Positions 1 to 64,000 of a stretch of 64,000 nucleotides of DNA are shown piece by piece. The notes below the pieces were generated by a model. That model was not told where the DNA came from. It saw only the letters and a program-made list of their open reading frames with translations, and searched no databases. Both the position numbers and the translations under genes were made by a program. The stretch is from positions 4,712,001-4,776,000 of the forward strand of contig NZ_CP036426.1 in assembly GCF_007752535.1 (NCBI RefSeq), given 5' to 3'. The first letter of the stretch is position 1. Each line of letters opens with the position of its first letter. The DNA comes from Tautonia plasticadhaerens. Lineage in GTDB: Bacteria > Planctomycetota > Planctomycetia > Isosphaerales > Isosphaeraceae.

Positions 1-524
1 CCGAGCCGCAGCCAGGCGAGGTCGGCGGCCTGCTCGTCGGCCTCGGTCGTGAACAATTCGCAGCGGAGCGAGTCGACCGGGCAGCCGAGCCTCCTCGCCA
101 GCCCGAGGTAGTACGACACGATCGGCACCGGCTCGAACCGCCCTCGGGCGTCCCTCGGCGGGGACAGTCGGTCGGTCAGCAAGACGCCCCGGCCCCCCCG
201 GGCGTAGCCGACCCGACGACCGACCCCGCCAAGCCTCGCCATCAGGGCCGACCGGATCGAGTTGGGCAGGAGGACCGCCAAGTCGAACCGCTCCTCCCGC
301 AATCGGGCCACGACGGCGGCCATCCGCTGCTCGCGGAGGGGGGCCTTCGGGTGGAAGAGGATCCGGTCGTCGAGCCAGGGGGCGCCGTCGAGCGTCGGGG
401 AGACGTTCGGCTTGAGCAGGCCGACGATCCGGGCGTCGGGGAACCCCCGGCGCAGGGCTCGCAGCGTCGGCGTGGCCATGACCGTGTCGCCGACGAGGTT
501 CGGGCAGAAGACGACGATCCGCAT
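1..524 (-). CDS. waaF: Glycosyltransferase family 9 (ADP-heptose:LPS heptosyltransferase-like), partial
   Basis: Reads leftward and runs off the left edge, so only the first 174 codons are present. The N-terminus MRIVVFCPNLVGDTVMATPT is the typical opening of lipopolysaccharide heptosyltransferases, which add heptose from ADP-heptose to the inner core at the cytoplasmic face. The next segment (LRALRRGFPDARIVGL) and a later RLGGVGRRVGY also fit GT-B fold family 9. The ATG was chosen because it starts exactly at the conserved first strand. It lies 58 bases downstream of lpxK on the same strand, which supports a lipid A/core role. The missing C-terminal half prevents telling waaF from waaC or a general family 9 enzyme. 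Confidence 0.85.
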   Translation of the reverse strand, partial: MRIVVFCPNLVGDTVMATPTLRALRRGFPDARIVGLLKPNVSPTLDGAPWLDDRILFHPKAPLREQRMAAVVARLREERFDLAVLLPNSIRSALMARLGGVGRRVGYARGGRGVLLTDRLSPPRDARGRFEPVPIVSYYLGLARRLGCPVDSLRCELFTTEADEQAADLAWLRL

Positions 525-582
525 CGGGCCTCCGTTCCCGACTCGGCGCGGGGCAGGGCGGGGCGGGGGGGATGGATGCCCC

Positions 583-1632
583 TCACCGGGCCAGCTCGGC
601 GATCCGGCCGAGGGGCCCTTCCAGCTCCTCGGCCCCCCCGATCAGCTCCAGGCCGATCCGGACGGCCCGGAGCGGCACCGGCCCCAGGTCCGAGAGGCGG
701 AGCTTTACCGAATCCTTCTGGGTGGTCAAGGCCAGCGACGCCCCCCGGGCTCCGGCCCATCGCCTTAGGTCGTCGACGTCGGACCGGTCGTACGGGTGGT
801 GGTCGGGGAAGGCACGGAAGGCAACGAGGTCGGCCCCCAGCCCGAGGACCGTCCGGCGGAACCCCTCGGGGTTGCCGAGCCCGCAGAAGGCCACGACCGG
901 GACGCCCCGGATGCGGTCGAGCGGCTCGGCGACCCCCTCGGCGTCGAGCAGGTCCCTCGGCGCGTGCCTGGCCTCGGCCCAACGGAGCGGCCCGGCGGCC
1001 CGCTCGGCCCGGGATCGGATGGCCGACCGCTCCCCCTCGGAGACGAGGTCGGCCCGGGAGAGGACCACCACCCCGGCCCTCCGGAGCGACCCGATCGGCT
1101 CCCGGAGCAGCCCTCGGGGGAGCAGGTGGCCGAGGCCGAAGGGGTCGAGGGCGTCGAGCAGGACGACGTCCAGGTCCCGGGCCAGCCGGCGGTGCTGAAA
1201 GCCGTCGTCGAGGACGAGCACCTGGGACTCGCACTCCTCGACCGCGATCCGGGCCAGGGCCACGCGGTCGGGGTCCTGGAAGTGGGGCACGTCGGGCAGG
1301 TTGGCGTCGAGCACCAGCCCCTCGTCATTCAGGCCCTCGGTTGCCCCGTATCCCCGGCTGAGGATGGCGACGCGGAGCCCGTGCTCCCGGAAACGCCGGC
1401 AGACATATTCGACCATCGGCGTCTTGCCCGTGCCGCCGGCGGTGATGTTGCCGATCGCCACCACCGGCACCTCGGCCCGCTCGACGCCTCGGCCCCGATC
1501 GAACCTCGCGTTCCGGAGGCCGACCCCAAGCCCGTAACCGGCCGACGCGATTCGGAGCGCGGATCGGGCGAGGATCGCGGCGGGGCCCCGGGATTCGCCC
1601 CGGATGAGTCGGTGGAAGGCGATGCGGTCCAT
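583..1632 (-). CDS. lpxK: Tetraacyldisaccharide 4'-kinase
   Basis: Protein of 349 aa. LpxK phosphorylates the 4' position of the lipid A disaccharide precursor at the inner membrane. An N-terminal hydrophobic stretch (residues 18-40) precedes a P-loop (NITAGGTGKTPM, about 62-73). The LpxK signature LDDGFQHRRLARDLDVVLLD follows at about 141-160. Length is normal for the family. The ATG at 1632 was preferred over earlier in-frame starts because it gives the usual LpxK N-terminus and the upstream part has no family similarity. It is followed by the heptosyltransferase-like gene in the same direction, so the two probably form a lipid A/core unit. Confidence 0.93.
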   Translation of the reverse strand: MDRIAFHRLIRGESRGPAAILARSALRIASAGYGLGVGLRNARFDRGRGVERAEVPVVAIGNITAGGTGKTPMVEYVCRRFREHGLRVAILSRGYGATEGLNDEGLVLDANLPDVPHFQDPDRVALARIAVEECESQVLVLDDGFQHRRLARDLDVVLLDALDPFGLGHLLPRGLLREPIGSLRRAGVVVLSRADLVSEGERSAIRSRAERAAGPLRWAEARHAPRDLLDAEGVAEPLDRIRGVPVVAFCGLGNPEGFRRTVLGLGADLVAFRAFPDHHPYDRSDVDDLRRWAGARGASLALTTQKDSVKLRLSDLGPVPLRAVRIGLELIGGAEELEGPLGRIAELAR

Positions 1633-1706
1633 CCGGAAAACTCCGAGGCTCGAGGAATCCAGGCGACGGCCGACCGGATTCCCGGCTCCCGACCGGACGG
1701 GGCACT

Positions 1707-2144
1707 TTACAGGAGCCTCCAGGGATCGTCGAGGTACGTCCGGAAGAACGTGTCCAGGTCGGGGGAGGTCATGCGCGTGTCTCCCGGATCTCGGCCGAGG
1801 ACCTGCCAGACTGAGGAGTGCTCCTCGTTCTCGAAGTGGAGTTCCCAGGTGACCACCTGGATCGAATGGTCGCAGAACTGGACCCCCGTCACCGAGCCCC
1901 GATCGTTCTGTTCGACGATGCGCGACAAGGTCCAGAGGCACCAGAGGTACTCCTCGTCGAAGTGGTAATCCGAGCAGCCCCCGACCCGTCCGTAGAGCTG
2001 GATCACGTCCCGGGAAACCGGGTGACCGAGGCGTTCCCAGGCCCGACGGACCTCGACTGCTCCGATCGGAGGGGCCAGCGGGATTCCCTCTTCCTGCCAC
2101 CGGGCGATGCATCGGGTCAACGTGTCGTCGAAGCTCATGGTCAT
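1707..2144 (-). CDS. SMI1/KNR4-like small protein
   Basis: Protein of 145 aa, reading toward lpxK and ending 74 bases upstream of it. It has the general pattern of the SMI1/KNR4 (SUKH) superfamily: an early PPIGAVEVRRAWERLGHPVS segment, then an aromatic/acidic core (YHFDEEYLWCLWTLSRI) and EEHSSVWQVLGRDPGDT. In other bacteria such domains often act as immunity proteins or generic binding domains; no toxin partner is visible here. An ATG 11 codons further upstream (2177) is also in frame and neither start has a clear ribosome binding site. Family call is tentative; the reading frame itself looks real. Confidence 0.65.
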   Translation of the reverse strand: MTMSFDDTLTRCIARWQEEGIPLAPPIGAVEVRRAWERLGHPVSRDVIQLYGRVGGCSDYHFDEEYLWCLWTLSRIVEQNDRGSVTGVQFCDHSIQVVTWELHFENEEHSSVWQVLGRDPGDTRMTSPDLDTFFRTYLDDPWRLL

Positions 2145-2360
2145 TGCTCTATAGATAGGGATGTGAACCGGGGTCACGAGGGACCCTCCCCCGCCTTGGG
2201 CGAGGACTCGAATCGCCGAACGACATCGGGCGGCTTGTTGGGGACGACCCTCGATCGTTACGCTCGTGATAAGGTCTGATCGAGGGCGAGCCGGGAGAGC
2301 CGTCCTCCAGTTCCGTCGTCACGCAAAGGCGACCGCCGATCTATCCCGGAAATCCACCCG

Positions 2361-2690
2361 ATGCTCTGCCCCCCGCTGAGTCCCGACCCGGTCGTCCAGG
2401 ACTGGATCGCCCGCCACAAGAACCCGGCCAACTTCGCGCTGCACCTGGTCGCCATCCCGCCGACGATCCTGGGGGTGCTCTACATCCCGTTCTACCTGAC
2501 CCTGCTGTCGGTGCCGGTGTTCCTGCTGGCCCTGTGCCTGTTCGACGGCGGGTACCTCGTCCAGTTCCTCGGGCACGCGATCGACCGGTCGGAGCCGGGG
2601 GAGATCGCCCTGCTGCGGAAGTGGCTCCGCCGGCAGTGGGAGCGGCGGACGGCCCCGGCCGCCGGGGCGGCGGGGCGGGACGCCTCCTGA
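2361..2690 (+). CDS. Mpo1-like (DUF962) membrane protein
   Basis: Protein of 109 aa. It carries the Mpo1/YGL010w family pattern: W-x2-RHKNPANFALHLVAIPPT near residues 15-34, two hydrophobic segments (about 35-65), then FLGHAIDRSEPGEI. In yeast Mpo1 is an Fe-dependent dioxygenase in 2-hydroxy fatty acid breakdown; bacterial members are mostly uncharacterised. The conserved histidines (H19 in RHKN, H27 in ALHL, H in LGHAID) are present, consistent with metal binding in the membrane. It stands alone on the plus strand upstream of the TolC-like gene. Function in this organism is not known. Confidence 0.72.
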   Translation: MLCPPLSPDPVVQDWIARHKNPANFALHLVAIPPTILGVLYIPFYLTLLSVPVFLLALCLFDGGYLVQFLGHAIDRSEPGEIALLRKWLRRQWERRTAPAAGAAGRDAS

Positions 2691-3068
2691 GGGCGCCGAT
2701 CCTCCCGGGAATCTCAAGCCCGACCTTGTCCCCATAAGGCGTGCAGGGCGGACAACCCGCGCCTCCGGGCCGGTCGTTGCCCTGGGCGCGACCCGAGAAA
2801 TCCGTAGAATCTGCCGGGCCCCCTCAAGACGCACATCCGATCCGACCGATTCATCCCCTGGTCGATTCGAGGGACTCCTGGAGACGGCGATCGACCGGCC
2901 GCGCCGAGGCCCCGCCTCGGCCGGTGGTTGGAGGTCGTCGGCGGGCGGCGGAACGAAGGAACGCGAGGCCGCTCGTCGCCGGGGCCGCACCCCGTGGCGG
3001 TGGTGCAAACCCGGCCGATCGGGGCCGGCCCCCCTCGTCCCATGGCGCAAAACAAGGACGGTCTGGCC
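2691..3068 (+). other. Spacer upstream of the TolC-family gene
   Basis: About 380 bases with no supported gene. Open frames across it have no codon or family signal. It should hold the promoter of the TolC-like gene, but no clear -35/-10 pair was found. Confidence 0.5.
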
Positions 3069-5480
3069 ATGCGATTGACCCGTTTCGGCAACCGGTATCT
3101 GAGGGCGGCGCTCGCCGCGGCGTGCCTGACGCCGGCCGGATGCCAGAGGCTCCCCTACATCGACCAGTCGAAGCCGGTCCCGCACGACCCGATCGCCGCC
3201 GTCGCCGAGGAGGATCGGGCCGTCCGGCAGGCCGCCTTCTTCAGCGACCTGCCGATGCAGGTCCCCGACATCGTCCCGCCCCGGACCCCCGACAACGCCG
3301 AGGCGATGGAGCCCTGGTCGATGACCCTGGAGGAGGCCATCCAGATCGGGATGGACAACTCCGAGGTCATCCGGGTCATCTCGCTGGGTGCCCAGGGCAT
3401 CCCGGTCGAGGGCTTCGCCCCCACCCCCCTGAACACCCAGGCCGGCGCGGCCCTGGGGGCGGGCACCCTGGCGACGGTGTACGACCCGGCGATCCAGGAG
3501 ACGCAGATCGCCCGGGCCCTGTCGGTCTTCGACGCCCAGCTCACCTCCCGGCTCTTCTACGAGAACCGGGACTTCCTGGTGAACAACTCCATCCAGGCCG
3601 GGTTCTTCGACCCGGACACCAACGTCTTCGCCCTTGTCCGGCAGAAGGGGGCGCCGCAGGGCATCCCGACCTTCGAGACGGCCCTGCAGAAGCGGACGGC
3701 CGTGGGCTCGGTCCTGCGGATCGCCAACCAGATCGACTACACCTACGGCAACTCGCCGATCCAGACGTTCCCGTCGACCTACGCCTCCCGGCTGACCCTG
3801 CAATTCAGCCAGCCGTTGCTCGGCGGCTCGGACCAGTTCGGCCCCAGCGGCCTGGAGGCCAACCGGGCCCCGGTGGTCATCTCCCGACTGCAGGCCGACA
3901 CCTCGGTCTGGCGGTTCAAGGCCGAGGTGATGGCGATGGTCCGCTCCATCGAGCAGCAGTACTGGGCCCTGGCCCAGCAGCAGGTGCAGTACTGGAGCCG
4001 GCAGCAGGCCGTCCGCCTGGGCGAGGCGATCTACGAGCGGGAGGTCGAGAAGAAGCGGGTCGGCACCGGGTCGGAGCCGGACGTGGCCGAGGCCGAGGAG
4101 CAGCTCCGGCAGTTCCAGCTCGACCTGGTCCAGTCGACCAGCGACCTGATCACCACCGAGCGGCAGTTCCGCGAGCTGCTCGGCATGCCGCCGTATGACG
4201 GCCGGCGGATCGTCCCGGTGAGCGAGCCGACCACCGCCCGGCTCCAGCCCGACTGGGAGAGCAGCCTGGCCCAGATGATCAGCTACCAGCCGGACATCGT
4301 CCAGCAGCAGCTGCTCGTCCGGGTGGCCGAGCTGCAGCTGCTGCTCGCCCGCAACCAGCTGCTCCCGGCGCTGAACCTGGACCTGCTCTACCAGTTCAAC
4401 GGCCTGGGCCAGAACCTCGACGACGCCTTCGCGGTGATGACCGGCCGCTCGGTGCTGGCGATCGACCCGATCATCGCCAACCAGCAGGCGGCCGCGGGGG
4501 TGAACCCCTCGCCGTCGTTCTTCAACAACTTCCAGACCTGGCAGGTCGGCCTGACCTTCTCCATGCCGATCGGCTTCCGGGGTCCCCTGGCCGAGACGAG
4601 GCAGGCCCAGTACGCCCTGCTCCGGCAGCGGGCCTTCCTGCAGCAGACGGTCCACCAGACGACCCACGCCCTGGCCCGGTTCTTCGTCGAGGTGGACGCC
4701 AACTACAAGCTCCTGAAGGTCGCCGGCCAGCTCCGGGAGGCGGCCGAGCGCCGGCTCAAGGCCCAGGAGGCGTTCTTCGAGGCGGGCACGATCAACATCG
4801 ACCGCTACCTCGACGCCGTCAACCGCTGGTCCAACGCCGTGGCCACCGAGGCCCGGTTCAAGACCAGCTACAACACGGCCATCGCCGCCCTGGAGGAGGC
4901 CAAGGGGACCTTGCTGGCCTACAACAACATCGCCGTGGCCGAGGGCCCGCAGCCGAAGAAGGCGTACATCCAGGCGGTCGACCAGCAGAAGGCCCACCAC
5001 CAGATCCCGATCGAGCCCGACGGGCCGGTCGCCCCGAGGCCGGTGGTCGCCCCGCCGATCCACGACCCGGTCACGCCGATGCTGACGCCCGGCTCGGAGA
5101 CCCCGCGGATGAGCCCCGACTTCCCGGCCCCCTTCGGCACCTTCGGGCCGCCGCCGCAGCCGGTCGGCCCGGCCGTCCCGGTCGGCGACCCGGCGCCGCT
5201 GGCCTCGAATCCGGGCGGCCCGGTCGACCCGGCCGTCTCCCGGGCGGGCGCCTACGACTCCGAGCCCGTCTTCGGCTCCCCGGCCGGCTCCGTCCCCCTC
5301 CCCCCGACCCCGCCCTCGACCCCGAGCACCACCGCGACGACGCCCAGGAGGCTCCCGCCGCTCCCCTCGCGATCGCTCCCCGCCGACGGCCCCGGCGCCA
5401 CCCTGCCGGAGCTGCCCCCGGGCGAGCCGGTCCGCGAGACCCCGCCGATCGACCTGCCACCCCTGCCCTCGGGCGGGTGA
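3069..5480 (+). CDS. TolC-family outer membrane efflux protein, probable lipoprotein
   Basis: Protein of 803 aa. The start at 3069 gives a basic N-terminus, a hydrophobic segment and Cys25 in TPAGCQ, an imperfect lipobox (Pro rather than Leu at -3). Two outer-membrane-factor repeats follow (roughly 240-400 and 430-620), with the usual coiled-coil Gln/Glu/Arg-rich helices, for example RSIEQQYWALAQQQVQYWSR and QLREAAERRLKAQEAF. TolC proteins form the trimeric outer-membrane channel of tripartite exporters. The last ~150 residues are a Pro/Gly-rich tail ending PPLPSGG, not part of the fold, so the protein is clearly longer than usual members (about 450-550). No membrane-fusion or pump gene is adjacent. 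Confidence 0.85.
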   Translation: MRLTRFGNRYLRAALAAACLTPAGCQRLPYIDQSKPVPHDPIAAVAEEDRAVRQAAFFSDLPMQVPDIVPPRTPDNAEAMEPWSMTLEEAIQIGMDNSEVIRVISLGAQGIPVEGFAPTPLNTQAGAALGAGTLATVYDPAIQETQIARALSVFDAQLTSRLFYENRDFLVNNSIQAGFFDPDTNVFALVRQKGAPQGIPTFETALQKRTAVGSVLRIANQIDYTYGNSPIQTFPSTYASRLTLQFSQPLLGGSDQFGPSGLEANRAPVVISRLQADTSVWRFKAEVMAMVRSIEQQYWALAQQQVQYWSRQQAVRLGEAIYEREVEKKRVGTGSEPDVAEAEEQLRQFQLDLVQSTSDLITTERQFRELLGMPPYDGRRIVPVSEPTTARLQPDWESSLAQMISYQPDIVQQQLLVRVAELQLLLARNQLLPALNLDLLYQFNGLGQNLDDAFAVMTGRSVLAIDPIIANQQAAAGVNPSPSFFNNFQTWQVGLTFSMPIGFRGPLAETRQAQYALLRQRAFLQQTVHQTTHALARFFVEVDANYKLLKVAGQLREAAERRLKAQEAFFEAGTINIDRYLDAVNRWSNAVATEARFKTSYNTAIAALEEAKGTLLAYNNIAVAEGPQPKKAYIQAVDQQKAHHQIPIEPDGPVAPRPVVAPPIHDPVTPMLTPGSETPRMSPDFPAPFGTFGPPPQPVGPAVPVGDPAPLASNPGGPVDPAVSRAGAYDSEPVFGSPAGSVPLPPTPPSTPSTTATTPRRLPPLPSRSLPADGPGATLPELPPGEPVRETPPIDLPPLPSGG

Positions 5481-5507
5481 TCGGCCCCTCCGCTCCTTCC
5501 CTCCCCC

Positions 5508-5544
5508 CGGGGGCGGGCCCGTCGTGGCGGGCCCGCCCCCGTTT
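5508..5544 (+). terminator. Hairpin terminator after the TolC-family gene
   Basis: Perfect 14-bp stem (5508-5521 pairing with 5528-5541) with a 6-base loop, 27 bases after the stop codon, followed by a short T run (TTT). Very GC-rich. Confidence 0.75.
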
Positions 5545-5676
5545 CGTCTCTCCCAAGGGCAAATCCGCCACACGTCCCGAAGATCAACGGGCCAAGGGAG
5601 GGGGCCCGGGCGCCGAAGACGGAGGGACCCGACCCCACCGCCTCGAACCAGAGCACAGCCCTCGGAGCACCCTGAG

Positions 5677-6225
5677 ATGACCGCAACGCCCCCCTCCCCA
5701 GAATCGTTCTATCGCAATTCTGGGAAACGCCTTAATACTACTCCGTTACGTTCTACAACTTCTTGCAGAAAAACGAATTGCGTAATCACTTGGATGGGTA
5801 TTTCTTGACTATTGCATGCATGCAGCCTGACGCAACTTCGGCGATCCCAATGGGTTGCAGGACGCGGAATCATCCATCCACGCAAATTCGGTGGGAAATC
5901 ATAACGGAGTAGTATTAAGGCAATTGTCTTTCAGTCAGGAAAGAGTTACCCGATAATTTGTCGGGAGTACGAAGGACGGTACGCCGACAGGCTCCGGCCG
6001 TCCGCGATTACCCGAATCCTCTCCGGGGACCAGCGAATCTACCTGCATCAGGCCGAGGCGCTCTGCCGAATCCTCGCGGTGAGCCTGGAAGACGTGATCG
6101 ACCCCGACGGCGAGACGTCTCCCGTACTCGAAAAACCCCTCTCCCCAGCGATTGCGGCAATCGTCGCCGCGATCGGGGAGACGAAAGCAATACGGCGACT
6201 CGCGCAGGCGCCGAATCGGTCATGA
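5677..6225 (+). pseudogene. XRE-type helix-turn-helix gene interrupted by an inverted-repeat element
   Basis: Reading from ATG 5677 gives MTATPPSPESFYRNSGKRL, then a 183-base foreign insertion with in-frame stops (first near 5808). After it the same frame resumes and runs to TGA at 6225. Removing one copy of the duplicated TTAA (5732-5735/5915-5918) with the intervening bases restores a 121-codon frame without a shift. The joined protein reads GKRLKAIVFQSGKSYPIICR around the junction, then SAITRILSGDQRI and AEALCRILAVSLEDVID. That is the normal helix order of a Cro/C1 (XRE) DNA-binding domain, where GKRLK is the usual helix-1 start. The gene as it stands should make only a short N-terminal peptide, unless a start inside or after the element is used. 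Target genes are unknown. Confidence 0.7.
5729..5921. mobile_element. MITE-like inverted-repeat element inside the HTH gene
   Basis: Perfect 20-bp inverted repeat: GCCTTAATACTACTCCGTTA at 5729-5748 and its reverse complement at 5902-5921. The 153 bases between are strikingly AT-rich compared with the surrounding genome and encode no transposase. A further imperfect inverted pair lies inside (CGAATTGCGT at 5774-5783; ACGCAAATTCG at 5880-5890), and a 12-bp palindrome TGCATGCATGCA (5813-5824) sits near the middle. TA or TTAA is duplicated at the two ends, as expected for Tc1/IS630-type (TA) or TTAA-specific insertion. The outermost GCC/GGC may come from a palindromic target site rather than from the element. 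Confidence 0.7.
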
Positions 6226-6564
6226 TTAGACGATCGTATCGTCTTCGGAGACGAGAAGTAAGGATACCGACGGTAACATTTCTAAGTAAGTTAGTTCGGC
6301 GAAACTTGAAACCCAGGAGTTCACGGGTCGGTATTCCCTCGCCAATTCGGGGGAGGCGAGATGACCGACCGCGTACCCCCCAGTAGCTGATCGTTCGACC
6401 TCCCATGTAGTGGACCCCCTTGGAGTGGCGCCCCCTGTTCGAGACTTGTTGACCCCGGGTCGCCTCGCGACGACAATGACGCTCCGACGCCCGTCGGCCC
6501 CCCGAGGTCCGGCCGGAGCGGTCTCCCGATGCTCCCGACACGTCGAACCGAGGAGGCGAATGCC
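6226..6564 (+). other. Spacer between the broken HTH gene and the aldo/keto reductase
   Basis: About 340 bases. The first ~120 are less GC-rich than the rest. No gene is supported; open frames on the minus strand here are opposite-strand shadows. Probably holds the promoter of the reductase. Confidence 0.5.
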
Positions 6565-7800
6565 ATGCACACCCCCTGCGACGGCAGCCGGAGGCGGTTT
6601 CTCAAGACGACCGCGGCGACGGGCGCCACGCTGGCCGCGGGCCCGAGCCTCCGGGCCTTCGGCCAGGACGGGCCGGCCGAAGGGCCGAAGGTCCCGCTGG
6701 TGACCCTGGGCAAGACCGGCCGGCAGGTCACCAGGCTCGGGATGGGGTCGAGCTGGCCCGTCTCCCCCAGCTTCGTGCAGGCGGCCCTGCTCTCGGGCGT
6801 CCGCTTCATCGACACCTCCGAGTCGTACGAGAACACCCGGGCCGAGCGGACCATCGGCCAGGTCCTCGAGCGGACCGGGCTGCGGGACGACGTCTACCTC
6901 GTCACCAAGACCACCCGCTACCGCGGCGTCGCCAACCCCGCCGAGGTCTTCCCGAAGGAGCTGGCGGCCAGCCTCGAACGGCTGCGAACCGACTACGTCG
7001 ACTGCTACTACATCCACGGCATCGACGGCAAGAGCATCGGCCTGCTGGGCGACCCGGCCGTCAAGCAGGCCTTCGAGGCCCTCAAGGCGGCCGGCAAGAT
7101 CAAGTTCGCCGGCTTCTCCTGCCACGACGCGATGCTGCCCGAGCTGCTGGAGAAGGCCGCCGAGGTCGGCTGGATCGACCAGGTGATGATCCAGTACAAC
7201 TTCCGGGCGGTCGACCACGACAAGCTCCAGCGCGCCATCGACGCCGCCTCCAAGGCCAACATCGGCCTGGTCGCCATGAAGACCCAGGGCGGCGCCAAGG
7301 CGGTCTTCGAGGCCATCGACAACGAGGCCGCGACCTACGAGGCCGACCGGACCCTCAAGCGGCTCCGGGAGGAGGGGGTCAAGAAGGAGGTCGCCGCCAT
7401 CAAGGCCGCCTGGGCCGACGACCGGATGCAGGTGGTCGTCTCCGAGATGCTCAACTTCAGCGACCTCCGGGAGAACATCGCCGCCAGCAACGAGCCCCTG
7501 ACCATCAAGGAGGCCCGCCTGCTGGAGGAGCACCGCCGGAAGACCACCCACCTCTACTGCCACGGCTGCGGCCACCTCTGCGAGACGGCCGCGAAGGGCG
7601 TCCCCGTGGCGACCGTCCTCCGCTACCTCCGCTACTACGCCGCCTATGGCAAGCGGCAGGAGGCCCGGGCCCTCTACCAGGCCCTCCCCGCCGAGGCCCG
7701 GGACCTCGCCAGGGCCGACCTCGACGCCGCCGAACGCTCCTGCCCGCACGGCCTGCCCGTGGTCGAACTCGTCCGCATGGCCGACCGGCACCTGAGCTGA
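6565..7800 (+). CDS. Tat-exported aldo/keto reductase with C-terminal Cys cluster
   Basis: Protein of 411 aa. A twin-arginine signal (RRRFLKTTAATGATLAA, residues 9-25) precedes an aldo/keto reductase barrel: LGKTGRQVTRLGMGSSW, FIDTSESYENTRAE, LVTKTTRYRG and YYIHGID give the catalytic Asp, Tyr, Lys and His. Such enzymes use NAD(P)H to reduce carbonyls; the natural substrate is unknown. The C-terminal extension carries C332-x2-C335-x3-C339 and a fourth Cys near 393 in CPHG, the ferredoxin-like pattern seen in many planctomycete and Bacteroidetes relatives. The ATG at 6565 was preferred over one 12 codons upstream because a strong GAGGAGG lies just before it. Confidence 0.9.
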   Translation: MHTPCDGSRRRFLKTTAATGATLAAGPSLRAFGQDGPAEGPKVPLVTLGKTGRQVTRLGMGSSWPVSPSFVQAALLSGVRFIDTSESYENTRAERTIGQVLERTGLRDDVYLVTKTTRYRGVANPAEVFPKELAASLERLRTDYVDCYYIHGIDGKSIGLLGDPAVKQAFEALKAAGKIKFAGFSCHDAMLPELLEKAAEVGWIDQVMIQYNFRAVDHDKLQRAIDAASKANIGLVAMKTQGGAKAVFEAIDNEAATYEADRTLKRLREEGVKKEVAAIKAAWADDRMQVVVSEMLNFSDLRENIAASNEPLTIKEARLLEEHRRKTTHLYCHGCGHLCETAAKGVPVATVLRYLRYYAAYGKRQEARALYQALPAEARDLARADLDAAERSCPHGLPVVELVRMADRHLS

Positions 7801-8574
7801 GCTGGTCATCGCCGTTACGACCAACCGGGCGATCCCGTCGGGATCGCCCGGGCCCGCCTCGGTGCGCGGCCGGTGCGCCCCCTCCTGCGCCGTCGGTGCG
7901 CCAAATTGACGCGAGTGCGATCGACCCAAACAACTGCCCCCAAAGCCGCTGCGTCGGGAGCCTCGGTTTCGTTTCGGGGATCCCGCCCCGGGACGTGCGG
8001 TCGAGGGCGGCCCTCGGCCGTCGCCCACCGATCGCCGATCCGGGTCGTCCGTCGCGGGTCCTGGAGGCTGGCCTCCCGTCCCCCGGCTGCCACCGAATCT
8101 GCCGGGCGGGCGCCGTCGGTGCGCCCCTGGTGCGCGGCCGGTGCGCCCCCTGGTGCGCGGCCGGTGCGCCTTTTGTCGCGAGCCCCGATCGACGAAACTC
8201 GTTCGTTTACAGGGGAATGCGCCGTCGCCCGGGCGTTCGTTTCGGGGAATTGCGGGTTGGACCGGGGTTCGGTCCGGTCCGGGTGTGCCACTGGATTGAG
8301 AAAGAGCAGCGGGTGGTCCCGGTCGGGGGATCATCCCCTGCCCCTCGGGCAACGCCCCCCGACGCCCCGGCCCCCGCGTGGGGCTGGGGGCTGCGGGCAT
8401 CCGACGGGTCGCGCTCCTCCCGGGATCGAACGCGGGGGCGCACGATCCGCGGCCCCGACGACTCGGGCGGATACCGATATGATCGAGAATTCGGGTCGCG
8501 CCAGTCACAAAATCCCCGGGGCCGATCGGCCGGGCGGGGGCCGGGTCGCCCGGGGGGAGGGCAGGGCCGGTCCC
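7801..8574. repeat. Non-coding spacer with GGTGCGCC and GTTTCG-type short repeats
   Basis: About 770 bases between two genes with no coding signal. It contains many GGTGCGCC words (for example near 7871, 7893, 8118, 8140, 8163) and GGTTTCGTTTCGGGGA-type words (near 7965 and 8236). The same two kinds of words fill the spacer at 58654-59347. Open frames here on the minus strand give ETNAR/NETEAP-like peptides, which are translations of the repeat and not supported as genes. Confidence 0.65.
8118..8170. repeat. Tandem repeat of about 23 bp, 2.4 copies
   Basis: Unit approximately GGTGCGCCCCCTGGTGCGCGGCC: 8118-8139 (one base shorter), 8140-8162, and a partial third copy 8163-8170. Each unit itself contains two GGTGCGC words. 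Confidence 0.85.
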
Positions 8575-10512
8575 TCAGTGGAGCCGGGCCGGGGGTGAGC
8601 CCCCGGAGGGGCCCCGGGCTAGGGCCGGATCCCGGGGGCGGTCGAAGACGACCCGGAGGGAGTCGGCGGGGAGGACGCCACCCATCGGCCCCAGCGAGAG
8701 GAGGACCCAGCCCGGGCCGGATCGGAGGACGGGGAGGTCCTCGGCGTCGACCGGCGCCCCCGGTTCGCGTCCTTCGGGATCGGCGCCCTCCAGGTGGAAC
8801 GCATCGGCGGGTCCGACCCGGTCGATCGAGGGATGGCGGACGTAGAGGCGGAGGGCCCGATCTTCGGCCGGGTCCCCTCCCGGCTCGCCTCCCCCGGTGC
8901 GTCGGGAGAGGAGGACCGCCCCGAAGCCCCGCCAGGTGTGCATGTCCCGGACCCGGTAGGAGTCGGCCGGGGCCGGGGTGGGGACGGGGGGGGAGGAGGG
9001 GCCGGGGCTGTCGACCGGCTTACCGGCGTAGGAGGCGAAGAAGAGGGGGGCGTAGGTGGCGTCGTACCAGAAGGGATAATCCCGGGTGCGTTCGACCGTC
9101 GCGTGCTCGGGGACCTCGTCCAGCAGCCCGGCCCGCAGGGCGGCCTCCAGCAGGAGGCGGGGGTGGTGGTGGCCGCCCCCGGCCACGCCGACCTCGGTCC
9201 GGAATCGCTCCGTCCCCGGCGCGGCCAGGAAGCACCGGGCGACTTCCTCGTTGGCCCGGTAGGTGATCCCGACCGTCGAGGCGACGAGCATCGAGGCGAG
9301 CAACGCCTTCCACCTCGCCCCCGGCCCCCCGCCGGCCGGCGACTCGATCAGGGCCCAGAGGATCGCCGATCCGGCCAGGGCGACCCCGAAGATCTGGATC
9401 AGGACCGGGATCCAGCCCACGCCCGGCGCCATCGTCGCCCGGTGGTGCGGGCTGATCGCCAGCAGCAAGGAGGGGAAGACGGCGAGGATCGCCCCGAGGG
9501 CCACGAGCCATCGCCGATCGGCCCGGCCGATCGGCCCGGGGGCGCCGGCACCCCCCGGCCTCCGGGCGCAGATCAGGCAGAGCCCGAAGGCGGCCGAGCC
9601 GACCAGGACGACCCGGGCGTCGAGGAGCCAGCGGAGCATCGCCGCCCCCGTCGGGCTCGGGAACAGGTCGATCGGGTCGGCCAGGAAATAGCTCATCGGC
9701 AGGGCCGCGGAAGTCTGGTAGGCCACCGCCCGGAGCACGTCAAGCGGAGCGAAGTCGGTGTGGTGCCAGTACATCTCCGAGGGGTAGAGCCTCCTCAGCA
9801 GGACCGACAGCGCCCCGCAGACGCCGACCACCCCCAGGAACGGGGAGGCCGTCCGGGCGAACCGACGGACGCCGACCCCGGCCCGGGCGATCAGCAAGAG
9901 GTGGAGCGGCACCAGGACGTACGAGACCTCGTAGAGCAGGGCACAGGCCAGGTACGCCGAGACGCTCCCGAGCAGCCACCACGACCGGGGCCCTCCGCCC
10001 GGCCGGTCGAGATGGCGCTGCAACGCCAGGAGCGAGCCGAACAGCAGGGCGACCAGGATCTGGACCATCCCCACGTTGCCGATGAACGGGTCGATCGTGG
10101 CCCGGAACTGCATCAGGCCGACGGCCAGGCACGAGGAGAAGGCGGCGAAGTCCCGCCTGCCGGTCAGCGTCCGGGCCAGCGCGTAGAAGAGGGTGAGGTC
10201 CAGGAGGCTGGCCCCGACGAGGAACGCCTTGTACTGCCAGACCTCGGCGAAGGCGGCGTGCACCGCCGGGATCAGCATGCCCGTGAGCGGGAAGAACCGG
10301 CCCAGGCGGAGGGTGTGGACGACGTGGTCGAAGATCACCTCGGCATAGGTGCTGCCGTTGAGCACCGTCGACGCGCGGGGGGACATCGACTGGTAGAGGT
10401 CCTCGGCCCAGTAGCCTGTCCCCAGGACGGGAGCGAGGAAGGCCGAGCCCAGGACGATCAGCCAGGCCAGGTGCAGGACGGCCCGGCGCGGCGAGTCGCC
10501 GTCTCCCCTCAT
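8575..10512 (-). CDS. Large multi-spanning membrane protein of unknown function
   Basis: Protein of 645 aa. About ten or more hydrophobic segments span residues 12-430, then a soluble C-terminal domain (about 440-645). The first loop after helix 1 (GTGYWAEDLYQSM) and the helix spacing recall GT-C fold membrane glycosyltransferase-like or O-antigen-type proteins, but no catalytic motif is secure. The start at 10512 was chosen because it is followed at once by the first helix; an ATG 8 codons upstream is also possible. The reading frame stays open far beyond the start on this strand, which is an effect of base composition. It is divergent from the MotA-like gene. Confidence 0.75.
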   Translation of the reverse strand: MRGDGDSPRRAVLHLAWLIVLGSAFLAPVLGTGYWAEDLYQSMSPRASTVLNGSTYAEVIFDHVVHTLRLGRFFPLTGMLIPAVHAAFAEVWQYKAFLVGASLLDLTLFYALARTLTGRRDFAAFSSCLAVGLMQFRATIDPFIGNVGMVQILVALLFGSLLALQRHLDRPGGGPRSWWLLGSVSAYLACALLYEVSYVLVPLHLLLIARAGVGVRRFARTASPFLGVVGVCGALSVLLRRLYPSEMYWHHTDFAPLDVLRAVAYQTSAALPMSYFLADPIDLFPSPTGAAMLRWLLDARVVLVGSAAFGLCLICARRPGGAGAPGPIGRADRRWLVALGAILAVFPSLLLAISPHHRATMAPGVGWIPVLIQIFGVALAGSAILWALIESPAGGGPGARWKALLASMLVASTVGITYRANEEVARCFLAAPGTERFRTEVGVAGGGHHHPRLLLEAALRAGLLDEVPEHATVERTRDYPFWYDATYAPLFFASYAGKPVDSPGPSSPPVPTPAPADSYRVRDMHTWRGFGAVLLSRRTGGGEPGGDPAEDRALRLYVRHPSIDRVGPADAFHLEGADPEGREPGAPVDAEDLPVLRSGPGWVLLSLGPMGGVLPADSLRVVFDRPRDPALARGPSGGSPPARLH

Positions 10513-10959
10513 GGAATCGCTCCTGCTCCTGGGCATGCGGGGTGCCCGGTCGACGGACGGCGACGCCCGTCCCGGACGCGCGGGGCCACCTCGGACGAAC
10601 GATCCCGGATCGCTCGGGTCACGGGCCGTCGGGCCGGCCGGGGATCCCCGAAGGCCGACCCGGGCGGTCGGCGGCATGATTTGCGGGGGGCGGGAATGCG
10701 TCAAGGCCGGTCGGTCCGGGGGGCGGGGCCGGCGACGGCATCCGGGGATCGGGTCGGCCCGCTCCCGCCCGGTCGCGACGGCCCGCCGAGGCCCCCGGGG
10801 CAACGCGGGCATGGGGCGGGCTTCGAGCGATCGACGGTCGATCGGAGAGGATGGGGGATTCGGGTTGAAGTCGTCGGTGCGAGGGGGCCGATCACTCCGA
10901 TCGCGGGGCGGGCCCGGAGGGCGTGCCCGATCGGTCGGCGGAGCAGGAGGATTGGCGCG
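10513..10959. other. Divergent intergenic region
   Basis: About 450 bases between two divergent genes. No gene or clear promoter could be picked out; it must hold both promoters. Confidence 0.5.
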
Positions 10960-12252
10960 ATGGCTCGAACGACGGACGGGCGGGGCAGGGGGGGCGCGAC
11001 GGCCTCCTACGCCGGGGCCCTGGTGATGCTGGTGCTGGCCCTGGCGTTCCCGGTCGGCTTGATGGTCTTCAACCCGACCTTGATGTTCGAACGCGGCTGG
11101 CACCAGTACGCCGGCACGGCCATCTACGGCTGGGCCGTGCTGATGCTGTTCCGGGAGTGGGCCCGCCTCCGGGGGGACGAGCGGGCCTTCGACGAGGCCC
11201 CGGGCCTGCTGGACCGGGTCGCCGGGGGCGAGCCGATCGACCCGGGCGACCGCCGGCTGCTGGCGAGCCGGCTCCGCCAGCTCGACGGCCACGCCCGGGG
11301 GGAGGCGGCGCCGACGGTCGGCCAGCTCATGGAGCTGAACCGGGAGGTCTCGGGCCTGGACCAGGAGCGGACGGCCGGGCGGTTCACCCTGACCAAGTAC
11401 ATCCTCTACCTGCTGCCGGTGATCGGCTTCATCGGCACGGTGGAGGGGATCAGCCACGCGCTGGGGAACATCAGCGTGGTCCTGCCGATGGTCAAGGAGC
11501 TGGACGGGTTCCTCAGCAACCTGACCGGCGTGACCTCGGCGCTCCAGGTGGCCTTCGACAGCACCCTGCTCGCCCTGTTCCTGAGCGCGGCGTTGATGTT
11601 CGCGCAGACGATCGTCTATCGGCTGGCGGAGGACCACCTGGCCCGGGTCGACGCCTGGGTGGTGGAGCACGTCCTGCCCCGTCTCGGCCGTCCCGAGGGG
11701 CCGGCCGAGGCGCTGGCCCCGCACCTGGAGCGGCTGGGAGACCAGTTGATCAGGGCCCTGACCGAACGGCTCGGCGACGGCTTCGGGCCGTCGGTCGACC
11801 GCTTCTCGGCGGCGATCGACCCGCTCCCCAGGGCGCTGGACGACCTGCGGAGGGGGGCCGAGGCGATCGGCCGGGTCGGCGAGGATCTGGGGGCCGTCGG
11901 CGAGGCGAACGAGGCGATCCGCCGGGTGCTGTCGAGCCTGGCCCGGATCGAGGCGACGCTGGCCGAGCCGCCGCGGCTGGAGGACCAGATCGAGCCGATC
12001 CGCCGCGGCCTGGACCGCACCACGCTGGCGGTCGAGTCGCTGGCCGAGCAGTGGGCCTCGGCCTTCGAGCGCTCCAGCCGGTCGACCCAGGAGCAGCTGG
12101 CCCGGACGATGGCGAGCCTGAAGGACGCGATCGACCTGCTGAACGTGAGCATGGAGCAGGGCAACGCGTTGTACCGCAACATCGTCCGCAAGATGTTCGA
12201 CGACCGGGCGGCCTCGGGCGGCCTCGGCCCGGACGCCTCGAAGGCGGCCTGA
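10960..12252 (+). CDS. MotA/TolQ/ExbB proton channel-like protein
   Basis: Protein of 430 aa. GAGCAGGAGG precedes the ATG by 9 bases. Hydrophobic segments are at about 16-40, 50-62, 147-165 and 205-222. The third contains YLLPVIGFIGTVEGISHALG, the conserved GxxGTVxG helix of the MotA/TolQ/ExbB family, and VTSALQVAFDSTLLALFLS matches the last conserved helix. Family members form a pentameric proton channel in the inner membrane that powers a partner (MotB, TolR, ExbD). The C-terminal 200 residues form a long helical, probably coiled-coil cytoplasmic tail. The adjacent downstream membrane protein is the natural candidate partner. Which Mot/Tol/Exb class it belongs to is not clear. Confidence 0.82.
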   Translation: MARTTDGRGRGGATASYAGALVMLVLALAFPVGLMVFNPTLMFERGWHQYAGTAIYGWAVLMLFREWARLRGDERAFDEAPGLLDRVAGGEPIDPGDRRLLASRLRQLDGHARGEAAPTVGQLMELNREVSGLDQERTAGRFTLTKYILYLLPVIGFIGTVEGISHALGNISVVLPMVKELDGFLSNLTGVTSALQVAFDSTLLALFLSAALMFAQTIVYRLAEDHLARVDAWVVEHVLPRLGRPEGPAEALAPHLERLGDQLIRALTERLGDGFGPSVDRFSAAIDPLPRALDDLRRGAEAIGRVGEDLGAVGEANEAIRRVLSSLARIEATLAEPPRLEDQIEPIRRGLDRTTLAVESLAEQWASAFERSSRSTQEQLARTMASLKDAIDLLNVSMEQGNALYRNIVRKMFDDRAASGGLGPDASKAA

Positions 12253-12337
12253 GCGGCGTGTTCGGATCCCCGGGGGCCGGTCGGCGCCGAGGAGGCCCGG
12301 CCGGCCCGTCTCGCGAAGGGTAGCAGGAGGATCGGCC

Positions 12338-13162
12338 ATGCGTCGAGGACGTCGGGGGGGTCACGGGGTCCTGGAGTTCGGCGGGTCGGGGGAGGACTCG
12401 TTCGTGGCGGTGGTAGTCACGAAGCTGACCGGGGCGTTGCTGTTCATCCTGCTGCTGTCGATGGTGATCATGGCCCTGATCCCCCGGGCCGTCGACCCGT
12501 CGGCCCCGGGTGCGGTCGAGGCGGGGCCGCTGGAGATCGTCACCCCGGGTCGGCTGCCCGAGGCGATCGCGGGGAGGCCCTACGAGCTGGCGATGGCGAC
12601 CTCGGGGGCGTCGGGGCCGCTCCGGTGGGGGCTCGAGGGGGAACTGCCCGAGGGCCTGGAGTTCGACCCGGGCCTCGGGCTGATCCGGGGGACGCCCGAG
12701 GCCGGCTCGCCGGGCCCGCTGGCGCTGACGGTCCGGGTCGGCGACGGCAGGAGGACCGAGGCGAAGCGGCTCTCCCTGGTGGTCTACCGGCCGGACGGCC
12801 CGCTGACGGTCCCCTCGCCGCTGGAGGCGGCGTTGCACCTGCCCCGGGTCCCCTGGCAAGCCTGGGGGGAGCTGGGATTCGGGTTCCTGGTGCTGGTGCT
12901 CGTCCACCTGGTGGCGATGAACGGCGTGGGGGCGATGGAGCGGCGATCGGCGGCGCTCGAAGAGGCCCGGGGGCGGGGCGCCGGGCGGCCCGGCAGGAGA
13001 TTTGCTCTCTATCGGGCGAGCCTCCGGGTGGCGACCGCGACGGCCGTCGCGGTGCTGGCCGGCTGGCTCTGGCTGCACCGGGACGGGCCGAACGGGGGCC
13101 CGGCGGGGGCGGACGCCGCGGTTGCATCGGCAGGCGATGATCGGACCCATGTGTCCCGATGA
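12338..13162 (+). CDS. Membrane protein with Ig-like (He_PIG) domain, putative partner of the proton channel
   Basis: Protein of 274 aa, 85 bases downstream of the MotA/TolQ-like gene, with AGCAGGAGG before the ATG. One hydrophobic helix (22-48) is followed by a domain of about 70-145 that matches a putative Ig (He_PIG) fold: PEAIAGRPYELAM, PEGLEFDPGLGLIRGTP, LALTVRVGDG. Two more hydrophobic segments follow (about 176-197 and 228-246). ExbD/TolR/MotB partners have a single N-terminal helix and a periplasmic domain; this protein shares the helix but not the usual domain. Partnership is inferred from position only. Confidence 0.7.
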   Translation: MRRGRRGGHGVLEFGGSGEDSFVAVVVTKLTGALLFILLLSMVIMALIPRAVDPSAPGAVEAGPLEIVTPGRLPEAIAGRPYELAMATSGASGPLRWGLEGELPEGLEFDPGLGLIRGTPEAGSPGPLALTVRVGDGRRTEAKRLSLVVYRPDGPLTVPSPLEAALHLPRVPWQAWGELGFGFLVLVLVHLVAMNGVGAMERRSAALEEARGRGAGRPGRRFALYRASLRVATATAVAVLAGWLWLHRDGPNGGPAGADAAVASAGDDRTHVSR

Positions 13163-13338
13163 TTCGGGAATCTGGATTTCCCGGTCCCGTTGCGGCCGCC
13201 CCGACGCTTAGAATGGGGAGGAGGATGGCGCTCCCGGTCCCCGGTCGACGTGCCGGGAGGGGGTGGCCGGCCGATCGGGCCCGGCGTCGCCAGCCGGCAT
13301 GAGTGCCGTTTCCGAGGATCGAACGGAGGACATCCGGG

Positions 13339-14532
13339 ATGACTCGCATCACGTTTCGCGCCGCCCTGGTCGCGGCGGGACTGGCCTCGGGGCTGCTGGC
13401 GCTCGCGCCGAGCGCCTCGGCCCAGGTGCGTCGCAACATCGGCGGCACCGTCAAGACCGAGCCCGCCGAGGAGACCCCGGAGACTCCCCAGGAGGGGGAG
13501 GCCCCCGACGCGGAGCCGGCCGAGGGCGAGGAGGGCGAGGAGGGCGAGGATCGTCCCGAGCGTGAGGTCGACCCGGAGGTGATCGCCCGGATCGTCGAGA
13601 TGCGCGGGCCGATGTGGCTGCTGGAGCAGGAGCCCGTCCGCGTGGAGCTGAAGATCTCCGACGCCCAGCTCGAACGGCTCAAGCAGGTCGACGAGCGGAT
13701 GGAGGAGGTCCGCGATGAATCTCGGGACCGCATGCGGGAGCAGATGCGACAGCAATTCGGCGACCAGGGAGGGCGGGGCGGCCGGGGCGGCGGCGGCAAC
13801 CCCGCCCAGGGTCGGGGCCCCGGCGGATTCCCCGGCGGCCCCGGCGGATTCCCCGGCGGATTCCCGGGAGGCCCCGGCGGATTCCCGGGAGGCCCCGGCG
13901 GCGGGTTCCCCGGCGGCGACGCCTTCCGGACCATGATGACCCAGATGCGGCAGCAGTCCGACCAGGCGCTGGCCGCCGTGCTCAGCCCGGGACAGCTCAA
14001 GCGGTTCAAGCAGATCATGCTCCAGGCCAAGGGCCCGATGGTCGTGACCGAGGACGAGATGCAGCTCGCCCTCGGCCTGTTGCCGGTCCAGCGCGAGCAG
14101 ATCAAGATGGTCGAGCAGGAGATGGAGATGAAGCAGCAGCAGGCGAGCACCGTCCGCCGAGAGCTCTTCACCGCCGCCTTCCAGCGCAATCGGGAGCAGC
14201 AAGGCCAGCAGGAACAGCAGGGGCAGGGCGGCGACCGGGATTCCGACGGCCGGGGCGGCGACGACGAACGGCGGGGCCGCTTCCAGATGGACCCCGAGAC
14301 CCAGGCCAAGGTCGAGCAGCTCCAGGCCCAGGGCGAGAGCTACGAGAAGGAAGCCCTCTCCAAGATCGGCAAGGTCCTCAATCGCTCCCAGATCAACAAG
14401 TACAAGGAAATGCTGGGCAAGCCCTTCGACTTCTCGGCGATCGACATGGGCAACGCCGGTCGCGGCTTCGGCGGCTTCGGCGGCGGCCGGGGCGGTGGCG
14501 ACGACGACGGCGGCCGACGCCGGGGTGGCTGA
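13339..14532 (+). CDS. Secreted Gly/Pro-rich, coiled-coil protein (LTxxQ-like)
   Basis: Protein of 397 aa. Signal peptide MTRITFRAALVAAGLASGLL ending at SASA-Q (cleavage near residue 28). Then come an acidic Glu/Pro linker (35-75), a helical segment with VELKISDAQLERLKQV, a Gly/Pro/Phe repeat block (GGFPGGPGG type, about 145-195), and further helical Gln/Glu-rich segments with LSPGQLKRFKQIMLQ. The xSxxQLxRLxQ pattern resembles Spy/CpxP-type LTxxQ motifs of periplasmic proteins, but no function is established. The ATG at 13339 was chosen because it opens the signal peptide and follows GGAGGACATCCGGG. A strong hairpin follows the gene. Confidence 0.75.
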   Translation: MTRITFRAALVAAGLASGLLALAPSASAQVRRNIGGTVKTEPAEETPETPQEGEAPDAEPAEGEEGEEGEDRPEREVDPEVIARIVEMRGPMWLLEQEPVRVELKISDAQLERLKQVDERMEEVRDESRDRMREQMRQQFGDQGGRGGRGGGGNPAQGRGPGGFPGGPGGFPGGFPGGPGGFPGGPGGGFPGGDAFRTMMTQMRQQSDQALAAVLSPGQLKRFKQIMLQAKGPMVVTEDEMQLALGLLPVQREQIKMVEQEMEMKQQQASTVRRELFTAAFQRNREQQGQQEQQGQGGDRDSDGRGGDDERRGRFQMDPETQAKVEQLQAQGESYEKEALSKIGKVLNRSQINKYKEMLGKPFDFSAIDMGNAGRGFGGFGGGRGGGDDDGGRRRGG

Positions 14533-14584
14533 GCCCATCGATCTCCGGGGGATCACCCCCCCGACCGCGACATGACTTCGACCC

Positions 14585-14638
14585 GACGACGCCGGTGCCG
14601 GGGGGCCGACTTGCTCGCCCCCCGGCACCGGCGTCGTC
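14585..14638. terminator. Strong hairpin, probable terminator
   Basis: Perfect 22-bp stem (14585-14606 with 14617-14638) and 10-base loop, 52 bases after the secreted-protein gene. No T-run follows in either direction. Confidence 0.65.
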
Positions 14639-14806
14639 CGCTTTGGGGCGCCCTTGGGATCGGGATCGGATCGGATCCGACTGGGGTTCTCCGTCCGATC
14701 GATCCGTCGTATAACCGCCCGATCCCCGTCCCGGGGACGGGCCGCCGGACGTCGCCCGGCACTCGGGACGGGCCAGGGAGCCCGACGGGCGGAAGGAGTC
14801 GGCCCG

Positions 14807-15427
14807 ATGTGGACCGGAATGATCGCGCTGACGTGCTGGGCGGGAGCGGCCCTGCCGGGCCCGGGCGACGCCCCCGAAGGCCCGCCCTGGCGGCTGCCCG
14901 ACGAGGCGCTCGGGGCGAGGATGGCGCCGATCCTGCTGCTGAGCCGGCCGGACGTCCAGCACGAGTTGCAGATGGGGGACGAGCAGGTCGCCTCGGGCCG
15001 GGGGGCGATCGTCGAGCTGTTCGCCAGGGCCGCCTCGCTCCGGGGCCGTTCGGGGGCCGACGCGGTGGCCTCCCGGAGAGAAGTCGACGATTCGGCCCGA
15101 CGATGGCTCGGCGAGAACCTGACTGCCGAGCAGCTCGGGCGTCTCGGCCAGATCGAGCTGCAATGGGAAGGGGCCGCCGCGCTGCTCAGCCGGCCGACGA
15201 TCGCCGCCAGCCTCGGCCTGACGGACGAGCAGCGTTCGAGGCTCTCCGAGTCCCTCTCGCGCCCGCCCGCCCCCGGCGAGGGGCCGGTCGACGCCCATCG
15301 CCGACGCCACCGGGACGCTGCCTCGATCCTGACCGAGGACCAGCGGCTCCGCTGGCTCGCGATGCTCGGCCCGCCCTTCGAGCCCGGCGCCGCCCGGGCG
15401 GCCGAGGCCGTCGCCTCCGGGGGCTGA
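14807..15427 (+). CDS. Small secreted or membrane-anchored protein with LTxxQ-like motifs
   Basis: Protein of 206 aa starting MWTGMIALTCWAGAALPGPG, a short signal-like hydrophobic stretch preceded by GGAAGGAG. The body is helical with repeated motifs: LTAEQLGRLGQIELQWEG, LTDEQRSRLSESLS and LTEDQRLRWLAMLG, that is LTxxQ repeats as in Spy/CpxP relatives and as in the preceding secreted protein. The two may be distant relatives doing similar periplasmic work. Function unknown. It ends 48 bases from the convergent TPR gene. Confidence 0.7.
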   Translation: MWTGMIALTCWAGAALPGPGDAPEGPPWRLPDEALGARMAPILLLSRPDVQHELQMGDEQVASGRGAIVELFARAASLRGRSGADAVASRREVDDSARRWLGENLTAEQLGRLGQIELQWEGAAALLSRPTIAASLGLTDEQRSRLSESLSRPPAPGEGPVDAHRRRHRDAASILTEDQRLRWLAMLGPPFEPGAARAAEAVASGG

Positions 15428-15475
15428 GGCGACCCGTGCCGGGCTTCGGGGGCCGGTCGGGATGATCGATCCCGG

Positions 15476-16003
15476 TCAGGCTCCGGAGGGGTGTTCGTCC
15501 GCGAGGCGGTCGAACTCGGAGAGATGGCGGACGGCGTCGAAGTCCGCCTCCCCGGCGATGAGCGACCGGAGCATCGGCTCGAGCCCCAGCGCGGCCGAGA
15601 GCTGCTCCAGGCAGCGGCCCGGGTCGCCGGCGAGGCTCCAGTAGCAGGCCAGGTTGTAGCGGATCATGGGGTCGTCGGGGTGGGACCGGCGGGCCCGCTC
15701 CAGCGCGTCGACGGCCTGGGCCAGGCGATGGGTCCGCTTGTAGCACCAGCCCTGGGCGATGGCGACGTGCACGTTGTCGGGCCGGAGCCTGGCGGCCACC
15801 TCCAGCGGGGCGAGCGCCTCCCGGAATTGCCCCAGTTCCCGGAGGGCCTCGCCGGTCAGGTAGCTGGCCTCGAACTGGACGGTGGCCCAGTCTCGCCTGG
15901 CCCGGAGGATCTCCAGGGCGTGCCCGGGCATCCCCAGTTCGAGGAAGCCCTCGGCCTCGCGGAGCCGTCGGATGGTCGGGTCGGAGATCGCGGTCGTCGG
16001 CAT
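15476..16003 (-). CDS. Tetratricopeptide repeat protein
   Basis: Protein of 175 aa with three to four TPR units: AEGFLELGMPGHALEILRAR, GEALRELGQFREALAPLEVA, GWCYKRTHRLAQAVDALERA and LACYWSLAGDPGRCLEQLSA. TPRs mediate protein-protein contacts. No signal peptide, so probably cytoplasmic. It faces the LTxxQ gene tail to tail. Partner unknown. Confidence 0.85.
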   Translation of the reverse strand: MPTTAISDPTIRRLREAEGFLELGMPGHALEILRARRDWATVQFEASYLTGEALRELGQFREALAPLEVAARLRPDNVHVAIAQGWCYKRTHRLAQAVDALERARRSHPDDPMIRYNLACYWSLAGDPGRCLEQLSAALGLEPMLRSLIAGEADFDAVRHLSEFDRLADEHPSGA

Positions 16004-16268
16004 TGCGCGGCATCCTCGGCCTGATCCGCAGGGATGACGCCGGAATTCTACCCCACGCGATCGCCCCCGGGAAGCCTCGGGGCGATTCGGGGGCGGGCCC
16101 GGGGATCGGCGACGCGGGAGGCGAGGAAGGGAGGGGCCGCCGGGGCTTGACCGGGGACAGGCCGAGGGCCGACCTCCCGCCGACCTCCACCCGCCTCCCC
16201 TGGATTCGCCCTCCGCCCCGAGGCCCCCGGCGCCCGACGAGTCGGGGGGCGAGACCTGCCCCTTGTCC

Positions 16269-17453
16269 TCAGCGAGGGGGCCTGATATTCAGGCCGCCGC
16301 GCTGGTCGGGGGGGGCGAGCATCTGCTCCCGGCTGGCGTCCTCCAGGGCGGTGAGCCGGCGTTCGGTCTCGATCAGGTCGGGGATGTCGAGGCCGTCGGC
16401 CGAGCCGAGGGCGAGCGCCTCGCCCCGCAGGGCGATCCCGTCCCGGTTGTGCAGGCCGTCGAGCCAGCGCTCGGGGATGGCGGAGGACCCGGACTGGGCG
16501 CCGATCAGGGCGCCGAGGATGGCCCCGGCGGAGTCGGCATCGCCGCCGAGGTTGACCACGTCGATGAGGGCCTCCTCGAACGACTCGGTCGTCAGCAGCA
16601 GGTAGAAGCAGGTCGGGATGCAGGCGGGCGGGAAGCCCATCGTCGGTCGCTTGCAGGAGGGGCGGGCGCCGTGCGCATTTGCCTCCTCGACCAGGGCGTG
16701 CAACGCATCGGGCCGGGGGAGGTCCAGCAGGGCCTCGACGTGGGCGATGGCCCGGGAGAGGCCCCGTCCGTGCTCGCCGATCGAGGCGACGACCCCGCCA
16801 TGCTCCTCGGCGATCCGGCGCTCGGCGGCGGCCACGTCCCCCGCGACCCGGAACAGCAGGCTCGGCGACCTCGATTCGCCGCAGAGCAGGCGGCGGACTC
16901 CCGAGGCGACGGCGACGGCACCGGCCAGGCTCCGGACGTCCCGGTGGGTCATCAGGCTGGCGGCCATGACGGCATCGAACAGGCCGTCCGGGTCGTCCCG
17001 GAAGGGGATCGCCACGGGGGCGATCCGCATGGCGGCGCCGATGCCGGCCGAATCCTGCCCGCACTCCAGCGGGGGCCGCCCCCGATCCAGCCCGTCGAGG
17101 ACCTGGCGGAAGCTCCGGCCGACGCCCCGATGCGCGCCGGCGTGGCCGTTCCGGGGTGTGGCCAGGGCGAGATAGGTGGCCGCCAGGCGGTCGGGGACGA
17201 CCACGCCCTCGGCCAGGAGCACGTCGGCCAGGGCGAGGGCCTGCTGGGTGTCGTCGGTATAGAGGCCCGGCAGCCGCCAGCGATAGGGCTTGCGACGCCA
17301 GGCCCGGGCGCCATCGACGTAATCGACGACCGTGCCGTAATGGGCCCGGATCTGCTGGGGGCTGAGCCCCTCGAGCGGGGCCCCCAGGGCGTCGCCGACG
17401 GCCAGGCCGAGCAGGGTCCCTCGGGCCCGGTCGAGGAGGGTCGACAGCGGCAT
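16269..17453 (-). CDS. ADP-ribosylglycohydrolase family protein
   Basis: Protein of 394 aa. It has the DraG/ARH signature residues: GTLLGLAVGDALGAPLEGLS near the N-terminus, LYTDDTQQALAL (the TDDT metal site, about 65-70), and VNLGGDADSAGAILGALIGA (the GGDADS metal site, near 305-312). These bind two Mg ions, and the family removes ADP-ribose from modified proteins or small molecules. The start at 17453 follows AAGGAG. Whether the substrate is a protein (as in DraG) or a metabolite cannot be told; no dinitrogenase reductase system is nearby. Confidence 0.88.
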   Translation of the reverse strand: MPLSTLLDRARGTLLGLAVGDALGAPLEGLSPQQIRAHYGTVVDYVDGARAWRRKPYRWRLPGLYTDDTQQALALADVLLAEGVVVPDRLAATYLALATPRNGHAGAHRGVGRSFRQVLDGLDRGRPPLECGQDSAGIGAAMRIAPVAIPFRDDPDGLFDAVMAASLMTHRDVRSLAGAVAVASGVRRLLCGESRSPSLLFRVAGDVAAAERRIAEEHGGVVASIGEHGRGLSRAIAHVEALLDLPRPDALHALVEEANAHGARPSCKRPTMGFPPACIPTCFYLLLTTESFEEALIDVVNLGGDADSAGAILGALIGAQSGSSAIPERWLDGLHNRDGIALRGEALALGSADGLDIPDLIETERRLTALEDASREQMLAPPDQRGGLNIRPPR

Positions 17454-18088
17454 GCGGATTGGCTCCTTGCGATCCCCCGGGGTCGATGGGCCCGGGCTCG
17501 AATCGGCGTCGAACTTAACGGGTCGGCCCTCGGGGGCCAACGGGAGTTCTCCGGAGTCGGCGGCCGATCGGGCCGACTCCCGGCGGCCCCGACGGCTCGG
17601 AGGGCGGCCCGGATCGGCGCCGGGGCGACCTGCTCGATCTGCGTCAGACATGGCGTGCCTCGCGATCGCTGCCCGCGCCGCGTGGCGTGTTGTCAACCAT
17701 CGGCCGGTGCCGAGTGCGGCGGTGAGCCCCGCTCCCGGCGATCCCCGGGGCGGACCTCCCGCCCTGTCGCGACCGATGAGACCCGACCGGCCGGGGCGAC
17801 CGGACCGGGCCCGGTGCGTGTCCCCGGCCCTCGACCGATGGCTGTCGGACGTCGATCAACACGGACGTTCCCCCCTCGCCGAGGGCCCCGGGCCCTCGGC
17901 GCGTTTGCTCGTGCCCCCCGACCGCGGTCCGATCGCCGTCGATCGTGTCGGCCCGGGGGGCGGGGACCGCCCCCCCGATCGGGCCCGGGCCCGATCCGAT
18001 CGCCGACGCTCCTCGTTCGACCGTGAACCGCGGGCATCCCCGACACAGGAGCCGACCCGTCCTCGACGCGATCGGCCCGGCCCGGGGA
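17454..18088. other. Intergenic region without recognisable gene
   Basis: About 635 bases between two minus-strand genes. Open frames are present on both strands but consist of Arg/Gly/Pro/Ser-rich translations typical of GC-rich non-coding DNA. Nothing else seen. Confidence 0.5.
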
Positions 18089-19384
18089 TCAGGCGTCCAG
18101 CGACCAGGGTTCCCGGTAGGGTCGGGAGAGCATGGCCGAGGCGTCCTCGTCCCCGGGGATCGCCTCCCGGCTCGGGTCCCACCGGATCGACCGGCCGAGC
18201 CGGGCGGCGATGTTCCCCAGGTGGCAGACCGTGGCCGAGCGGTGCCCGACCTCGACGTCGCAGATCGGCCGGCGACGCTCCTTGATGCAGTCGATCCAGT
18301 TCTGGTGGTGGTCGGGGCTCTCCTCCAGCCGGACGGCATCGGGGCCGTCCGGGCCGTCGAGCAGGTCCCCCGGCTCGGACCGCAGCTTGCCCCGGGAGAC
18401 GAAAATCGTCCCCCCGGAACCCGCGAATCGGATGCCGTTGGGGTCCCCCTTACCCTGGCGGCATCGGACGGTGATGCCGTCGTCGTAGGAGTAGACGACC
18501 TCGCTGGTGGTCGGCACCTCGTACCAGCCCTGGGGATGGAAGGCCGCGTCGACGAACTCGACCCCGGTCGGCCCGGACTCGTCCCGGCCGAGGGCCCACT
18601 GGACGATGTCGAGGTGATGGGCCCCCCAGTTGGTCATCTGGCCCCCGGAGTAGGGCCAGAAGAATCGGAAGTTGTAGTGGACCTGCTTCGGGTTGTAGGG
18701 CCGGGACGGGGCCGGCCCGAGCCAGAAGGGGTAATCCAGCGCGGCGGGGGGGGCCTCGTCGGCGACGGCGGGCCCCTCGAAATTGACGCCGGGCAGGCCG
18801 ACGACGATCTCCTGGACGGTGCCGATCCGGCCGTTGCGGACGGCCTCGGCGGCGCGCCGGAACTCGGGACTGGAACGCTGCTGGCTGCCGGTCTGGACGA
18901 CCCGGTCATGGGTCCGGGCGGCGTCGGCCATCGCCCGGCCCTCGGCGACGGTCAGCGAGAGCGGCTTCTCGCAGTAGACGTCCTTGCCGGCCTGGCAGGC
19001 GTGGACGGTGGGAAGGGCGTGCCAGTGGTCGGGGGTGGTGATCAGGACGGCGTCGATGTCGGGCCGGTCGAGCAATTCCCGATAGTCGTGGTGGGTGGGG
19101 CAGGACGAGCCGGCCCGCTCGGCGACCAGCGAGGAGGCTCCGGCCAGCACGTCGCGGTCGACGTCGCAGAGCCCGGCCACCTGGGCATCCCGGCGGCCGA
19201 GGAACGCCTTGAGGTTGTTGGTCCCCTGGTTCCGGACCCCGATGAACCCGACCCGGACCCGGTCGACCGCCCCGAAGGCCCGGGACGGCACGACGGCCGG
19301 GAAGGCCGCCGCCGCGAGGCCGAGGCCGGCGCCATCCCCCAGGAATCGGCGTCGACTGATCGCCGGGGAGCCCTTGGTGTTCAT
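18089..19384 (-). CDS. Gfo/Idh/MocA family oxidoreductase, Tat-exported
   Basis: Protein of 431 aa. A twin-arginine signal (ISRRRFLGDGAGLGLAAAA) precedes a Rossmann NAD(P)-binding domain (VRVGFIGVRNQGTNNLKAF), the family motif GKDVYCEKPLSLTV and the substrate-domain segment GGQMTNWGAHHLDIVQWALG. Members oxidise or reduce sugars and inositols; exported forms are abundant in planctomycetes. The start at 19384 was chosen because GGAG lies 9 bases before it, whereas an ATG five codons upstream has none. A DUF1080 gene lies 0.7 kb upstream on the same strand, the usual company for this family. Substrate not predictable. Confidence 0.9.
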   Translation of the reverse strand: MNTKGSPAISRRRFLGDGAGLGLAAAAFPAVVPSRAFGAVDRVRVGFIGVRNQGTNNLKAFLGRRDAQVAGLCDVDRDVLAGASSLVAERAGSSCPTHHDYRELLDRPDIDAVLITTPDHWHALPTVHACQAGKDVYCEKPLSLTVAEGRAMADAARTHDRVVQTGSQQRSSPEFRRAAEAVRNGRIGTVQEIVVGLPGVNFEGPAVADEAPPAALDYPFWLGPAPSRPYNPKQVHYNFRFFWPYSGGQMTNWGAHHLDIVQWALGRDESGPTGVEFVDAAFHPQGWYEVPTTSEVVYSYDDGITVRCRQGKGDPNGIRFAGSGGTIFVSRGKLRSEPGDLLDGPDGPDAVRLEESPDHHQNWIDCIKERRRPICDVEVGHRSATVCHLGNIAARLGRSIRWDPSREAIPGDEDASAMLSRPYREPWSLDA

Positions 19385-19404
19385 CTCGGGTGTCTCCATC
19401 AGAA

Positions 19405-19767
19405 TCAGAGGGGGAGGAACTCGATGCGATCCCGCCACTCGGCAACGTCGGTGGCCGACCAGATCAGGACGAGTTCGTCGATCACGATTCGCAGGGCGAG
19501 GCGCTGGGCCACCAGGATGAGCCCCGAGTGACCTCGACCCGAAGAAACCCGCCCTAGGGCCGCCGCGGTCATCGTGTTCACGTCGTGCGAGACGACGACG
19601 AGGCTCGATCGTCCCGCCTCATCGAGGACCTCGTCATCGGGTCGGCCTGCCAGCCCGAGCTCTCTTGCCCTGAAGAATGGAATAGAGGAATCCCGACGGA
19701 GGACGCCATCGACGATGCGATCGTTCAGATCGTGATCGGCGAGGAATCCGATGGGGCCGAGACTCAT
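19405..19767 (-). CDS. DUF5615 PIN-like protein, putative toxin
   Basis: Protein of 120 aa with an acidic PIN-like/Mut7-C-like core: FLADHDLNDRIVDGVLRR at the start, then ELGLAGRPDDEVLDEAGRS and LVVVSHDVNTM. These are the hallmarks of DUF5615 proteins, which are commonly encoded directly after a DUF433 protein and interpreted as toxin-antitoxin pairs with a possible RNase toxin. Its ATG overlaps the stop of the DUF433 gene by 4 bases (ATGA), indicating translational coupling. Toxicity is inferred from the pairing, not shown by the sequence. Confidence 0.8.
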   Translation of the reverse strand: MSLGPIGFLADHDLNDRIVDGVLRRDSSIPFFRARELGLAGRPDDEVLDEAGRSSLVVVSHDVNTMTAAALGRVSSGRGHSGLILVAQRLALRIVIDELVLIWSATDVAEWRDRIEFLPL

Positions 19768-20087
19768 CCGGCTCGATCCCGGGCCTGCTTCAAGAGTCGG
19801 AGCCGCTCGGTGACCGGGTCAGGTTTGTCGGCATTGCGTGCCCGCTCCTCGTCCCAGACCTGCTCCTGGCGGCGGAGATAGTCGTCGACCTCATCGCGGT
19901 GGGCGAGATAATAGGTGATCGCCCCGTAGACCGCTTCCAGGGACAGGGACGGATATTGCTGGAGGATCGATTCCGGCGAGTCGCCCCGCTGGAAGGCGGC
20001 GACGACGGAGTCGAGCATCACTCGGGTCGAGCCGACCCGCATGACGCCGTGCTCGTCGTTCCGGACGTAGGTCTCGACCGCGCTCAT
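19764..20087 (-). CDS. DUF433 protein, putative antitoxin
   Basis: Protein of 107 aa with the DUF433 winged-helix pattern: GVMRVGSTRVMLDSVVAAFQ, GDSPESILQQYPSLSLEAVY and GAITYYLAHRDEVDDYL. DUF433 proteins bind DNA and are the antitoxin half of VapB45/DUF433-DUF5615 type pairs. It is the first gene of a coupled pair with the DUF5615 gene. The charged C-terminal helix (REERARNADKPDP-like region) could contact the toxin. Autoregulation is usual in such pairs; no operator could be identified. Confidence 0.82.
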   Translation of the reverse strand: MSAVETYVRNDEHGVMRVGSTRVMLDSVVAAFQRGDSPESILQQYPSLSLEAVYGAITYYLAHRDEVDDYLRRQEQVWDEERARNADKPDPVTERLRLLKQARDRAG

Positions 20088-20120
20088 GGCTGGCTCCCGA
20101 TGCCCCGAGGGGGATCGACC

Positions 20121-20870
20121 TCACTCTCCCTTCGGCAGGAGCCAGATATTCCGATACTGGACCGGATCCGTGTGGTCCTGGAGGTGGAGCGGGCCGGGGG
20201 TGCTGGGGTCCCCTCCCAGGCCGGCCCGGGTGTTGTCGACCGGGATGGGGACGTCGTCCTGGATGAGGATGCCGTTCTGGTGCACGGTGACCCGGGCGGG
20301 CTCGACCTTCGCGCCGTCCCGGAAGACGGGGGGGCGGAAGTCGATGTCGTAGCCCTGCCAGACGGTCGGGGCCTTGCAGGCGTTGACCCGGGGGGGGGAG
20401 ACCTCGTAGATCGCCCCGCAATCGTTGGAGCCCGGCTCGTCGATGCCATAGCTGTCGAGGATCTGGACCTCGTAGCGGCCCTGGTTGTAGACGCCGCTAT
20501 TGCCCCTCGCCTGGCCGGACTCGTCGGGCATGTACGGGACCCGGAACTCGACGTGGAGCCGATAGGGGCCGTCGAACTGGCGACGGGTCTTGATGCCGAA
20601 CTCGCCCCCCCGGGCGGGTGCCTGCATCGCGCCGCCGTCGACGATCTCCCAGGAGGGGGTCAGGCCATCGACCTGGACCCACTCGTCGAGGCCCGACCCG
20701 TCGAAGAGGACGATGGCCCCCTCGGGGGGCGGCGCGGATTGCACGTCGATCCGGTCCGAGGGTCGGGCGACCTCCAGGTCGCCGATGTCGCCATACTGGG
20801 CGAGCACGAGGGCCGGGCCGGTCAGGGCGAAGACGGATGCGAGGGTCCCGATCCCGATCGTCGACCGCAT
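20121..20870 (-). CDS. DUF1080 protein (3-keto-disaccharide hydrolase domain), secreted
   Basis: Protein of 249 aa. Signal peptide MRSTIGIGTLASVFALTGPA ending near ALVLA-Q. The DUF1080 jelly-roll follows: GAIVLFDGSGLDEWVQVDG, GGEFGIKTRRQFDGPYRLHV, GNSGVYNQGRYEVQILDSYG and CGAIYEVSPP. The family is related to LamG-like glucanase folds, and members hydrolyse 3-keto-glycosides made by Gfo/Idh-type or flavin oxidoreductases. The start at 20870 was chosen over an ATG five codons upstream for the signal peptide and an upstream GGAG. Substrate unknown. Confidence 0.88.
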   Translation of the reverse strand: MRSTIGIGTLASVFALTGPALVLAQYGDIGDLEVARPSDRIDVQSAPPPEGAIVLFDGSGLDEWVQVDGLTPSWEIVDGGAMQAPARGGEFGIKTRRQFDGPYRLHVEFRVPYMPDESGQARGNSGVYNQGRYEVQILDSYGIDEPGSNDCGAIYEVSPPRVNACKAPTVWQGYDIDFRPPVFRDGAKVEPARVTVHQNGILIQDDVPIPVDNTRAGLGGDPSTPGPLHLQDHTDPVQYRNIWLLPKGE

Positions 20871-21255
20871 GGTCTGTGGCTCCACGGAGTCGTCGGAAGG
20901 GCCCGGCCGGCGGGCCCCGAGAAACCCGGCTGTCCGGCGATCGGTTCATGGTGTCGGCCGTCGTCGACGGCGTCAAGCGGTTGCCCGCCCCCGCGGGCGA
21001 CCTCGTTCCGCAAGCGGTTTGGGGGCAATCGATTGGGCATCCCGGCCGATTTCCCCGCGCCACGCGCCCGGGGCCCCTGGCGCGGACACGCATGACAATT
21101 TCAGACAAACACTCAGGTCGGCATCCCTTTCGATTCGGCCGCCCCGCGGGTGGGGCGGGCCGGTCCCTCGTATGATGCAGTGGGGGGACGAGGCGGACCG
21201 GCCCCCAGGCCGCCCGGGCGGAGAGGCGCGGGGACCAATCCAAGGGAGAAGACGA
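20871..21255. other. Divergent intergenic region
   Basis: About 385 bases between the divergent DUF1080 and LOG-family genes. A moderately AT-richer patch lies near 21090-21130; no confident promoter. No gene supported. Confidence 0.5.
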
Positions 21256-22209
21256 ATGACTCGGCGAGACCACAACGAACGGCCACCGGGCCGGGCCGGC
21301 GGCAGGAGGGCGGGCCGGGAGGGGGAGGACGGCCCCCTCCCGGGCGTGGGCCGCCCGGACCTGGAGACCCTCCGGGAGCGGCATTCCCGGGCCCGGGTCG
21401 CTCGGCAGCCGACCGAGGACGAGGAGCTGCTCAACCACCCCAACCCCGAGGTCCCCTCCCCCTTCGCCCCGGAGCAGGCCCAGTTCACCCACACCGACCC
21501 CTGGCGGGTGCTCCGCATCCAGGGGGAGTTCGTCATGGGCTTCAACGCCCTGGCCGAGGTGGGGGCCGCGGTCGCCGTCTTCGGCTCGGCCCGCGTCGCC
21601 GAGGGGCACCCCTGGTACGAGTCGGCCCGCGAGCTGGGCCGCAGGCTGGCCGAGACCGGCTTCGCGGTCATCACCGGGGGCGGCCCCGGCATCATGGAGG
21701 CCGCGAACCGGGGCGCGGCCGAGGGGGACGGCCTGTCGATCGGCTGCAACATCGAGCTGCCCTTCGAGCAGGCGGGCAACCCGTACTCCAACCTCTCGAT
21801 CAACTTCCGCTACTTCTTCGTCCGCAAGACGATGTTCGTGAAGTACACCGAGGGGTTCGTCATCTTCCCCGGCGGCTTCGGCACGCTCGACGAGCTGTTC
21901 GAGGCCCTGACGCTGGTGCAGACCCGCAAGATCAGCCGCTTCCCGATCGTCCTGTACGGCTCGGAGTACTGGCGGGGGATGGTCGACTGGATCGAGAAGA
22001 CCATGCTCGTCGAGGGCCTGATCTCCCCCGAGGATCTGAACCTGCTGGTCATCACCGACTCGATCGACGAGATCTGCCAGACGCTGGTCGACTGCTACAA
22101 CAACCATTGCTGGGATACCTGGAAGCGCTCCGAAGGCGCCAAGCTCGACGCCGACCCGCCCGGCGCCCCCGGGACCGCCCCCGACCCCAGGAAGTCCGAC
22201 GCCGAGTGA
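21256..22209 (+). CDS. LOG family (TIGR00730) Rossmann-fold protein
   Basis: Protein of 317 aa. After a disordered, basic N-terminal region (1-55) it has VAVFGSARVAEGHPWYESA, FAVITGGGPGIMEAANRGA and VIFPGGFGTLDELFEALTL. The last is the PGGxGTxxE motif of lysine-decarboxylase-like/LOG proteins. LOG enzymes release the base from nucleoside 5'-monophosphates (cytokinin activation in plants; broader nucleotide salvage or housekeeping in bacteria). The ATG follows GGGAGAA. Length is above the ~200 residues of minimal LOG proteins because of the N-terminal and C-terminal tails. Confidence 0.87.
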   Translation: MTRRDHNERPPGRAGGRRAGREGEDGPLPGVGRPDLETLRERHSRARVARQPTEDEELLNHPNPEVPSPFAPEQAQFTHTDPWRVLRIQGEFVMGFNALAEVGAAVAVFGSARVAEGHPWYESARELGRRLAETGFAVITGGGPGIMEAANRGAAEGDGLSIGCNIELPFEQAGNPYSNLSINFRYFFVRKTMFVKYTEGFVIFPGGFGTLDELFEALTLVQTRKISRFPIVLYGSEYWRGMVDWIEKTMLVEGLISPEDLNLLVITDSIDEICQTLVDCYNNHCWDTWKRSEGAKLDADPPGAPGTAPDPRKSDAE

Positions 22210-22360
22210 GGCCCCGCCCCCGCTCGGCGGCGGGCGGAGCCTTGCCAGGCCCCGGAGCGGCGGGGGAGAATGGACCCGATTGCGACCGGCCCCGGGCCCG
22301 GCCCGGACCCCCGGCCGGGCCCCGGCCGCCCCGCCGCGACACCGCACCCCCCGAGGACCG

Positions 22361-23572
22361 ATGAACGACGCGCACGTCCAGGACCGCGCCGTCGACGAGC
22401 AGGCGTTCCGGGAGCTCGACCGCTCGCTCGACGAGGGCGGCCCCGGCGCCGCGGTCGACCGGCTGATCGCCCGGCTCGACCCCGGAGACGACCCGAGGGC
22501 CCTGCTGGACGCCCTCCTGCTCAGGGCCCGGCTCGACCTGGGGCTGCCGGCGATCCCGCCGGCCAGCCTGGCCGGGCTGCCCGAGCCGGCGCGGTCGAAA
22601 TACGAGGACCGCTACGTCGAGGCGCTCCGCACGGTCGGCCGCCGTCGACTCGACGCCGGGGACCTGCTCGGCGCCTGGCCCTACTACCGGGCCATCGGCG
22701 AGAAGGAGGCGGTCGCCGAGGCGATCGAGGCGATCAATCCGGCCGAGACCGAGGGCCAACTGCTCGGCCAGCTCATGGAGCTGGCCTTGCAGCACGGGGT
22801 GAACCCCCGCCGGGGCTTCGAGCTGGTGCTGGAGTCCTACGGCCCGTGCTCGGCGATCACCGCGTTCGAGCACCTGCCGCCGGACGAGGGGGTCCGGGCC
22901 CCCTGCGCCGACCGGCTCGTCCGCCACCTGCACGACCAGCTCCGGTTCAGCCTCCGGGCCGAGATCGGCCGCTCCGGCCGCCCCGAGCCCCCCGAGGAGG
23001 CGACGATCGCCGAGTTGCTGGGAGGCAACGACTGGCTGTTCGAGGAGGACGCCTACCACATCGACACGTCGCACCTCGCCTCGGTCGTCCGCATGGCCCC
23101 GCTCCTGAAGGACCCGGAGCCGATCCGGCTGGCCGTCGACCTCACCGAGTACGGCCGACGCCTGAGCGACCGCCACCGGTACGAGGGGGAGGCCCCCTTC
23201 GACCGGCCCTACGAGGACCACGCGACCTACCTGCGGGCCCTGCTGGGGGAGGGGGTCGACGAGGCGGTCGCCCACTTCCGGGCGAAGCTCGACCCGCCCG
23301 ACCCCGACGGCGGCGACGTGGCCTCGACCCTGCCGGCCCAGATCCTGATCCGCCTGCTCGACCGCGTCGGCCGCCGGGAGGAGGCGATCCCCCTGGCCGC
23401 CGAGCACCTGAGGGGGGTCCCCGACGGCCTGCTGCTCTGCCCCGGCCTGATCCAGCTCTGCCGGGAGGAGGGCCGACCCGACTTGCTGGCGAAGTACGCC
23501 CGGGAGGGGGGCGACCTCGTCTCCTACGCCGCGGCCATCGCCCAGCAGTCGGCCCGACCCGGGCCGTCGTGA
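22361..23572 (+). CDS. Conserved-type hypothetical protein, mostly helical
   Basis: Protein of 403 aa with no recognised domain. It is rich in Leu/Ala/Arg/Glu helices, with repeated short helical pairs reminiscent of degenerate TPRs (for example GRRRLDAGDLLGAWPYYRAI; LDRVGRREEAIPLAAEHLRG). No signal peptide or membrane segment, so probably cytoplasmic. The start at 22361 follows GAGGACCG. Codon usage is normal for the window, supporting a real gene. Function unknown. Confidence 0.72.
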   Translation: MNDAHVQDRAVDEQAFRELDRSLDEGGPGAAVDRLIARLDPGDDPRALLDALLLRARLDLGLPAIPPASLAGLPEPARSKYEDRYVEALRTVGRRRLDAGDLLGAWPYYRAIGEKEAVAEAIEAINPAETEGQLLGQLMELALQHGVNPRRGFELVLESYGPCSAITAFEHLPPDEGVRAPCADRLVRHLHDQLRFSLRAEIGRSGRPEPPEEATIAELLGGNDWLFEEDAYHIDTSHLASVVRMAPLLKDPEPIRLAVDLTEYGRRLSDRHRYEGEAPFDRPYEDHATYLRALLGEGVDEAVAHFRAKLDPPDPDGGDVASTLPAQILIRLLDRVGRREEAIPLAAEHLRGVPDGLLLCPGLIQLCREEGRPDLLAKYAREGGDLVSYAAAIAQQSARPGPS

Positions 23573-23705
23573 CATCCGGCCCGCCCGTTGAGGCCCCTCC
23601 TCCCCGCTCCGCTCCTCGATGGCCCGGGAGGACAGGCCGCCACGGCGAGGAACGCCGACCGCCCGGGGATCGAGACCGATCGACGCAGCCCGAGGGAGCG
23701 ACCCC

Positions 23706-24029
23706 ATGCCCGGCAAGGACCCAGACGCCCGGGAAGTCGACCGGGTCGACGCCCTGGTGACCGTCGCCGACCCGGATCGAGTGGACGAGTTCCTCGAGCG
23801 CTGCGTCGAGGGCTCGGCCTGGGAGGCCCACATCCGGACCGCCGACGTGGGTGCGAAGGTCGTCCGACGCCATCCGCTCGGCTCGATCAGCGAGCGGGAC
23901 TGCACCTGCCTGAGGCTCCGGCTGGAACTGCCCGTGCCGGTCGAGCCCGGCCTCCGGTTCCGGATCACCGCCACCGACGACCCGAGCCTGGAGGGCGCGG
24001 CGATCGTGCGGCCCTGGGGCTCGACCTGA
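23706..24029 (+). CDS. Small hypothetical protein
   Basis: Protein of 107 aa, start MPGKDPDAREVDRVDALVTV. It ends in a beta-rich half with LRLRLELPVPVEPGLRFRIT and GAAIVRPWG. No domain recognised with confidence. Reading frame and codon bias fit the neighbours; GAGGGAGCG lies just upstream of the ATG. It is followed 41 bases later by the DUF1080 gene on the same strand. Confidence 0.6.
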   Translation: MPGKDPDAREVDRVDALVTVADPDRVDEFLERCVEGSAWEAHIRTADVGAKVVRRHPLGSISERDCTCLRLRLELPVPVEPGLRFRITATDDPSLEGAAIVRPWGST

Positions 24030-24070
24030 CCCGACCCGACCCATCCCTCCGAGATCGAGGCCGATTGCCG

Positions 24071-24736
24071 ATGAGCTGCACCGCCGCCTTCGCCACGTTG
24101 ATCGCGATCGTCCTGGCCCCCGGGGACGACGCGCCGAGGCCGACCGACGAACCCGGGTTCGCCCCCCTGTTCGACGGCGAGTCGATCGACGGCTGGGAAC
24201 GCTTCGGCGGCCAGAACCCGGACGCCTGGAAGGTCGAGGACTCCTGCCTCGTCATGGACGGGAAGGGGGGCGGCTGGGTCGGCACCGACCGGGACTTCGG
24301 GGACTTCGAGCTGCGCCTCCGGTTCCGGATCGCGGAGCCGGGGAGCAACTCGGGCGTCTACCTCCGGGCCCCGGCCGATACCTCGCACATCTCCCGGACG
24401 GGAATGGAGATCCAGATCCTCGACGACGGCCACCCCCGCTATGCCGACATCCAGCCCTGGCAGCGTTGCGGGTCGATCTACCACGTCGCCCCGGCCGATC
24501 CCGGCCACCTGGAGCCGCCCGGCGCGTGGAACGACCTGGAGATCCGGGCCGTCGGCCCCCGGGTCGTCATCGTCCTGAACGGCCGGACCGTGGTCGACGA
24601 CCGGATCGACCGCCACCCGGAGCTGGAATCGGAGCACACCGGCCTGGGGCGGGAGGCCGGCCGGATCGGACTGCAATGCCACGACGGCCGGGTCGAATTC
24701 CGGGAGCTTCGGATCCGGGAGCTGGGCGAGGGGTGA
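24071..24736 (+). CDS. DUF1080 protein (3-keto-disaccharide hydrolase domain)
   Basis: Protein of 221 aa with a short hydrophobic N-terminus (MSCTAAFATLIAIVLAPGDD), a possible signal. The domain shows FAPLFDGESIDGWERFGG, GWVGTDRDFGDFELRLRFRI, GSNSGVYLRAP, GMEIQILDDG and a C-terminal strand GRVEFRELRIREL, all typical of DUF1080. It is a second copy of the family within 3.5 kb but on the opposite strand and clearly diverged from the first. Probably periplasmic glycoside hydrolysis; substrate unknown. Confidence 0.88.
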   Translation: MSCTAAFATLIAIVLAPGDDAPRPTDEPGFAPLFDGESIDGWERFGGQNPDAWKVEDSCLVMDGKGGGWVGTDRDFGDFELRLRFRIAEPGSNSGVYLRAPADTSHISRTGMEIQILDDGHPRYADIQPWQRCGSIYHVAPADPGHLEPPGAWNDLEIRAVGPRVVIVLNGRTVVDDRIDRHPELESEHTGLGREAGRIGLQCHDGRVEFRELRIRELGEG

Positions 24737-24804
24737 TCGGCCAAAAGGGCCGGGGTGAGACGCCCCTTGCGGCCGTGGCGGGGGGGGACTACCTTGCTCC
24801 GATC

Positions 24805-25635
24805 ATGAATCCACCTCCGCTGAAATCGGCCCTGATCGGCGAGTTCCTCGGCACGGCGCTGCTGGTGCTGCTGGGGGACGGCGTCGTCGCCTCCGTGGTC
24901 CTGCTGGGCAAGCAGGCCGACTGGATCGTCATCACCACCGGCTGGGGCCTGGCCGTGGCGCTGGGCGTCTACCTGAGCGGCCGGCTCAGCGGCGGCCACA
25001 TCAACCCGGCCGTGACGCTGGCCCTGGCCGTCCGGGGCCAGTTCCCCCTGGGTCGGGTGCTGCCGTACTGGGGGGCGCAGGTGCTCGGGGCCTTCGTCGG
25101 GGCGATGCTCGTCTACGTCGACTACGCCGAGGCCTTCCGGGCGTTCGAGCAGGCCGAGGGGATTACCCGGGGGGCGATGGCCGAGGGCCGGCTGGCCGGC
25201 CCGGCGGCGGGGGGCGCGGGGGTCTTCTTCACGGCGCCCGCGTTCGGGGTGACCTGGCGGAACGTCTTCAGCGAGGCGCTCGGGACGGCCGTGCTCCTGA
25301 TCGGCGTCCGGGCCCTCTCCGACCGCCGCAACGCCCACTTCCGGGGCTACTTCGAGCCGCTGCTCAACGGGCTGCTCGTCTTCTCGATCGGCCTGTCGCT
25401 GGGCGGCCTGACCGGCTACGCGATCAACCCCGCCCGGGACCTCGGCCCCCGAGTCGCCGCGATGCTGCTCGGCTGGGGCCCCTCGGCCTTCCGGACGCAC
25501 GACTTCTACTTCTGGGTCCCGATCGTCGGCCCGCTGGTCGGCGGCGTGGCCGGGATCCTGCTCTACGACCTCGTCGTGCATCCGCACCTCCTGCCCGAGG
25601 ACGAGGCCACGCCCCCGGGCCGGGTGGCGGCCTGA
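24805..25635 (+). CDS. glpF: Aquaglyceroporin (MIP family)
   Basis: Protein of 276 aa with six membrane helices and two NPA half-helices: GGHINPAVT (Asn67) and AINPARDLGPR (Asn208). Asp directly after the second NPAR is the mark of glycerol facilitators; water-selective aquaporins have Ser there. It should passively conduct glycerol or similar small polyols across the inner membrane. The N-terminus MNPPPLKSALIGEFLGTALL opens helix 1 directly. No glycerol kinase or dehydrogenase gene is adjacent, so regulation and substrate remain open. A hairpin follows the gene. Confidence 0.9.
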   Translation: MNPPPLKSALIGEFLGTALLVLLGDGVVASVVLLGKQADWIVITTGWGLAVALGVYLSGRLSGGHINPAVTLALAVRGQFPLGRVLPYWGAQVLGAFVGAMLVYVDYAEAFRAFEQAEGITRGAMAEGRLAGPAAGGAGVFFTAPAFGVTWRNVFSEALGTAVLLIGVRALSDRRNAHFRGYFEPLLNGLLVFSIGLSLGGLTGYAINPARDLGPRVAAMLLGWGPSAFRTHDFYFWVPIVGPLVGGVAGILLYDLVVHPHLLPEDEATPPGRVAA

Positions 25636-25660
25636 TCGATTTCCCTCGCCCGAGGACGAG

Positions 25661-25686
25661 GCGACGCCCCCGCATGGGGGGCGTCG
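25661..25686 (+). terminator. Hairpin after the aquaglyceroporin gene
   Basis: Perfect 11-bp stem GCGACGCCCCC (25661-25671) with GGGGGCGTCGC (25676-25686), 4-base loop, 25 bases after the stop. No T-run. Confidence 0.6.
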
Positions 25687-25826
25687 CGCGCCGATCGGCG
25701 TCGCCTACACCCCCCGGGGCCGCATCCCGCACGCATCCAGGACTGCGTCAAATCGAGCACGATTGGGAAATCGGAAGCGGGCGTCCATGCGGGATACGAT
25801 GCCGATTTCGATTTGCAAATCTCTTC

Positions 25827-25868
25827 TTGACACTGAGTTAAAACACCGGAGAATTTCTTGACGCGTCA
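25827..25868 (+). promoter_or_regulatory. Candidate promoter/operator patch upstream of the 105-aa gene
   Basis: TTCTTGAC occurs twice 31 bases apart (25825-25832 and 25856-25863). The first contains a perfect -35 word TTGACA, but the base at 17-bp spacing starts AGAATT, a poor -10. The second runs into the 10-bp palindrome TGACGCGTCA. It could be a promoter with an overlapping operator; the downstream ATG is 216 bases away. Confidence 0.3.
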
Positions 25869-26084
25869 CCGTCCCAGAGGGGCGTCGACGTGCGTAAGGT
25901 CGGATAATCGTGGGGGAAGGCGCGGGACGGCCCGCGCCCGAAGCTCCTTCGAGCGGGCCCGATCGACGAGGCCCCCCCGGCAGGTGGGGGAAGATCGGGG
26001 CCGATTCCCCCGGATGGGATTCCCTAGGAGATCCGGTAGACGAGGGCTCACCCCGGCGATGGAATCTCCGGGGGGGCGACGACC

Positions 26085-26402
26085 ATGAGCAGCCTATCCG
26101 CGGAATTCCCCACCCAGGCCCTCCCGGTCGGGCTCCCGACCACGACCCACCGGGTCCGCTGGGGGGAGCACGTCGACCTGGTGAAGGCCTGGCGGAAGCG
26201 ACCGCCCACCCACCCCGACAACCCCCGATACCGCGCCTACGACATCCGGGTCGAGGGCCGGTATTCCCTGTTCGAGACGATCGTCAACGTCTTCCGGGAC
26301 AAGGGCTGGCTCGACCCGCCGCCCCCGGAATACAAGTGGGCCGACGTGATCGTCTCCTATCGCGCCGAGGACGACCCGAGGGACGAGTTCTCGCGCCTCT
26401 GA
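26085..26402 (+). CDS. Small hypothetical protein
   Basis: Protein of 105 aa. Aromatic and basic: TTTHRVRWGEHVDLVKAWRK, YRAYDIRVEGRYSLFETIVN, and an acidic end. No recognised family, no signal peptide. The reading frame follows the AT-richer upstream patch and precedes the ABC transporter pair by about 150 bases. Function unknown. Confidence 0.6.
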   Translation: MSSLSAEFPTQALPVGLPTTTHRVRWGEHVDLVKAWRKRPPTHPDNPRYRAYDIRVEGRYSLFETIVNVFRDKGWLDPPPPEYKWADVIVSYRAEDDPRDEFSRL

Positions 26403-26550
26403 TCGACCTCCCGGAGGCCGATCGGATCGGCCCGGCTCCCGACCCTCCTCGTCGCTTCGGGGCGAGGGGGGCACTACAATGGTCGCTCCGGGAGCCCGCC
26501 CCCGAGGGGGGAGGCGGGCCGGGGCGACCGGTCGGGGCCGGGGATCGAGG

Positions 26551-27450
26551 ATGATCGTCACCCAGGGGTTGACCAAGCACTACGGGAAGTCCCGGGCCGT
26601 CCGGGACGTCTCGATGGAGATCCGGCGTGGGGAGGTCTTCGGCCTGCTCGGGCCCAATGGCTCGGGCAAGACGACGACGATCCGGATGCTGCTCGGCCTG
26701 CTGAGGCCGACCGCCGGCTCGGCCTCGGTCGACGGCTTCGATAGCTGGAGGCACAGCCTGGAGGTCCGTCGCCGGGTCTCGTACCTGCCGGGCGAGGTCC
26801 GCCTGCCGGGGGCGTCCCGGGGGGCCCAGCTCCTGAGATACCTGAACGCCCTGAGGGGCGGCTCGGGCCTGGACCGGGCCGTCGCGCTGGCCGAGACGGT
26901 GATGGGTCTGGACCTGGGGAAGAAGGTCCGGACCTTCTCGACCGGCATGAAGCAGAAGCTCGCGCTGGCCCAGGCGTTCGCCGACCCGGTCGACGTGCTC
27001 ATCCTCGACGAGCCGACCTCGGCGCTCGACCCCTCGGCCCGCAACGACGTGCTCCGGCTCGTCCGGGAGGCCCGGGACGCCGGCCAGACGGTGATCTTCT
27101 CCGGCCACGTCCTCTCGGAGGTCGAGCAGGTGGCCGACCGCGTGGCGATTATGCGGCGGGGCCGGCTGATGCACGTCGAGGACATGCACGAGCGGCGGCG
27201 GAACCTCCGGCTGCTGCTCGTCCGGTTCCAGGGCGATCCGCCGGCCTCGTTCCCTGAGGAACTGGAGCTGGGCGTCCGGGAGCGCAACGGCGAGGTCCTG
27301 CTGCTGGAGCATCGGGGACCGGCCCTGCCGCTGCTCGGGTGGCTCGCCTCCCAGCCGGTCGCCGACCTGGCGATCGGCACCGAGGACCTCCGCGCCCTCT
27401 ACGACCGCTACCACGGCCCCAGCGCCGTGCTCGACCCCGAGGACCGATGA
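26551..27450 (+). CDS. ABC transporter ATP-binding protein
   Basis: Protein of 299 aa. Walker A GPNGSGKTT (34-42), signature STGMKQKLALAQAF (about 130-143), Walker B VLILDEPTSALDP (about 149-161) and H-loop IFSGHVLSEVE. The sequence and the ~80-residue C-terminal extension fit the ABC-2/CcmA-type exporters (DrrA/NatA-like). It powers the permease encoded next, whose start overlaps its stop by 4 bases (ATGA). Substrate unknown. Confidence 0.93.
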   Translation: MIVTQGLTKHYGKSRAVRDVSMEIRRGEVFGLLGPNGSGKTTTIRMLLGLLRPTAGSASVDGFDSWRHSLEVRRRVSYLPGEVRLPGASRGAQLLRYLNALRGGSGLDRAVALAETVMGLDLGKKVRTFSTGMKQKLALAQAFADPVDVLILDEPTSALDPSARNDVLRLVREARDAGQTVIFSGHVLSEVEQVADRVAIMRRGRLMHVEDMHERRRNLRLLLVRFQGDPPASFPEELELGVRERNGEVLLLEHRGPALPLLGWLASQPVADLAIGTEDLRALYDRYHGPSAVLDPEDR

Positions 27451-28394
27451 TGGCCCTGCTGACGATCGCCTTCAAGCAGCTCGGCGAGACGCGATGGTCG
27501 CTGATCGCCTCGACGCTCGCCTTCTTCAGCCTGGCGATCCTCTGGGACTGGGGCATCTCGGCCTACCAGTATCCCCCCGAGCCCGAGACCGAGCCCGCCT
27601 CCGAGGTGACCCGGGACGACGGCCCCGACGCCGGTTCGGCCGACGACCCCGAAGGGCAGGGGGATGGGGATGGCCCGGACGGGGGGAGGAGGCGGAGGCC
27701 CCCCGGGGGGGTGATCTACTCCGCCTTCGGCGTGCCGAACGACCGGATCTTCGCCGTCTCCCGGGAGGACTCGCCGACCTTGCTGATGCAGGTGGCCATC
27801 GCCAACCACCCGCTCATCTTCCTCGCGGTGCTCGGCTGGGCGATCTCCCGGGCGTCGGCCGCGGTGGCCGGCGAGATCGAGCGCGGGACGCTGGACCTGA
27901 CCCTCTCCCGGCCGGTCCGGAGGTCCACCTACCTGCTGGCCCAGATCCTCGCCACGGCGATCGCCTTCGCCCTGCTCGGCCTGGCGTTGGCGGGGGGGCA
28001 CCTCGCCTCGGGGTGGATCTTCCGCCTCAACGCGAGGCCGGGGCCGCTGGAATACCTGCCGATGGTCGGCTCGATCGCCGGGCTCGGCCTGGCCGTCTTC
28101 GGCTACACCCTGCCGATCTCGGCCGCCGACCTGTCCCGGGCCCGGGCCGGGATCCTCGGCCTCGGCATCACCCTCGGCGGGATCGCCGCGCTGATCTTCG
28201 CCCGGCAGTACGAGGACTACGAGTGGGTGGCCGACCTCTCCGCATTCCAGTACCACGGCCCGGTCGGCCTCACCCTGGAGGGGACCCGGGAGCAGTACCT
28301 CGACCTGGCGACGCTCTATGGCGTCTTCGCGGCCGGCTCGATCCTCGCCCTGGTCCTCTTCAACCGTCGAGACCTCCCCAGCAACAGCGGCTGA
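27447..28394 (+). CDS. ABC-2 type permease subunit
   Basis: Protein of 315 aa. One N-terminal helix (about 20-38), a large hydrophilic insertion (about 42-88, Glu/Asp/Pro/Gly then RRRRPPGG), then five more helices, including QVAIANHPLIFLAVLGWAIS and LAQILATAIAFALLGLALAG. SAAVAGEIERGTLDLTLSRP is the conserved loop of ABC-2 permeases (the E-x-G-T-L-x-x-L motif). It is translationally coupled to the ATPase gene. Together they should form an exporter; the insert lies between helix 1 and helix 2, probably outside the cytoplasm. Confidence 0.88.
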   Translation: MMALLTIAFKQLGETRWSLIASTLAFFSLAILWDWGISAYQYPPEPETEPASEVTRDDGPDAGSADDPEGQGDGDGPDGGRRRRPPGGVIYSAFGVPNDRIFAVSREDSPTLLMQVAIANHPLIFLAVLGWAISRASAAVAGEIERGTLDLTLSRPVRRSTYLLAQILATAIAFALLGLALAGGHLASGWIFRLNARPGPLEYLPMVGSIAGLGLAVFGYTLPISAADLSRARAGILGLGITLGGIAALIFARQYEDYEWVADLSAFQYHGPVGLTLEGTREQYLDLATLYGVFAAGSILALVLFNRRDLPSNSG

Positions 28395-28429
28395 CCCCCC
28401 CGACGCCCCCCGACCGGAGGAACCCGATC

Positions 28430-30544
28430 ATGCCCCGCCCCCCCCGGATCGCCGCGGCCACCCTCCTCTGCCTGGCCCTCGCCCCGCCCGCCTCCGCCCA
28501 GGATGGGGACGACGCCCCGCTCTCGGCCTACTTCGCCGCCGAGGTCGATCGGATCGCCGCCGAGCCGCTGCTCGGCATCGATTCCCTCGACGAGTGGCAG
28601 GCCCGTCGGCCCGAATTGCAGGCCCGACTCCGGTCCATGCTCGGCCTCGACCCGATGCCCGAGCGGACCGACCTGGAGGTCGAGATCCGGGGGACCGTCG
28701 ACCGGCCCGACTTCGTCGTCGAGCGGATCCTCTACCAATCCTCCCCCGGCCTGTACGTCACCGCGAACCTCTACCGGCCGAAGGAGGTGGCGGAGGGGGA
28801 GCGGCTCCCGGCGATCCTCTACGTCTGCGGCCACGCGAACGTGGTCCGGGACGGCGTCATCTACGGCTGCAAGGCCCACTACCAGCACCACGCCTCTTGG
28901 TACGCGGCGAACGGGTACGTCTGCCTCGTGGTCGACACGCTCCAGCTCGGCGAGGTCCCCGGCCTGCACCACGGCACCTACCGGGAGGGGAAGTGGTGGT
29001 GGCAGTCCCGGGGCTACACCCCGGCCGGGGTCGAGGTCTGGAACGGCATCCGGGCGATCGACTACCTGCAATCCCGGCCCGAGGTGGACCCCGACCGCAT
29101 CGGGGTCACCGGCCGATCCGGGGGAGGCGCAATGTCCTGGTATCTCGGCGCCCTCGACGACCGTCTCGCCGCCGTCATCCCCGTGGCCGGGATCACCGAC
29201 CTCCACGATCACCTGCTCGAAGGGGGCCCGACCGGCGCCCACGCCGACGGCGTCATCGAGGGGCATTGCGACTGCATGTACCTCGTCAACACCGACCGCT
29301 GGGACTTCGAAGTTCTCGCCGCCCTCGTCGCGCCCAAGCCCCTGCTCGTCGAGAACACGAACCGCGACCCCATCTTCCCCGAGGCCGGCGTCCGACGCAT
29401 CTACGAGCAGCTCGAAACCGTCTACGGCTGGTACGACGCCGCCGACCGCCTCGGCCTGGTGATCGGCGAGGGGGGGCATGCCGACACCGAGGAGATCCGA
29501 CACCCTTCGTTCGCCTTCATGAACACCTGGCTCAAGGGCCAGCCGACCGACCCCGGCGACATCGAGGAGCCCGACCGACACGTCCCGATCGAGGACCTGA
29601 AGGTGCTCGACGTCGACGAGCCGATCCCGAGCGACGCTCGCAACGCCTCGATCGACGAATCGTTCGTGCCGAAGGCCGAGGCACCGCCGGTGCCGGAGTC
29701 GCCCGAGCGTTGGGAATCGCTCCGATCGTCCTGGCTCGATTCGCTCCGCCAGGAGGTCTTCCACGGCTGGCCGGAGCCGGACGAGGCGGCCCCGCTCCAG
29801 GTCGAACGGGTCGCCCAGGGGGAGCGGGACGGGGTCGCCGTCTCCCTGATCGAGTACACCTCGCAGCCCGGGATCCGGCTGGAATTGCTGATCCTGGCCG
29901 AGCCGTCGGGGGAAGACCCGGATCGGGTCAACCTGATCGTCATTCCGGACGAGTTGGCCGAATCGTTGATCGCCAAACTGAAGCCGGTCGCCCGGGGAGA
30001 GGCACCTCCGGAGGGATCGGGTTCACCGGCCGACGCCCTCCGCCATTTCCGGGCGATCGCCGGGGAGGAGGATCCGGGCGTGCCGATCGTCTTCGTCTTC
30101 ACCCGGGGCATCGGCGCGACCGCCTGGCCCGAGGAGGAGGGGACGCACCTCCGACGCCGGTTCCCGCTGATCGGGCAGAGTCTGGCGGGGATGCGGACCT
30201 GGGATCTCCGCCGGGCGATCGCCGCGATCGGCGCGATCCCCGAGCTTGCCGACGCGGCCATCGACCTGACGGCGGCCCGCGCCGAGGCCCCGCTGGCGGT
30301 CTGGGCGGCGGCGTTCGAGCCGGGGGTCCGCCGGGTGAGGCTCCGACAGGTGCCGGAGACGCTTCAGGGTGGGCCGATCTTCCTCAATCTCGATCGGATG
30401 ATGGACCTCGATCGGGGGATCGGCCTGCTCTACCCGAGGCCCGTCACCGTCGACGACGAGACGGACCCGGCCTCGTACCGATGGGCCTCGGAGCTGGCCG
30501 ATCGGCTCGGCCACGACGGGGCCTGGCCGGTCCTCGGGGACTGA
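28430..30544 (+). CDS. Secreted acetyl-xylan-esterase-like alpha/beta hydrolase
   Basis: Protein of 704 aa with signal peptide MPRPPRIAAATLLCLALAPP ending ASA-Q. The hydrolase core has LPAILYVCGHANVVRDG, DRIGVTGRSGGGAMSWYLGA (nucleophile Ser in GRSGG), and a later GEGGHAD for the catalytic His. It resembles the acetyl xylan esterase (AXE1)/prolyl-oligopeptidase-type hydrolases found in polysaccharide-degrading planctomycetes. The C-terminal ~300 residues are a second domain without a visible catalytic motif. GGAGG lies 6 bases before the ATG. Likely substrates are esterified polysaccharides, by analogy only. Confidence 0.8.
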   Translation: MPRPPRIAAATLLCLALAPPASAQDGDDAPLSAYFAAEVDRIAAEPLLGIDSLDEWQARRPELQARLRSMLGLDPMPERTDLEVEIRGTVDRPDFVVERILYQSSPGLYVTANLYRPKEVAEGERLPAILYVCGHANVVRDGVIYGCKAHYQHHASWYAANGYVCLVVDTLQLGEVPGLHHGTYREGKWWWQSRGYTPAGVEVWNGIRAIDYLQSRPEVDPDRIGVTGRSGGGAMSWYLGALDDRLAAVIPVAGITDLHDHLLEGGPTGAHADGVIEGHCDCMYLVNTDRWDFEVLAALVAPKPLLVENTNRDPIFPEAGVRRIYEQLETVYGWYDAADRLGLVIGEGGHADTEEIRHPSFAFMNTWLKGQPTDPGDIEEPDRHVPIEDLKVLDVDEPIPSDARNASIDESFVPKAEAPPVPESPERWESLRSSWLDSLRQEVFHGWPEPDEAAPLQVERVAQGERDGVAVSLIEYTSQPGIRLELLILAEPSGEDPDRVNLIVIPDELAESLIAKLKPVARGEAPPEGSGSPADALRHFRAIAGEEDPGVPIVFVFTRGIGATAWPEEEGTHLRRRFPLIGQSLAGMRTWDLRRAIAAIGAIPELADAAIDLTAARAEAPLAVWAAAFEPGVRRVRLRQVPETLQGGPIFLNLDRMMDLDRGIGLLYPRPVTVDDETDPASYRWASELADRLGHDGAWPVLGD

Positions 30545-30711
30545 CCGGCTCGCCACGCCCGGCGCTCGCCCCGGCCCTCCCCCTCGGGGGCCGGTGGGTG
30601 GGCCGGGCCCGGTCGGGGTGGGGATCGAGTCATCGAGCAAGAGGACCGGCGTCCCGGTCCTGGCCCCTCGCCCCGGCCCGCTCCCGCGATCGGGGAGAAG
30701 GGGAGGGGGAT

Positions 30712-31380
30712 TCAGGAGAGGCCGAGGGCCCGCTCCAGGTCCCGGGAGACTTCCTCGAAGGGCTGCTCGCCGTCGATGGCGACGAAGCGGTCGGGGGCGG
30801 TGCGGCGGTAGTGCTCGACGACGGGGCCGGTGTGCTCGTCGTAGACGGCCTGGCGGACGCCGAGGACCTCCGGGGCGTCGTCGGCCCGGCCGACGAGGGG
30901 GGTGCCGTCGCGGTCGCAGACGCCCTCGGCCTTCGGCGGGCTCTTGCGGAGGTGGTAGGTGGCGGCGCAGGTCGGGCAGACGCGGCGGCCCCCCATCCGG
31001 GCGAGGGCCTCGTCGGGGGAGACGGCGATCTCGACGTACCGCTCGATCTCGAACCCGACGGCCTGCTCCAGCCGGGCCATCAGCGGGACCTGCCCCAGGG
31101 TCCTCGGGAAGCCGTCGAAGAGGAGGCGGTTGTGTCGCAGGGCGGAGAGGTCCCGGGCCAGCACCTCGTAGGCGAGGTCGTCGGGGACGAGGCGGCCGGC
31201 GGCGAGCAGGGCCTCGACCTGCCGGCCGAGGGCGTCGCCCTGGCGGACGGCGTCCCGGAGCAGCACACCGGTGCGGACCATCGCGAACCCGTGGGCCTCT
31301 CCCAGACGCTCGGCCAGGCTGCTCTTGCCGCTTCCCGGACGGCCGAAGGCGACGACATGCAGGGGGGGATGGTTCACCAT
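30712..31380 (-). CDS. adk: Adenylate kinase
   Basis: Protein of 222 aa. P-loop GRPGSGKS (13-20), RTGVLLRDAV AMP-binding segment, the DGFPRT signature (89-94), and a zinc-type LID (C135-x2-C138 ... C155-x2-D158), followed by GRADDAPEVL. Converts ATP + AMP to 2 ADP in the cytoplasm. The N-terminus is a little variant (GRPGSGKS instead of GPPGSGKGT), so a related nucleoside monophosphate kinase is possible, but the LID and DGFPRT favour Adk. Not next to secY or map as in many bacteria, so it may be an additional copy. Confidence 0.88.
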   Translation of the reverse strand: MVNHPPLHVVAFGRPGSGKSSLAERLGEAHGFAMVRTGVLLRDAVRQGDALGRQVEALLAAGRLVPDDLAYEVLARDLSALRHNRLLFDGFPRTLGQVPLMARLEQAVGFEIERYVEIAVSPDEALARMGGRRVCPTCAATYHLRKSPPKAEGVCDRDGTPLVGRADDAPEVLGVRQAVYDEHTGPVVEHYRRTAPDRFVAIDGEQPFEEVSRDLERALGLS

Positions 31381-31527
31381 CGGACCTTTCCGGCGGGTCG
31401 GGAGGGAGTTGCGGAGGCTCCCGGTCGACGCCGGGGCGAAAGCTCCATTCTAACCGGGGCTCCCGCCGATTTCTCTGTCACTTGAAGGGCGGGACGACGC
31501 GATGCCGGGCGGGGGGGCGCAAGGGCC

Positions 31528-31911
31528 ATGAAGCGGGCTTCGATGTATTCCAAGCGGGTCGTCGACCCGGTCAACTCGGTCGCCTGGTTCGCCATGGACG
31601 GGCTCTGGCTCGCCCAGCTCGCCTGGCCGGCCTACCTGGCGACCGGCCTGACCCTGGCGACGGGGGCGCTGCTCTTGCTGCTGGACCGGAGACGAGGGCC
31701 CCGGCTCGACGACGACCTGGCGCTGAACGCCTGGATGTGGATGAACGCCCTCTGGGTCGTCTCGGACCTCGGCGGGGTCCCGACCCTCCGCTACGCCGCC
31801 CTGGCGGTCGGGGGGCTGGGGGCGGTGCTGCTGGCGATCGCGGTCTGGCCCTCCCGGGGGCCTCGGGGCACGCTCCATCGCTTCCGGAAGCTGCGCGTGT
31901 CCGGCCGATGA
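31528..31911 (+). CDS. Small membrane protein
   Basis: Protein of 127 aa with three hydrophobic segments (about 18-55, and 75-107), a MYSKRVVDPVNSVAWFAMDG opening and a basic C-terminus (RFRKLRVSGR). No family recognised. Divergent from adk. Codon usage is as the neighbours. Function unknown. Confidence 0.65.
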   Translation: MKRASMYSKRVVDPVNSVAWFAMDGLWLAQLAWPAYLATGLTLATGALLLLLDRRRGPRLDDDLALNAWMWMNALWVVSDLGGVPTLRYAALAVGGLGAVLLAIAVWPSRGPRGTLHRFRKLRVSGR

Positions 31912-31947
31912 GCCGTCGTCCGTCCTGGGAGGGGGGGCCGATCCGGA

Positions 31948-33483
31948 TCAGCGGGCCAGGGGGGTACGCCGGGCCGACCCCGGGGGGATGGGCGGGCGAG
32001 TCTCCGCCCGGCCGAGCAGGAGCCGGGCCAGGGGGGCGGTCGGCAGGTCGGGACGGACGAGGGATCGGGGGAGGCCCAGGTCGGCCAGGATCCCCTCGGC
32101 GGCGAGGTACCCGCTGCGCACGGCCCCTTCCATCGTGGCCGGCCAGCCGGTGGCGGTCCAGTCCCCGGAGAGGAACAGGCCGTCGATCGGCGTCCGCTGA
32201 TCGGGCCGGAGGCCCTCGACCCCCGGGCGCACCGAGAAGGTCGCGCCGTGCTCGGTGACCGCCCACCATCGCAGGAGCCTGGCCTCCCTGGCCGACGGCC
32301 AGATCGAGGCGAGGTCCGCGAGCACCCGGTCCCGGATGGCGACCTTGTCCAGGGGGAGCAGGTCGTAGGAGGCGCTGATGACCAGTTGCAGGTACTGGCC
32401 GCCCCCCTCGGGCTCCCGGCCCTGGATCGCCGAGTGGTTGAAGACCCACTGGATCAGCCGGCCGACCGTCACCGCGTGCTCCAGTTGCGGCGGGCAGACC
32501 GGCCGGTCGAACCAGAAATGCACGCCGGTGATCGGCGAGGACTCCATCCGTCCCAGGCCGTCGAGCCCGGGGATCCGCCCGGCCTCGCGGTCGGGGACGA
32601 GGGCCCGGACCCGGTCGTATGGCACGGCGAGCACGACGAAGTCGGCCGGGATGAGCTTCCCGGACCGGAGCGTCACCCCCGAGACGGCACCTCCCTCGTC
32701 GTCGACCTCGATCGACCGGACGCCCGCCTTGAGGCGGATCTCGACCCCCTCGGCCTCCAGCCATTGCCTGAGCCGGACGCCGTAGAGTTCCCCCAGCGGG
32801 ACGGTCGGGATCTCCATCCGGAAGCCGGTCCGGTTGCGGAGGAAGCCGTCGAGGAAGACCTTGCGGGCGTGGCCGACGTCCATCCGGTCGAGCCGCTCGT
32901 TGAGGGCCGAGACCAGGACGGTGCCCCAGAAGCGCTCGATCGTGCGATCGGTCTGGCCGTGGCGTCGGAGCCAGGCGTCGAACGACTCCCCGGGCCGGTC
33001 CCGGCCGGCGAACCGCAGGCAGGCCATCCCGAAGCCGACGCGCAGCTTCTCGGCAAACGTCAGGTACCTCGCGGCGAGGAAGCTCCCGGTGAGGTGCATC
33101 GGCGCCGGCAAGGGACCGGCCCGGAGCCGGGAGGTCCTCCCCCGATCGTCGAGGAAGACGATTTCCGGCACGCGACGGAACAGGTCGGCGGTGCCGACCC
33201 GCCGGCAGAAGTCGGCGAGGTTGGTGCAGCAGGCCATGCTGACATGCTGGCAATTATCGACCGGCTCGCCGGTGGCGGGGTCGACGAACGAGGAGGCCCG
33301 GCCGCCGAGCCGGGGGCGGCTCTCCAGCAGCGTGATCTCCAGGCCGAGCCGGACCAGTCGGGAGGCGGCGGCCAGGCCCGCCAGGCCGCCGCCGACGACG
33401 ACGACCCGGGGGGGGCTCGGGCGGCGGCCGGTCCCCGCGGCCGGCGGGTCGAGGTCGGGGTCGGTGGGTCGGGCCTCGATCAC
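31948..33483 (-). CDS. hpnE: Hydroxysqualene dehydroxylase (FAD-dependent)
   Basis: Protein of 511 aa. N-terminal FAD-binding motif VVVVGGGLAGLAAASRLVRL with LESRPRLGGRASSF, then DNCQHVSMACCTNLADF as in HpnE proteins, and a C-terminal GLFLSGDWTATGWPATMEGA closing the FAD site. HpnE reduces hydroxysqualene to squalene, the last step of the HpnCDE route. The GTG start at 33483 overlaps the stop of the preceding gene (GTGA), so translation is coupled. Other in-frame ATGs upstream lie inside hpnD and were rejected. Confidence 0.9.
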   Translation of the reverse strand: MIEARPTDPDLDPPAAGTGRRPSPPRVVVVGGGLAGLAAASRLVRLGLEITLLESRPRLGGRASSFVDPATGEPVDNCQHVSMACCTNLADFCRRVGTADLFRRVPEIVFLDDRGRTSRLRAGPLPAPMHLTGSFLAARYLTFAEKLRVGFGMACLRFAGRDRPGESFDAWLRRHGQTDRTIERFWGTVLVSALNERLDRMDVGHARKVFLDGFLRNRTGFRMEIPTVPLGELYGVRLRQWLEAEGVEIRLKAGVRSIEVDDEGGAVSGVTLRSGKLIPADFVVLAVPYDRVRALVPDREAGRIPGLDGLGRMESSPITGVHFWFDRPVCPPQLEHAVTVGRLIQWVFNHSAIQGREPEGGGQYLQLVISASYDLLPLDKVAIRDRVLADLASIWPSAREARLLRWWAVTEHGATFSVRPGVEGLRPDQRTPIDGLFLSGDWTATGWPATMEGAVRSGYLAAEGILADLGLPRSLVRPDLPTAPLARLLLGRAETRPPIPPGSARRTPLAR

Positions 33484-34379
33484 GGGGTCAGGCCCTCCGG
33501 TCGGGGTCGCGGGCGGGAGAGGCGGCCGGCCAGGGCCCCGGCGGTGATCGCCGCCTTCCGCCAGGCGGGCAGGGCGACCCGGGAGGCGAGCACGTCGTAG
33601 TCCCGCCGGGCGATCTCGTCGAGCAGGGCCCGGTAGATCCCCACGATCGCCGCCAGCACCGGCCGGCCCACGGGGGCGACCAGGCGGATCAGGGGCCCCG
33701 ACTCGCCGTAGAAGCCGTACGCCCGCTCCCCCTGGAAGGCGAGCAACTCCCGGAGCCGGTCGCTCGGCGACGTCGCCGTCAGCTCCTCGGGGGAGACGCC
33801 GAAGCGGTCGAGATCCTCCATCGGCAGGTAGACCCGGCCGAGCTGGGCGTCCTCCCGGACGTCCCGGAGGATGTTGGTCAGTTGCAGGGCGACGCCGCAC
33901 GACTCGGCCAGCCGCTCGGCCTCGCCGCCCTCGGAGTCGTAGCCCCAGATGTGGATGCAGCAGAGCCCGACGGCCGAGGCGACCCGGTAGCAGTACCCGT
34001 GCAGGTCCTGGAAGGTCGCGAACGGCCGGGGCTCCAGGTCCATCTCCACGCCGTCGATCACCGCATGCAGGAACCTCGGCGGGATCGCGTGTCGCCGGAC
34101 CGCGTCGGCCAGGGCGGGCAGGCCCGGCCAGTCGAGCGAGGGGGCGCCGTCGAGGGCCCGGTCGAGCCCCGATCGCCACCCGACGAGCGAGGCCCGCTTG
34201 GCCCCGATCGTCCCCGGCTCGTCCGCCAGGTCGTCGGTGTGGCGGAGGAAGGCATACAGGGCGCACATCGACCGCCGCAGGCCCGGGGGCAGCAGCAGGA
34301 ACGAATAGTAGAAGTTCTTCGCCTCCCGGCGCGAGAGGGCGTTGCAGAACCGGTAGCTCTCGGCGAGCGCGTCGGTCAT
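33480..34379 (-). CDS. hpnD: Presqualene diphosphate synthase
   Basis: Protein of 299 aa of the squalene/phytoene synthase family. The two Asp-rich motifs are HTDDLADEPG (about 47-56) and LTNILRDVREDAQLGRVYLP. It joins two farnesyl diphosphates into presqualene diphosphate. Its ATG overlaps the hpnC stop (ATGA) and its stop overlaps the hpnE GTG start. Assignment as HpnD rather than HpnC rests on order and on SRREAKNFYYSFLLLPPGLR, the typical HpnD opening. Confidence 0.9.
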   Translation of the reverse strand: MTDALAESYRFCNALSRREAKNFYYSFLLLPPGLRRSMCALYAFLRHTDDLADEPGTIGAKRASLVGWRSGLDRALDGAPSLDWPGLPALADAVRRHAIPPRFLHAVIDGVEMDLEPRPFATFQDLHGYCYRVASAVGLCCIHIWGYDSEGGEAERLAESCGVALQLTNILRDVREDAQLGRVYLPMEDLDRFGVSPEELTATSPSDRLRELLAFQGERAYGFYGESGPLIRLVAPVGRPVLAAIVGIYRALLDEIARRDYDVLASRVALPAWRKAAITAGALAGRLSRPRPRPEGLTP

Positions 34380-35368
34380 CGGCGGCCCTCCGCCGGGCCG
34401 GCCGCGACGGCGGCCGGGTCCTTCCGCCGAATCCCGGGGTCGGGGCGATCCCTCCCGGCCCCCGACCGGAGCGATCGGGCCAGGATCGACCGGAACAGCA
34501 GGCCGAGCTTGGCCGCCTTGCCGACGGTCGGCCGGCGCCGGAAGACGTCGAAGCCCTGGGCCTCGATCCGGTCGAGGATCGCCAGGCCCCCCCGGGTGAA
34601 CAGCTCCACGTCGATCGCCAGGCGGCCGGGCATCCGGCCGGCCAGCGGGGCCCCGACGCGGAACAGCGCCCTCGCCCGGTCGACCTCGAAGGCGAGCAAC
34701 CGGGCGAAGCCCGGGGTGAACCGCTTCGCCCTCAGGTGCTCGTCCGGGTAGCCGAAGCGCTCGCGGTCCTCCCTGGGGAGGTAGACCCGGTCGAGGTCGA
34801 GGTCCCGGGAGACGTCCTGCCAGAAGTTCGCCAGCTGCAAGGCGGTGCAGGTGGCGTCGGAGAGCGCCCGATTCTCGGGGGTATGGGCCCGGCCGAGGTA
34901 GAGGACCAGCCGGCCGACGGGGTCGGCCGACCGGGTGCAGTAGTCGAGCAGCTGCTCATAGGAGTCGTAGTCGGTGACGACCTGGTCCTGCTCGAAGGCC
35001 GAGATGAGCGCCTCGAACGGGTCGATCGGGATGGAGAACTCCTCCACCACGCCCCGCAGGGCGACCATCACCGGGTGGGCCGGCTCGCCCTCGAACATCG
35101 CCCGGAGTTCCCCCCGCCACCAGGAGAGGAGTTCCGTGGCCCTGGACCGGTCGCCGACCTCATCCCCCAGGTCGTCGGACCACCGGCAGAACGCATAGAC
35201 CGCCTGGAACGCGGGGATGAGATGGGGGGGGGTCAGGTGGGTGACGACGCTGAAGTTCTCGTAGTGGGCCGCCGTCAGCCCGGCGCAGTAGGCGCGTGCC
35301 TCCTCCCGGGTGACCCGGGCGGCGGACTCGGGACCGAACCGTCGGAGGTCGTCGGCGAAGCAGGGCAT
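34376..35368 (-). CDS. hpnC: Hydroxysqualene synthase
   Basis: Protein of 330 aa, squalene/phytoene synthase family. Asp-rich motifs FCRWSDDLGDEVGD and LANFWQDVSRDLDLDRVYLP. The opening AAHYENFSVVTHLTPPHLIP is typical for HpnC. It converts presqualene diphosphate to hydroxysqualene. First gene of the tightly overlapping hpnC-hpnD-hpnE operon that makes squalene for hopanoid or sterol-type lipids. The start at 35368 gives a normal N-terminus. A C-terminal basic tail (about 300-330) is extra. Confidence 0.9.
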   Translation of the reverse strand: MPCFADDLRRFGPESAARVTREEARAYCAGLTAAHYENFSVVTHLTPPHLIPAFQAVYAFCRWSDDLGDEVGDRSRATELLSWWRGELRAMFEGEPAHPVMVALRGVVEEFSIPIDPFEALISAFEQDQVVTDYDSYEQLLDYCTRSADPVGRLVLYLGRAHTPENRALSDATCTALQLANFWQDVSRDLDLDRVYLPREDRERFGYPDEHLRAKRFTPGFARLLAFEVDRARALFRVGAPLAGRMPGRLAIDVELFTRGGLAILDRIEAQGFDVFRRRPTVGKAAKLGLLFRSILARSLRSGAGRDRPDPGIRRKDPAAVAAGPAEGRR

Positions 35369-35539
35369 CGGCGAACTCGGGGGGGTTTCGGGAGCGATCC
35401 ATCTTAGCGAGGCGCCGGGCATCGGGCCAGCGGCCCCGGCCCGCTTCGGGGCGATCGGCCCGTGGCCGGAGGGGGGGAGGTCGTGGTAGCGTGCTCGGGG
35501 AGGACGACGGGGGCGGAAGGCAATCGGGGAGCCCGCGAG

Positions 35540-36382
35540 ATGAGCAGCGTCCGGGTATCGGCCGTGCAGATGGGCCCGGTCCTGGGGGATCGGGGGGGGA
35601 ACCTCCGGGTGATCCGCACCCGGCTGGCCGAGGCCGCCGGGGCCGGCGCCCTCGTGGTCGTCTTCCCCGAGTGTGCCCTGACCGGGTACTGCTTCGACTC
35701 CCGGGAGGAGGCGATGGCCCAGGCCGAGCCGGTCCCCGGGCCGAGCCTCGACCTCCTGGCCGACTCCTGCGCCGACCTCGGGGTCTTCGCAGTGGTCGGG
35801 ATGCTGGAGCGGGACGGCGACCGCCTGTTCAACGCCTGCGCGCTGGTCGGGCCCTCGGGCGAGCTGGCCTGCTATCGCAAGGTGCACCTGCCGTTCATGG
35901 GGGTCGACCGCTTCGCGGACCCCGGGGACCGGCCCTTCGGGGTGGTCGAGGCGGCGGGCCTCCGGCTCGGGCTGCACATCTGCTACGACGGGACCTTCCC
36001 CGAGGCCGCCCGGGTGATGAGCCTCCGGGGGGCCGACGTGCTGGTGCTCCCCACCAACTGGCCCCCCAGCAGCGAGCCGGCCGCCCTGCACCTGCCGATC
36101 GTGCGGGCGATCGAGAACACGGTGTTCGTGATGGCCGTCAACCGGGTCGGCACCGAGCGCGGGATCCCGTTCATCGGCCGGAGCTCGATCGTCGACCCCG
36201 CCGGGCTGGTGCTCGCCTCCGGCGGCCCGACGGCGGAGGAGATCCTAATCGCCGACCTCGACCCGGGCCTCTCCCGCACCAAGAAGCTGGTCCGGATCCC
36301 GGGCGTCCAGGAGGTCGACCGCTTCGCCGACCGCCGCCCGGAGTTCTACGGGCCGATCGCCGAGGCGAAGGGCAAGGCGTGA
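35540..36382 (+). CDS. Carbon-nitrogen hydrolase (nitrilase superfamily)
   Basis: Protein of 280 aa. The Glu-Lys-Cys triad is visible: FPECALTGY (Glu), YRKVHLPFMG (Lys) and HICYDGTFPE (Cys). Family members hydrolyse C-N bonds in amides, nitriles or carbamoyl compounds in the cytoplasm. The opening VRVSAVQMGPVLGDRGGNL is standard. It is divergent from hpnC. The exact amidase subclass cannot be decided. A hairpin lies in the convergent spacer downstream. Confidence 0.88.
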   Translation: MSSVRVSAVQMGPVLGDRGGNLRVIRTRLAEAAGAGALVVVFPECALTGYCFDSREEAMAQAEPVPGPSLDLLADSCADLGVFAVVGMLERDGDRLFNACALVGPSGELACYRKVHLPFMGVDRFADPGDRPFGVVEAAGLRLGLHICYDGTFPEAARVMSLRGADVLVLPTNWPPSSEPAALHLPIVRAIENTVFVMAVNRVGTERGIPFIGRSSIVDPAGLVLASGGPTAEEILIADLDPGLSRTKKLVRIPGVQEVDRFADRRPEFYGPIAEAKGKA

Positions 36383-36530
36383 CCCGGGCTCAATCCTCCC
36401 CGCTCCAGAGGGGGATCGACCGGAGGACCGGCCGGCCCCCGGTCCGGACCGGGAGGGGAAGATCCGGGAGCAACCCCGTCGAGTCTCCCCCGACCTTCGC
36501 CGTCGAGGGCGGCTGCGGTCGGAAACGAGG

Positions 36531-36563
36531 AGGGCCCGCGGCCGGGGATCGGCCGCGGGCCCT
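36531..36563. terminator. Bidirectional hairpin in a convergent spacer
   Basis: AGGGCCCGCGGCC (36531-36543) pairs with its complement at 36551-36563 around a short loop (a further G-C can close it). It lies between the ends of the nitrilase-family gene (plus) and the oxidoreductase gene (minus), so it may serve both. No T-run. Confidence 0.6.
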
Positions 36564-36586
36564 GGGGGATCGGGGGTCATCTCGGC

Positions 36587-37867
36587 TCAGGCGAAGTCGG
36601 TCACGCCCGGCTTGGGGACGATGATCTCGGGGCGGGGGCCCCACTGGAGCTGGGAGGGGAAGGTGTCGAGCGAGGAGTTCAGGGCCTCCTCCCAGGTGAT
36701 CTCCTTGCCGGTGTAGGCGGAGTCACGCCCCATGATCGCCATCAGGGTGCTGTGGGCGACCCGCTCCAGCTCGTTGATCGGCTCGCCGGAGGCGATGCTG
36801 TCGAGCAGGTCGATGTGCTCCTGGACGTAGGGGTTCAGCTCGTCCCGGACGCGGAGGCGGCCGTCGGGGAAGCTGTAGTTGCTGGGCATCAGGTGGGCGG
36901 TGCCCTTGGCGCCGACGATGTACTCCGAGACGTCCTTGGCGCAGCCGTTGATCTGGCGGCACATGCTCATCACGTGTCGGCCGTCGGGGAAGGCGTAGTC
37001 GACGGCGAAGTGGTCGTAGCTCTGGCCGAAGCCGGCCTCGGTGTTCACCTGCTGGCCGCCCATGCCGACGCACGAGGCGGGCACCGCGTCGTCGAAGGCC
37101 CAGCGGGCCACGTCGAGGTTGTGGACGTGCTGCTCGACGATGTGGTCGCCGCAGAGCCAGAGGAAGTGGTACCAGTTGTGGAGCTGGTAGGCCATGTCGT
37201 CCATGCCGGGCTGGCGGTCGCGGACCCAGATGTTCCCCTGGTTCCAGAAGACCCGGGCGGTGATCACGTCGCCGAGGGCCCCCTCGGCGATCTTCCTCAT
37301 CGACTCGATGTAGCCGGCCTGGTGGCGGCGCTGGGTGCCGGTGACGATCGCCAGGCCCTTCTTCTTGGCCTCCTCGGCGGCGGCGAGCACCTTGCGGATG
37401 CCGGCGCCGTCGACGGCCACGGGCTTCTCGCAGAAGATGTTCTTGCCGGCCGCGACCGCGGCCTCCAGGTGCTGCGGGCGGAAGCCGGGGGGGGTGGCCA
37501 GGATGATCAGGTCGCAGCTGTCGATGACCTGCTGGTAGGCGTCGAAGCCGGCGAACCGGCGCTCATCCGAGACGTCGAACCGCTCGCCGACGACGTCGTT
37601 CTTCGAGAGCTGATCGGCGCACCTGTCGACCTGGCCCTGGAAGACGTCGGCCAGGGCGTGGATCTTGACGTTGTGGGTGCCGTTGGCGGCCTCGCAGATG
37701 TTCTCGGCGGCGCCAGTGCCCCGGCCGCCGCAGCCGATGACGCCGACCTTGATCTCGTCGGATCCGGCGGCGAAGGCGTTGGGCACGCGGGCCATCGAGG
37801 CGGTGCCGACGGCGGCGACGGCCGAGTTGCGGAGGAAGCTGCGGCGGGACGGCCTGGGACCGGTCAT
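36587..37867 (-). CDS. Gfo/Idh/MocA family oxidoreductase, Tat-exported
   Basis: Protein of 426 aa. Twin-arginine signal PRPSRRSFLRNSAVAAVGTA, Rossmann motif KVGVIGCGGRGTGAAENICE, and the family motif GKNIFCEKPVAVDGAGIRKV. Later GDHIVEQHVHNLDVARWAFD is the substrate-domain helix with the usual histidines. The ATG follows AGGGAG. It is a different subgroup from the oxidoreductase at 18.1-19.4 kb (low similarity outside the motifs). Sugar or cyclitol oxidation is likely; substrate unknown. Confidence 0.9.
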   Translation of the reverse strand: MTGPRPSRRSFLRNSAVAAVGTASMARVPNAFAAGSDEIKVGVIGCGGRGTGAAENICEAANGTHNVKIHALADVFQGQVDRCADQLSKNDVVGERFDVSDERRFAGFDAYQQVIDSCDLIILATPPGFRPQHLEAAVAAGKNIFCEKPVAVDGAGIRKVLAAAEEAKKKGLAIVTGTQRRHQAGYIESMRKIAEGALGDVITARVFWNQGNIWVRDRQPGMDDMAYQLHNWYHFLWLCGDHIVEQHVHNLDVARWAFDDAVPASCVGMGGQQVNTEAGFGQSYDHFAVDYAFPDGRHVMSMCRQINGCAKDVSEYIVGAKGTAHLMPSNYSFPDGRLRVRDELNPYVQEHIDLLDSIASGEPINELERVAHSTLMAIMGRDSAYTGKEITWEEALNSSLDTFPSQLQWGPRPEIIVPKPGVTDFA

Positions 37868-37998
37868 ATTCTTGGACTCCCTGACGATTAGAAGAGGGGA
37901 TTCGCCAGCCGGGGGCCCCGGGGGGATCGGGGACGGTCTCCGAGCCATCGGATCGAAGCGACCGTCCCCGGTGCTCCCGGGACCGTTCGATGCCTCGC

Positions 37999-39063
37999 TC
38001 AGTCGCCGCCCGGACCGGACGGCTGGGGGCCCTTGCCCTTGATCATCTTCGATTGCAGGCCGACCAGCTCGGGCTGCTCGTCGAAGGCCCGGACGATCCG
38101 GAAGCCGACGAAGGTGGCGTCGGTGTGCCACCAGATGCTCTGGGGTCGCTGCGGATCCTGGACGCTCCAGATCGGGTCGGAGACGTGTCGGGAGGCGCTC
38201 CGGCAGTCCCAGGGGTCGTAATCCCAGGACCCGCCCCGGGCGACGTAGGGGAACTCGAACTCGTCCGGCACGACCACCGGCCGGACGGTCGGCGAGTCCT
38301 GCGACCTCCGACTATAGAGGTCCGCCACGTAGTGGTCCAGGACCCACTCGGCGACGTTCCCGTGCATGTCGTACAGGCCCCACGGGTTGGGCTTGCCGGT
38401 GCCGACGGGCTGCGGCCCCTCGCAGTTCTCGAAGAACCAGTCGTACTCCTCCAGCAGCTCCGGGTCGTCGCCGAAGTGGTAGGCGGTGGTGGTGCCGGCC
38501 CGGCAGGCGTACTCCCACTCGGCCTCGGTGGGCAGGCGGTAGGTGTGGCCGGTCTTGGCCGAGAGCCACCGGCAGTATTCCATGGCCGAGTGCCAGGTGA
38601 TGCAGATCACCGGCTGCCCCTCCCGGCCCAGGCCGAAGGTCTCGTCGGCGTAGGGGGGGGTGGGCCGGGTGATGGCGTCGGCGGCCAGCTCGCTGTCGGG
38701 CTGGTCCTCGTCCTTCACCCCCTCGCGCTCCTTGCGGCGGAGGTCGAAGCTGAAGGCGAACTCGTCGTATTCGTCCCAGGTGACCTCGTGCTTGCCCATC
38801 CAGAAGGGGCCGACCGTGACGGGGTGCTGGGGCCCCTCGTGCGGCATCCGGTCGGGCTCGTCCTCGGGGCTGCCCATCGTGAAGGTGCCGCCGGGGATCG
38901 GGACCATCTCGAAGGAGATGTCGGTCCCCGGTATCGTCTCGGTATAGGGCTTCATCTCCTCGGGGGACTTGGCGTCCTGGCCCCGGGCCGGGGAGACGGC
39001 GAGCAGCAGGGCGCAGGAGGCCGCGACGGCCCCGGCCCTGCCGATTGACAGCGGGATGGTCAT
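37999..39063 (-). CDS. SUMF1/formylglycine-generating-enzyme-like secreted protein
   Basis: Protein of 354 aa with signal peptide MTIPLSIGRAGAVAASCALL ending near ARG-Q. The FGE-sulfatase fold is seen in PIPGGTFTMGSPEDEPDRMP, GPFWMGKHEVTWDEYDEF, YRLPTEAEWEYACRAGTTTA, YDMHGNVAEWVLDHY and FVGFRIVRAF. True formylglycine-generating enzymes activate sulfatases using a Cys pair. No sulfatase gene lies nearby, and many planctomycete members of this fold have other roles, so catalytic activity is not claimed. Divergent from apbE. Confidence 0.87.
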   Translation of the reverse strand: MTIPLSIGRAGAVAASCALLLAVSPARGQDAKSPEEMKPYTETIPGTDISFEMVPIPGGTFTMGSPEDEPDRMPHEGPQHPVTVGPFWMGKHEVTWDEYDEFAFSFDLRRKEREGVKDEDQPDSELAADAITRPTPPYADETFGLGREGQPVICITWHSAMEYCRWLSAKTGHTYRLPTEAEWEYACRAGTTTAYHFGDDPELLEEYDWFFENCEGPQPVGTGKPNPWGLYDMHGNVAEWVLDHYVADLYSRRSQDSPTVRPVVVPDEFEFPYVARGGSWDYDPWDCRSASRHVSDPIWSVQDPQRPQSIWWHTDATFVGFRIVRAFDEQPELVGLQSKMIKGKGPQPSGPGGD

Positions 39064-39159
39064 CGTACGATGGACTCCTCGATCGGACGGGAACGGTCGG
39101 TTGCGGTGGAAGTCGGGGCCTTCGGATCGGCGGCGGCCGGGCCCCGGGGAGGTCGGCGG

Positions 39160-40227
39160 ATGGCGGCGGTCTGCCTCGCGGCGTTGTGGGGATGGGCCGC
39201 GGACGCCCCGGCCGGGGAGGGGCCCGATCGGTTCGAGTTCCGAGAGACCCACATGGGCAGCGAGTTCAAACTCGTAGTCTACTGCAACGACGAGGCGCTC
39301 GCCAGCCGCGCGGCCCGGGCCGCCTTCGACCGCGTCGCGGGGCTCGACGCCACCCTCAGCGACTACAAGGTCGACAGCGAATTGATGCGCCTGAGCGACC
39401 GGGCCGGCGGGCCCCCGGTCGCCGTCAGCGACGACCTGTTCGAGGTGCTCCGGCGTTCCCGGGAGCTCTCCGAGCGGACCGGGGGGGCCTTCGACGTGAC
39501 CATCAACCCCGTCGTCAAGCTCTGGAGGCGTGCCCGGCGGGACGGCACGCTCCCACCCCGGGACCGGCTCGACGAGGCACTCTCCCGGGTCGGCTGGGAG
39601 AAGCTGGTGCTCGACCCCGGGGCCCGGACCGTCCGGCTCACCCTGGAGGGGATGAGGCTCGACGTCGGCGGGATCGCCAAGGGGTACGCCAGCGACGCCG
39701 CGCTGGCCGAGGTCCGGCGACTCGGCATCACCCGGGCCCTGGTCGCCGGGGCCGGGGACGTCGTCGCTGGCGACCCTCCCCCGGGGCGGGACGGCTGGAC
39801 CGTCGGCATCGCCCCCCTGGATCCCGCCCGTCGGCCGGGACGCTTCCTGAGCCTGAGCAACGCCGCCGTCTCGACCTCGGGGGACGCCGAGCGTTACGTT
39901 GAGATCGACGGCGTCCGCTATTCCCACATCGTCGACCCCCGGTCCGGCCTGGGCCTGACCGGCAGGAGCAGCGTCACGGTGGTGGCCCCCGACGGGACGA
40001 CCTCCGACGGACTGGCGACGGCCCTCTCGGTGCTGGGGCCGGATCGGGGCCTGGCCCTGGCCGAGGAGGCCGAGGGGGTCGAGGCACTGATCGTCTCGGC
40101 GGCGGGGGACGGGGACGGGGACCGGACGACCGTCCGCGCCACCGGGGGCTTCGGGGCGATGCTGGGCGAGGGGCCCGGGGCCTCGGAGCCCGGGACGGTG
40201 CCGACGCTCGGGGGGCCGGAGCCTTGA
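39160..40227 (+). CDS. apbE: FAD:protein FMN transferase
   Basis: Protein of 355 aa. The start at 39160 gives a short signal (MAAVCLAALWGWAADAPAGE) and follows GGGGAGG; an ATG 30 codons upstream is in frame but lacks these. Core motifs: THMGSEFKLVVYC, SDYKVDSELMRLSD, GGAFDVTINPVVKLWRRA, LDVGGIAKGYASDAAL, and the C-terminal SHIVDPRSGLGLTGRSSVTV. ApbE covalently attaches FMN to Thr residues of exported flavoproteins such as Nqr/Rnf subunits. No such substrate gene is adjacent. Confidence 0.92.
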   Translation: MAAVCLAALWGWAADAPAGEGPDRFEFRETHMGSEFKLVVYCNDEALASRAARAAFDRVAGLDATLSDYKVDSELMRLSDRAGGPPVAVSDDLFEVLRRSRELSERTGGAFDVTINPVVKLWRRARRDGTLPPRDRLDEALSRVGWEKLVLDPGARTVRLTLEGMRLDVGGIAKGYASDAALAEVRRLGITRALVAGAGDVVAGDPPPGRDGWTVGIAPLDPARRPGRFLSLSNAAVSTSGDAERYVEIDGVRYSHIVDPRSGLGLTGRSSVTVVAPDGTTSDGLATALSVLGPDRGLALAEEAEGVEALIVSAAGDGDGDRTTVRATGGFGAMLGEGPGASEPGTVPTLGGPEP

Positions 40228-40280
40228 AACGCCGGGGCCCCCGACTACAATGGCGGCACGATCGCATCAGGAAGGATTAC

Positions 40281-41345
40281 ATGCGAAAACGCAACGCAAT
40301 TCACGAACCGCGGCCGGCCCGTCGGGCCCTGCCCCTCCTCGTCGCCGCGGTGCTGGGGATCGCCCCCGGGTCGGACGCGCTCGGGCGGGCGGCCCCCGAG
40401 GCCGAGCGGATCGTCCTCAAGAGCGGCTCGCAGATCGTCGGCGAGGTGCTGGCCGAGAAGGCCGAAGCGATCTACGTCGACGTCGGCTACGACCTGATCC
40501 GGGTCCCGCTCGACCAGGTCCTCCGCCGGGGGGATCCCGGCGAGGTGGCGCCGCCGGGTTCCTCGGCTCCGGCCTCCTCCCCCGGCCCGGCCGACGGGTT
40601 CTACGAGGCCCGATCGCTCGACCCCCGGCCGGTCAATGAGCTGGTCAACACCTTCGGCGAGGCGGTGGTGTCGATCGAGACCCCCTCGGGCCTCGGCTCC
40701 GGGTTCATCATCAACCCGGAGGGCTTCGCCGTGACGAACGCCCACGTGATCGAGGGGGAGACCCGGATCTCGGCGATCCTCTACCAGAGGACCTCCAGCG
40801 GCTGGCGCCGCAAGAAGATCGAGGACGTCCAGATCATCGCCGTCAATCCGTTCCTCGACCTGGCCTTGCTGAAGCTGCCGCCGCAGGACGGGCTGAAACT
40901 GGAGCACGTCGTGCTGGGTACGCTGGATGACCTCGACGCCGGGGACGGCACGTTCGCCGTCGGCAACCCGCTGGGCCTGGAGCGCAGCGTCTCGCAGGGG
41001 ATCCTCAGCACCCTGAACCGGAATTTCGAGGGGCTGGTGTACCTGCAGACCGACGCGGCGATCAACCCGGGGAACTCGGGGGGCCCTCTGTTCAACCTGC
41101 GCGGCGAGGTGATCGGGGTGACGAACATGAAGGCGTCGGCCGGGGACAACCTCGGCTTCGCCATCCCGATCAATTACGTCAAGGACTTCCTCCGCAACCG
41201 GGACGCCTTCGCCTACGACAAGGACAACCCCAACAGCGGCTACCGCTACATCGACCCCCCCCGCCGGAGGAAGCCCGAGGCACCCCCGGAGGCGGCGTCC
41301 TCGGCGTCGCCGGCGGCCGCCGCGGGGCCCGGGTCGGGGCGCTGA
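40281..41345 (+). CDS. HtrA-like trypsin-type serine protease without PDZ domain
   Basis: Protein of 354 aa. N-terminal hydrophobic segment (about 17-34). A small beta domain follows (IVLKSGSQIVGEVLAEKAEA), then the protease with NAHVIEGETR (His), NPFLDLALLKL (Asp) and AINPGNSGGPLFNLRGEVIG (Ser). No PDZ domain follows; the C-terminus is Pro/Ala-rich. AGGAAGG precedes the ATG. Probably periplasmic protein quality control. Only 53 bases after apbE. Confidence 0.88.
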   Translation: MRKRNAIHEPRPARRALPLLVAAVLGIAPGSDALGRAAPEAERIVLKSGSQIVGEVLAEKAEAIYVDVGYDLIRVPLDQVLRRGDPGEVAPPGSSAPASSPGPADGFYEARSLDPRPVNELVNTFGEAVVSIETPSGLGSGFIINPEGFAVTNAHVIEGETRISAILYQRTSSGWRRKKIEDVQIIAVNPFLDLALLKLPPQDGLKLEHVVLGTLDDLDAGDGTFAVGNPLGLERSVSQGILSTLNRNFEGLVYLQTDAAINPGNSGGPLFNLRGEVIGVTNMKASAGDNLGFAIPINYVKDFLRNRDAFAYDKDNPNSGYRYIDPPRRRKPEAPPEAASSASPAAAAGPGSGR

Positions 41346-41577
41346 GGCCCCCGGGGCCCGGAAGGCGCGGAAGTTGCACCTGTTCCCCTGACCTGAGGCT
41401 CGCCGGCCGGACGCCGGCGGGCCTCGCATTGTCCTCGTCGGGCCATCGCCGGTCGAACCCGGCCCTGGCCCGAATCGGCCCGCCGTGCCCGCCCCGAGAC
41501 CCGGACCGGGTCCGGGGAGGGAGGCAGGCCTGCCCCTCTCTAGAATGCCATTCCTCAACGGGAAGGAGAATTCCTCG

Positions 41578-43350
41578 ATGCGATCCCCGATTCGGGTGCT
41601 CGCCGGCTCGGCCCTGCTCGGCGTCCTCGCGACGGCCGCACCCGCGGTGGCCCAGGTCCCGGGCGAGAACGCCCTGCCCGGCTCGACCCTGGCGATCGTC
41701 AAGGTCTCGAGCGCCAGCGACCTGCGCGAGGCCCTGGGCGACAGCCAGTTCGGCCGGCTGCTGGCCGACCCGGCGATGGAGCCCCTGCTGGAGGACATCC
41801 GCACCAAGCTCGACGACCTCAACACGCAGCTGAAGCAGCGGATCGGCGTGACGCTCAAGGAGCTGGTCGAGACGCCCCAGGGCCCCGCCTGGCTGGCCGT
41901 CACCCGGGCCGAGGCCGAGATCCCCGTCGCCGCGATCCTCGTCGCCGACGCCGGCGAGAATGCCGCGCGGATGGACGAGATCATGACCAAGGGGACCGAG
42001 CAGCTGGAGAAGGAGGCCGGCGGGCAGTCCCGGACCGAGGAGTTCCAGGGCAAGACCCTGCACATCATCCAGCCCCCGGCCGAGGACAGCCCGCCGCTGG
42101 TCTGGTCCAGCGAGGGGAGCGTCTACTTCATCGGCGTCGGCATCGACGCGATGAAGGACCTGCTGGCCAACGCCGGCGGCCGCGAGGACTCGCTGGCCGC
42201 CAGCGCCAACTACCAGGCCCTCGGCGAGAAGCTCGGCACCGACAGCCAGGTCTGCTGGTACATCGACATCCAGCAGGCGATCCAGCTGGTCGTCCAGGCC
42301 GCCGCGGAGCAGGGGGGCGAGGCCGGCCAGGCCGAGGCCCTGCTGCGCACCCTGGGCGTCGACCAGCTCAAGGCCGTCGGCGGCACGGTCGACTTCGCCA
42401 CCGGCGAGTTCGACTCCGTCGCCAAGACCTTCGTCTACGCCCCCGGCCAGCGCTCCGGCATTCTCCGGCTCTTCCAGATGCCGCCCATCGACGCCACCCC
42501 CGAGCCGTGGGTCCCCGCCACCGTCGCCAGCTACCAGACCCTCAGCTGGGATCTCGACGCCGCCTACACCGCCCTGGGCGACCTGGTCAACATGTTCCTC
42601 CCCGGCGCCCTGGAGAACGTCGAGCGCGGCCTGCAGGGGCCCGGCGGCGAGACCATCCGCTTCCAGCAGGACATCTTCGGGCCGATCGGCGACCGCGTCT
42701 CCATCATCGCCGACTTCGCCGAGGAGGGGGAGGAGATCGACGCCCAGAGCCAGCGGGGCCTGGTCGCCATCGCCCTGGAGGACGAGCAGGCCTTCCAGAC
42801 CACCCTGAACAAGGTCTTCGCCATCGCCGGCCTGGCCCCCGAGAAGCGGGACTTCCAGGGGACGACCATCTACGACGTCGAGCTGCCCGAGCTGCCCGCC
42901 GCCCCCGGCGCCCCCCAGTTGCAGCTCGACGGCAACGTGAGCATCGCCATCGCCAAGGGCTACCTCTTCGCCACCGGCCGCGCCCCGCTCCTGGAGCAGA
43001 TCCTCCGGGGAGGCGGCAGCTCCCTCGCCGACGACTCCCAGTTCCGGGCCGTCGCCGGCAAGTATCCCGGCCAGGTCTCCTCCTTCACCTTCAATCGCCC
43101 CGAGGAGCAGGCCCGGGCCGTCTACAACACCTTCAAGAGCGGCCAGTTCCAGCAGGCCATCGAGGCCGCCGGCAACGCCGGGGGCGCCGGCGAGGACATG
43201 CCCGACCTCTCGGAGCTGATCGACGTCACCAAGATCCCCGAGTTCTCCGTCTTCGCCAAGTACCTCTCCCAGGGCGGTAGCTACAGCGTGATGGAGGAGG
43301 ACGGCCTCACCATCACCCAGTTCTCCCTGCCCAAGACCGGCGGCGAGTGA
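41578..43350 (+). CDS. Secreted DUF3352-like protein
   Basis: Protein of 590 aa. Signal peptide MRSPIRVLAGSALLGVLATA ending at AVA-Q. The body starts LPGSTLAIVKVSSASDLREA and has repeated segments found in DUF3352-type planctomycete and cyanobacterial secreted proteins (a LPxDTLAxxxxxD-like opening; a later YLFATGRAPLLEQILRGGGS). No catalytic residues recognised. The GAAGGAGAATTCCTCG before the ATG fixes the start. Followed by a very strong hairpin. Function unknown. Confidence 0.72.
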   Translation: MRSPIRVLAGSALLGVLATAAPAVAQVPGENALPGSTLAIVKVSSASDLREALGDSQFGRLLADPAMEPLLEDIRTKLDDLNTQLKQRIGVTLKELVETPQGPAWLAVTRAEAEIPVAAILVADAGENAARMDEIMTKGTEQLEKEAGGQSRTEEFQGKTLHIIQPPAEDSPPLVWSSEGSVYFIGVGIDAMKDLLANAGGREDSLAASANYQALGEKLGTDSQVCWYIDIQQAIQLVVQAAAEQGGEAGQAEALLRTLGVDQLKAVGGTVDFATGEFDSVAKTFVYAPGQRSGILRLFQMPPIDATPEPWVPATVASYQTLSWDLDAAYTALGDLVNMFLPGALENVERGLQGPGGETIRFQQDIFGPIGDRVSIIADFAEEGEEIDAQSQRGLVAIALEDEQAFQTTLNKVFAIAGLAPEKRDFQGTTIYDVELPELPAAPGAPQLQLDGNVSIAIAKGYLFATGRAPLLEQILRGGGSSLADDSQFRAVAGKYPGQVSSFTFNRPEEQARAVYNTFKSGQFQQAIEAAGNAGGAGEDMPDLSELIDVTKIPEFSVFAKYLSQGGSYSVMEEDGLTITQFSLPKTGGE

Positions 43351-43739
43351 CCCCACCCCCGCCCCGCCCGGGCCCCCGGGGCGTCTCGGCCGGCAAGGCC
43401 GGCCGGGTCGCCCCGACCCTCGAAGATCCCCGATCGGGGGGCGACGCCTTCCCTGCCCCACCCGGGCAGGGAAGGCGTCGCCCCCCGACTCCATTTCCCG
43501 GCCCCGGCACGCCCGACGCCGCCTCCTCGTCCCCGCCCCGTCGAGGCGAGGGCCGATCGCGATCATGCATCGCTCGCGGCGATTCCGGCCTTGCATCGGG
43601 CCGGGGCCGGGGCCGGTCGGGCCCGGTTGCCCTCAAGCGGGCGGGTCGGATCGGCCGATTGGAAGGGCTGGAACGATCGCGCGGCGGCGCCGACGGCGGC
43701 GTCGCGTCGAGGGAAGGGCCGAGGGGCGGGAGGAGTCCG
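43351..43739 (+). other. Spacer with terminator hairpin
   Basis: About 390 bases with no supported gene. The hairpin at 43435-43487 lies here. The rest, just before the cyclophilin gene, should hold its promoter; none recognised. Confidence 0.5.
43435..43487 (+). terminator. Very strong hairpin after the DUF3352-like gene
   Basis: Perfect 24-bp stem (43435-43458 with 43464-43487) and 5-base loop, 84 bases after the stop codon. No T-run. Confidence 0.75.
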
Positions 43740-46340
43740 ATGCGGGATCGCAAGCGAGGCGGGTCAATCCGACGGTGGTTGGGGACCGGCGAGGCCTCCG
43801 CCGGTCGGCGGAGGGCCCGGCGCCCCGGCCTCGAGGGGCTGGAGGCCCGGCAACTGCTGGTCGCCTCGCTCGAGCCGATCGCAAACCTGACGGTCCCGGC
43901 CGACCTGGGCCGGGTGGTCCGGCTCGACGGCGGGGCGGACGACCAGGCCTTCACGGCCTCGTCCGACAACCCGGATGTCCGGGTCTCGGTCATCAACGGG
44001 CCGTTCCTGTCGATCGACGTGTCGCACGCCTCGAGCGGGGCGGGGGATCCGGCCTTCTCCGGCACGCTGACCTTCCAGCTCTTCGAGGAGCTGACGCCGA
44101 TCACGGCCCGACGCATCCAGGCGCTGGTCAACCAGGGGTTCTACACCTCGCCGACGACCAACCCGGATCCGAACTTCACCAACCTGCCCAGCAAGAACTT
44201 CCACCGGATCGCCTCGGGCTTCCCCGGCGACCAGTTCATCGTGCAGGGCGGCTCGGCCAACGGCAACGGCACCGGCGACATCAACCAGCCGGGCTTCCCC
44301 TTCGCCGACGAGTTCCGGGCGCCGCTGGTCTTCACCGGCGAGGGCCAGCTCGCCATGGCCAACGCCGGGGACGACACCAACGAGTCGCAGTTCTTCGTGA
44401 CCACCGGCTCCCCCCGGTTCCTGGACTTCCAGCACACGATCTTCGGCCAGCTGGTCGACGGCTTCGGCGTGCTGAGCCAGATGACCCAGGTCTCGCGCAA
44501 CAACGTCGACGCGCCGGTCTCCCCGATCCTGATCACCGGGACCCGGGTCGCCCAGGCCAGCCCCGACGGCTCCCTGCTGATCGACACCACCTCGGCCACC
44601 GCCGGGGAGTCGGCCACGGTGACGGTGACGGCGGCCGACGGCGGCTCGACCGACGTGGAGACCTTCCAGGTCAGCGTGGTGGCCAACACCGAGAACCAAC
44701 GCCCCTTCCTCGGGCCGGTCGAGGACCAGCTCACCCGCCCGGGCCAGGCGGCCCAGTTCCAGCTCTCGGCCGTCAGCACCAACCCCGGCGACCAGCTGAC
44801 CTATGCCGTCGGCGGCGGCGTCGCGTCCGACGGGACCTTCGCCCCGGTCCAGAACGCCACGGCCACCGTCGACGCCTCCGGCCGGGTGACCGTCACCCCG
44901 AACAGCGGCTTCGAGGGGACGATCGAGCTGCTGGTCGGGGTCCGGGACCAGGTCAACCGCGCCGGCAGCCTCGACGCGGTCGCCAACTTCGACACCAAGA
45001 AGCTCAGCCTGGCGGTCACGACCAACAACCGGCCGACCGCCACCGCCGTCACGGTGGAGACCGACCAGAACCAGGCCGTCACGGTGCAGCTGGCCGGGCA
45101 GACGGGCGACCCGGATTCGGGCCAGACGCTCGTCTTCGAACTGACCGGTCCCCCGGTCAACGGCTCGATCGCCGGCTTCAACGCCCAGACCGGCACGCTC
45201 CGGTACACGCCGAACACCAACTTCAGCGGCGACGACGTCTTCACCTACCGGGTCCGGGACGTGGGCGCCCCGACGCCGAACCTGGCCAGCGCGGAGACGA
45301 CGGCCACGGTCCGCGTCGCCGAGGGGGAGATGATCAACACCCCCCCCACCGCCCAGGGCCAGCAGCTCACCGTCCAGGTCAACACGCCGCAGCCGGTCCA
45401 GCTGATCGGCATGACCGGCGACCCGGAGACGGGCCAGACGCTGACCTACATCCTCGACAAATCGATGACCCGGGGGACGGTCACCGACTTCGACGCCGAC
45501 ACCGGGACCCTGCTCTACACCCCACCCCGGAACTTCGTCGGCGCGGACACCCTGAGCTTCCGGGTCCGGGACGTCGGCCCGCCGGGGCCGAACCTGGAGA
45601 GCGAGCCGGCCACCGTCTCGTTCAACGTCATCGGCGCGGTGAACACGGGGGCGGTCCGCCAGGTGGGCACGGTCGTCATGGTCACCCCGCCCCCGGGACG
45701 CCTGCTGAACCCCACCCCCAACACGATCGAGGTGGGGATGGTCGACGGCCGGGTCTCGGTCACGGTCAACGGCCAGATCGACCAGTTCCGGCCGCTGATC
45801 TCCGAGCTGGAACGGGTGGTCGTCTACGGGACCAAGGCGAATGACACGATCACCATCTCCCCCGACCTGCCGCTGCTGACCACCCTCGACGGCGGGCTCG
45901 GCGGGGTCAACCGGCTGCAATCCAACGACCTGCCCTCTCGGCTCCACGGCTGGTTCGGCCGCAACACCCTGCGGGGCGGGGCCGCCCGGGACGAGCTGAT
46001 CGGCCGGATGGGACGCGTCCGGTTCCTCCCCAGCCCCGGCAACGACCTGGCCTTCGCCGGCGACCCCAACCGCTTCCCCCAGCGGGGCTCCCACTCCGAT
46101 CAGGGGCAGGGCGAGCCCCCCACCGGCCAGTTCTTCCGGTTCGTCAACGACCGGCTCGTCCCGGTGGACACCCCTTCTCCCCGGGCCTCGGGCCGGGTCA
46201 TCCTCCATCCCCCCCGGGCGAACCTCGCCGTGCCGGACTTCAACCTGCCCGGCGACTCGGCCGCCCCGGGCGGCACCGCCGCCCAGCAGCTCCGGGAGGC
46301 CCGGGCCCAGCTGCGCCAGCAACGCCTCGACCGGTCCTGA
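43740..46340 (+). CDS. Cyclophilin-type peptidyl-prolyl isomerase with adhesin-like repeats
   Basis: Protein of 866 aa. N-terminal LEPR-XLL-like motif RPGLEGLEARQLLVA (about 28-42). A cyclophilin domain (about 85-260) has FHRIASGFPGDQFIVQGG, GQLAMANAGDD and ESQFFVTTG, the expected active-site strands. Next are Ig/VCBS-type beta domains: two clear repeats share QTLxFxL/QTLTYIL, GTLxYTPxxNFxGxDxxxxRVRDVG and end near 640. The last ~150 residues are disordered with a helical LREARAQLRQQ end. Extracellular or cell-surface folding aid or adhesin-like protein. GGGAGGAG precedes the ATG. Confidence 0.87.
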   Translation: MRDRKRGGSIRRWLGTGEASAGRRRARRPGLEGLEARQLLVASLEPIANLTVPADLGRVVRLDGGADDQAFTASSDNPDVRVSVINGPFLSIDVSHASSGAGDPAFSGTLTFQLFEELTPITARRIQALVNQGFYTSPTTNPDPNFTNLPSKNFHRIASGFPGDQFIVQGGSANGNGTGDINQPGFPFADEFRAPLVFTGEGQLAMANAGDDTNESQFFVTTGSPRFLDFQHTIFGQLVDGFGVLSQMTQVSRNNVDAPVSPILITGTRVAQASPDGSLLIDTTSATAGESATVTVTAADGGSTDVETFQVSVVANTENQRPFLGPVEDQLTRPGQAAQFQLSAVSTNPGDQLTYAVGGGVASDGTFAPVQNATATVDASGRVTVTPNSGFEGTIELLVGVRDQVNRAGSLDAVANFDTKKLSLAVTTNNRPTATAVTVETDQNQAVTVQLAGQTGDPDSGQTLVFELTGPPVNGSIAGFNAQTGTLRYTPNTNFSGDDVFTYRVRDVGAPTPNLASAETTATVRVAEGEMINTPPTAQGQQLTVQVNTPQPVQLIGMTGDPETGQTLTYILDKSMTRGTVTDFDADTGTLLYTPPRNFVGADTLSFRVRDVGPPGPNLESEPATVSFNVIGAVNTGAVRQVGTVVMVTPPPGRLLNPTPNTIEVGMVDGRVSVTVNGQIDQFRPLISELERVVVYGTKANDTITISPDLPLLTTLDGGLGGVNRLQSNDLPSRLHGWFGRNTLRGGAARDELIGRMGRVRFLPSPGNDLAFAGDPNRFPQRGSHSDQGQGEPPTGQFFRFVNDRLVPVDTPSPRASGRVILHPPRANLAVPDFNLPGDSAAPGGTAAQQLREARAQLRQQRLDRS

Positions 46341-46696
46341 TCCCGGCCCGGCCGGTCGGTCGGGCCCCCCTCCCATCCCCGGGGAGGGGGACCCGACCTC
46401 GGCCATCCCGGCCACGACCGACGACGACACGACCCTCCCATGTCGTAGGATCCCTGCAGGCCCGATCGATCCTTGACCGACGGGATCGACCACCCTAGGA
46501 TGGCAATGGGTGCATGAGTCTCGGCATTGACGAGTTTCCGTCATGATCCGGGGAATTGCACTCGTCCTGTCATCCGGTTTCGATAGGATATTAGGCCGCC
46601 CGGGTCGGGCCGTCCGGGATGGGTCTGGGGGCGAGGCCGGACTGGGCCGCATGCCCCGGCCGTCGACGACGACCCGGGGGGATCGGAGGGAGATCC
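46341..46696 (+). other. Spacer with terminator and promoter region
   Basis: About 355 bases. It starts with the terminator hairpin at 46358-46398. The remaining part has an AT-richer patch around 46530-46590 that could hold the promoter of the sigma-like gene, but no confident element. No gene supported. Confidence 0.5.
46358..46398 (+). terminator. Hairpin terminator after the cyclophilin gene
   Basis: Long stem GGTCGGG (46358-46364) with CCCGACC (46392-46398), continued by a C-rich arm against a G-rich arm with one or two bulges. Only 17 bases after the stop. Confidence 0.7.
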
Positions 46697-47506
46697 GTGA
46701 GCGAGCAGGACCAGAGGAAGGCGAGCCGGGCCTACCGGCCGGGCGTCGAGGGCCTGGAGGCGTTGCGCCTCTTCAGCGGCCTGGTCGGCGCCCCGTTCGC
46801 AATCCCCGCCGAGCACGGGGAATGGTCGTCCTCGGCCCTCGACCTCGATCTCGACGCCCCCGGCGCGATCGACCCGGGCGTCGAGATCGACGCCTGGGAC
46901 GCCGCGATCGACCTGGCCTCCCCGTCCGAGCTGCTCTCCCCGGAGCCCGGCCCCCCGGCCGGGACGGCGGCCGACCCGGAGGCGATCCGGGGTGGGCTCT
47001 CCCAACTCGACCGCTACCTCTCGCGCACCTGGGCCCGGGCCGGCCTGCCCCCCCAGAAGCATGACGACTGCACCCAGGCGGTTTACCTGTCGCTGCTGAA
47101 GCAGCTCAGCCGCCCCGGCTTCGACGAGCTGATGGTCGCCGTCGGCGTCTTCGGCATCCGGGAGGTCTTCAGCCGGGAGCGGGGGGAGGGCACGGTCTTC
47201 TTCCGGGCGATCGACGCCACCAAGAAGCGGGCCCAGCGCGAGCGCAAGCTCCGGTCCCTCGACGACGGCCCCGACAACCCTTCCGCCCCGCTCCGGGAGC
47301 GGGACTGGGTCGACGCCCTCTCCGAGGCGATCGACCGGGCCTTGAGCCCCCGGGAGGCCGAGCTGATCCGGGCCACCCTCGCCGGCGAGACCCCCGCCGA
47401 GATCGCCGAGCGCTGGGGGGTCGCCCCCAAGACCGTCAGCAACGAGAAGACCCGGGCCTACCACAAGCTCCGAGACTTCCTCACCGACGGCGAACCCCAC
47501 TCCTGA
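46697..47506 (+). CDS. Sigma-70-like helix-turn-helix protein with LEPR-like N-terminus
   Basis: Protein of 269 aa starting at GTG, preceded by GGAGGGAGATCC. Residues 13-28 (YRPGVEGLEALRLFSG) resemble the LEPR-XLL-type N-terminal motif of the neighbouring cyclophilin. About 100-145 looks like sigma region 2 (LDRYLSRTWARAGLPPQKHD, then DCTQAVYLSLLKQL). About 212-262 looks like sigma region 4 (LSPREAELIRATLAGETPAE, IAERWGVAPKTVSNEKTRA). It probably recruits RNA polymerase to a gene set, but no anti-sigma gene is adjacent, and the acidic middle (40-90) is unusual. It could be an ECF-type factor specific to planctomycetes. Confidence 0.72.
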   Translation: MSEQDQRKASRAYRPGVEGLEALRLFSGLVGAPFAIPAEHGEWSSSALDLDLDAPGAIDPGVEIDAWDAAIDLASPSELLSPEPGPPAGTAADPEAIRGGLSQLDRYLSRTWARAGLPPQKHDDCTQAVYLSLLKQLSRPGFDELMVAVGVFGIREVFSRERGEGTVFFRAIDATKKRAQRERKLRSLDDGPDNPSAPLRERDWVDALSEAIDRALSPREAELIRATLAGETPAEIAERWGVAPKTVSNEKTRAYHKLRDFLTDGEPHS

Positions 47507-48076
47507 GCCGGTCGCGGGCCGAGCCGGTCCTCGGGGGGGCCTCGCCGGGTTCCCCGGCGTTGGCGATGTTACAATCCGCACCCCGGTTCCGAGCGGAGCC
47601 GGGACGCGGACTTCAGCCTTTCGGCGAGAATCCCGTCCGCCTCTGACGGTCGTGCCGGGCGGGACGGCCTCCGGGCGGCCCGAGGCGTGGCCCGGCCGCT
47701 TCCCGGGCCGAGTCGGTATGATAGAGTGAATCGTGACGGGCGTGTCCCCGAGGACGGTCGCCCCGATCGGGCCGGATGGCCGGGCGATGCCGTCGGATCG
47801 GTCCCCCCCGAGGTGGCGTCCGGCACGGCCCGTGCGGTTGACCCCGGCCGCAGCCCCAGACTCACTCGCCCTGGATGATTCGCTTCCCTTGACGTGCAGC
47901 CACGGATCGGTGCGCGGACGGATCACGGAGGCCCCGGCGATGGCGACGGTCCCCGATCGTGATCCCCGGCCCCGGCCGTCGCCCCGGCGACGGCCCCCGG
48001 CACCGACGGCGGCGTCCCGGACCCGAATGGCCCCCGATCCTCCCCGCCCCGCTCCGCAGCGGGAGGATCGTGGCCG
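47507..48076 (+). other. Long upstream region of the S41 protease gene
   Basis: About 570 bases without supported gene. Open frames are Arg/Pro-rich shadows. Patches near 47565-47580 and 47715-47740 are AT-richer and could be promoters; no clear element. Confidence 0.45.
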
Positions 48077-49801
48077 ATGCTCGCCCTGATCCGGAGTCCC
48101 TTCCCGGGATGGTTCGCCCTGGCCCTGGCCCTCGTCGTGCCGGGCACCTCGCCCGACTCGGCCTCGGCCCTGCTGGCCGACCTCGTCCCGCCGACTGCCC
48201 GGCGGGACGCCCCCTCGTCGCCGGAGGGCCTCGGCTCCCCGGGCGACCCCTCGACGCCCGATGACGCCCTGGCCCGGGCCCTGGAGCTGGAGCGGACCCG
48301 GAACTGGCCGGCCGCCATCACGCTCTACGAGCAGGCCCTCGAACGCTGGCCCAGCCGGACGGAACTCCGACACCGGCTCCGGCTCTGCGAGACCCACTAC
48401 CGGCTCGGCCGACGCTACGAGGACCGCAGCTTCCGGGAGGTCCTGCTCCGGCTTCCCCGGGAGGACGCCCTCGCCCTCTTCGACGAGCTGATCGACCGGA
48501 TCGAGACCGGATACGTCGACCCCGTCCGCCTGGAACCGCTGCTCCGGCACGGCTTCGACAACCTGGAGGTCGCCCTCCGGGACCCCGCCTTCCTCGACGC
48601 CCATGGCGCCGACTCCCCGGACCGGGCCGACCGGGTCCGATGGCTCCGGGACGCCTTCCGGTCCCAGCGGGGCCGCATGTCGGCCCGGACGAAGGGCGAG
48701 GCGAGGGCCCAGGTCGAGGTGTGCTGCGACCTCGGCCGGCGTGCCCTCGGGCTGGCCGACGCGGCGGTCATCCTCGAATTCGTCTACGGCGCCTGCGACG
48801 CCCTGGACGAATACTCCGGCTGCCTGTCGCCCGACAAGCTCTCCGACCTCTACGCCGAGATCGACGGCAATTTCGTCGGGATCGGGGTCGAGCTGAAGGG
48901 CTCCGACCGGGGCCTGCTGCTCGTCAACGTGATCCCCGGCGGCCCGGCCTCGGAATCGGGCCTGAAGCCCGGCGAGCAGATCGTCGAGGTCGACGGCCGG
49001 CCCCTGGCCGGGCTCGGCCTCGACGCGGCGGCGGCGACGCTCCAGGGCGCCGAGCATTCCGAGGTGACCGTCCGGGTGCTCGGGGCCGGCGGGCAGGCCC
49101 GCTCGGTCCGGATGGCCCGCCGCCCGGTCGAACTCAAGAGCGTGGAATCGAGCGCGATGCTCCAGGGGGGGATCGGCTTCATCAGGCTGGTCAGCTTCCA
49201 GAAGACGACCGTCGAGGAGATGGACCGGGCCGTCGCCGACCTCCAGGCCCGGGGGATGCGGCACATGGTCCTCGACCTCCGGGGCAATCCCGGCGGGCTC
49301 CTCAACGTCTCGGTCGACCTGGCCGACCGCTTCCTGGACCGGGGGAGGATCGTCGCCACCCGGGGCCGGGCCCCCGGCCAGACGTTCGACTACACCGCCT
49401 CCGGCGCCGCCCCCTGGCGGATGCCCGTCACCGTCCTGATCGACGGCGACAGCGCCAGCGCCAGCGAGATCCTCGCCGGGGCGTTGAAGGACCACCGCCG
49501 GGCCCTGATCGTCGGGGGGCGGAGTTACGGCAAGGGGTCGGTCCAGAGCATCTATCCGCTCCGATCGGCCGACGCGGCGTTGAAGCTGACGACCGCCAAG
49601 TTCTATTCCCCGCTGGAGCGCCCCTACAGCGAGCACGGCGTCTCCCCCGACATCGAGGTCTCTTCCTCCGCCCGTCCCCCCGGCGATGACCCGGGCCTGG
49701 CGCCGGTCCCGATCCCCTATGGCGACCCGGAGAAGGACCCGGCGCTCCGGGTGGCGATCCGTCGGGCCCTGGAGGGGGATCTGGCCGGGGCGGGGGGCTA
49801 G
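48077..49801 (+). CDS. S41 family (C-terminal processing) peptidase with PDZ domain
   Basis: Protein of 574 aa. N-terminal hydrophobic signal (about 8-34), a TPR-like helical part (AITLYEQALERWPSRTELRH), a helical region, then a PDZ domain (VGIGVELKGSDRGLLLVNVI; GPASESGLKPGEQIVEVDG). The S41 catalytic domain has DGDSASASEILAGALKDH (Ser nucleophile) and GGRSYGKGSVQSIYPL (Lys). Ctp-type peptidases cut extracytoplasmic proteins near their C-termini. GGGAGGATCG precedes the ATG. The N-terminal half is longer than in minimal Ctp proteins. Confidence 0.9.
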   Translation: MLALIRSPFPGWFALALALVVPGTSPDSASALLADLVPPTARRDAPSSPEGLGSPGDPSTPDDALARALELERTRNWPAAITLYEQALERWPSRTELRHRLRLCETHYRLGRRYEDRSFREVLLRLPREDALALFDELIDRIETGYVDPVRLEPLLRHGFDNLEVALRDPAFLDAHGADSPDRADRVRWLRDAFRSQRGRMSARTKGEARAQVEVCCDLGRRALGLADAAVILEFVYGACDALDEYSGCLSPDKLSDLYAEIDGNFVGIGVELKGSDRGLLLVNVIPGGPASESGLKPGEQIVEVDGRPLAGLGLDAAAATLQGAEHSEVTVRVLGAGGQARSVRMARRPVELKSVESSAMLQGGIGFIRLVSFQKTTVEEMDRAVADLQARGMRHMVLDLRGNPGGLLNVSVDLADRFLDRGRIVATRGRAPGQTFDYTASGAAPWRMPVTVLIDGDSASASEILAGALKDHRRALIVGGRSYGKGSVQSIYPLRSADAALKLTTAKFYSPLERPYSEHGVSPDIEVSSSARPPGDDPGLAPVPIPYGDPEKDPALRVAIRRALEGDLAGAGG

Positions 49802-49917
49802 AATGTCGGAAGACGGATGACGGGAGGCGGGAGGCCGGGAGGCGTCGCGGCCGTCGGCCGTCCGGCAGCCCGAATCGACCGCCCGCCCGTCGCCCCCCAG
49901 GGAGGGAAACCCCGACC

Positions 49918-51945
49918 ATGTCCCAGACCGACGCCCCGGCCGGATCCCGGATGCAGCCGACGCTGGCCTGGACCGTGGTGACCGACGCGCCGCTCAAGGG
50001 GCTCGGCCTGATGCGGGAGGCCGGCCGGATCGTCACCTGGGACGAGTCCGACGGCCTGGCGATGTACGACCCTCGGGGGGACCGCATCTGGGCCAGCCGG
50101 GCCCCCGGCGCGATCGTCTCGGGGGCGGTCAGCGACGACGGCTCGCTGGTCGCCCTGATCGGCGAGTCGAGGAGGCTCTGGCTGTTCGGCCCCGACCTGG
50201 AGCTGATCGCCGACCGGGAGGCCGTCGCCGACCCGATCGGCCTGGCGGTCGACCCGCATGGCCGCTACGTCGCGGTCTCCTCCCGGATGTCGCAGACCCA
50301 CCTCTACACCCGATATGGCCGCAAGTCGGGGGAGTTCGAGACGCTCCAGCCGCTGGCCCACGTCGCCTTCGTGCCGAGCGAGCCGAGGCTCATCGGCGCC
50401 GCCGGGCACGGCTCGCTGTTCGGCGTCGAGCTGATCCCCGCCGGGAGGGGCCGGCTCGACGCCGAGGTCGCCTGGCGGGAGTCCCTGCTCTCCAACGTCG
50501 GCCGGCTGGCCCTGACGGGCGACGGCGGCACGATCGTCGCCAGCTGCTTCATCCACGGCGTCCAGCGGTTCGACGCCAACGGCCGGGGGGAGGGCTCCTA
50601 CCACCTCGGCGGCACCGCCGTGCTGGCCGCCCCCGACTTCGTCGGCCGGACCATCGCCGCCGCCACCCAGGAAGGGGAGCTGTTCCTGCTCAACCGGGCC
50701 GGCAACATCCGGTGGAAGACCGCCCTGCCCAGGCCCGCGGTCGCCCTGGAGCTGGAGCCGCTCGGCCGCTGGCTCGTCTACGGCCAGGCGACCGGCGAGG
50801 TCTCCCGGATCGACCTGGAGGATCCGGGGAGGCCGTCCGGATCGGCAGTCCGGCCGTCGCCGGCCGCGGCGAAGTCGGCCGTCCGGAGGTCCCCGGCGGC
50901 GTCGAGCCCGGTGCGGACCCCCTCCTGGTCCCTGACCGTGGCCGAGAGCGACGACCGGGCCGAGTCGGCCGTGCTCGCCCTGCTGGACGACCCGCCCCGG
51001 ATCGGCCTGATGACCAACGCCGACCGCCTGGAGCTGTTCACCACCGAGGGCAAGCGCCTCGGCCGGACCCCGCCGATCAAGGGGGTCGGCCGCCTGATCC
51101 GGACCTCCCCCGGCTGGCTCGCCGCGTCGACCGACCGGGAGTTGCTCCTCTTCGACGCCCGGCGCAACAGCGGGAAGCGCCTGGAAGACCTGAACATCGT
51201 CCAGCTCACCCACCTGGAGATCCGCCCCGACGACTTCGGCCTCGCCGTCGTCCAGGAACGCGACCGGGTCGGCCGGGCCACCACCGCCGGCCGATGGATC
51301 TGGCGCAAGGAGCTGGATTCCGGCGTCGAGGACCTGGCGATCGGGCCCGACGGCCTGATCGCCGTCACCACCGACGACGGCCGGCTGCTCCTGTTCGACC
51401 CCGCCGGCAACCCGGTCGAGGGCCCCGACGACCGCTTCGGCGAGCCCCTCGGCCTGGTCCCCGCCCCGGACGGGTCCCCCCCCGGGGTGGCCGTGCTCAC
51501 GCTCGCCCGACAGCGTCAGATCCTCCGGGGGCACGACCGGGCCGGCCGGATCCTCTGGGAAACCCCGGTCCCCTGGGTCTCCTGGCACCTGGCCCGGGCC
51601 GGGTCGGCGGCGGTGGTGTCGGCGCCAGACGGCCGGGCGGTCGCCTACGACGGGACCGGTCACGCCCTGACCAGCGGCCGGGATCCGGCCCCCCCCGGCG
51701 TGTTCGCGATCGGGCCGGACGGCGTCGTGCTCAGGGCCTACCGCCGGGGCCCACACCTGATCTGCGAGGACCTCGACGGCCGGGTCCGATGGCGGGCGCT
51801 GGCCGAGTCGGCCCGGGGCCCGCTCGCCGCCGGCCTCGGCGGCGTGGCTGCCCTGCTCGGCCGGGACCTCGCCTGGTTCCCGCACCTCGCACCCCCGGTC
51901 CGAGTCCGCCCGGCCGACGACCGGACCGACCCGTTGTTCCCGTGA
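49918..51945 (+). CDS. Beta-propeller (WD40/PQQ-like) repeat protein
   Basis: Protein of 675 aa made of repeated four-stranded blades, for example GLAMYDPRGDRIWASRAPGA, GGAVSDDGSLVALIGESRRL-like, LFLLNRAGNIRWKTALP and GRLLLFDPAGNPVEGPDDRF. Two propellers are likely (about 20-300 and 345-660), joined by a Pro/Ser-rich linker (about 303-340). No signal peptide, so cytoplasmic. Propellers act as interaction scaffolds. GGGAGGGAAA precedes the ATG. Role unknown; it follows the S41 gene by about 115 bases. Confidence 0.78.
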   Translation: MSQTDAPAGSRMQPTLAWTVVTDAPLKGLGLMREAGRIVTWDESDGLAMYDPRGDRIWASRAPGAIVSGAVSDDGSLVALIGESRRLWLFGPDLELIADREAVADPIGLAVDPHGRYVAVSSRMSQTHLYTRYGRKSGEFETLQPLAHVAFVPSEPRLIGAAGHGSLFGVELIPAGRGRLDAEVAWRESLLSNVGRLALTGDGGTIVASCFIHGVQRFDANGRGEGSYHLGGTAVLAAPDFVGRTIAAATQEGELFLLNRAGNIRWKTALPRPAVALELEPLGRWLVYGQATGEVSRIDLEDPGRPSGSAVRPSPAAAKSAVRRSPAASSPVRTPSWSLTVAESDDRAESAVLALLDDPPRIGLMTNADRLELFTTEGKRLGRTPPIKGVGRLIRTSPGWLAASTDRELLLFDARRNSGKRLEDLNIVQLTHLEIRPDDFGLAVVQERDRVGRATTAGRWIWRKELDSGVEDLAIGPDGLIAVTTDDGRLLLFDPAGNPVEGPDDRFGEPLGLVPAPDGSPPGVAVLTLARQRQILRGHDRAGRILWETPVPWVSWHLARAGSAAVVSAPDGRAVAYDGTGHALTSGRDPAPPGVFAIGPDGVVLRAYRRGPHLICEDLDGRVRWRALAESARGPLAAGLGGVAALLGRDLAWFPHLAPPVRVRPADDRTDPLFP

Positions 51946-52195
51946 AACATCCGCCGGCCGCCGCCCCGGCATCCCATGTGCGGTCCCGAGGTGGCGATTG
52001 GCGCCGGGGTCGAACCGGAGTATGATTCAAACGACACTCCTTTCGGGTGCGTGCAAGCAGACAATGAATCCGGCCCGCCCGTCGAGCGGCTCGGCGGTGT
52101 CGTCCAACCTTTCTTGGTCGGAGTCTTGGCAGTCGGGATCTGCACGGTTATGATTCCTTGACGAGGCAGCGGGCCAGGACGGCCTGGAGGTCACG

Positions 52196-52654
52196 ATGGC
52201 TCCTTGTAGTGCACCGTCCGTGGACATGCAACACGCCCCGACGCCGCTGAGCCTCCTCGCCGAAGGCGAGGAAGAAGCACGACGGTACAAGTGGATCATG
52301 AGCGAGAAGGCCGGTCGCGACCTTGGCGACTGGGCCATCCGTTGCTGGGTCCGCGAGCACTGGAACGGGTTCCTCCGGGAACGATGGTTGGAGCACCTCC
52401 AGGGTCGGGCCTTCTGGATCGAGCTGGATCGGGAGGACTACGGCCTCCTGCACCGGGCCTTCCGCAATTCCTCCCCCCTCTTCGACGAGATCTTCCGCCG
52501 CATCAAGCGGGGCGACGAGAACCTCGAGATCCTCAACTGGGCGATCGAGGGGGAGATCTCCACCGACGCCGTGATCGACATCCTCGAGGCGATCGACATC
52601 AACAGCCGCCGCATCGAGTGCCAGTTCGCCCTGAAGCTCTCGCAGGCGAGCTGA
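52196..52654 (+). CDS. Conserved-type hypothetical protein
   Basis: Protein of 152 aa. Distinctive core ARRYKWIMSEKAGRDLGDWA, then IRCWVREHWNGFLRERWLEH and LQGRAFWIELDREDYGLL, and a helical end. Aromatic-rich segments like this recur in planctomycete proteins of unknown function (recollection, not checked). GGAGGTCACG precedes the ATG. No signal peptide or membrane segment. Confidence 0.7.
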   Translation: MAPCSAPSVDMQHAPTPLSLLAEGEEEARRYKWIMSEKAGRDLGDWAIRCWVREHWNGFLRERWLEHLQGRAFWIELDREDYGLLHRAFRNSSPLFDEIFRRIKRGDENLEILNWAIEGEISTDAVIDILEAIDINSRRIECQFALKLSQAS

Positions 52655-52858
52655 GCATCCGTCTCGGGACGGGGGGCCCCAGCTGCCCGATCACTTCCCC
52701 GGCGGGGGCAAGTTCGTGGTCCTCGGCCGGAACCCCACCCGCCCGTTCGGGCCGACGGCGACCCCGACGTCCGCCCGTATCCGGCCGACCCGCATGAGCA
52801 CCTCGGACGTCTCCGGGTCATACGAAAGGTCGATGGTCCGGGGTGGTTCGGAATCCGG

Positions 52859-53167
52859 TTACACTCCGTTCCAGAGGTCGATCGTCATCATCGCGTTCGG
52901 GGAACCGGGCCCGGATGCCTGGATGTCGCCCTTGACCGAGTGGCTTCGTCGGATGATCCGGGCCGTAATTTGATGGCCCCGCGGGCCGTCGAACGTCCCC
53001 TCCGCCTGCGTCCTCGGTCGGGTCGCTCCGAAGACGAGGGCGAACGCCAGGACGAGGGCCGAGAGGATCGCCCCGATCGCGGCGACGAGGATGAGGGCCT
53101 GTCTGCGTCTCGCCCTCCTGGGCCGGGACGGGGGGTCGATCGGGCGGCCCGACGCGTCGCGTCTCAT
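52859..53167 (-). CDS. Single-pass membrane protein, possibly cut short by an in-frame stop
   Basis: Protein of 102 aa: basic N-terminus (RPRRARRRQ), one hydrophobic helix (about 24-47) and an exposed domain ending MMTIDLWNGV at a TAA codon (52859-52861). Beyond this stop the same frame stays open for 55 more codons to TGA at 52691. The reading is coding-like (RTIDLSYDPETSEVLMRVGR, then GVAVGPNGRVGFRP). The likely full-length form is therefore 158 codons and the current gene is truncated by one nonsense codon. GGAGG lies upstream of the ATG. Function unknown. Confidence 0.6.
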   Translation of the reverse strand: MRRDASGRPIDPPSRPRRARRRQALILVAAIGAILSALVLAFALVFGATRPRTQAEGTFDGPRGHQITARIIRRSHSVKGDIQASGPGSPNAMMTIDLWNGV

Positions 53168-53399
53168 CGTGGGAGGCCTCCGTTCTCGGCCGGCACCGCG
53201 TCGTGGAGGCGTTGCCTGTTGTGGTCACGGCCGGGAGGTCGATCCACCAGTCGGGCCGGGCAGGACAACGACTTGACGACCGGCCCATAATCGAGGTGGT
53301 CCCCAATCGGGATGGGAGCCGTAAGGACGAGTCCAGGGGGCCCGGAGTCATCGCGAGCCCGATTGCCGTTCCGGGAGATCGAACCGAAATGAGGACCGG

Positions 53400-53825
53400 A
53401 TGACCACCGTGGCCGCATCAACTGCCGCTCCCGGGGCGCCGATCGTCTTCTACGACGGCGAGTGCGGCTTCTGCAATCGGTCGGTCCAATTCGTCCTCGA
53501 CCACGACCCCGACGGCAAGGTCCTGCTCGCCCCCTTGCAAGGGGAGACCTTCCGGGATCGCCTCCCCGATCATGGTCCTCCCGACCTGAACTCGATGCTC
53601 CTGCTGGACGAGGGCCGGCTCTTCGACCGCTCCTCGGCGGTGCTCCGCGTGATGCGTCGCCTCCGATTCCCCTGGCCCCTGCTCGGCAGGCTCGGGGCGA
53701 TCATCCCCCGGCCGATCCGGGACCGGGCCTACGACTATTTCGCCGCACGACGATACCGATGGTTCGGCGTCGCCGAAGCCTGCCGGCTCCCTTCCCCCGA
53801 GGAACGGGCCCGACTGTTGCCCTGA
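53400..53825 (+). CDS. DCC1-like thiol-disulfide oxidoreductase (DUF393)
   Basis: Protein of 141 aa. Opening IVFYDGECGFCNRSVQFVLD contains the DxxCxxC thioredoxin-like site (Cys-Gly-Phe-Cys). The rest (LLLDEGRLFDRSSAVLRVMR, then FPWPLLGRLGAIIPRPIRD) is typical of the DCC/DUF393 family. Likely cytoplasmic redox function. GAGGACCGG precedes the ATG. No partner gene visible. Confidence 0.9.
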   Translation: MTTVAASTAAPGAPIVFYDGECGFCNRSVQFVLDHDPDGKVLLAPLQGETFRDRLPDHGPPDLNSMLLLDEGRLFDRSSAVLRVMRRLRFPWPLLGRLGAIIPRPIRDRAYDYFAARRYRWFGVAEACRLPSPEERARLLP

Positions 53826-53847
53826 TCCCAGGTCCTCCGACCGGGAC

Positions 53848-53865
53848 GGCCGAGGGCCCTCGGCC
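53848..53865. terminator. Palindromic hairpin between convergent genes
   Basis: GGCCGAGGGCCCTCGGCC is a perfect 18-base palindrome 22 bases after the DCC1 gene and before the end of the small minus-strand gene. Loop geometry is tight, so termination is only plausible. Confidence 0.4.
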
Positions 53866-53937
53866 ACTTGGTCCCTCATCCGATCGGCCGGGCCGCCGGG
53901 TCAGGGCGGCCCGGCGGCGATCCGGGGGGCAGGTCGG

Positions 53938-54165
53938 TCAACTCATGCTCCGGCCGTGGGTGTACTCCTGGTCGAGGAGGCCGGCGCGGGCGTCGCCGGC
54001 GTCGGGGGCCTCGGCCGACCGAGAGACCGCGTCCTCGGGGGGCTCGGCCGGGTCGTCGCCCCGGTCGGGGGCCTCGACGCCGAACTCCTGGAGGCGGGGC
54101 AGGGGGGACTCGTGGGCCGGGTCGTCCCGGCGGACGGCCTGGCGGTCGTGCTCGTTGGTGAACAT
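53938..54165 (-). CDS. Small acidic hypothetical protein
   Basis: Protein of 75 aa: MFTNEHDRQAVRRDDPAHES then an acidic, Pro/Ala-rich disordered body ending EYTHGRSMS. GGGGAGGTG lies about 5 bases before the ATG, which is the main support together with sensible composition. An open frame continues upstream with FCPRCAGRCP, so a longer Cys-containing form cannot be excluded. Function unknown. Confidence 0.45.
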   Translation of the reverse strand: MFTNEHDRQAVRRDDPAHESPLPRLQEFGVEAPDRGDDPAEPPEDAVSRSAEAPDAGDARAGLLDQEYTHGRSMS

Positions 54166-54478
54166 GGGGCACCTCCCCGCGCATCGCGGGCAGAACCGGG
54201 GGGCCTCGGCGCACATCGAGGACGTCGTCCGTTCGGGGGTCCCGTCGGGCGGGTCGTCCGCGTGATTCGGGGGCTGAAGCTCCCGCGACCGGCGGTTTCC
54301 GCTCTGCCGGTCGCACTCCGCCCCCACAAGGGGCGGACGTCGGACTCCGAGCGGCCTGGCCCCTGGACCGGAGAGAAGGGAGAAGGAGGCATCGATCGGG
54401 GCCGACGCGCCGGGGTCCGTGCTGTATTCTACGACCCGCCGGCCGGGCCGCCAAGCCGGCCCGGGGGAGATCGCTCGC
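54166..54478. other. Intergenic region
   Basis: About 310 bases between divergent genes; no gene or element recognised with confidence. Confidence 0.4.
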
Positions 54479-54967
54479 ATGCTCATCGGCGTCCTGTCCG
54501 ACTCCCACGACCAGATCGACCGCACCGCCGGGGCCGTCGCCCTGCTGGCGGCCCGAGGGGCCGAGTCGCTCGTCCACTGTGGGGACCTGACGAGCCCGAG
54601 GGCGGTCCACGCCGTCGCCTCCTCCGGGTTGCCGTGCCGGTACGTCCTGGGGAACAACGACTTCGACCTCGAGGGGATCGAGCGGGCCGTCGAGGCGACC
54701 GGCGGCCTGCTGCTCGGCTGGTCGGGGGAGTTCGAGCTGGCCGGTCGTCGAATCGCCGTCACCCACGGCCACCTGTCGGACGAATTCCGTCGGCTTATCC
54801 GGTCGATGCCCGACTACCTCCTGTTCGGCCACTCTCATCAGCGGCTCGACGAGCGGGACGGCCCGACCCGGCAGGTCAACCCCGGGGCCCTCCATCGGGC
54901 CCGGATCTGGACGGTGGCGATGCTCGACCTAGAGGCCGACGCGGTCGAGTTCCACTCGGTTCGGTGA
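54479..54967 (+). CDS. YfcE/MJ0936-type metallophosphodiesterase
   Basis: Protein of 162 aa. Metal-binding motifs in order: GVLSDSHDQ (D-x-H), LVHCGDLTS (GD), VLGNNDFD (GNxD), VTHGHLSDE (GH-x) and LFGHSHQRL (GHSH). This is the calcineurin-like YfcE family, small phosphodiesterases acting on artificial and perhaps cyclic phosphodiesters. The start at 54479 gives the standard MLIGVLSDSHD opening; an ATG 20 codons upstream adds only unrelated residues. GGGGGAGA precedes it. Confidence 0.92.
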   Translation: MLIGVLSDSHDQIDRTAGAVALLAARGAESLVHCGDLTSPRAVHAVASSGLPCRYVLGNNDFDLEGIERAVEATGGLLLGWSGEFELAGRRIAVTHGHLSDEFRRLIRSMPDYLLFGHSHQRLDERDGPTRQVNPGALHRARIWTVAMLDLEADAVEFHSVR

Positions 54968-55207
54968 GCGGCGGCCCCCCTCGCGATGGAGCGGGCCGGC
55001 GCCCCGGATCGGGGTAGTCGCCCCCGGGGGCCCCGCTATAATCGCCCCGCGCGGCCCGGAGCTCGCACCTCCCATCCCGACCGGGGCAGGATCGCCGGGG
55101 TCGATCATCCGACCCTTCGAGACCGGCCGGGGGGCGGGACGGGCCTCGGGAAGGCCCACGGAAGGCCGCGACCAGACCCCTGAGCAGGCACCCGGAAGGA
55201 GCGAACC

Positions 55208-56536
55208 ATGCGCCTGTGCATCGTCGAAGACCTGGCCGTCGCCGGCCTGGAGCCCCTGACCCTGACGAGACCGGCGTACGCGCTGCGACTCGGGGCCGGC
55301 GTGCTGGGGGACCGGATCGCCCGGGCCTGGGGGGTCGGCCCGGGGCCGGCGAGGAGGGCGGCGGTGATCCGCCCCCACCTGGCCGAGATCGCGCGGGAAC
55401 GCGACCCGCACACGGTGCTCAACAACCCCGAGTGGCTCGCCCAGGGGCCGAGCATCGTCGCCAACGCCCGATGGGTGCCCCCCGCCGGCTTCGACGGGAC
55501 CGAGGCGGGCGGCCCGAACCCCCCGTGGCTGGGCCTCTGCCGGGGCCGCCCGGCCTGCGCCGTCGTCGGCCCCGAGCGGGCCGTCGCCCTGGCCCCCAAC
55601 CGGGTCGACGACTGGTTCGACGACCTGCTGGCCAAGGTCGACGGCGTCGAGGTCGGCGGCCACTGGGTCGACCGCCCCTGGGACCTCGTCTCGCTCAACG
55701 AGCAGGCCGTCCGGGACGACTTCGACGCCCTGGAGGGCCCGAGCGTCACCAACCGGCACCTCCAGGCGATGGCCCTGGTCGGCCCCTCCGACCGGCTCTG
55801 GATCCACGAGTCGGCCCGGATCGACCCCTATACCGTCTTCGACACGACGAACGGCCCGATCATCGTCGGCCCGGACGTCTGGGTGCAGCCGTTCACCCGG
55901 ATCGAGGGGCCGAGCGTCATCGGCGCCGGCACGCAGCTCTTCCGGGCGAACATCCGGGGGGCGGTGAGCATCGGCCCGGTCTGCCGGGTCGGCGGCGAGG
56001 TGGAGGCGTCGATCATCCAGGGGTACTCGAACAAGTACCATGAGGGGTTCCTGGGCCACGCCTACGTCGGCGAGTGGGTGAACCTGGGGGCGATCACCTC
56101 CAACAGCGACCTCCGCAACGACTACGGCGAGGTCGAGGTCCCCTTGCATGGCGACCCGATCCCGACCGGCCAGGCCAAGGTCGGCTGCTTCATCGGCGAC
56201 CACACCCGGACCGGCCTGGGCAGCATGCTGAATACCGGCACCAGCATCGGCGTGATGTGCAACGTCCTGCCGGCCGGCTGGCTGCTGCCGAAGCACGTGC
56301 CGAGCTTCTCGGCGGTCCTCTGGGGCAAGGTCGCGCCCGGCTTCGAGCTGGAGCAGATGTTCGAGACCGCCCGGACCGTCAAGGGCCGCCGGGGCCTGGA
56401 GTTCACCGGGGCCGAGGAGCAGCTCTACCGCTCCCTGCACGACCAGACCCGGCTGGAACGCGAGCGGGCCTTCCAGCGCGGCCAGGATCTCCGACAGGCA
56501 CCCCGAGCCGCCGCCGCCTCGGCCGCCGGGCCCTGA
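55208..56536 (+). CDS. GlmU-like putative sugar nucleotidyltransferase
   Basis: Protein of 442 aa. The N-terminal half (1-190) has the layout of NTP_transf_4-type proteins: RLCIVEDLAVAGLEPLTLTR, later LNNPEWLAQGPSIVANARW, DRPWDLVSLNEQAV. The C-terminal half is a left-handed beta-helix with hexapeptide repeats (GPIIVGPDVWVQPFTRIEGP, IGAGTQLFRANIRGAVSIGP, IGDHTRTGLGSMLNTGTSIG). The canonical GlmU N-terminal GxGTRM loop is absent. Probably makes or modifies an activated sugar; GlmU itself is not implied. GGAAGGAG precedes the ATG. Confidence 0.83.
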   Translation: MRLCIVEDLAVAGLEPLTLTRPAYALRLGAGVLGDRIARAWGVGPGPARRAAVIRPHLAEIARERDPHTVLNNPEWLAQGPSIVANARWVPPAGFDGTEAGGPNPPWLGLCRGRPACAVVGPERAVALAPNRVDDWFDDLLAKVDGVEVGGHWVDRPWDLVSLNEQAVRDDFDALEGPSVTNRHLQAMALVGPSDRLWIHESARIDPYTVFDTTNGPIIVGPDVWVQPFTRIEGPSVIGAGTQLFRANIRGAVSIGPVCRVGGEVEASIIQGYSNKYHEGFLGHAYVGEWVNLGAITSNSDLRNDYGEVEVPLHGDPIPTGQAKVGCFIGDHTRTGLGSMLNTGTSIGVMCNVLPAGWLLPKHVPSFSAVLWGKVAPGFELEQMFETARTVKGRRGLEFTGAEEQLYRSLHDQTRLERERAFQRGQDLRQAPRAAAASAAGP

Positions 56537-56599
56537 AGCGCCGCCTCGTCGCGGTCGAATCTGGCCTTGCGTCCGGCTTCCCCGGGCGTCATCGTCACC

Positions 56600-56631
56600 G
56601 GGGCGCCGGGGAGAGGTCTCCCCGACGCCCC
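56600..56631 (+). terminator. Hairpin between the GlmU-like and SMR genes
   Basis: Stem of 14 positions with a single C-A mismatch (56600-56613 with 56618-56631) and AGGT loop. Could terminate the upstream gene or sit in the leader of the SMR gene. Confidence 0.5.
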
Positions 56632-56669
56632 GATCGACGGCGACACCGCAGCAGGGGCACCCGACGGAT

Positions 56670-56990
56670 ATGGCCTGGATCGTCCTCATCTTCGCCGGCC
56701 TCGCCGAGGTCGGCTTCACCACCTGCCTGAAGCTCAGCGAGAACTTCTCGAAGCCGATCCCCTCGATCGGCTTCCTCCTGCTGAGCATCCTCAGCTTCGC
56801 GCTGCTCACCCGGGCGATCCAGACGATCCCGCTGGGCACGGCGTATGCCGTCTGGACGGGCATCGGCGCCTTCGGCACGGCGATCATCGGCATCGCCTTC
56901 TTCAAGGACCCGCTCTCGACCGCCCGGATCGTCTTGCTCCTGGTGCTCATCGGCTCAATCATCGGGCTGAAGGTGGTGGCCTCGGAGTGA
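56670..56990 (+). CDS. sugE: Small multidrug resistance (SMR) family exporter, SugE/Gdx-like
   Basis: Protein of 106 aa with four helices. Conserved Glu in FAGLAEVGFTTCLKLSENF (helix 1) and TAYAVWTGIGAFGTAIIG (helix 3), the SugE/Gdx signature. SMR proteins work as antiparallel dimers exchanging protons for substrate; the SugE/Gdx branch exports guanidinium. No guanidine riboswitch pattern was recognised in the leader. The stop codon overlaps a GTG of the next frame, and the next gene follows closely. Confidence 0.88.
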   Translation: MAWIVLIFAGLAEVGFTTCLKLSENFSKPIPSIGFLLLSILSFALLTRAIQTIPLGTAYAVWTGIGAFGTAIIGIAFFKDPLSTARIVLLLVLIGSIIGLKVVASE

Positions 56991-57010
56991 CCCGGGAGGA
57001 GGGGGGCGGG

Positions 57011-57487
57011 ATGCTGGCCGTCGTCGAGGAGATCTGCGTCCACGGCTGCTGGCTGGTCGTGCTCGTCCGATGCAGGGCGACCGGCCGGCTCATGGCGTAC
57101 TGCGACGGCTGTCTGTCCTGCTGGACGACCCCGGGCGACTTCCGGTCGGCGACGTGGTCGGACCCGGTCCGGGAGTGCCCGGCCGGGGTCGAGTTGCCGA
57201 CCGCCGAGGAGGTGGCCCAATCGATCTGGTCCGATCTGGTCCGGGAGTACATGCCGGAGGACGAGTCCTGGAACGCGGATGCGTTCAACGACTGGCTGGC
57301 CCGGGAACGAGAGAGACGAACGCGAGAACCCCTGCGTGCCGGGCCGGGTCCCCGCCCTCATCCCTTTCGGCGGCTCGCCGCTCGGTTTTTCCCCCGGTTC
57401 GGGGGGGAGGGGGCCTCGATGAGGAAAGACGTGGGCCCCGGTCGGTCTCGGGAGGAGGCCGGCGAGGACGCCGAGAAGCACGGATGA
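57011..57487 (+). CDS. Hypothetical protein with Cys-rich N-terminus
   Basis: Protein of 158 aa, 20 bases after the SMR gene, with GGGAGGAGG before the ATG. N-terminal part ICVHGCWLVVLVRCRATGRL and MAYCDGCLSCWTTPGDF has six Cys, suggesting metal binding or a redox role. The middle is acidic/aromatic (WSDLVREYMPEDESWNADAF), the end basic and disordered. No family recognised. May form a small operon with the SMR gene. Confidence 0.62.
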   Translation: MLAVVEEICVHGCWLVVLVRCRATGRLMAYCDGCLSCWTTPGDFRSATWSDPVRECPAGVELPTAEEVAQSIWSDLVREYMPEDESWNADAFNDWLARERERRTREPLRAGPGPRPHPFRRLAARFFPRFGGEGASMRKDVGPGRSREEAGEDAEKHG

Positions 57488-57591
57488 AATCGAACCTCCC
57501 CGCCTTGTCCGCCCTCCTACCATAGAGACTGTTGCGGCCCGTCGAGGGCCGGTCGAGGCGGTGCTCTCCTTCTTCGAGCTGAGGTCCATCG

Positions 57592-58653
57592 ATGGCGGGG
57601 CAGGATGACGGCGGTGGCGGTACGAGTCGGTCGTCGGGCGGGATTGACCTGGCGGCCTACGTCTTCCTGGCCCTGATGGTCCTGATCGGCTCGACCACGG
57701 CCCTCTCGGCCAAGCTGGCAGTCCGGGAGTTGCCGCTGCCCCTGGTGCCGGTCTTCCGGTTCGGGGTCGCCGGGCTCTGCCTGCTGCCGTTCGCTCGCAG
57801 GGGGGGGGCCCTCTGGCGGATGATCCGGGAGGACCGGTGGCGGGTCCTGGCCTCGGCCCTCTTCTGCGTCGGCCTGAACCAGCTCTTCTTCCTGACCGGG
57901 GCCCGGCTGGCCCCGACCACCCACGTCGGCCTGATCTACGCCACGAACCCGCTCTTCGTGCTGCTGATCGCCTGCGGGATGGGGCAGGAGCGGATGAGGC
58001 TCGATCGGCTGGTCGGGGTCGTGACCAGCGTGCTCGGGGTGCTCATCATCGGCCTCGGGAACCTGCGGGGGGGGGCCTCGGCCGAGGCCTCCCGGGGGCT
58101 CCTGGGGGATTTACTCCTCGTCGGCGCGGTGACGACCTGGGGCGCGTACATGGCCGTCAGCCGACCGTTGATCCGGAAGCATGGGGCGCTTCCCGCGCTG
58201 GCCGGCACGTTCCTGGTCGGGGCCCTGCTCGACCTGCCGTTCACCCTGCTGGCGATGGACTGGGACGGCTCGATCGCCCCGCTGGGCCTTGGGGCGATCG
58301 GCTCGGCCTCCGCCACCGCCTGGCTGGGCCTGGCCCACCTGACCCTGATCGTCACGGTCTTCGCCCTCGGGTTCCAGAACCTGGCGATGACCAGGCTCGA
58401 CGCCAGCGAGGTGGCCACCTTCGGCAACGCGGCGCCGATCCTGACGGTCGTCTGGGGCTACCTCTTCCTGGGGGAGGCGATCACCCCCTTCCTGGTCCTC
58501 GGCGGCGCCCTGACCCTCGGCGGCATCCTCTGGACCATCCGGCCCCGACGCCATCGGGCCCCGGCGCCGACGGTGGCGCCAACCCTTTCCCAGCCGTCCG
58601 CTCCCCGCCCGGTCGAGTTCCCGAGGCCGACCCCGGTCGCCTGCGTCGACTGA
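57592..58653 (+). CDS. EamA/DMT family transporter
   Basis: Protein of 353 aa with ten predicted helices in two EamA repeats (about 20-150 and 168-315). Typical segments: IGSTTALSAKLAVRELPLPL, FRFGVAGLCLLPFARRGG, LFFLTGARLAPTTHVGLIYA, and LDASEVATFGNAAPILTVVW with GYLFLGEAITPFLVLGGALT. Family members export amino acids or other metabolites. A Pro-rich tail ends the protein. Substrate unknown. Confidence 0.88.
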   Translation: MAGQDDGGGGTSRSSGGIDLAAYVFLALMVLIGSTTALSAKLAVRELPLPLVPVFRFGVAGLCLLPFARRGGALWRMIREDRWRVLASALFCVGLNQLFFLTGARLAPTTHVGLIYATNPLFVLLIACGMGQERMRLDRLVGVVTSVLGVLIIGLGNLRGGASAEASRGLLGDLLLVGAVTTWGAYMAVSRPLIRKHGALPALAGTFLVGALLDLPFTLLAMDWDGSIAPLGLGAIGSASATAWLGLAHLTLIVTVFALGFQNLAMTRLDASEVATFGNAAPILTVVWGYLFLGEAITPFLVLGGALTLGGILWTIRPRRHRAPAPTVAPTLSQPSAPRPVEFPRPTPVACVD

Positions 58654-59347
58654 TCGAGCCGGATCCGGCGGGGGTCTCCTCGATACCGTGACGGCCCCAT
58701 TCCGAGCGGGGTCGTCTCGCCCCCCGGTCGTCCGCGACCGGGGCAAATTGGGTTTGTTTCGCGCCGAGCCCGGGGCGATTTGGGTTTGTTTCGCCCGGCA
58801 GGGGGCGGGCGGATTGGGTTTGTTTCGCGCCGGATGCGGGGCGTCGTCGGCCCCCGAAGCTCGATGACCCTCGAGGAGGGTTCGGGCGAATGATCACCGC
58901 CCGGTGCGCCCGGGTTGCGCCGGTCGGTGCGCCCGAATTCGAGACGATCATCGGAGTGATTGTGTTTCTGCCGGAATGAGTTGCGTCGATGGGCTCGGGT
59001 TCGTTTCGGGAATCCGGGGCCCGAGCCATTGGGCTTGTTTGGTCATGGCCTGGGCACGCCCACCGGATCGGGTCGACGGGTGGGGGGAACGACCGGCGAC
59101 CGTCGTCGGGCGCGATAGGGTTTGTTTCGCCGAGGGTGGTCTCGGAGATCCGGCCGGCCTGGGTGCGCCTTCGGTGCGCCGGCCGGTCGTCGCGTTCGGG
59201 TTGCCAAGGAGCGTGAGAGGCCCTCCCCATCGCCCCCGAATCGAGGGTGACGCCGAGGCCGGGGCGTGATGCGGGGGAGGCGTCCCCGCATCAACAAGAT
59301 CGGGAAAAGTCCGATCGGCAGTCACACGAAGTCGGGTGGAAGGCCGG
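58654..59347. repeat. Non-coding spacer with dispersed GGGTTTGTTTCG and GGTGCGCC repeats
   Basis: About 690 bases. ATTGGGTTTGTTTCG occurs at 58747-58761 and 58813-58827, a near copy (TTTGGGTTTGTTTCG) at 58779-58793, and variants near 58998 (GGTTCGTTTCGGG), 59028 (CATTGGGCTTGTTTGG) and 59115 (ATAGGGTTTGTTTCGCC). GGTGCGCC words cluster near 58905-58935 and 59160-59185. On the minus strand this reads as KQTQ/ETNP peptides, judged to be repeat translation. The same word set is found at 7801-8574. Confidence 0.7.
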
Positions 59348-61543
59348 TCAAGGGCGGCCGGGGTCGCCCGGGCGGAGCAGGCGGAGGGCGTTGGCGACGA
59401 CGACGAGGGTGGTGCCGACGTCGGCGGCGATGGCCATCCAGAGGTCGGCCAGGCCGAGCACCGCGAGGGCGAGGACGAGCAGCTTGAGACCGATCGCCAG
59501 GGCGATGTTCTGGCGGATGACCCGGAGGGTCCTTCGGCTGTGGCGGACGAGCCAGGGGAGGCCCCGGAGGTCGTCCGCCATCAGGACCACGTCGGCCGCC
59601 TCCAGGGCGACGGCGCTGGAGATGCCGCCGAGGGCGACGCTGACCCGGGCCTCGGCCAGCGCGGGGGCGTCGTTGACGCCGTCGCCGACCATGCCGGTCG
59701 GGCCGAGCAGGGCGTCGAGCCGTGAGACGACCTCGGCCTTGTCGGCGGGGAGCAGCCCGGCCCGGTGGTCGGCCAGGCCGAGCTCGGCGGCGGTGGCGGC
59801 GGCGGTCGAGGGGTTGTCCCCGGTGAGCATGACGGTGCGGAGGCCGAGCGTGGCCAGCTCGGCGAGCACGGCGGCGGCCTCGGGCCGGGGGCGGTCGGCC
59901 AGCCGGATCCAGCCGAGCGGCCCGCCGGGGGCCGACAACGCGACGGCGGTGCCGGGGCCGAGCTCGGCGTCGCCGAGCGAGGCGTGGAAGGCGTCGTCGC
60001 AGAGGCCCGCCTCGTCGATATAGCGGTGGCTGCCGATGTGGTATCGCGTGGCCCCGACGGTGCCGGTGGCGCCCAGGCCGGGCTGGGCCAGGTAGTCCTC
60101 GGCATCGGGCACCGCGAGGGCCATCTCCCGGGCGTGCCGGGCGATGGCCCGGCCGAGGACGTGCCCGCCCCGGTCCCCCAGGGCGGCGGCGACCCGGAGC
60201 ATCGAGTCGGGGCAGCCCTCGGCCGCGGGGACGACCTCGACGACGCTCGGCTCCCCCCGGGTCAGCGTGCCCGTCTTGTCGAAGGCGAAGACCCGGAGCC
60301 GGCCCACCGCCTCCAGGAACTGGCCCCCCTTGACCAGCACCCCCCGCCTGGCCGACGAGGCCAGGGCGCTGACCACCGCCACCGGCGTGCCGATCACCAA
60401 CGCACAGGGGCAGGCCACCACCAGCACGACCAGCCCCCGGAGGAACCACTCCCGCCAGTCGGCCGGGATTCCGAGCATCGTCCCGACCAGGGGAGGGCCG
60501 TCCATCACCAGCGCCGCCATCACGACGACCATCGGCGTGTAGACGGCCGCGAACCGCTCGATGCTCCGCTCCAGGGGCATCCGGCGCCCCTGGGCCTCGC
60601 GGACCAGCGCGGCGGTCCGGGCGACGACCGAGTCCCCCGGGGGCCGGGTGGCCTCGACGTCCAGGGCCCCGGCGCCGTTGACCGTGCCGGCGAAGACCTC
60701 GTCTCCGGGCCCCTTGTCGACCGGGACCGATTCCCCCGTGATCGCCTTCTGATCGACGCTCGACCGGCCGGAGACGACCCGGCCGTCGATCGGCACCCGG
60801 TCGCCGGCCCGGACCCGGACGCGCCGGCCCGGCCCGACCGCGTCGGCCGGGACGACCCGGGTCCCGCCTCCCGGCTCGATCAGCTCGGCCGTCTCGGGGG
60901 CGACTTCCAGCAGCGACCGGACGGCCCGACGGGCCCGGGCCAGGCTCTGGGCCTCCAGGGCCTCGGCCAGGCCGAACAGGAAGGCGACCGTGGCCGCCTC
61001 GCCCCACTCCCCCAGGGCGATGGCGCCGAGGATCGCCAGGGTCATCAAGAGGTGGATCCCCAGCCGACGCTGCCGGACCCCTCGCCAGGCCTTCGGCAGC
61101 AGCTCGACGGCCCCCAGGGCGACCGCCGCCGCGTATCCGGCCAGGGCGATCCGTCCCTCCCAGCCGAACGCCCCCGATCCCCCGGCGGCCCAGGACGACC
61201 AGTCGGCCGCCGCCCCGATCGCCAACGCCAATCCGGACGAGCCCGTCGCCCCCCACCTCGAACGGAAGGCCCGCCAGGACCCTTCGCCCTCGGACCCCCG
61301 GGCGATCATCGGTGCCTCGACGACCGGCTCGGCGGCCATGCCCGCCCCGTCTCGGATTCGGCGGGTCAGCGAGGTCGGGTCGGTGAGGCCGGGATCGAAG
61401 GAGACGGCCACGGTCCCCCCGGGCGGGTCGAAGTCCAGCCCGAGGACGCCGGGGGCCCCTTCCAGGGCACCTCGGATCGGCGAGACCTCATGGGGGCAAT
61501 CCAGCCCCTCGACCCTCAGCGTGCAGCGGGCCGGCCGCTCCAT
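59348..61543 (-). CDS. Heavy-metal-translocating P-type ATPase
   Basis: Protein of 731 aa. N-terminal heavy-metal-associated domain with a degenerate site (RVEGLDCPHEVSPIRGALEG: only one Cys, followed by His-Glu). Eight helices are expected. Motifs: TGESVPVDKGPGDEVFAGTV (actuator), VACPCALVIGTPVAVVSALA (CPC, about 377-379), FAFDKTGTLTRGEP (phosphorylated Asp near 422), TVMLTGDNPSTAAATAAELG and MVGDGVNDAPALAEARVSVA. The CPC plus degenerate HMA suggest Zn/Cd/Pb-type (ZntA/CadA) rather than Cu export, but this is not decisive. No metal regulator gene is adjacent. Confidence 0.92.
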   Translation of the reverse strand: MERPARCTLRVEGLDCPHEVSPIRGALEGAPGVLGLDFDPPGGTVAVSFDPGLTDPTSLTRRIRDGAGMAAEPVVEAPMIARGSEGEGSWRAFRSRWGATGSSGLALAIGAAADWSSWAAGGSGAFGWEGRIALAGYAAAVALGAVELLPKAWRGVRQRRLGIHLLMTLAILGAIALGEWGEAATVAFLFGLAEALEAQSLARARRAVRSLLEVAPETAELIEPGGGTRVVPADAVGPGRRVRVRAGDRVPIDGRVVSGRSSVDQKAITGESVPVDKGPGDEVFAGTVNGAGALDVEATRPPGDSVVARTAALVREAQGRRMPLERSIERFAAVYTPMVVVMAALVMDGPPLVGTMLGIPADWREWFLRGLVVLVVACPCALVIGTPVAVVSALASSARRGVLVKGGQFLEAVGRLRVFAFDKTGTLTRGEPSVVEVVPAAEGCPDSMLRVAAALGDRGGHVLGRAIARHAREMALAVPDAEDYLAQPGLGATGTVGATRYHIGSHRYIDEAGLCDDAFHASLGDAELGPGTAVALSAPGGPLGWIRLADRPRPEAAAVLAELATLGLRTVMLTGDNPSTAAATAAELGLADHRAGLLPADKAEVVSRLDALLGPTGMVGDGVNDAPALAEARVSVALGGISSAVALEAADVVLMADDLRGLPWLVRHSRRTLRVIRQNIALAIGLKLLVLALAVLGLADLWMAIAADVGTTLVVVANALRLLRPGDPGRP

Positions 61544-61913
61544 GCTCCGCGCCTCCGATCGCGTCGCCGCCGCCCCCTCCCCGGCCGCGCGGGGTGTCCC
61601 TGTCGAGGCGGTCCGAATGCCCCGAATTATAGACGGCGAGGGGAGTTGTGGAAACGCGAGGTCGGGCCGGCGCCGGGGCCCCGGGGAATCCGGCGAAAAA
61701 CTTGAGGGAAAAGTGATTAAATTGGCCCGAAGTCACGATGATATTTCTGTACGACACGCGACCACCGCAAGCAACGGTGGTCGAGAGGAAACGACCGGCC
61801 AGATCAGTTCGCGTCCGAACGCTCCGCCACTAAAGCCTCTGCGACGAAACGACCGCACGTCACGAAACGCCCGCACGCTTCTAAAGTCCGCACATTTAAA
61901 AACGAGTTCAAAA
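61544..61913 (+). promoter_or_regulatory. AT-richer promoter/leader region of the small LEGR-motif gene
   Basis: About 370 bases between divergent genes. From about 61690 the composition becomes much AT-richer than the surroundings. An 8-bp hairpin (GACCACCG 61760-61767 with CGGTGGTC 61775-61782) and two ACGAAACG-C-CCGCACG-type direct repeats (near 61848 and 61861) lie in it. TTGAGG...AAATTGG near 61705-61725 might be a promoter, unproven. No gene supported here. Confidence 0.4.
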
Positions 61914-62213
61914 ATGGCCAGCTTCCGCAACCCGTTCGCCGTCCGCGCCCCGGATCTCCGCTCGAACCCCGCCCGCGACTCGCGCCCCTCGCGCAGCAGC
62001 CGGAACCCCCGCTTCGCCCCCGAGTTCCTCGAGGGTCGCCTGAGCCCCTCGACCTTCGCCCTCGCCGCCGTGCCCGCCCAGATCTCCACCTACACCAGCA
62101 CGACCGCCACGTTCGCCGTCGCCCGCGGCGAGGAGCCCCTCCCGACCGACCCCAACGGCGACCCGATCCCGAAGCCGATCGGTGACAAGCCCGGCCACGA
62201 CGTTCCTATCTGA
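61914..62213 (+). CDS. Small protein with LEPR-like N-terminal motif
   Basis: Protein of 99 aa. Basic N-terminus (Arg/Ser/Pro-rich, 1-33) followed by FAPEFLEGRLSPSTFALAAV, which resembles the LEPR-XLL-type N-terminal motif of planctomycete exported proteins, then a short Thr/Ala part and an acidic/Pro C-terminus ending KPIGDKPGHDVPI. Too short to carry a catalytic domain. A long AT-rich leader and an ideal terminator directly after it suggest a strongly expressed independent gene. Function unknown. Confidence 0.68.
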   Translation: MASFRNPFAVRAPDLRSNPARDSRPSRSSRNPRFAPEFLEGRLSPSTFALAAVPAQISTYTSTTATFAVARGEEPLPTDPNGDPIPKPIGDKPGHDVPI

Positions 62214-62235
62214 TCCTATTTCAGAACTTTGTTCG

Positions 62236-62284
62236 CGAGGCCGGCCTCGGCGGTATCACCCGCCGGTGCCGGCCTCGTTGTTTT
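62236..62284 (+). terminator. Rho-independent terminator
   Basis: Stem CGAGGCCGGC (62236-62245) with GCCGGCCTCG (62268-62277), inner GC-rich mini-stem, then TTGTTTT. The best textbook terminator in the window, 22 bases after the stop of the small gene. Confidence 0.9.
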
Positions 62285-62321
62285 GGCGAGGGGCGGGATA
62301 CCGATCAGATCGCCCGCCTGC

Positions 62322-64000
62322 TCACCGACCGTCGGGGGTGGGGAGGAAGGATTCCGGTCCACCCAGTAGTTCGGCGAACTCTGCGTGGCGGCCGTCGAAC
62401 ATCGGATCCCGCGCGAATCGGCTCCCGATGAAGTCAGGATCCTGACGCCCCGCCTGGAGTAACGCATCAACCGCAGGGCCGAGGTGGGAAGGATCGGCCG
62501 AGGAGGCTACGGCGTGAGCCCGGGCGAGCGCATAGGAGGCTTCCCCTAGATAGTGCCCCGTCCGATTTGCGAGACGGGCCGCCTCCTCAGCAAGGTAAAT
62601 CGATGAGTCGTAATCTGCCTCCCGGGCCGCCTGGCCAGAGAGCACGGCCGTCGAAACGAGAGTGCTGGGCTCTTGGAGGACGAAGGCGTCGAAATCGGGG
62701 TGATCCACCACGAATCGATATTCCTCGTGTGCCTCATTCATCCGTCCGGTCTGCTGAAGAAGGACGGCGCGGTTATACCGGGCTCGCAGGTTAGCAGGTT
62801 GCTCCTGGATGATCAGGCAATATCCGTCCATTGCCCACTGGTACTCGCCGGCGATCTGGGCCTGGTTGGCGAGTGCGAAGCGGGTATTGAGATCGTCCAG
62901 GCCGAGACCAAGGCGGATCGGGTCGACTCCCCGAGTCGCGACCGGGCGGAACTCCGGGGGGAGGGGCTGTCCGGCGATCAGTTCGAGCTGATTACAGAGG
63001 GTTTGCCATCGGGCCGGCCCGCTTGAACGGGTGAGTAGCCGATACCGTTGGACCGCCTGCCTGATCAGGTCGGGTCGACCCCTCTCGACGCCCAAGAGGG
63101 CGATGTTGCGGTAGGGGACTTCCCAGCGGGGTGCGAGATCGATGGCCTGTCTCAGGTGAGCGATCGCGGAGTCGACCGCTCCGAGATATGATTTGGAAAC
63201 GCCCCGGCCTAGCCAGAGCAATGCGGAATCCCTGCGACGCTCAAGGCAGTGGGAGATCGCCTCGTCGGCGACCGAGAAGTCGCCAATCCTGACCGCGACC
63301 GCAGCGAGCCGGTATCGGGGGTAATACAGCTCCGGGCGACGGGACAAGGCCTGCCGATAATCCGACATGGCCTGCTGGAAGCTGCTCGGGCCCCGGCCTA
63401 CCTTCATCCCGGTTTCGCCCTCGATGCAGAGCGCCTCGGTCAGGCAGCCGGAGAGATAGGACTCCAACCAGGGTGGCGGCGGTTCTTTCGAGGCTGGCGA
63501 AGGGGAGCGATCGCGGAGTTGCTCACGCAAACAGGCCGCGACCCGATCCAGGGGAGCAATTGAATACCGGCCCCGCAGGCGATTGATGACGGCGAGGGCT
63601 CTTCGACGCTCCTCGGGAAACACGTCGTAGTCGGGGGTGGTCGCCTCAACTCCGAGGATTAGCGCCTGGTGGAGGATCAGGCACTGGAGGTCCGACCGCT
63701 CCGGCTCTTCGAGCTCGATGATCTCCGGATTATCCCAGAACGATGGGCCATCCTCGTCCAGGAGACCATACGCCCGGAGGATTGCCTCGGCATCGTCGAT
63801 CGCATCGGGAGCCCGATCGAGGAAGAGCGGCCTGTACTCGGCCACGGCGTCGACGAGGGAGCTTTGCCATTGCGACTTCGCTCGCCGTTGAAGATCCAGG
63901 GATACCGCCTGGCCCTGGACGACCGAGGCGGCGCCGCTACCGGCCACTCCCAGCAAAACACTCAACGCCGCCGCCAGCAGCGGGCGGCGGCGGCGGCGGG
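62322..64000 (-). CDS. TPR repeat protein, 5' partial (probable C-terminal part of a Ser/Thr kinase-type protein)
   Basis: Runs off the right edge; about 559 codons are visible. It begins in frame with RRRRRPLLAAALSVLLGVAG, a single membrane helix after a basic stretch, then a helical region and TPR units (for example WLGRGVSKSYLGAVDSAIAH, NRAVLLQQTGRMNEAHEEYR, ALAQAQIAGEYQWAMDGYCL-like). A basic segment, a membrane helix and TPRs in this order are typical of planctomycete Ser/Thr protein kinases, whose kinase domain would lie beyond the window. That part is inference. A TTG start inside the visible part is possible but less likely. Confidence 0.72.
   Translation of the reverse strand, partial: RRRRRPLLAAALSVLLGVAGSGAASVVQGQAVSLDLQRRAKSQWQSSLVDAVAEYRPLFLDRAPDAIDDAEAILRAYGLLDEDGPSFWDNPEIIELEEPERSDLQCLILHQALILGVEATTPDYDVFPEERRRALAVINRLRGRYSIAPLDRVAACLREQLRDRSPSPASKEPPPPWLESYLSGCLTEALCIEGETGMKVGRGPSSFQQAMSDYRQALSRRPELYYPRYRLAAVAVRIGDFSVADEAISHCLERRRDSALLWLGRGVSKSYLGAVDSAIAHLRQAIDLAPRWEVPYRNIALLGVERGRPDLIRQAVQRYRLLTRSSGPARWQTLCNQLELIAGQPLPPEFRPVATRGVDPIRLGLGLDDLNTRFALANQAQIAGEYQWAMDGYCLIIQEQPANLRARYNRAVLLQQTGRMNEAHEEYRFVVDHPDFDAFVLQEPSTLVSTAVLSGQAAREADYDSSIYLAEEAARLANRTGHYLGEASYALARAHAVASSADPSHLGPAVDALLQAGRQDPDFIGSRFARDPMFDGRHAEFAELLGGPESFLPTPDGR

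Follow-up and report, generated by a model that had tools for sequence, protein, structure and literature searches.

A promoter-like site and shared words link intergenic repeat arrays of Tautonia plasticadhaerens to an undescribed gene family

Introduction

What are two non-coding spacers that lie 50 kb apart in the genome of Tautonia plasticadhaerens (7801-8574 and 58654-59347 of the 64,000-nt stretch analyzed here, hereafter the window) and appear to be built from the same short words? From the letters of the window it had been proposed that they belong to a dispersed intergenic repeat family, possibly transcribed or protein-bound, and are not random GC-rich sequence. The literature searched, with subscription journals mostly outside its scope, contained no description of the words, of NALKHGL or of intergenic repeats in Isosphaeraceae.

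Words and Arrays

The first word, GGTGCGCC, occurs nine times on the plus strand of the two spacers (starting at 7872, 7895, 8118, 8140 and 8163 in spacer 1 and at 58903, 58926, 59162 and 59173 in spacer 2) and never on their minus strand, and the remaining 62.5 kb of the window contain none on the plus and two on the minus strand. Dinucleotide-shuffled spacers yield 0.15 copies on average (maximum 5). The second word (GTTYGTTT or GTTTCGTTT) is present in eight copies, again on the plus strand only, with 0.10 expected from shuffles, and the GTTYGTTT type is absent from both strands of the window outside the two spacers. The original prediction holds in these respects: the word grammar common to the two distant spacers is real, the other spacers of the window lack the words on the plus strand, and shuffling does not reproduce their frequency. 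The exact string GTTTCGTTTCGGG was found only once, at 7966; spacer 1 repeats the second word as TTCGTTTCGGGGA and spacer 2 as TTGGGTTTGTTTCGC, and the 13-mer GGGTTTGTTTCGC has four copies in the whole genome, all of them within spacer 2. The features of the two arrays are listed in Table 1.

Table 1. Features of arrays 1 and 2 and of their surroundings in the window.
Feature	Position	Strand	Remarks
Aldo/keto reductase gene	6529..7800	+	Pfam PF00248, E 4e-32; 3' end faces array 1
Perfect 13-bp inverted repeat	7825..7851	.	Between plus-strand gene stop (7800) and array 1; possible shared terminator of both
Array 1, distal unit, GGCGCACC words	7861..7902	-	GGTGCGC at 7861, 7872, 7895 on +
Array 1, second word	7965..7982	-	GGTTTCGTTTCGGGGATC on +; 268 nt from partner at 8233
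Array 1, proximal unit	8118..8170	-	GGTGCGC(C) x5 on + (8118, 8129, 8140, 8152, 8163); period 11-12
Array 1, second-word copies	8200..8250	-	CGTTCGTTT at 8200, GCGTTCGTTTCGGGGAAT at 8233
Array 1, promoter-like bipartite site	8466..8515	-	Reads leftwards into array; PWM score 47.5
Array 1, strict core	8479-8507	-	Strict pattern TGACTG-N14-CTCGATCAT
Open frame, 1254 codons	8575-12339	-	Adjoins array 1; no Pfam match; candidate gene, shortened by codon-usage caller
EamA-family transporter gene	57592..58653	+	Pfam PF00892, E 1.5e-31; 3' end faces array 2
Inverted repeat CCCCGGTCG/CGACCGGGG	58722..58743	.	Between plus-strand gene stop and array 2; possible shared terminator of both
Array 2, second word x3	58746..58828	-	WTTGGGTTTGTTTCGC on + at 58746, 58778, 58812
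Array 2, distal GGCGCACC words	58903..58933	-	GGTGCGCC at 58903, 58926 on +
Array 2, second word, three more copies	58993..59130	-	58993, 59027, 59114
Array 2, proximal GGCGCACC pair	59162..59180	-	GGTGCGCCTTCGGTGCGCC on +
TTGCCAA element	59201..59207	+	Near promoter end of array 2; common to a subset of arrays
Array 2, promoter-like bipartite site	59283..59332	-	Reads leftwards; PWM score 49.8
Array 2, strict core	59296-59324	-	Strict pattern
Heavy-metal P-type ATPase gene	59348..61543	-	Pfam PF00122/PF00702/PF00403; array 2 just downstream, same strand
Weak site match	61706-61755	+	PWM 16.2; spacer beside P-type ATPase gene; no array words downstream

The signal grows when the whole genome is counted, which contains 829 copies of GGTGCGCC compared with 571 of the reversed control, many of them in tight same-strand clusters. 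A ranking of spacer 8-mers over 1.2 Mb of this genome, with no word preset and an order-2 model supplying the expected counts, placed GGTGCGCC, CGGTGCGC, TGGGTTCG, TTCGCTCC and TCGTTTCG among the most over-represented. The clusters turn out to be arrays in which a unit of about 120 nt recurs every 150-260 nt, each unit consisting of one to four copies of GGTGCGCC-nnn, some 35-60 variable nucleotides, TTGCGTCGATC in many cases, WTTGGSTTCGYTYCG and often a second WTTGGSTTCGTTTCG. Within arrays, copies of GGTGCGCC are spaced by 10-12 and 21-23 bp, i.e., by about one and two helical turns. All arrays found reside in spacers, mostly just past the stop codon of a gene that shares the strand of the words, as far as can be told from a simple codon-usage caller that makes the flank statistics approximate. 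Units of the same array resemble each other more than those of different arrays, and orthologous arrays differ in unit number.

The Promoter-Like Site

An alignment of arrays at their far ends, anchored on CAGTCACA, uncovered a bipartite motif of fixed spacing, TGTGACTG-N14-CNCGATNNT, that accompanies each of the arrays checked and reads into it from the strand opposite to the words as originally listed. Read towards the array, the site is TTTnnTGTGACTG-N14-C[AT]CGATnnTATTG with an unconserved interior. A position weight matrix (PWM) was derived from 20 sites and, as these were taken from array-linked examples, independent tests of the site weigh more. In the first 800 kb, all 14 intergenic PWM matches above 12 are followed by GGCGCACC words on the right strand, one of these loci (A:163976) being a gene of the NAHGL family described below; shuffled sequence gave no match above 12. 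Conversely, array loci of the genus that were fetched by word position contain the site correctly oriented, its score being weak in a few of them, and for locus L111, which is without an array of at least three words, no site match above 0 was listed. The strict site pattern occurs 73 times genome-wide and not at all in the control, the majority of the copies preceding arrays and others NAHGL genes. Fifteen new loci fetched by the strict site alone led to eleven arrays, three NAHGL ORFs and one case with neither downstream. In this last case (L147, 3546, minus strand), a 231-codon ORF starts at +305. Locus L102 (3198-4900) features a site, then an ORF and then a word array and is thus a gene/array hybrid; its product has a likely signal peptide and, by eye, the look of an endonuclease/exonuclease/phosphatase.

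On the basis of its fixed spacing and its location about 100-250 nt before ORFs, we infer that the bipartite site is a putative promoter. Both sites in the window are situated on the minus strand, and a transcript would therefore most likely read as the reverse complement of the words as originally listed, which is probably the functional strand. The suggestion that the repeats are transcribed or protein-bound is thus consistent with the pairing of arrays with a promoter-like site of fixed spacing. A homology between the site and the array unit is tempting by eye and did not exceed column-permuted controls.

The NAHGL Gene Family

Downstream of some sites are ORFs, roughly 370-435 codons long, that encode an N-terminal ...NARLHGLTA or ...STGPRSAGGKERASRNATAHGLS region, with ...TGPKTxEGKxRSRxNALxHGL... 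as the family signature. A profile search revealed 27 NAHGL copies in T. plasticadhaerens; congeners have 11-26, and elsewhere in the family Isosphaeraceae the number reaches 54, near-identical copies occurring within genomes. A further 20 NAHGL genes of T. plasticadhaerens were inspected: the array site (PWM > 10) resides about 110-250 nt upstream in 17 of them, and 19 carry sense-strand words close to the 3' end. The site thus points the same way as the coding strand of the gene, the two directions having been determined independently.

NAHGL proteins match neither Pfam, NCBIfam nor PHROG families of known function, nor any PDB chain by sequence, and no nucleic-acid-binding domain is recognizable in them by Pfam, NCBIfam or PDB sequence. 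An AlphaFold model features a confident all-helical core (pLDDT of at least 90 for 221 of 432 residues). Foldseek searches against PDB and viral models, in which the N-terminal region was not searched separately, returned nothing below E 0.001; the best structural Z, 7.5, is to helical bundles, and no clear relative emerged. Phage records yielded no match to NAHGL, plasmid records two. NAHGL appears to be an undescribed and as yet uncharacterized protein family of several phyla, including Planctomycetota and Acidobacteriota. Since site and words are common to both, the arrays are, by their sequence, ORF-less counterparts of NAHGL genes. A derivation by decay of NAHGL genes was considered and rejected, as array elements contain no remnant NAHGL similarity.

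Occurrence in Other Genera and Phyla

The second word (TTGGSTTYGTTTYG) is found in 29 of 45 genomes and 17 of 21 genera of the family, and tandem GGTGCGCC and the strict site are almost exclusive to the genus, the latter with 66, 35, 29 and 1 copies in four congeners. NAHGL genes are present in all 14 genomes of the family with at least five second words, and none of the 11 genomes that lack NAHGL has more than four second words (Spearman 0.52 for genus means, permutation p 0.008).

A total of 80 loci were found by the NAHGL domain, with a profile of five sequences, in named genomes, many of them draft metagenome bins, and the strict word was counted around NAHGL stop codons as complement-matched 11-mers. 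In Planctomycetota, there are 7 sites in 29 kb near NAHGL stops vs. 2 in 221 kb elsewhere, and in other phyla 6 sites in 13 kb vs. none in 110 kb; a pooled background (2 in 331 kb) would lead one to expect about 0.08 instead of these 6. The reversed control gave no match. The other phyla covered include Thermoanaerobaculia, Acidobacteria, Microgenomates, Andersenbacteria and Elusimicrobia. Downstream words seen in SAR11-type loci (L243, L247, L248) belong to a stretch that is conserved between these loci and unmatched by the strict word; they were not counted. Outside the genus, the second word occurs at NAHGL ends in either orientation, as would be expected of a site in DNA more than of one in RNA.

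Two loci of genus g221 (L065, L067) carry inverted copies of the second word (ACCGAAACGAACCCACC) beside direct copies. In another genus (L073, 1700-2200), the second word recurs in an apparent coding repeat (antisense ...DETKPI...) and may be kept there within coding sequence.

Conservation, Turnover, and RNA Structure

Nine locus pairs from two congeners were chosen by similar sites, and most of these keep flanking similarity and synteny and are therefore orthologous. When the eight pairs without NAHGL were pooled, words were identical at 425 of 461 positions (92%), the site at 151 of 161 (94%) and all other positions at 2685 of 3959 (68%), a contrast in which the alignments may slightly favor words. 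The patterns used detect no words in one of the pooled pairs (L121/L122) or in the NAHGL pair (L127/L128). As judged from these alignments, array words are preserved by purifying selection. The notion of a family of intergenic repeats dispersed over the genome is supported: there are tens of same-strand arrays, and selection acts on their words. In three congeners, the two arrays of the window were not detected next to the orthologs of their upstream genes, and the genes downstream are different there as well, indicating that arrays turn over.

A covariance analysis, which had been proposed along with the repeat family, was run on the arrays and revealed no nested covarying pairs. The window contains no Rfam family at the gathering threshold, and the predicted folds of the arrays are not unusually stable in either direction (strand z-scores -0.4 and -0.6). 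An RNA hairpin of the form GGTGCGCC-nnn-GGTGCGCC, which can pair with two G-U pairs, was discarded because there are no compensatory changes. With no conserved RNA structure, a role at the RNA level would have to be played by the linear words only.

Discussion

The two gaps look like protein-less family members because site and words are both shared with the gene family. We propose, still tentatively and with slightly less than even confidence, that they are ORF-less members of the NAHGL gene family that are probably transcribed, and that NAHGL proteins may bind the words. In this model, a full family member consists of the site, an ORF for a helical NAHGL protein and the words at the 3' end of that ORF. 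An array starts at the same site, runs leftwards through two to four units that contain GGCGCACC words, with a period of about 11, as well as CGAAACGAASCCAAT-type words and ends tail-to-tail against the 3' end of the neighboring plus-strand gene. We are fairly confident that the site acts as a promoter from which the arrays would be transcribed as non-coding RNAs of about 0.5-0.9 kb. The case for recognition of the words by NAHGL proteins is evenly balanced, the proposed targets being the CGAAACGAAGCCAAT and GGCGCACC repeats either as RNA or as double-stranded DNA. Strand-consistent words and the promoter-like site would favor RNA, whereas 11-bp phasing and the occurrence of both orientations in other phyla would favor DNA. 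It is conceivable, if rather doubtful, that the arrays act as decoys which draw off NAHGL protein as part of an autoregulatory loop, given that each array transcript would carry more words than an NAHGL mRNA. On a wider scale, the findings could reflect a gene-plus-repeat system of several phyla, in which NAHGL would recognize, at its own stop codons, a conserved word some 15 nt long (ATTGGSTTYGTTTCGCAG or its complement) and which in some Planctomycetota would have grown to tens of protein-less, promoter-bearing word arrays acting as decoys or selfish copies; we regard this as possible, just short of an even chance.

A strong rival, even if we consider it rather unlikely, is a mobile or formerly mobile family with NAHGL genes as autonomous members and the arrays as non-autonomous, REP- or MITE-like copies whose movement or duplication would depend on the NAHGL protein, or on a helper, as the factor that recognizes site and words. 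The uneven number of strict sites in the four congeners (66, 35, 29, 1), the near-identity of NAHGL copies within genomes, the absence of the window's arrays beside orthologous flanking genes of three congeners, with the other flank differing too, and the link of the second word in either orientation to NAHGL genes across phyla all speak for such mobility. However, three near-identical NAHGL loci could be aligned without revealing sharp borders, target duplications or terminal inverted repeats; copies with ORFs about 92-95% alike still diverge in the site spacer and the 5' leader; most ortholog pairs in two congeners retain flanking synteny along with purifying selection on the words; and NAHGL matches no transposase family or fold.

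It is less probable still that the arrays function as double-stranded DNA bound by a nucleoid-organizing or regulatory protein, with the site as a second binding element and transcription being incidental. Spacing of GGTGCGCC by about one and two helical turns (10-12 and 21-23 bp), the lack of RNA structure and the two orientations of the second word outside the genus agree with this possibility, but the site sits at promoter distance (about 100-250 nt) before NAHGL ORFs and the orientation of the words relative to it is constant in all arrays examined. That the spacers merely contain neutral, minisatellite-like or compositional repeats of a GC-rich genome is very improbable: greater similarity of units within than between arrays and varying unit number in orthologous arrays are in line with it, yet shuffled controls, stronger conservation of words than of the remaining positions between congeners (92 vs. 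68%) and the pairing of arrays with a bipartite site contradict it.

How does the preferred reading, ORF-less NAHGL family members, relate to established systems? CRISPR arrays, which are composed of near-identical repeats and unique spacers of uniform length, are excluded by the unit spacing of 150-260 nt and by diverged units. MIRU/VNTR-type intergenic minisatellites are tandem spacer units of about 100 nt in varying number. The arrays are likewise tandem units in spacers with varying unit number, but differ by a paired promoter-like site and by words that are strongly conserved in otherwise diverged units. In autonomous elements with MITE-like derivatives, ORF-carrying and ORF-less members share outer sequences; the present family differs by the lack of terminal inverted repeats, target duplications and sharp borders in the three aligned NAHGL loci. 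Sponge RNAs of the CsrB/RsmZ type present GGA words in hairpin loops and are encoded at one to few loci. If the arrays are transcribed, they would resemble these RNAs in offering many copies of one word, common to mRNAs, that titrate an RNA-binding protein; here, in contrast, the words are linear, dozens of loci exist and the putative binding protein is unrelated.

In general plan, the system would be most like REP/RAYT systems. REPs are palindromes of 20-40 nt with GTAG or CGTC tags, and RAYTs are transposases of the IS200 type (PMC3733652). Likenesses to REP/REPIN-RAYT comprise many short, dispersed extragenic elements, orphan copies that outnumber the gene, and a repeat that is present at the end of a cognate multicopy gene as well as dispersed in spacers, as is also the case here. 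The words described here, however, do not form palindromic hairpins, a promoter-like site is part of the unit and NAHGL has no match to an IS200-type Y1 transposase. As two defining features, palindrome and Y1 transposase, are thus missing, the arrays are not classed with REP/RAYT systems. Many unexplained spacers of the Isosphaeraceae type and the NAHGL family are linked here to one promoter-like site and one conserved word, and if NAHGL binds this word and the arrays are transcribed, they would constitute, alongside REP/RAYT, a protein-repeat partnership of a new class. Unrelated to the arrays is another dispersed repeat, about 135 nt long, that L153, L105 and the A:163976 locus (G000:C1, about 165.5 kb) share at 80-87% identity.

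Follow-up and report, generated by a model that had tools for sequence, protein, structure and literature searches.

An Isosphaeraceae-specific gene pair of a TolQ/ExbB-type channel and an Ig-domain membrane protein: a likely variant of the 5:2 motor kind

Models of the motors closest to the locus described here build on a protonatable aspartate of the axle, as in ExbD and ZorB. The same is described for MotB, TolR and AglQ/S in the excerpt of PMC9389320 considered here, which also reports an 18-nm periplasmic shaft for GldM. According to the excerpt of PMC8986121, E49 of GldL is an essential and strictly conserved residue, and gliding is not impaired by the GldM E31A exchange. In TolQ-like motors with a vWA partner, as presented in part of PMC12204202, the vWA protein supplies the transpore helix and the aspartate is kept. 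A search of the literature returned no paper joining Isosphaeraceae with ExbD, or Singulisphaera with TolQ.

In our work presented here we analyze two adjacent genes in the 9.4-Mb genome of Tautonia plasticadhaerens. They are located in a stretch of 64,000 nucleotides (contig NZ_CP036426.1, positions 4,712,001 to 4,776,000), hereafter the window, to which coordinates refer unless genome positions are given. The pair joins a channel of the TolQ/ExbB family and fold to a partner that is kept together with it in relatives; the pore helices and the axle helix are nearly frozen, and the axle aspartate is absent. In our view the pair is a true variant, particular to this lineage, of motors of the 5:2 kind, in which the axle has been replaced.

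The channel and its Ig-domain partner

The channel gene (10960..12252, plus strand; ATG at 10960, stop at 12252) is preceded by AGGAGG. Its 430-aa product, of the TolQ/ExbB/MotA type, is predicted to span the membrane with four helices and has a long helical tail on the cytoplasmic side. The protein matches Pfam MotA_ExbB (PF01618) with 28.2 bits, above the cut-off of 22.9, and contains the motif GFIGTVEG. In the AF2 model (mean pLDDT 70) helices are found at residues 13-37, 47-88, 143-177 and 181-242, with further helices up to residue 418; the part after residue 242 is a helical tail modelled with low confidence (pLDDT about 47-72). The initial annotation had proposed a MotA/TolQ-like channel with a GxxGTVxG helix and a very long helical tail, and motif, Pfam score and model all agree with it.

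When aligned to solved structures, the channel model matched TolQ (8vlw_B) with a VIA Z of 13.3 and an rmsd of 3.5 over 202 residues. The best 18 rows of this alignment consist of TolQ or ExbB only (Z 11.6-13.3), with PomA, ZorA and MotA in lower rows. As the first unrelated helical protein is met at row 19 (Z 11.6) and Foldseek gave no E-value better than 0.094, the fold assignment leans on the family order of the rows together with the Pfam match. When solved structures were searched with a channel profile, coiled coils dominated the result; the porL/gldL chain 7sat_C was matched at E 0.028, but over no part other than the tail, and single-sequence PDB searches gave weak matches only.

The two pore helices and the tail, all on the plus strand, follow one another in the gene. 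TM3 (residues 143-172; 11386..11475) contains GFIGT160-V-E162-G, with the codons of Thr160 at 11437-11439 and of Glu162 at 11443-11445. TM4 (residues 184-215; 11509..11604) contains AFD200-S-T202, with Asp200 at 11557-11559 and Thr202 at 11563-11565, and the helical tail comprises residues 216-418 (11605..12213). Threonines of four ExbB proteins of the same genome align with Thr160 and Thr202, and those of the other planctomycete channels shown in the alignment are mostly in register with them; we take both to be the known pore threonines of TolQ/ExbB channels. By Pfam score, fold and these two threonines, the channel belongs to the MotA/TolQ/ExbB family. A fifth ExbB-like gene (genome positions 7,604,958-7,605,299, locus L005), not among the four, has no ExbD match nearby and shows a gap at the second pore motif in the alignment.

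The partner gene (12338..13162, plus strand; ATG at 12338, stop at 13162) begins after a spacing of 85 bp, and both genes have a good ribosome-binding site, again AGGAGG for the partner. It encodes 274 aa with an N-terminal helix, an Ig domain and two more helices. The protein matches Pfam He_PIG with 27.1 bits (cut-off 24). In its model (mean pLDDT 80), a helix at residues 18-51 precedes an Ig sandwich that spans roughly 63-150, with pLDDT values of 90-98 for residues 61-150, and two more helices follow at 173-211 and 219-247; Foldseek returned Ig-like, cadherin-like and other beta-sandwich domains for the model. Helix 1 (12389..12490), which contains the codon of Lys29 (12422-12424), is the proposed pore-inserted axle helix. 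It is followed by the Ig domain (residues 63-150; 12524..12787) and by helices 2 and 3 (12854..13078), the proposed membrane anchors; all these features lie on the plus strand. Pfam and model thus agree on the He_PIG Ig domain and the two extra helices described initially.

No ExbD match adjoins the channel, in accordance with the earlier view of an Ig-domain membrane protein standing in place of ExbD/TolR/MotB. An ExbD-like nature of the first helix had also been proposed, and of this the position alone stands, since the partner has no ExbD match in Pfam, PADLOC, NCBIfam or PHROGs; ExbD, TolR, MotB or OmpA-type periplasmic domains were likewise absent from it in Pfam and NCBIfam at E 1 or below. 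As to a canonical ExbD/TolR partner encoded elsewhere, the seven ExbD matches found in the genome all adjoin the four other ExbB genes. No free one was found, but a channel-less pair of another partner type is present elsewhere in the genome, as described below.

The partner has an Arg-rich N-terminus and an Arg-rich loop between helices 2 and 3, which suggests an N-inside orientation with a periplasmic Ig domain. In the model, short linkers would then fasten this domain to the inner membrane at either end. The periplasmic parts of MotB, TolR and ExbD are not known to be tethered at both ends in this way.

Conservation of the pair and of its charges

Both genes were found in 36 of the 37 Isosphaeraceae genomes searched; the exception, G017, has neither the channel nor a full-length partner. 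Judged by match coordinates, 28 of these 36 genomes have the two genes next to each other in the same orientation, no more than 431 bp apart, which bears out the expectation that relatives keep the pair together; in G008, G010, G013, G014, G025, G027, G028 and G034 they are apart or on different contigs. Among 22 other genomes of the class, 21 gave distant channel matches only and one gave none, and the single partner match is an Ig stretch. In a sample of 297 class genomes, a full-length partner is present in 43 of 45 family genomes (exceptions G017 and G137), while the best partner E-value in the remaining 252 was 1.5e-12, those among the matches listed being Ig stretches. A collection of named sequences, with partner matches that include Tautonia sociabilis, Singulisphaera, Paludisphaera, Aquisphaera and metagenome bins, contained 33 loci with the partner, all with K29. 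Since Tautonia and Singulisphaera belong to the Isosphaeraceae (class Planctomycetia), the family searched is taken to be this one. The channel is on the same stretch in 29 of them, with E162 in every case (29/29), and adjacent in 24. Three contigs titled Candidatus Kuenenia (L140, L141 and L146) carry the Isosphaeraceae partner gene and are probably mislabelled metagenome bins. The pair is genuine, conserved and specific to the Isosphaeraceae.

This distribution (36/37 and 43/45 family genomes) is unlike that of a sporadic defence island and argues against a Zorya-like anti-phage system. A long-tailed MotA-like channel with a membrane partner would be in line with such a system, and weak ZorA matches were obtained (PADLOC E 0.075; NCBIfam 15.6 bits against a cut-off of 100). 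However, the partner has no PADLOC match, its domain is of the Ig type, and a scan of five neighbours for defence genes gave a TPR match only. We therefore consider this explanation highly improbable.

Downstream of the pair, gene 3 (13339..14532, plus strand) encodes a Gly-rich helical protein and gene 4 (14807..15427, plus strand) a protein with LTxEQ-like motifs (Pfam LTXXQ 12.9 bits, under the cut-off of 24.3), each with a signal-peptide-like start as judged by eye. Neither matches a Pfam family at cut-off. Homologues of gene 3 were found in at least 16 and of gene 4 in at least 15 of 24 loci, counts that are lower bounds because the scripted gene calls came from a crude GC-frame picker. 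Where channel and partner are separated, gene 3 adjoins the partner and not the channel in six of the seven such loci fetched (L091, L092, L093, L094, L096 and L099); at the seventh, L095, it was not seen. These linked genes do no more than hint at an envelope-linked role. Between genes 3 and 4, at 14585-14638, lies a GC-rich inverted repeat, perhaps a terminator, whose 22-bp arms match perfectly around a loop of 10 bases. Further downstream, on the minus strand (16269-17696), an ADP-ribosylglycohydrolase-like protein is encoded (NCBIfam DRAG 123 bits, below cut-off), relatives of which occur around the pair in at least 10 of 24 loci.

Identities were computed for 35 orthologue pairs, from the 36 genomes with both genes, with G034 left out. 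Partner residues 17-48 show a mean pairwise identity of 96%. Of the other partner regions, the N-terminal tail has 72%, helix 2 (residues 173-197) 59%, the Ig domain 50% and helix 3 (residues 222-246) 42%; the linkers are at 34-36% and the cytoplasmic loop is lowest at 27%. In the channel, TM3 and TM4 reach 92% and 87%, respectively, the tail end (residues 391-411) is well conserved at 77%, and values elsewhere are 44-61%. Over 26 codons of helix 1, counted from S21, sequences differ on average in 12.4 codons but in only 0.69 residues. As the codons differ and the residues do not, the freeze of helix 1 is due to selection on the protein and not to recent copying. Mainly because its conservation is matched by the two pore helices of the channel alone, we place helix 1 in the pore.

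Acidic residues are absent from partner residues 22-48 in all 35 aligned sequences, and a conserved aspartate in the first helix, sought as a possible proton carrier in the initial annotation, was thus not found (0/35). D20 is invariant but lies 29 residues ahead of P49, too early for MotB D32, and was rejected as the motor aspartate; the spacing from P49 was judged against MotB (D32) and ExbD sequences. Invariant in all 35 pairs are K29 of the partner and T160, E162, D200 and T202 of the channel. Glu does not occur at the variable position of GTVxG in any of 84 other channels read (L219 was unread and left out), where the residue is I in 39, L in 19, M in 12, V in 6, S in 2, T in 2 and R, Q, W or Y in one each.

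We consider it probable that the channel and the Ig protein form one inner-membrane complex, a rotary motor of the 5:2 type with helix 1 as its axle, and regard the motor reading of the pair as likely. Five copies of the 430-aa channel would make up the wheel, and the first helix of the Ig protein would be inserted in the wheel pore as the axle, probably as a dimer. The long cytoplasmic tail of the channel may carry output or input on the inside, and the Ig domain together with helices 2 and 3 would hold the axle from the periplasmic side and the surrounding membrane. A 5:2 stoichiometry, ion flow and rotation are what we infer for the pair, and the same applies to the attributes proton-powered and coupling to the envelope in the initial description.

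A counter-point is the lack of an acid in the axle helix at the depth where one is usual; the complex might therefore not conduct. The channel could then be a pentamer with a sealed central helix, a non-conducting scaffold or sensor in which the Ig domain senses the periplasm and signals via the cytoplasmic tail. The lack of an axle-core acid in all 35 sequences and the short periplasmic part, tethered at both ends in the model, would be in line with this, and the signal-like starts of the linked proteins, together with the LTxEQ-like motifs that one of them has at a score under the cut-off, would fit envelope sensing. Invariant pore threonines and two intramembrane acids would, however, be superfluous in a dead pore, and we hold this alternative to be unlikely.

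Related channels and partner genes in the Planctomycetia

Outside the Isosphaeraceae, related channels of the class are mostly followed by single-helix partners, here termed P1 and P2, which speaks for the motor reading of the pair. Searched with a profile of 18 such channels, 145 of 148 class genomes yielded matches with E-values of 1e-20 or lower; some of the channels matched lack a long tail. For 77 loci fetched from outside the family (17 + 60), a channel ORF was obtained in 74 and none in three; 73 of these ORFs comprise at least 390 aa, 71 contain AF[DEN]xT and none of the 74 contains GTVEG. P1 has a starting helix such as SLFPFLAVLICTMGALIFLLVV and P2 one such as DSFLDIVANIVGILIILIVV. 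By loose criteria both are present in 53 of the 74 loci, P1 only in 10, P2 only in 6 and neither in 5, four of the latter being stretches cut by contig ends, and three P2 assignments are wrong (L082, a misfiled P1; L175 and L206, unrelated genes).

In P1, no acid was found within 11 residues after FPF[LM] (0/63). By a looser definition the Asp motif is present in 55 of the 59 rows filed as P2; the four rows without it are the three misassigned ones and L087, which does have LD. The idea that in AFDTT channels generally the acid has moved from the axle to the wheel was consequently dropped, as P2 in other families keeps its aspartate. Two P2 and three P1 proteins were scanned and gave neither an ExbD-type family match nor an Ig match, with coiled-coil stretches in most of them. 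The sets at L074-L090 and L173-L232 come in two forms, one of which has a channel with an N-terminal zinc-ribbon-like part (below cut-off). At locus L159 (G046), a channel-like ORF of 1194 aa precedes the genes of two proteins whose helices are of the SFLDLLSCALGG type, another variant of the partner set.

In profile comparisons by HHalign, P2 matched P1 with a probability of 96%. The Isosphaeraceae axle helix aligns with P2, a further point for the motor, but the weakness of this match (47%) counts against it; the helix matched P1 with 29%, and no relation to ExbD was found (0.6%). The P2 aspartate was set against the ExbD aspartate at low probability (13%), and in the alignment of the Isosphaeraceae helix with the P2 profile it falls on A24 of the partner, with one inserted residue. 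In the channel tree the 35 Isosphaeraceae channels form one clade (100/98), separate from the P1/P2-linked channels; L159 is placed beside this clade on a branch of 3.7, a position treated as unreliable, and the bootstrap of the tree had not settled. The Isosphaeraceae channel may have had its axle swapped, or it may be a paralogue of greater age, the sister channel linked to P1/P2 having disappeared.

P1- and P2-like genes persist in the Isosphaeraceae apart from the channel. In the T. plasticadhaerens genome they form a two-gene operon without a channel nearby (2,688,894-2,691,913, locus L233), that is at 2.69 Mb as compared to 4.72 Mb for the channel, and this operon is kept in most Isosphaeraceae genomes. 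Of 45 family genomes, 41 have P2-like and 44 have P1-like genes, and none of the 20 stretches of 11-16 kb read, in which both genes are present, contains a channel. Their first helices lack the SLFPFL and DSFLD motifs, although L234 and L235 retain a remnant recognisable by eye. All 19 P1-like segments printed show, by eye, a Glu close to where the helix starts, and a script detected acids within the helix core that it picked in 11 of 19 P1-like and 8 of 20 P2-like proteins; the script skipped the P1 row of L242, where a late domain matched first, and its P2 pick in L234 is a non-membrane stretch. In view of the remnants, the P1-like Glu and the core acids, an initial assumption that axle-like features had been lost completely from these relatives was softened. 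A second P2-type Asp helix was not found in the T. plasticadhaerens genome at E 1 or below, which with a weak, short helix profile is not proof of absence. Among the 45 family genomes, this profile matched at E below 0.01 in G008 only and weakly (E 0.02-0.98) in 14 others; G008 has two adjacent P2-type helix matches near an extra channel match.

These relatives provide a second counter-point to the motor reading of the pair, as they could be the real axle. The Ig protein would then have an accessory role comparable to that of TonB or TolA in their motors, and the distant P1/P2-like pair would be the true axle of the channel. The wide retention of both genes fits this view, as does the position of P1/P2 after the channel in most loci of other families, and owing to the acids in the helix cores and the Glu at the P1-like helix start the relatives could still serve a motor. 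On the other hand, the SLFPFL and DSFLD motifs have gone from their helices, the frozen helix is that of the Ig protein, the gene of which adjoins the channel, and the Isosphaeraceae channels are a clade of their own apart from the P1/P2-linked ones. An accessory role of the Ig protein appears rather unlikely to us, if slightly less so than a non-conducting scaffold.

For a motor built from the channel and the Ig protein, the most likely ion relay would be one between wheel acids (Glu162, perhaps Asp200) and the axle Lys29, as for GldL in GldLM. Judged by position in the sequence, E162 is shifted towards the periplasm by two residues relative to the pore threonine, and K29 by four or five relative to the P2 Asp position; with both so displaced, the two residues could meet. 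As each is fixed in one clade, their co-occurrence represents a single evolutionary event and not covariation. We tentatively propose, as a possible rather than a probable scenario drawn from the sequence patterns, a charge-swapped motor of the 5:2 type in which the ion-carrying acid would sit on the five wheel subunits (Glu162, with Asp200), Lys29 would stand opposite on the Ig axle and the ancestral P1/P2 pair would persist without a channel.

Comparison with known motors

With TolQ-TolR and ExbB-ExbD the Isosphaeraceae pair shares the wheel fold, the pore threonines and an adjacent gene whose N-terminal helix should enter the pore. It differs in a partner that has neither the aspartate nor an ExbD/TolR match and instead brings an Ig domain and two extra helices, and in a wheel with Glu162 and a long tail. 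MotB, TolR and ZorB have a free peptidoglycan-binding domain, whereas the Ig domain of the Isosphaeraceae partner would be held at the membrane. A long cytoplasmic channel tail is also present in ZorA-ZorB, and the channel fold matches there with a Z of about 10, but the channel remains under the ZorA cut-offs, the partner has an Ig domain and the five scanned neighbours are without defence genes save for the TPR match. The TolQ-like motors with a vWA partner, as far as presented in part of PMC12204202, resemble the pair in that the replacement of TolR/ExbD itself provides the pore helix; they combine the aspartate with a vWA domain, whereas the Isosphaeraceae partner combines the lack of the aspartate with an Ig domain.

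The channel-P1-P2 sets of the Planctomycetia have in common with the pair the AFDTT-type pore motif, a mostly long-tailed channel and adjacent single-helix partners, but their P2 keeps the aspartate, and the scanned P1 and P2 proteins have no Ig domain and mostly a coiled coil. This class-wide set is a further uncharacterised motor candidate in planctomycetes.

GldL and GldM families were not among the Pfam or NCBIfam matches of the pair; the likeness to GldL-GldM lies in the placement of the acid. On the excerpt of PMC9389320, the 18-nm shaft of GldM contrasts with an Ig domain tethered at both ends. In both systems the acid is borne by the wheel rather than the axle; its essentiality is known for GldL E49 (excerpt of PMC8986121), and a like role would fit the sequence pattern of the Isosphaeraceae. 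A pair in which the wheel is kept, the axle aspartate dropped and a helix lysine and a wheel acid added would offer a natural test of which charges drive such motors, and would also indicate that an axle helix can sit on an unrelated scaffold. If true, the charge-swapped motor would mean that a member of the TolQ/ExbB lineage has converged on the solution seen in GldLM, and that an axle has been swapped between proteins.
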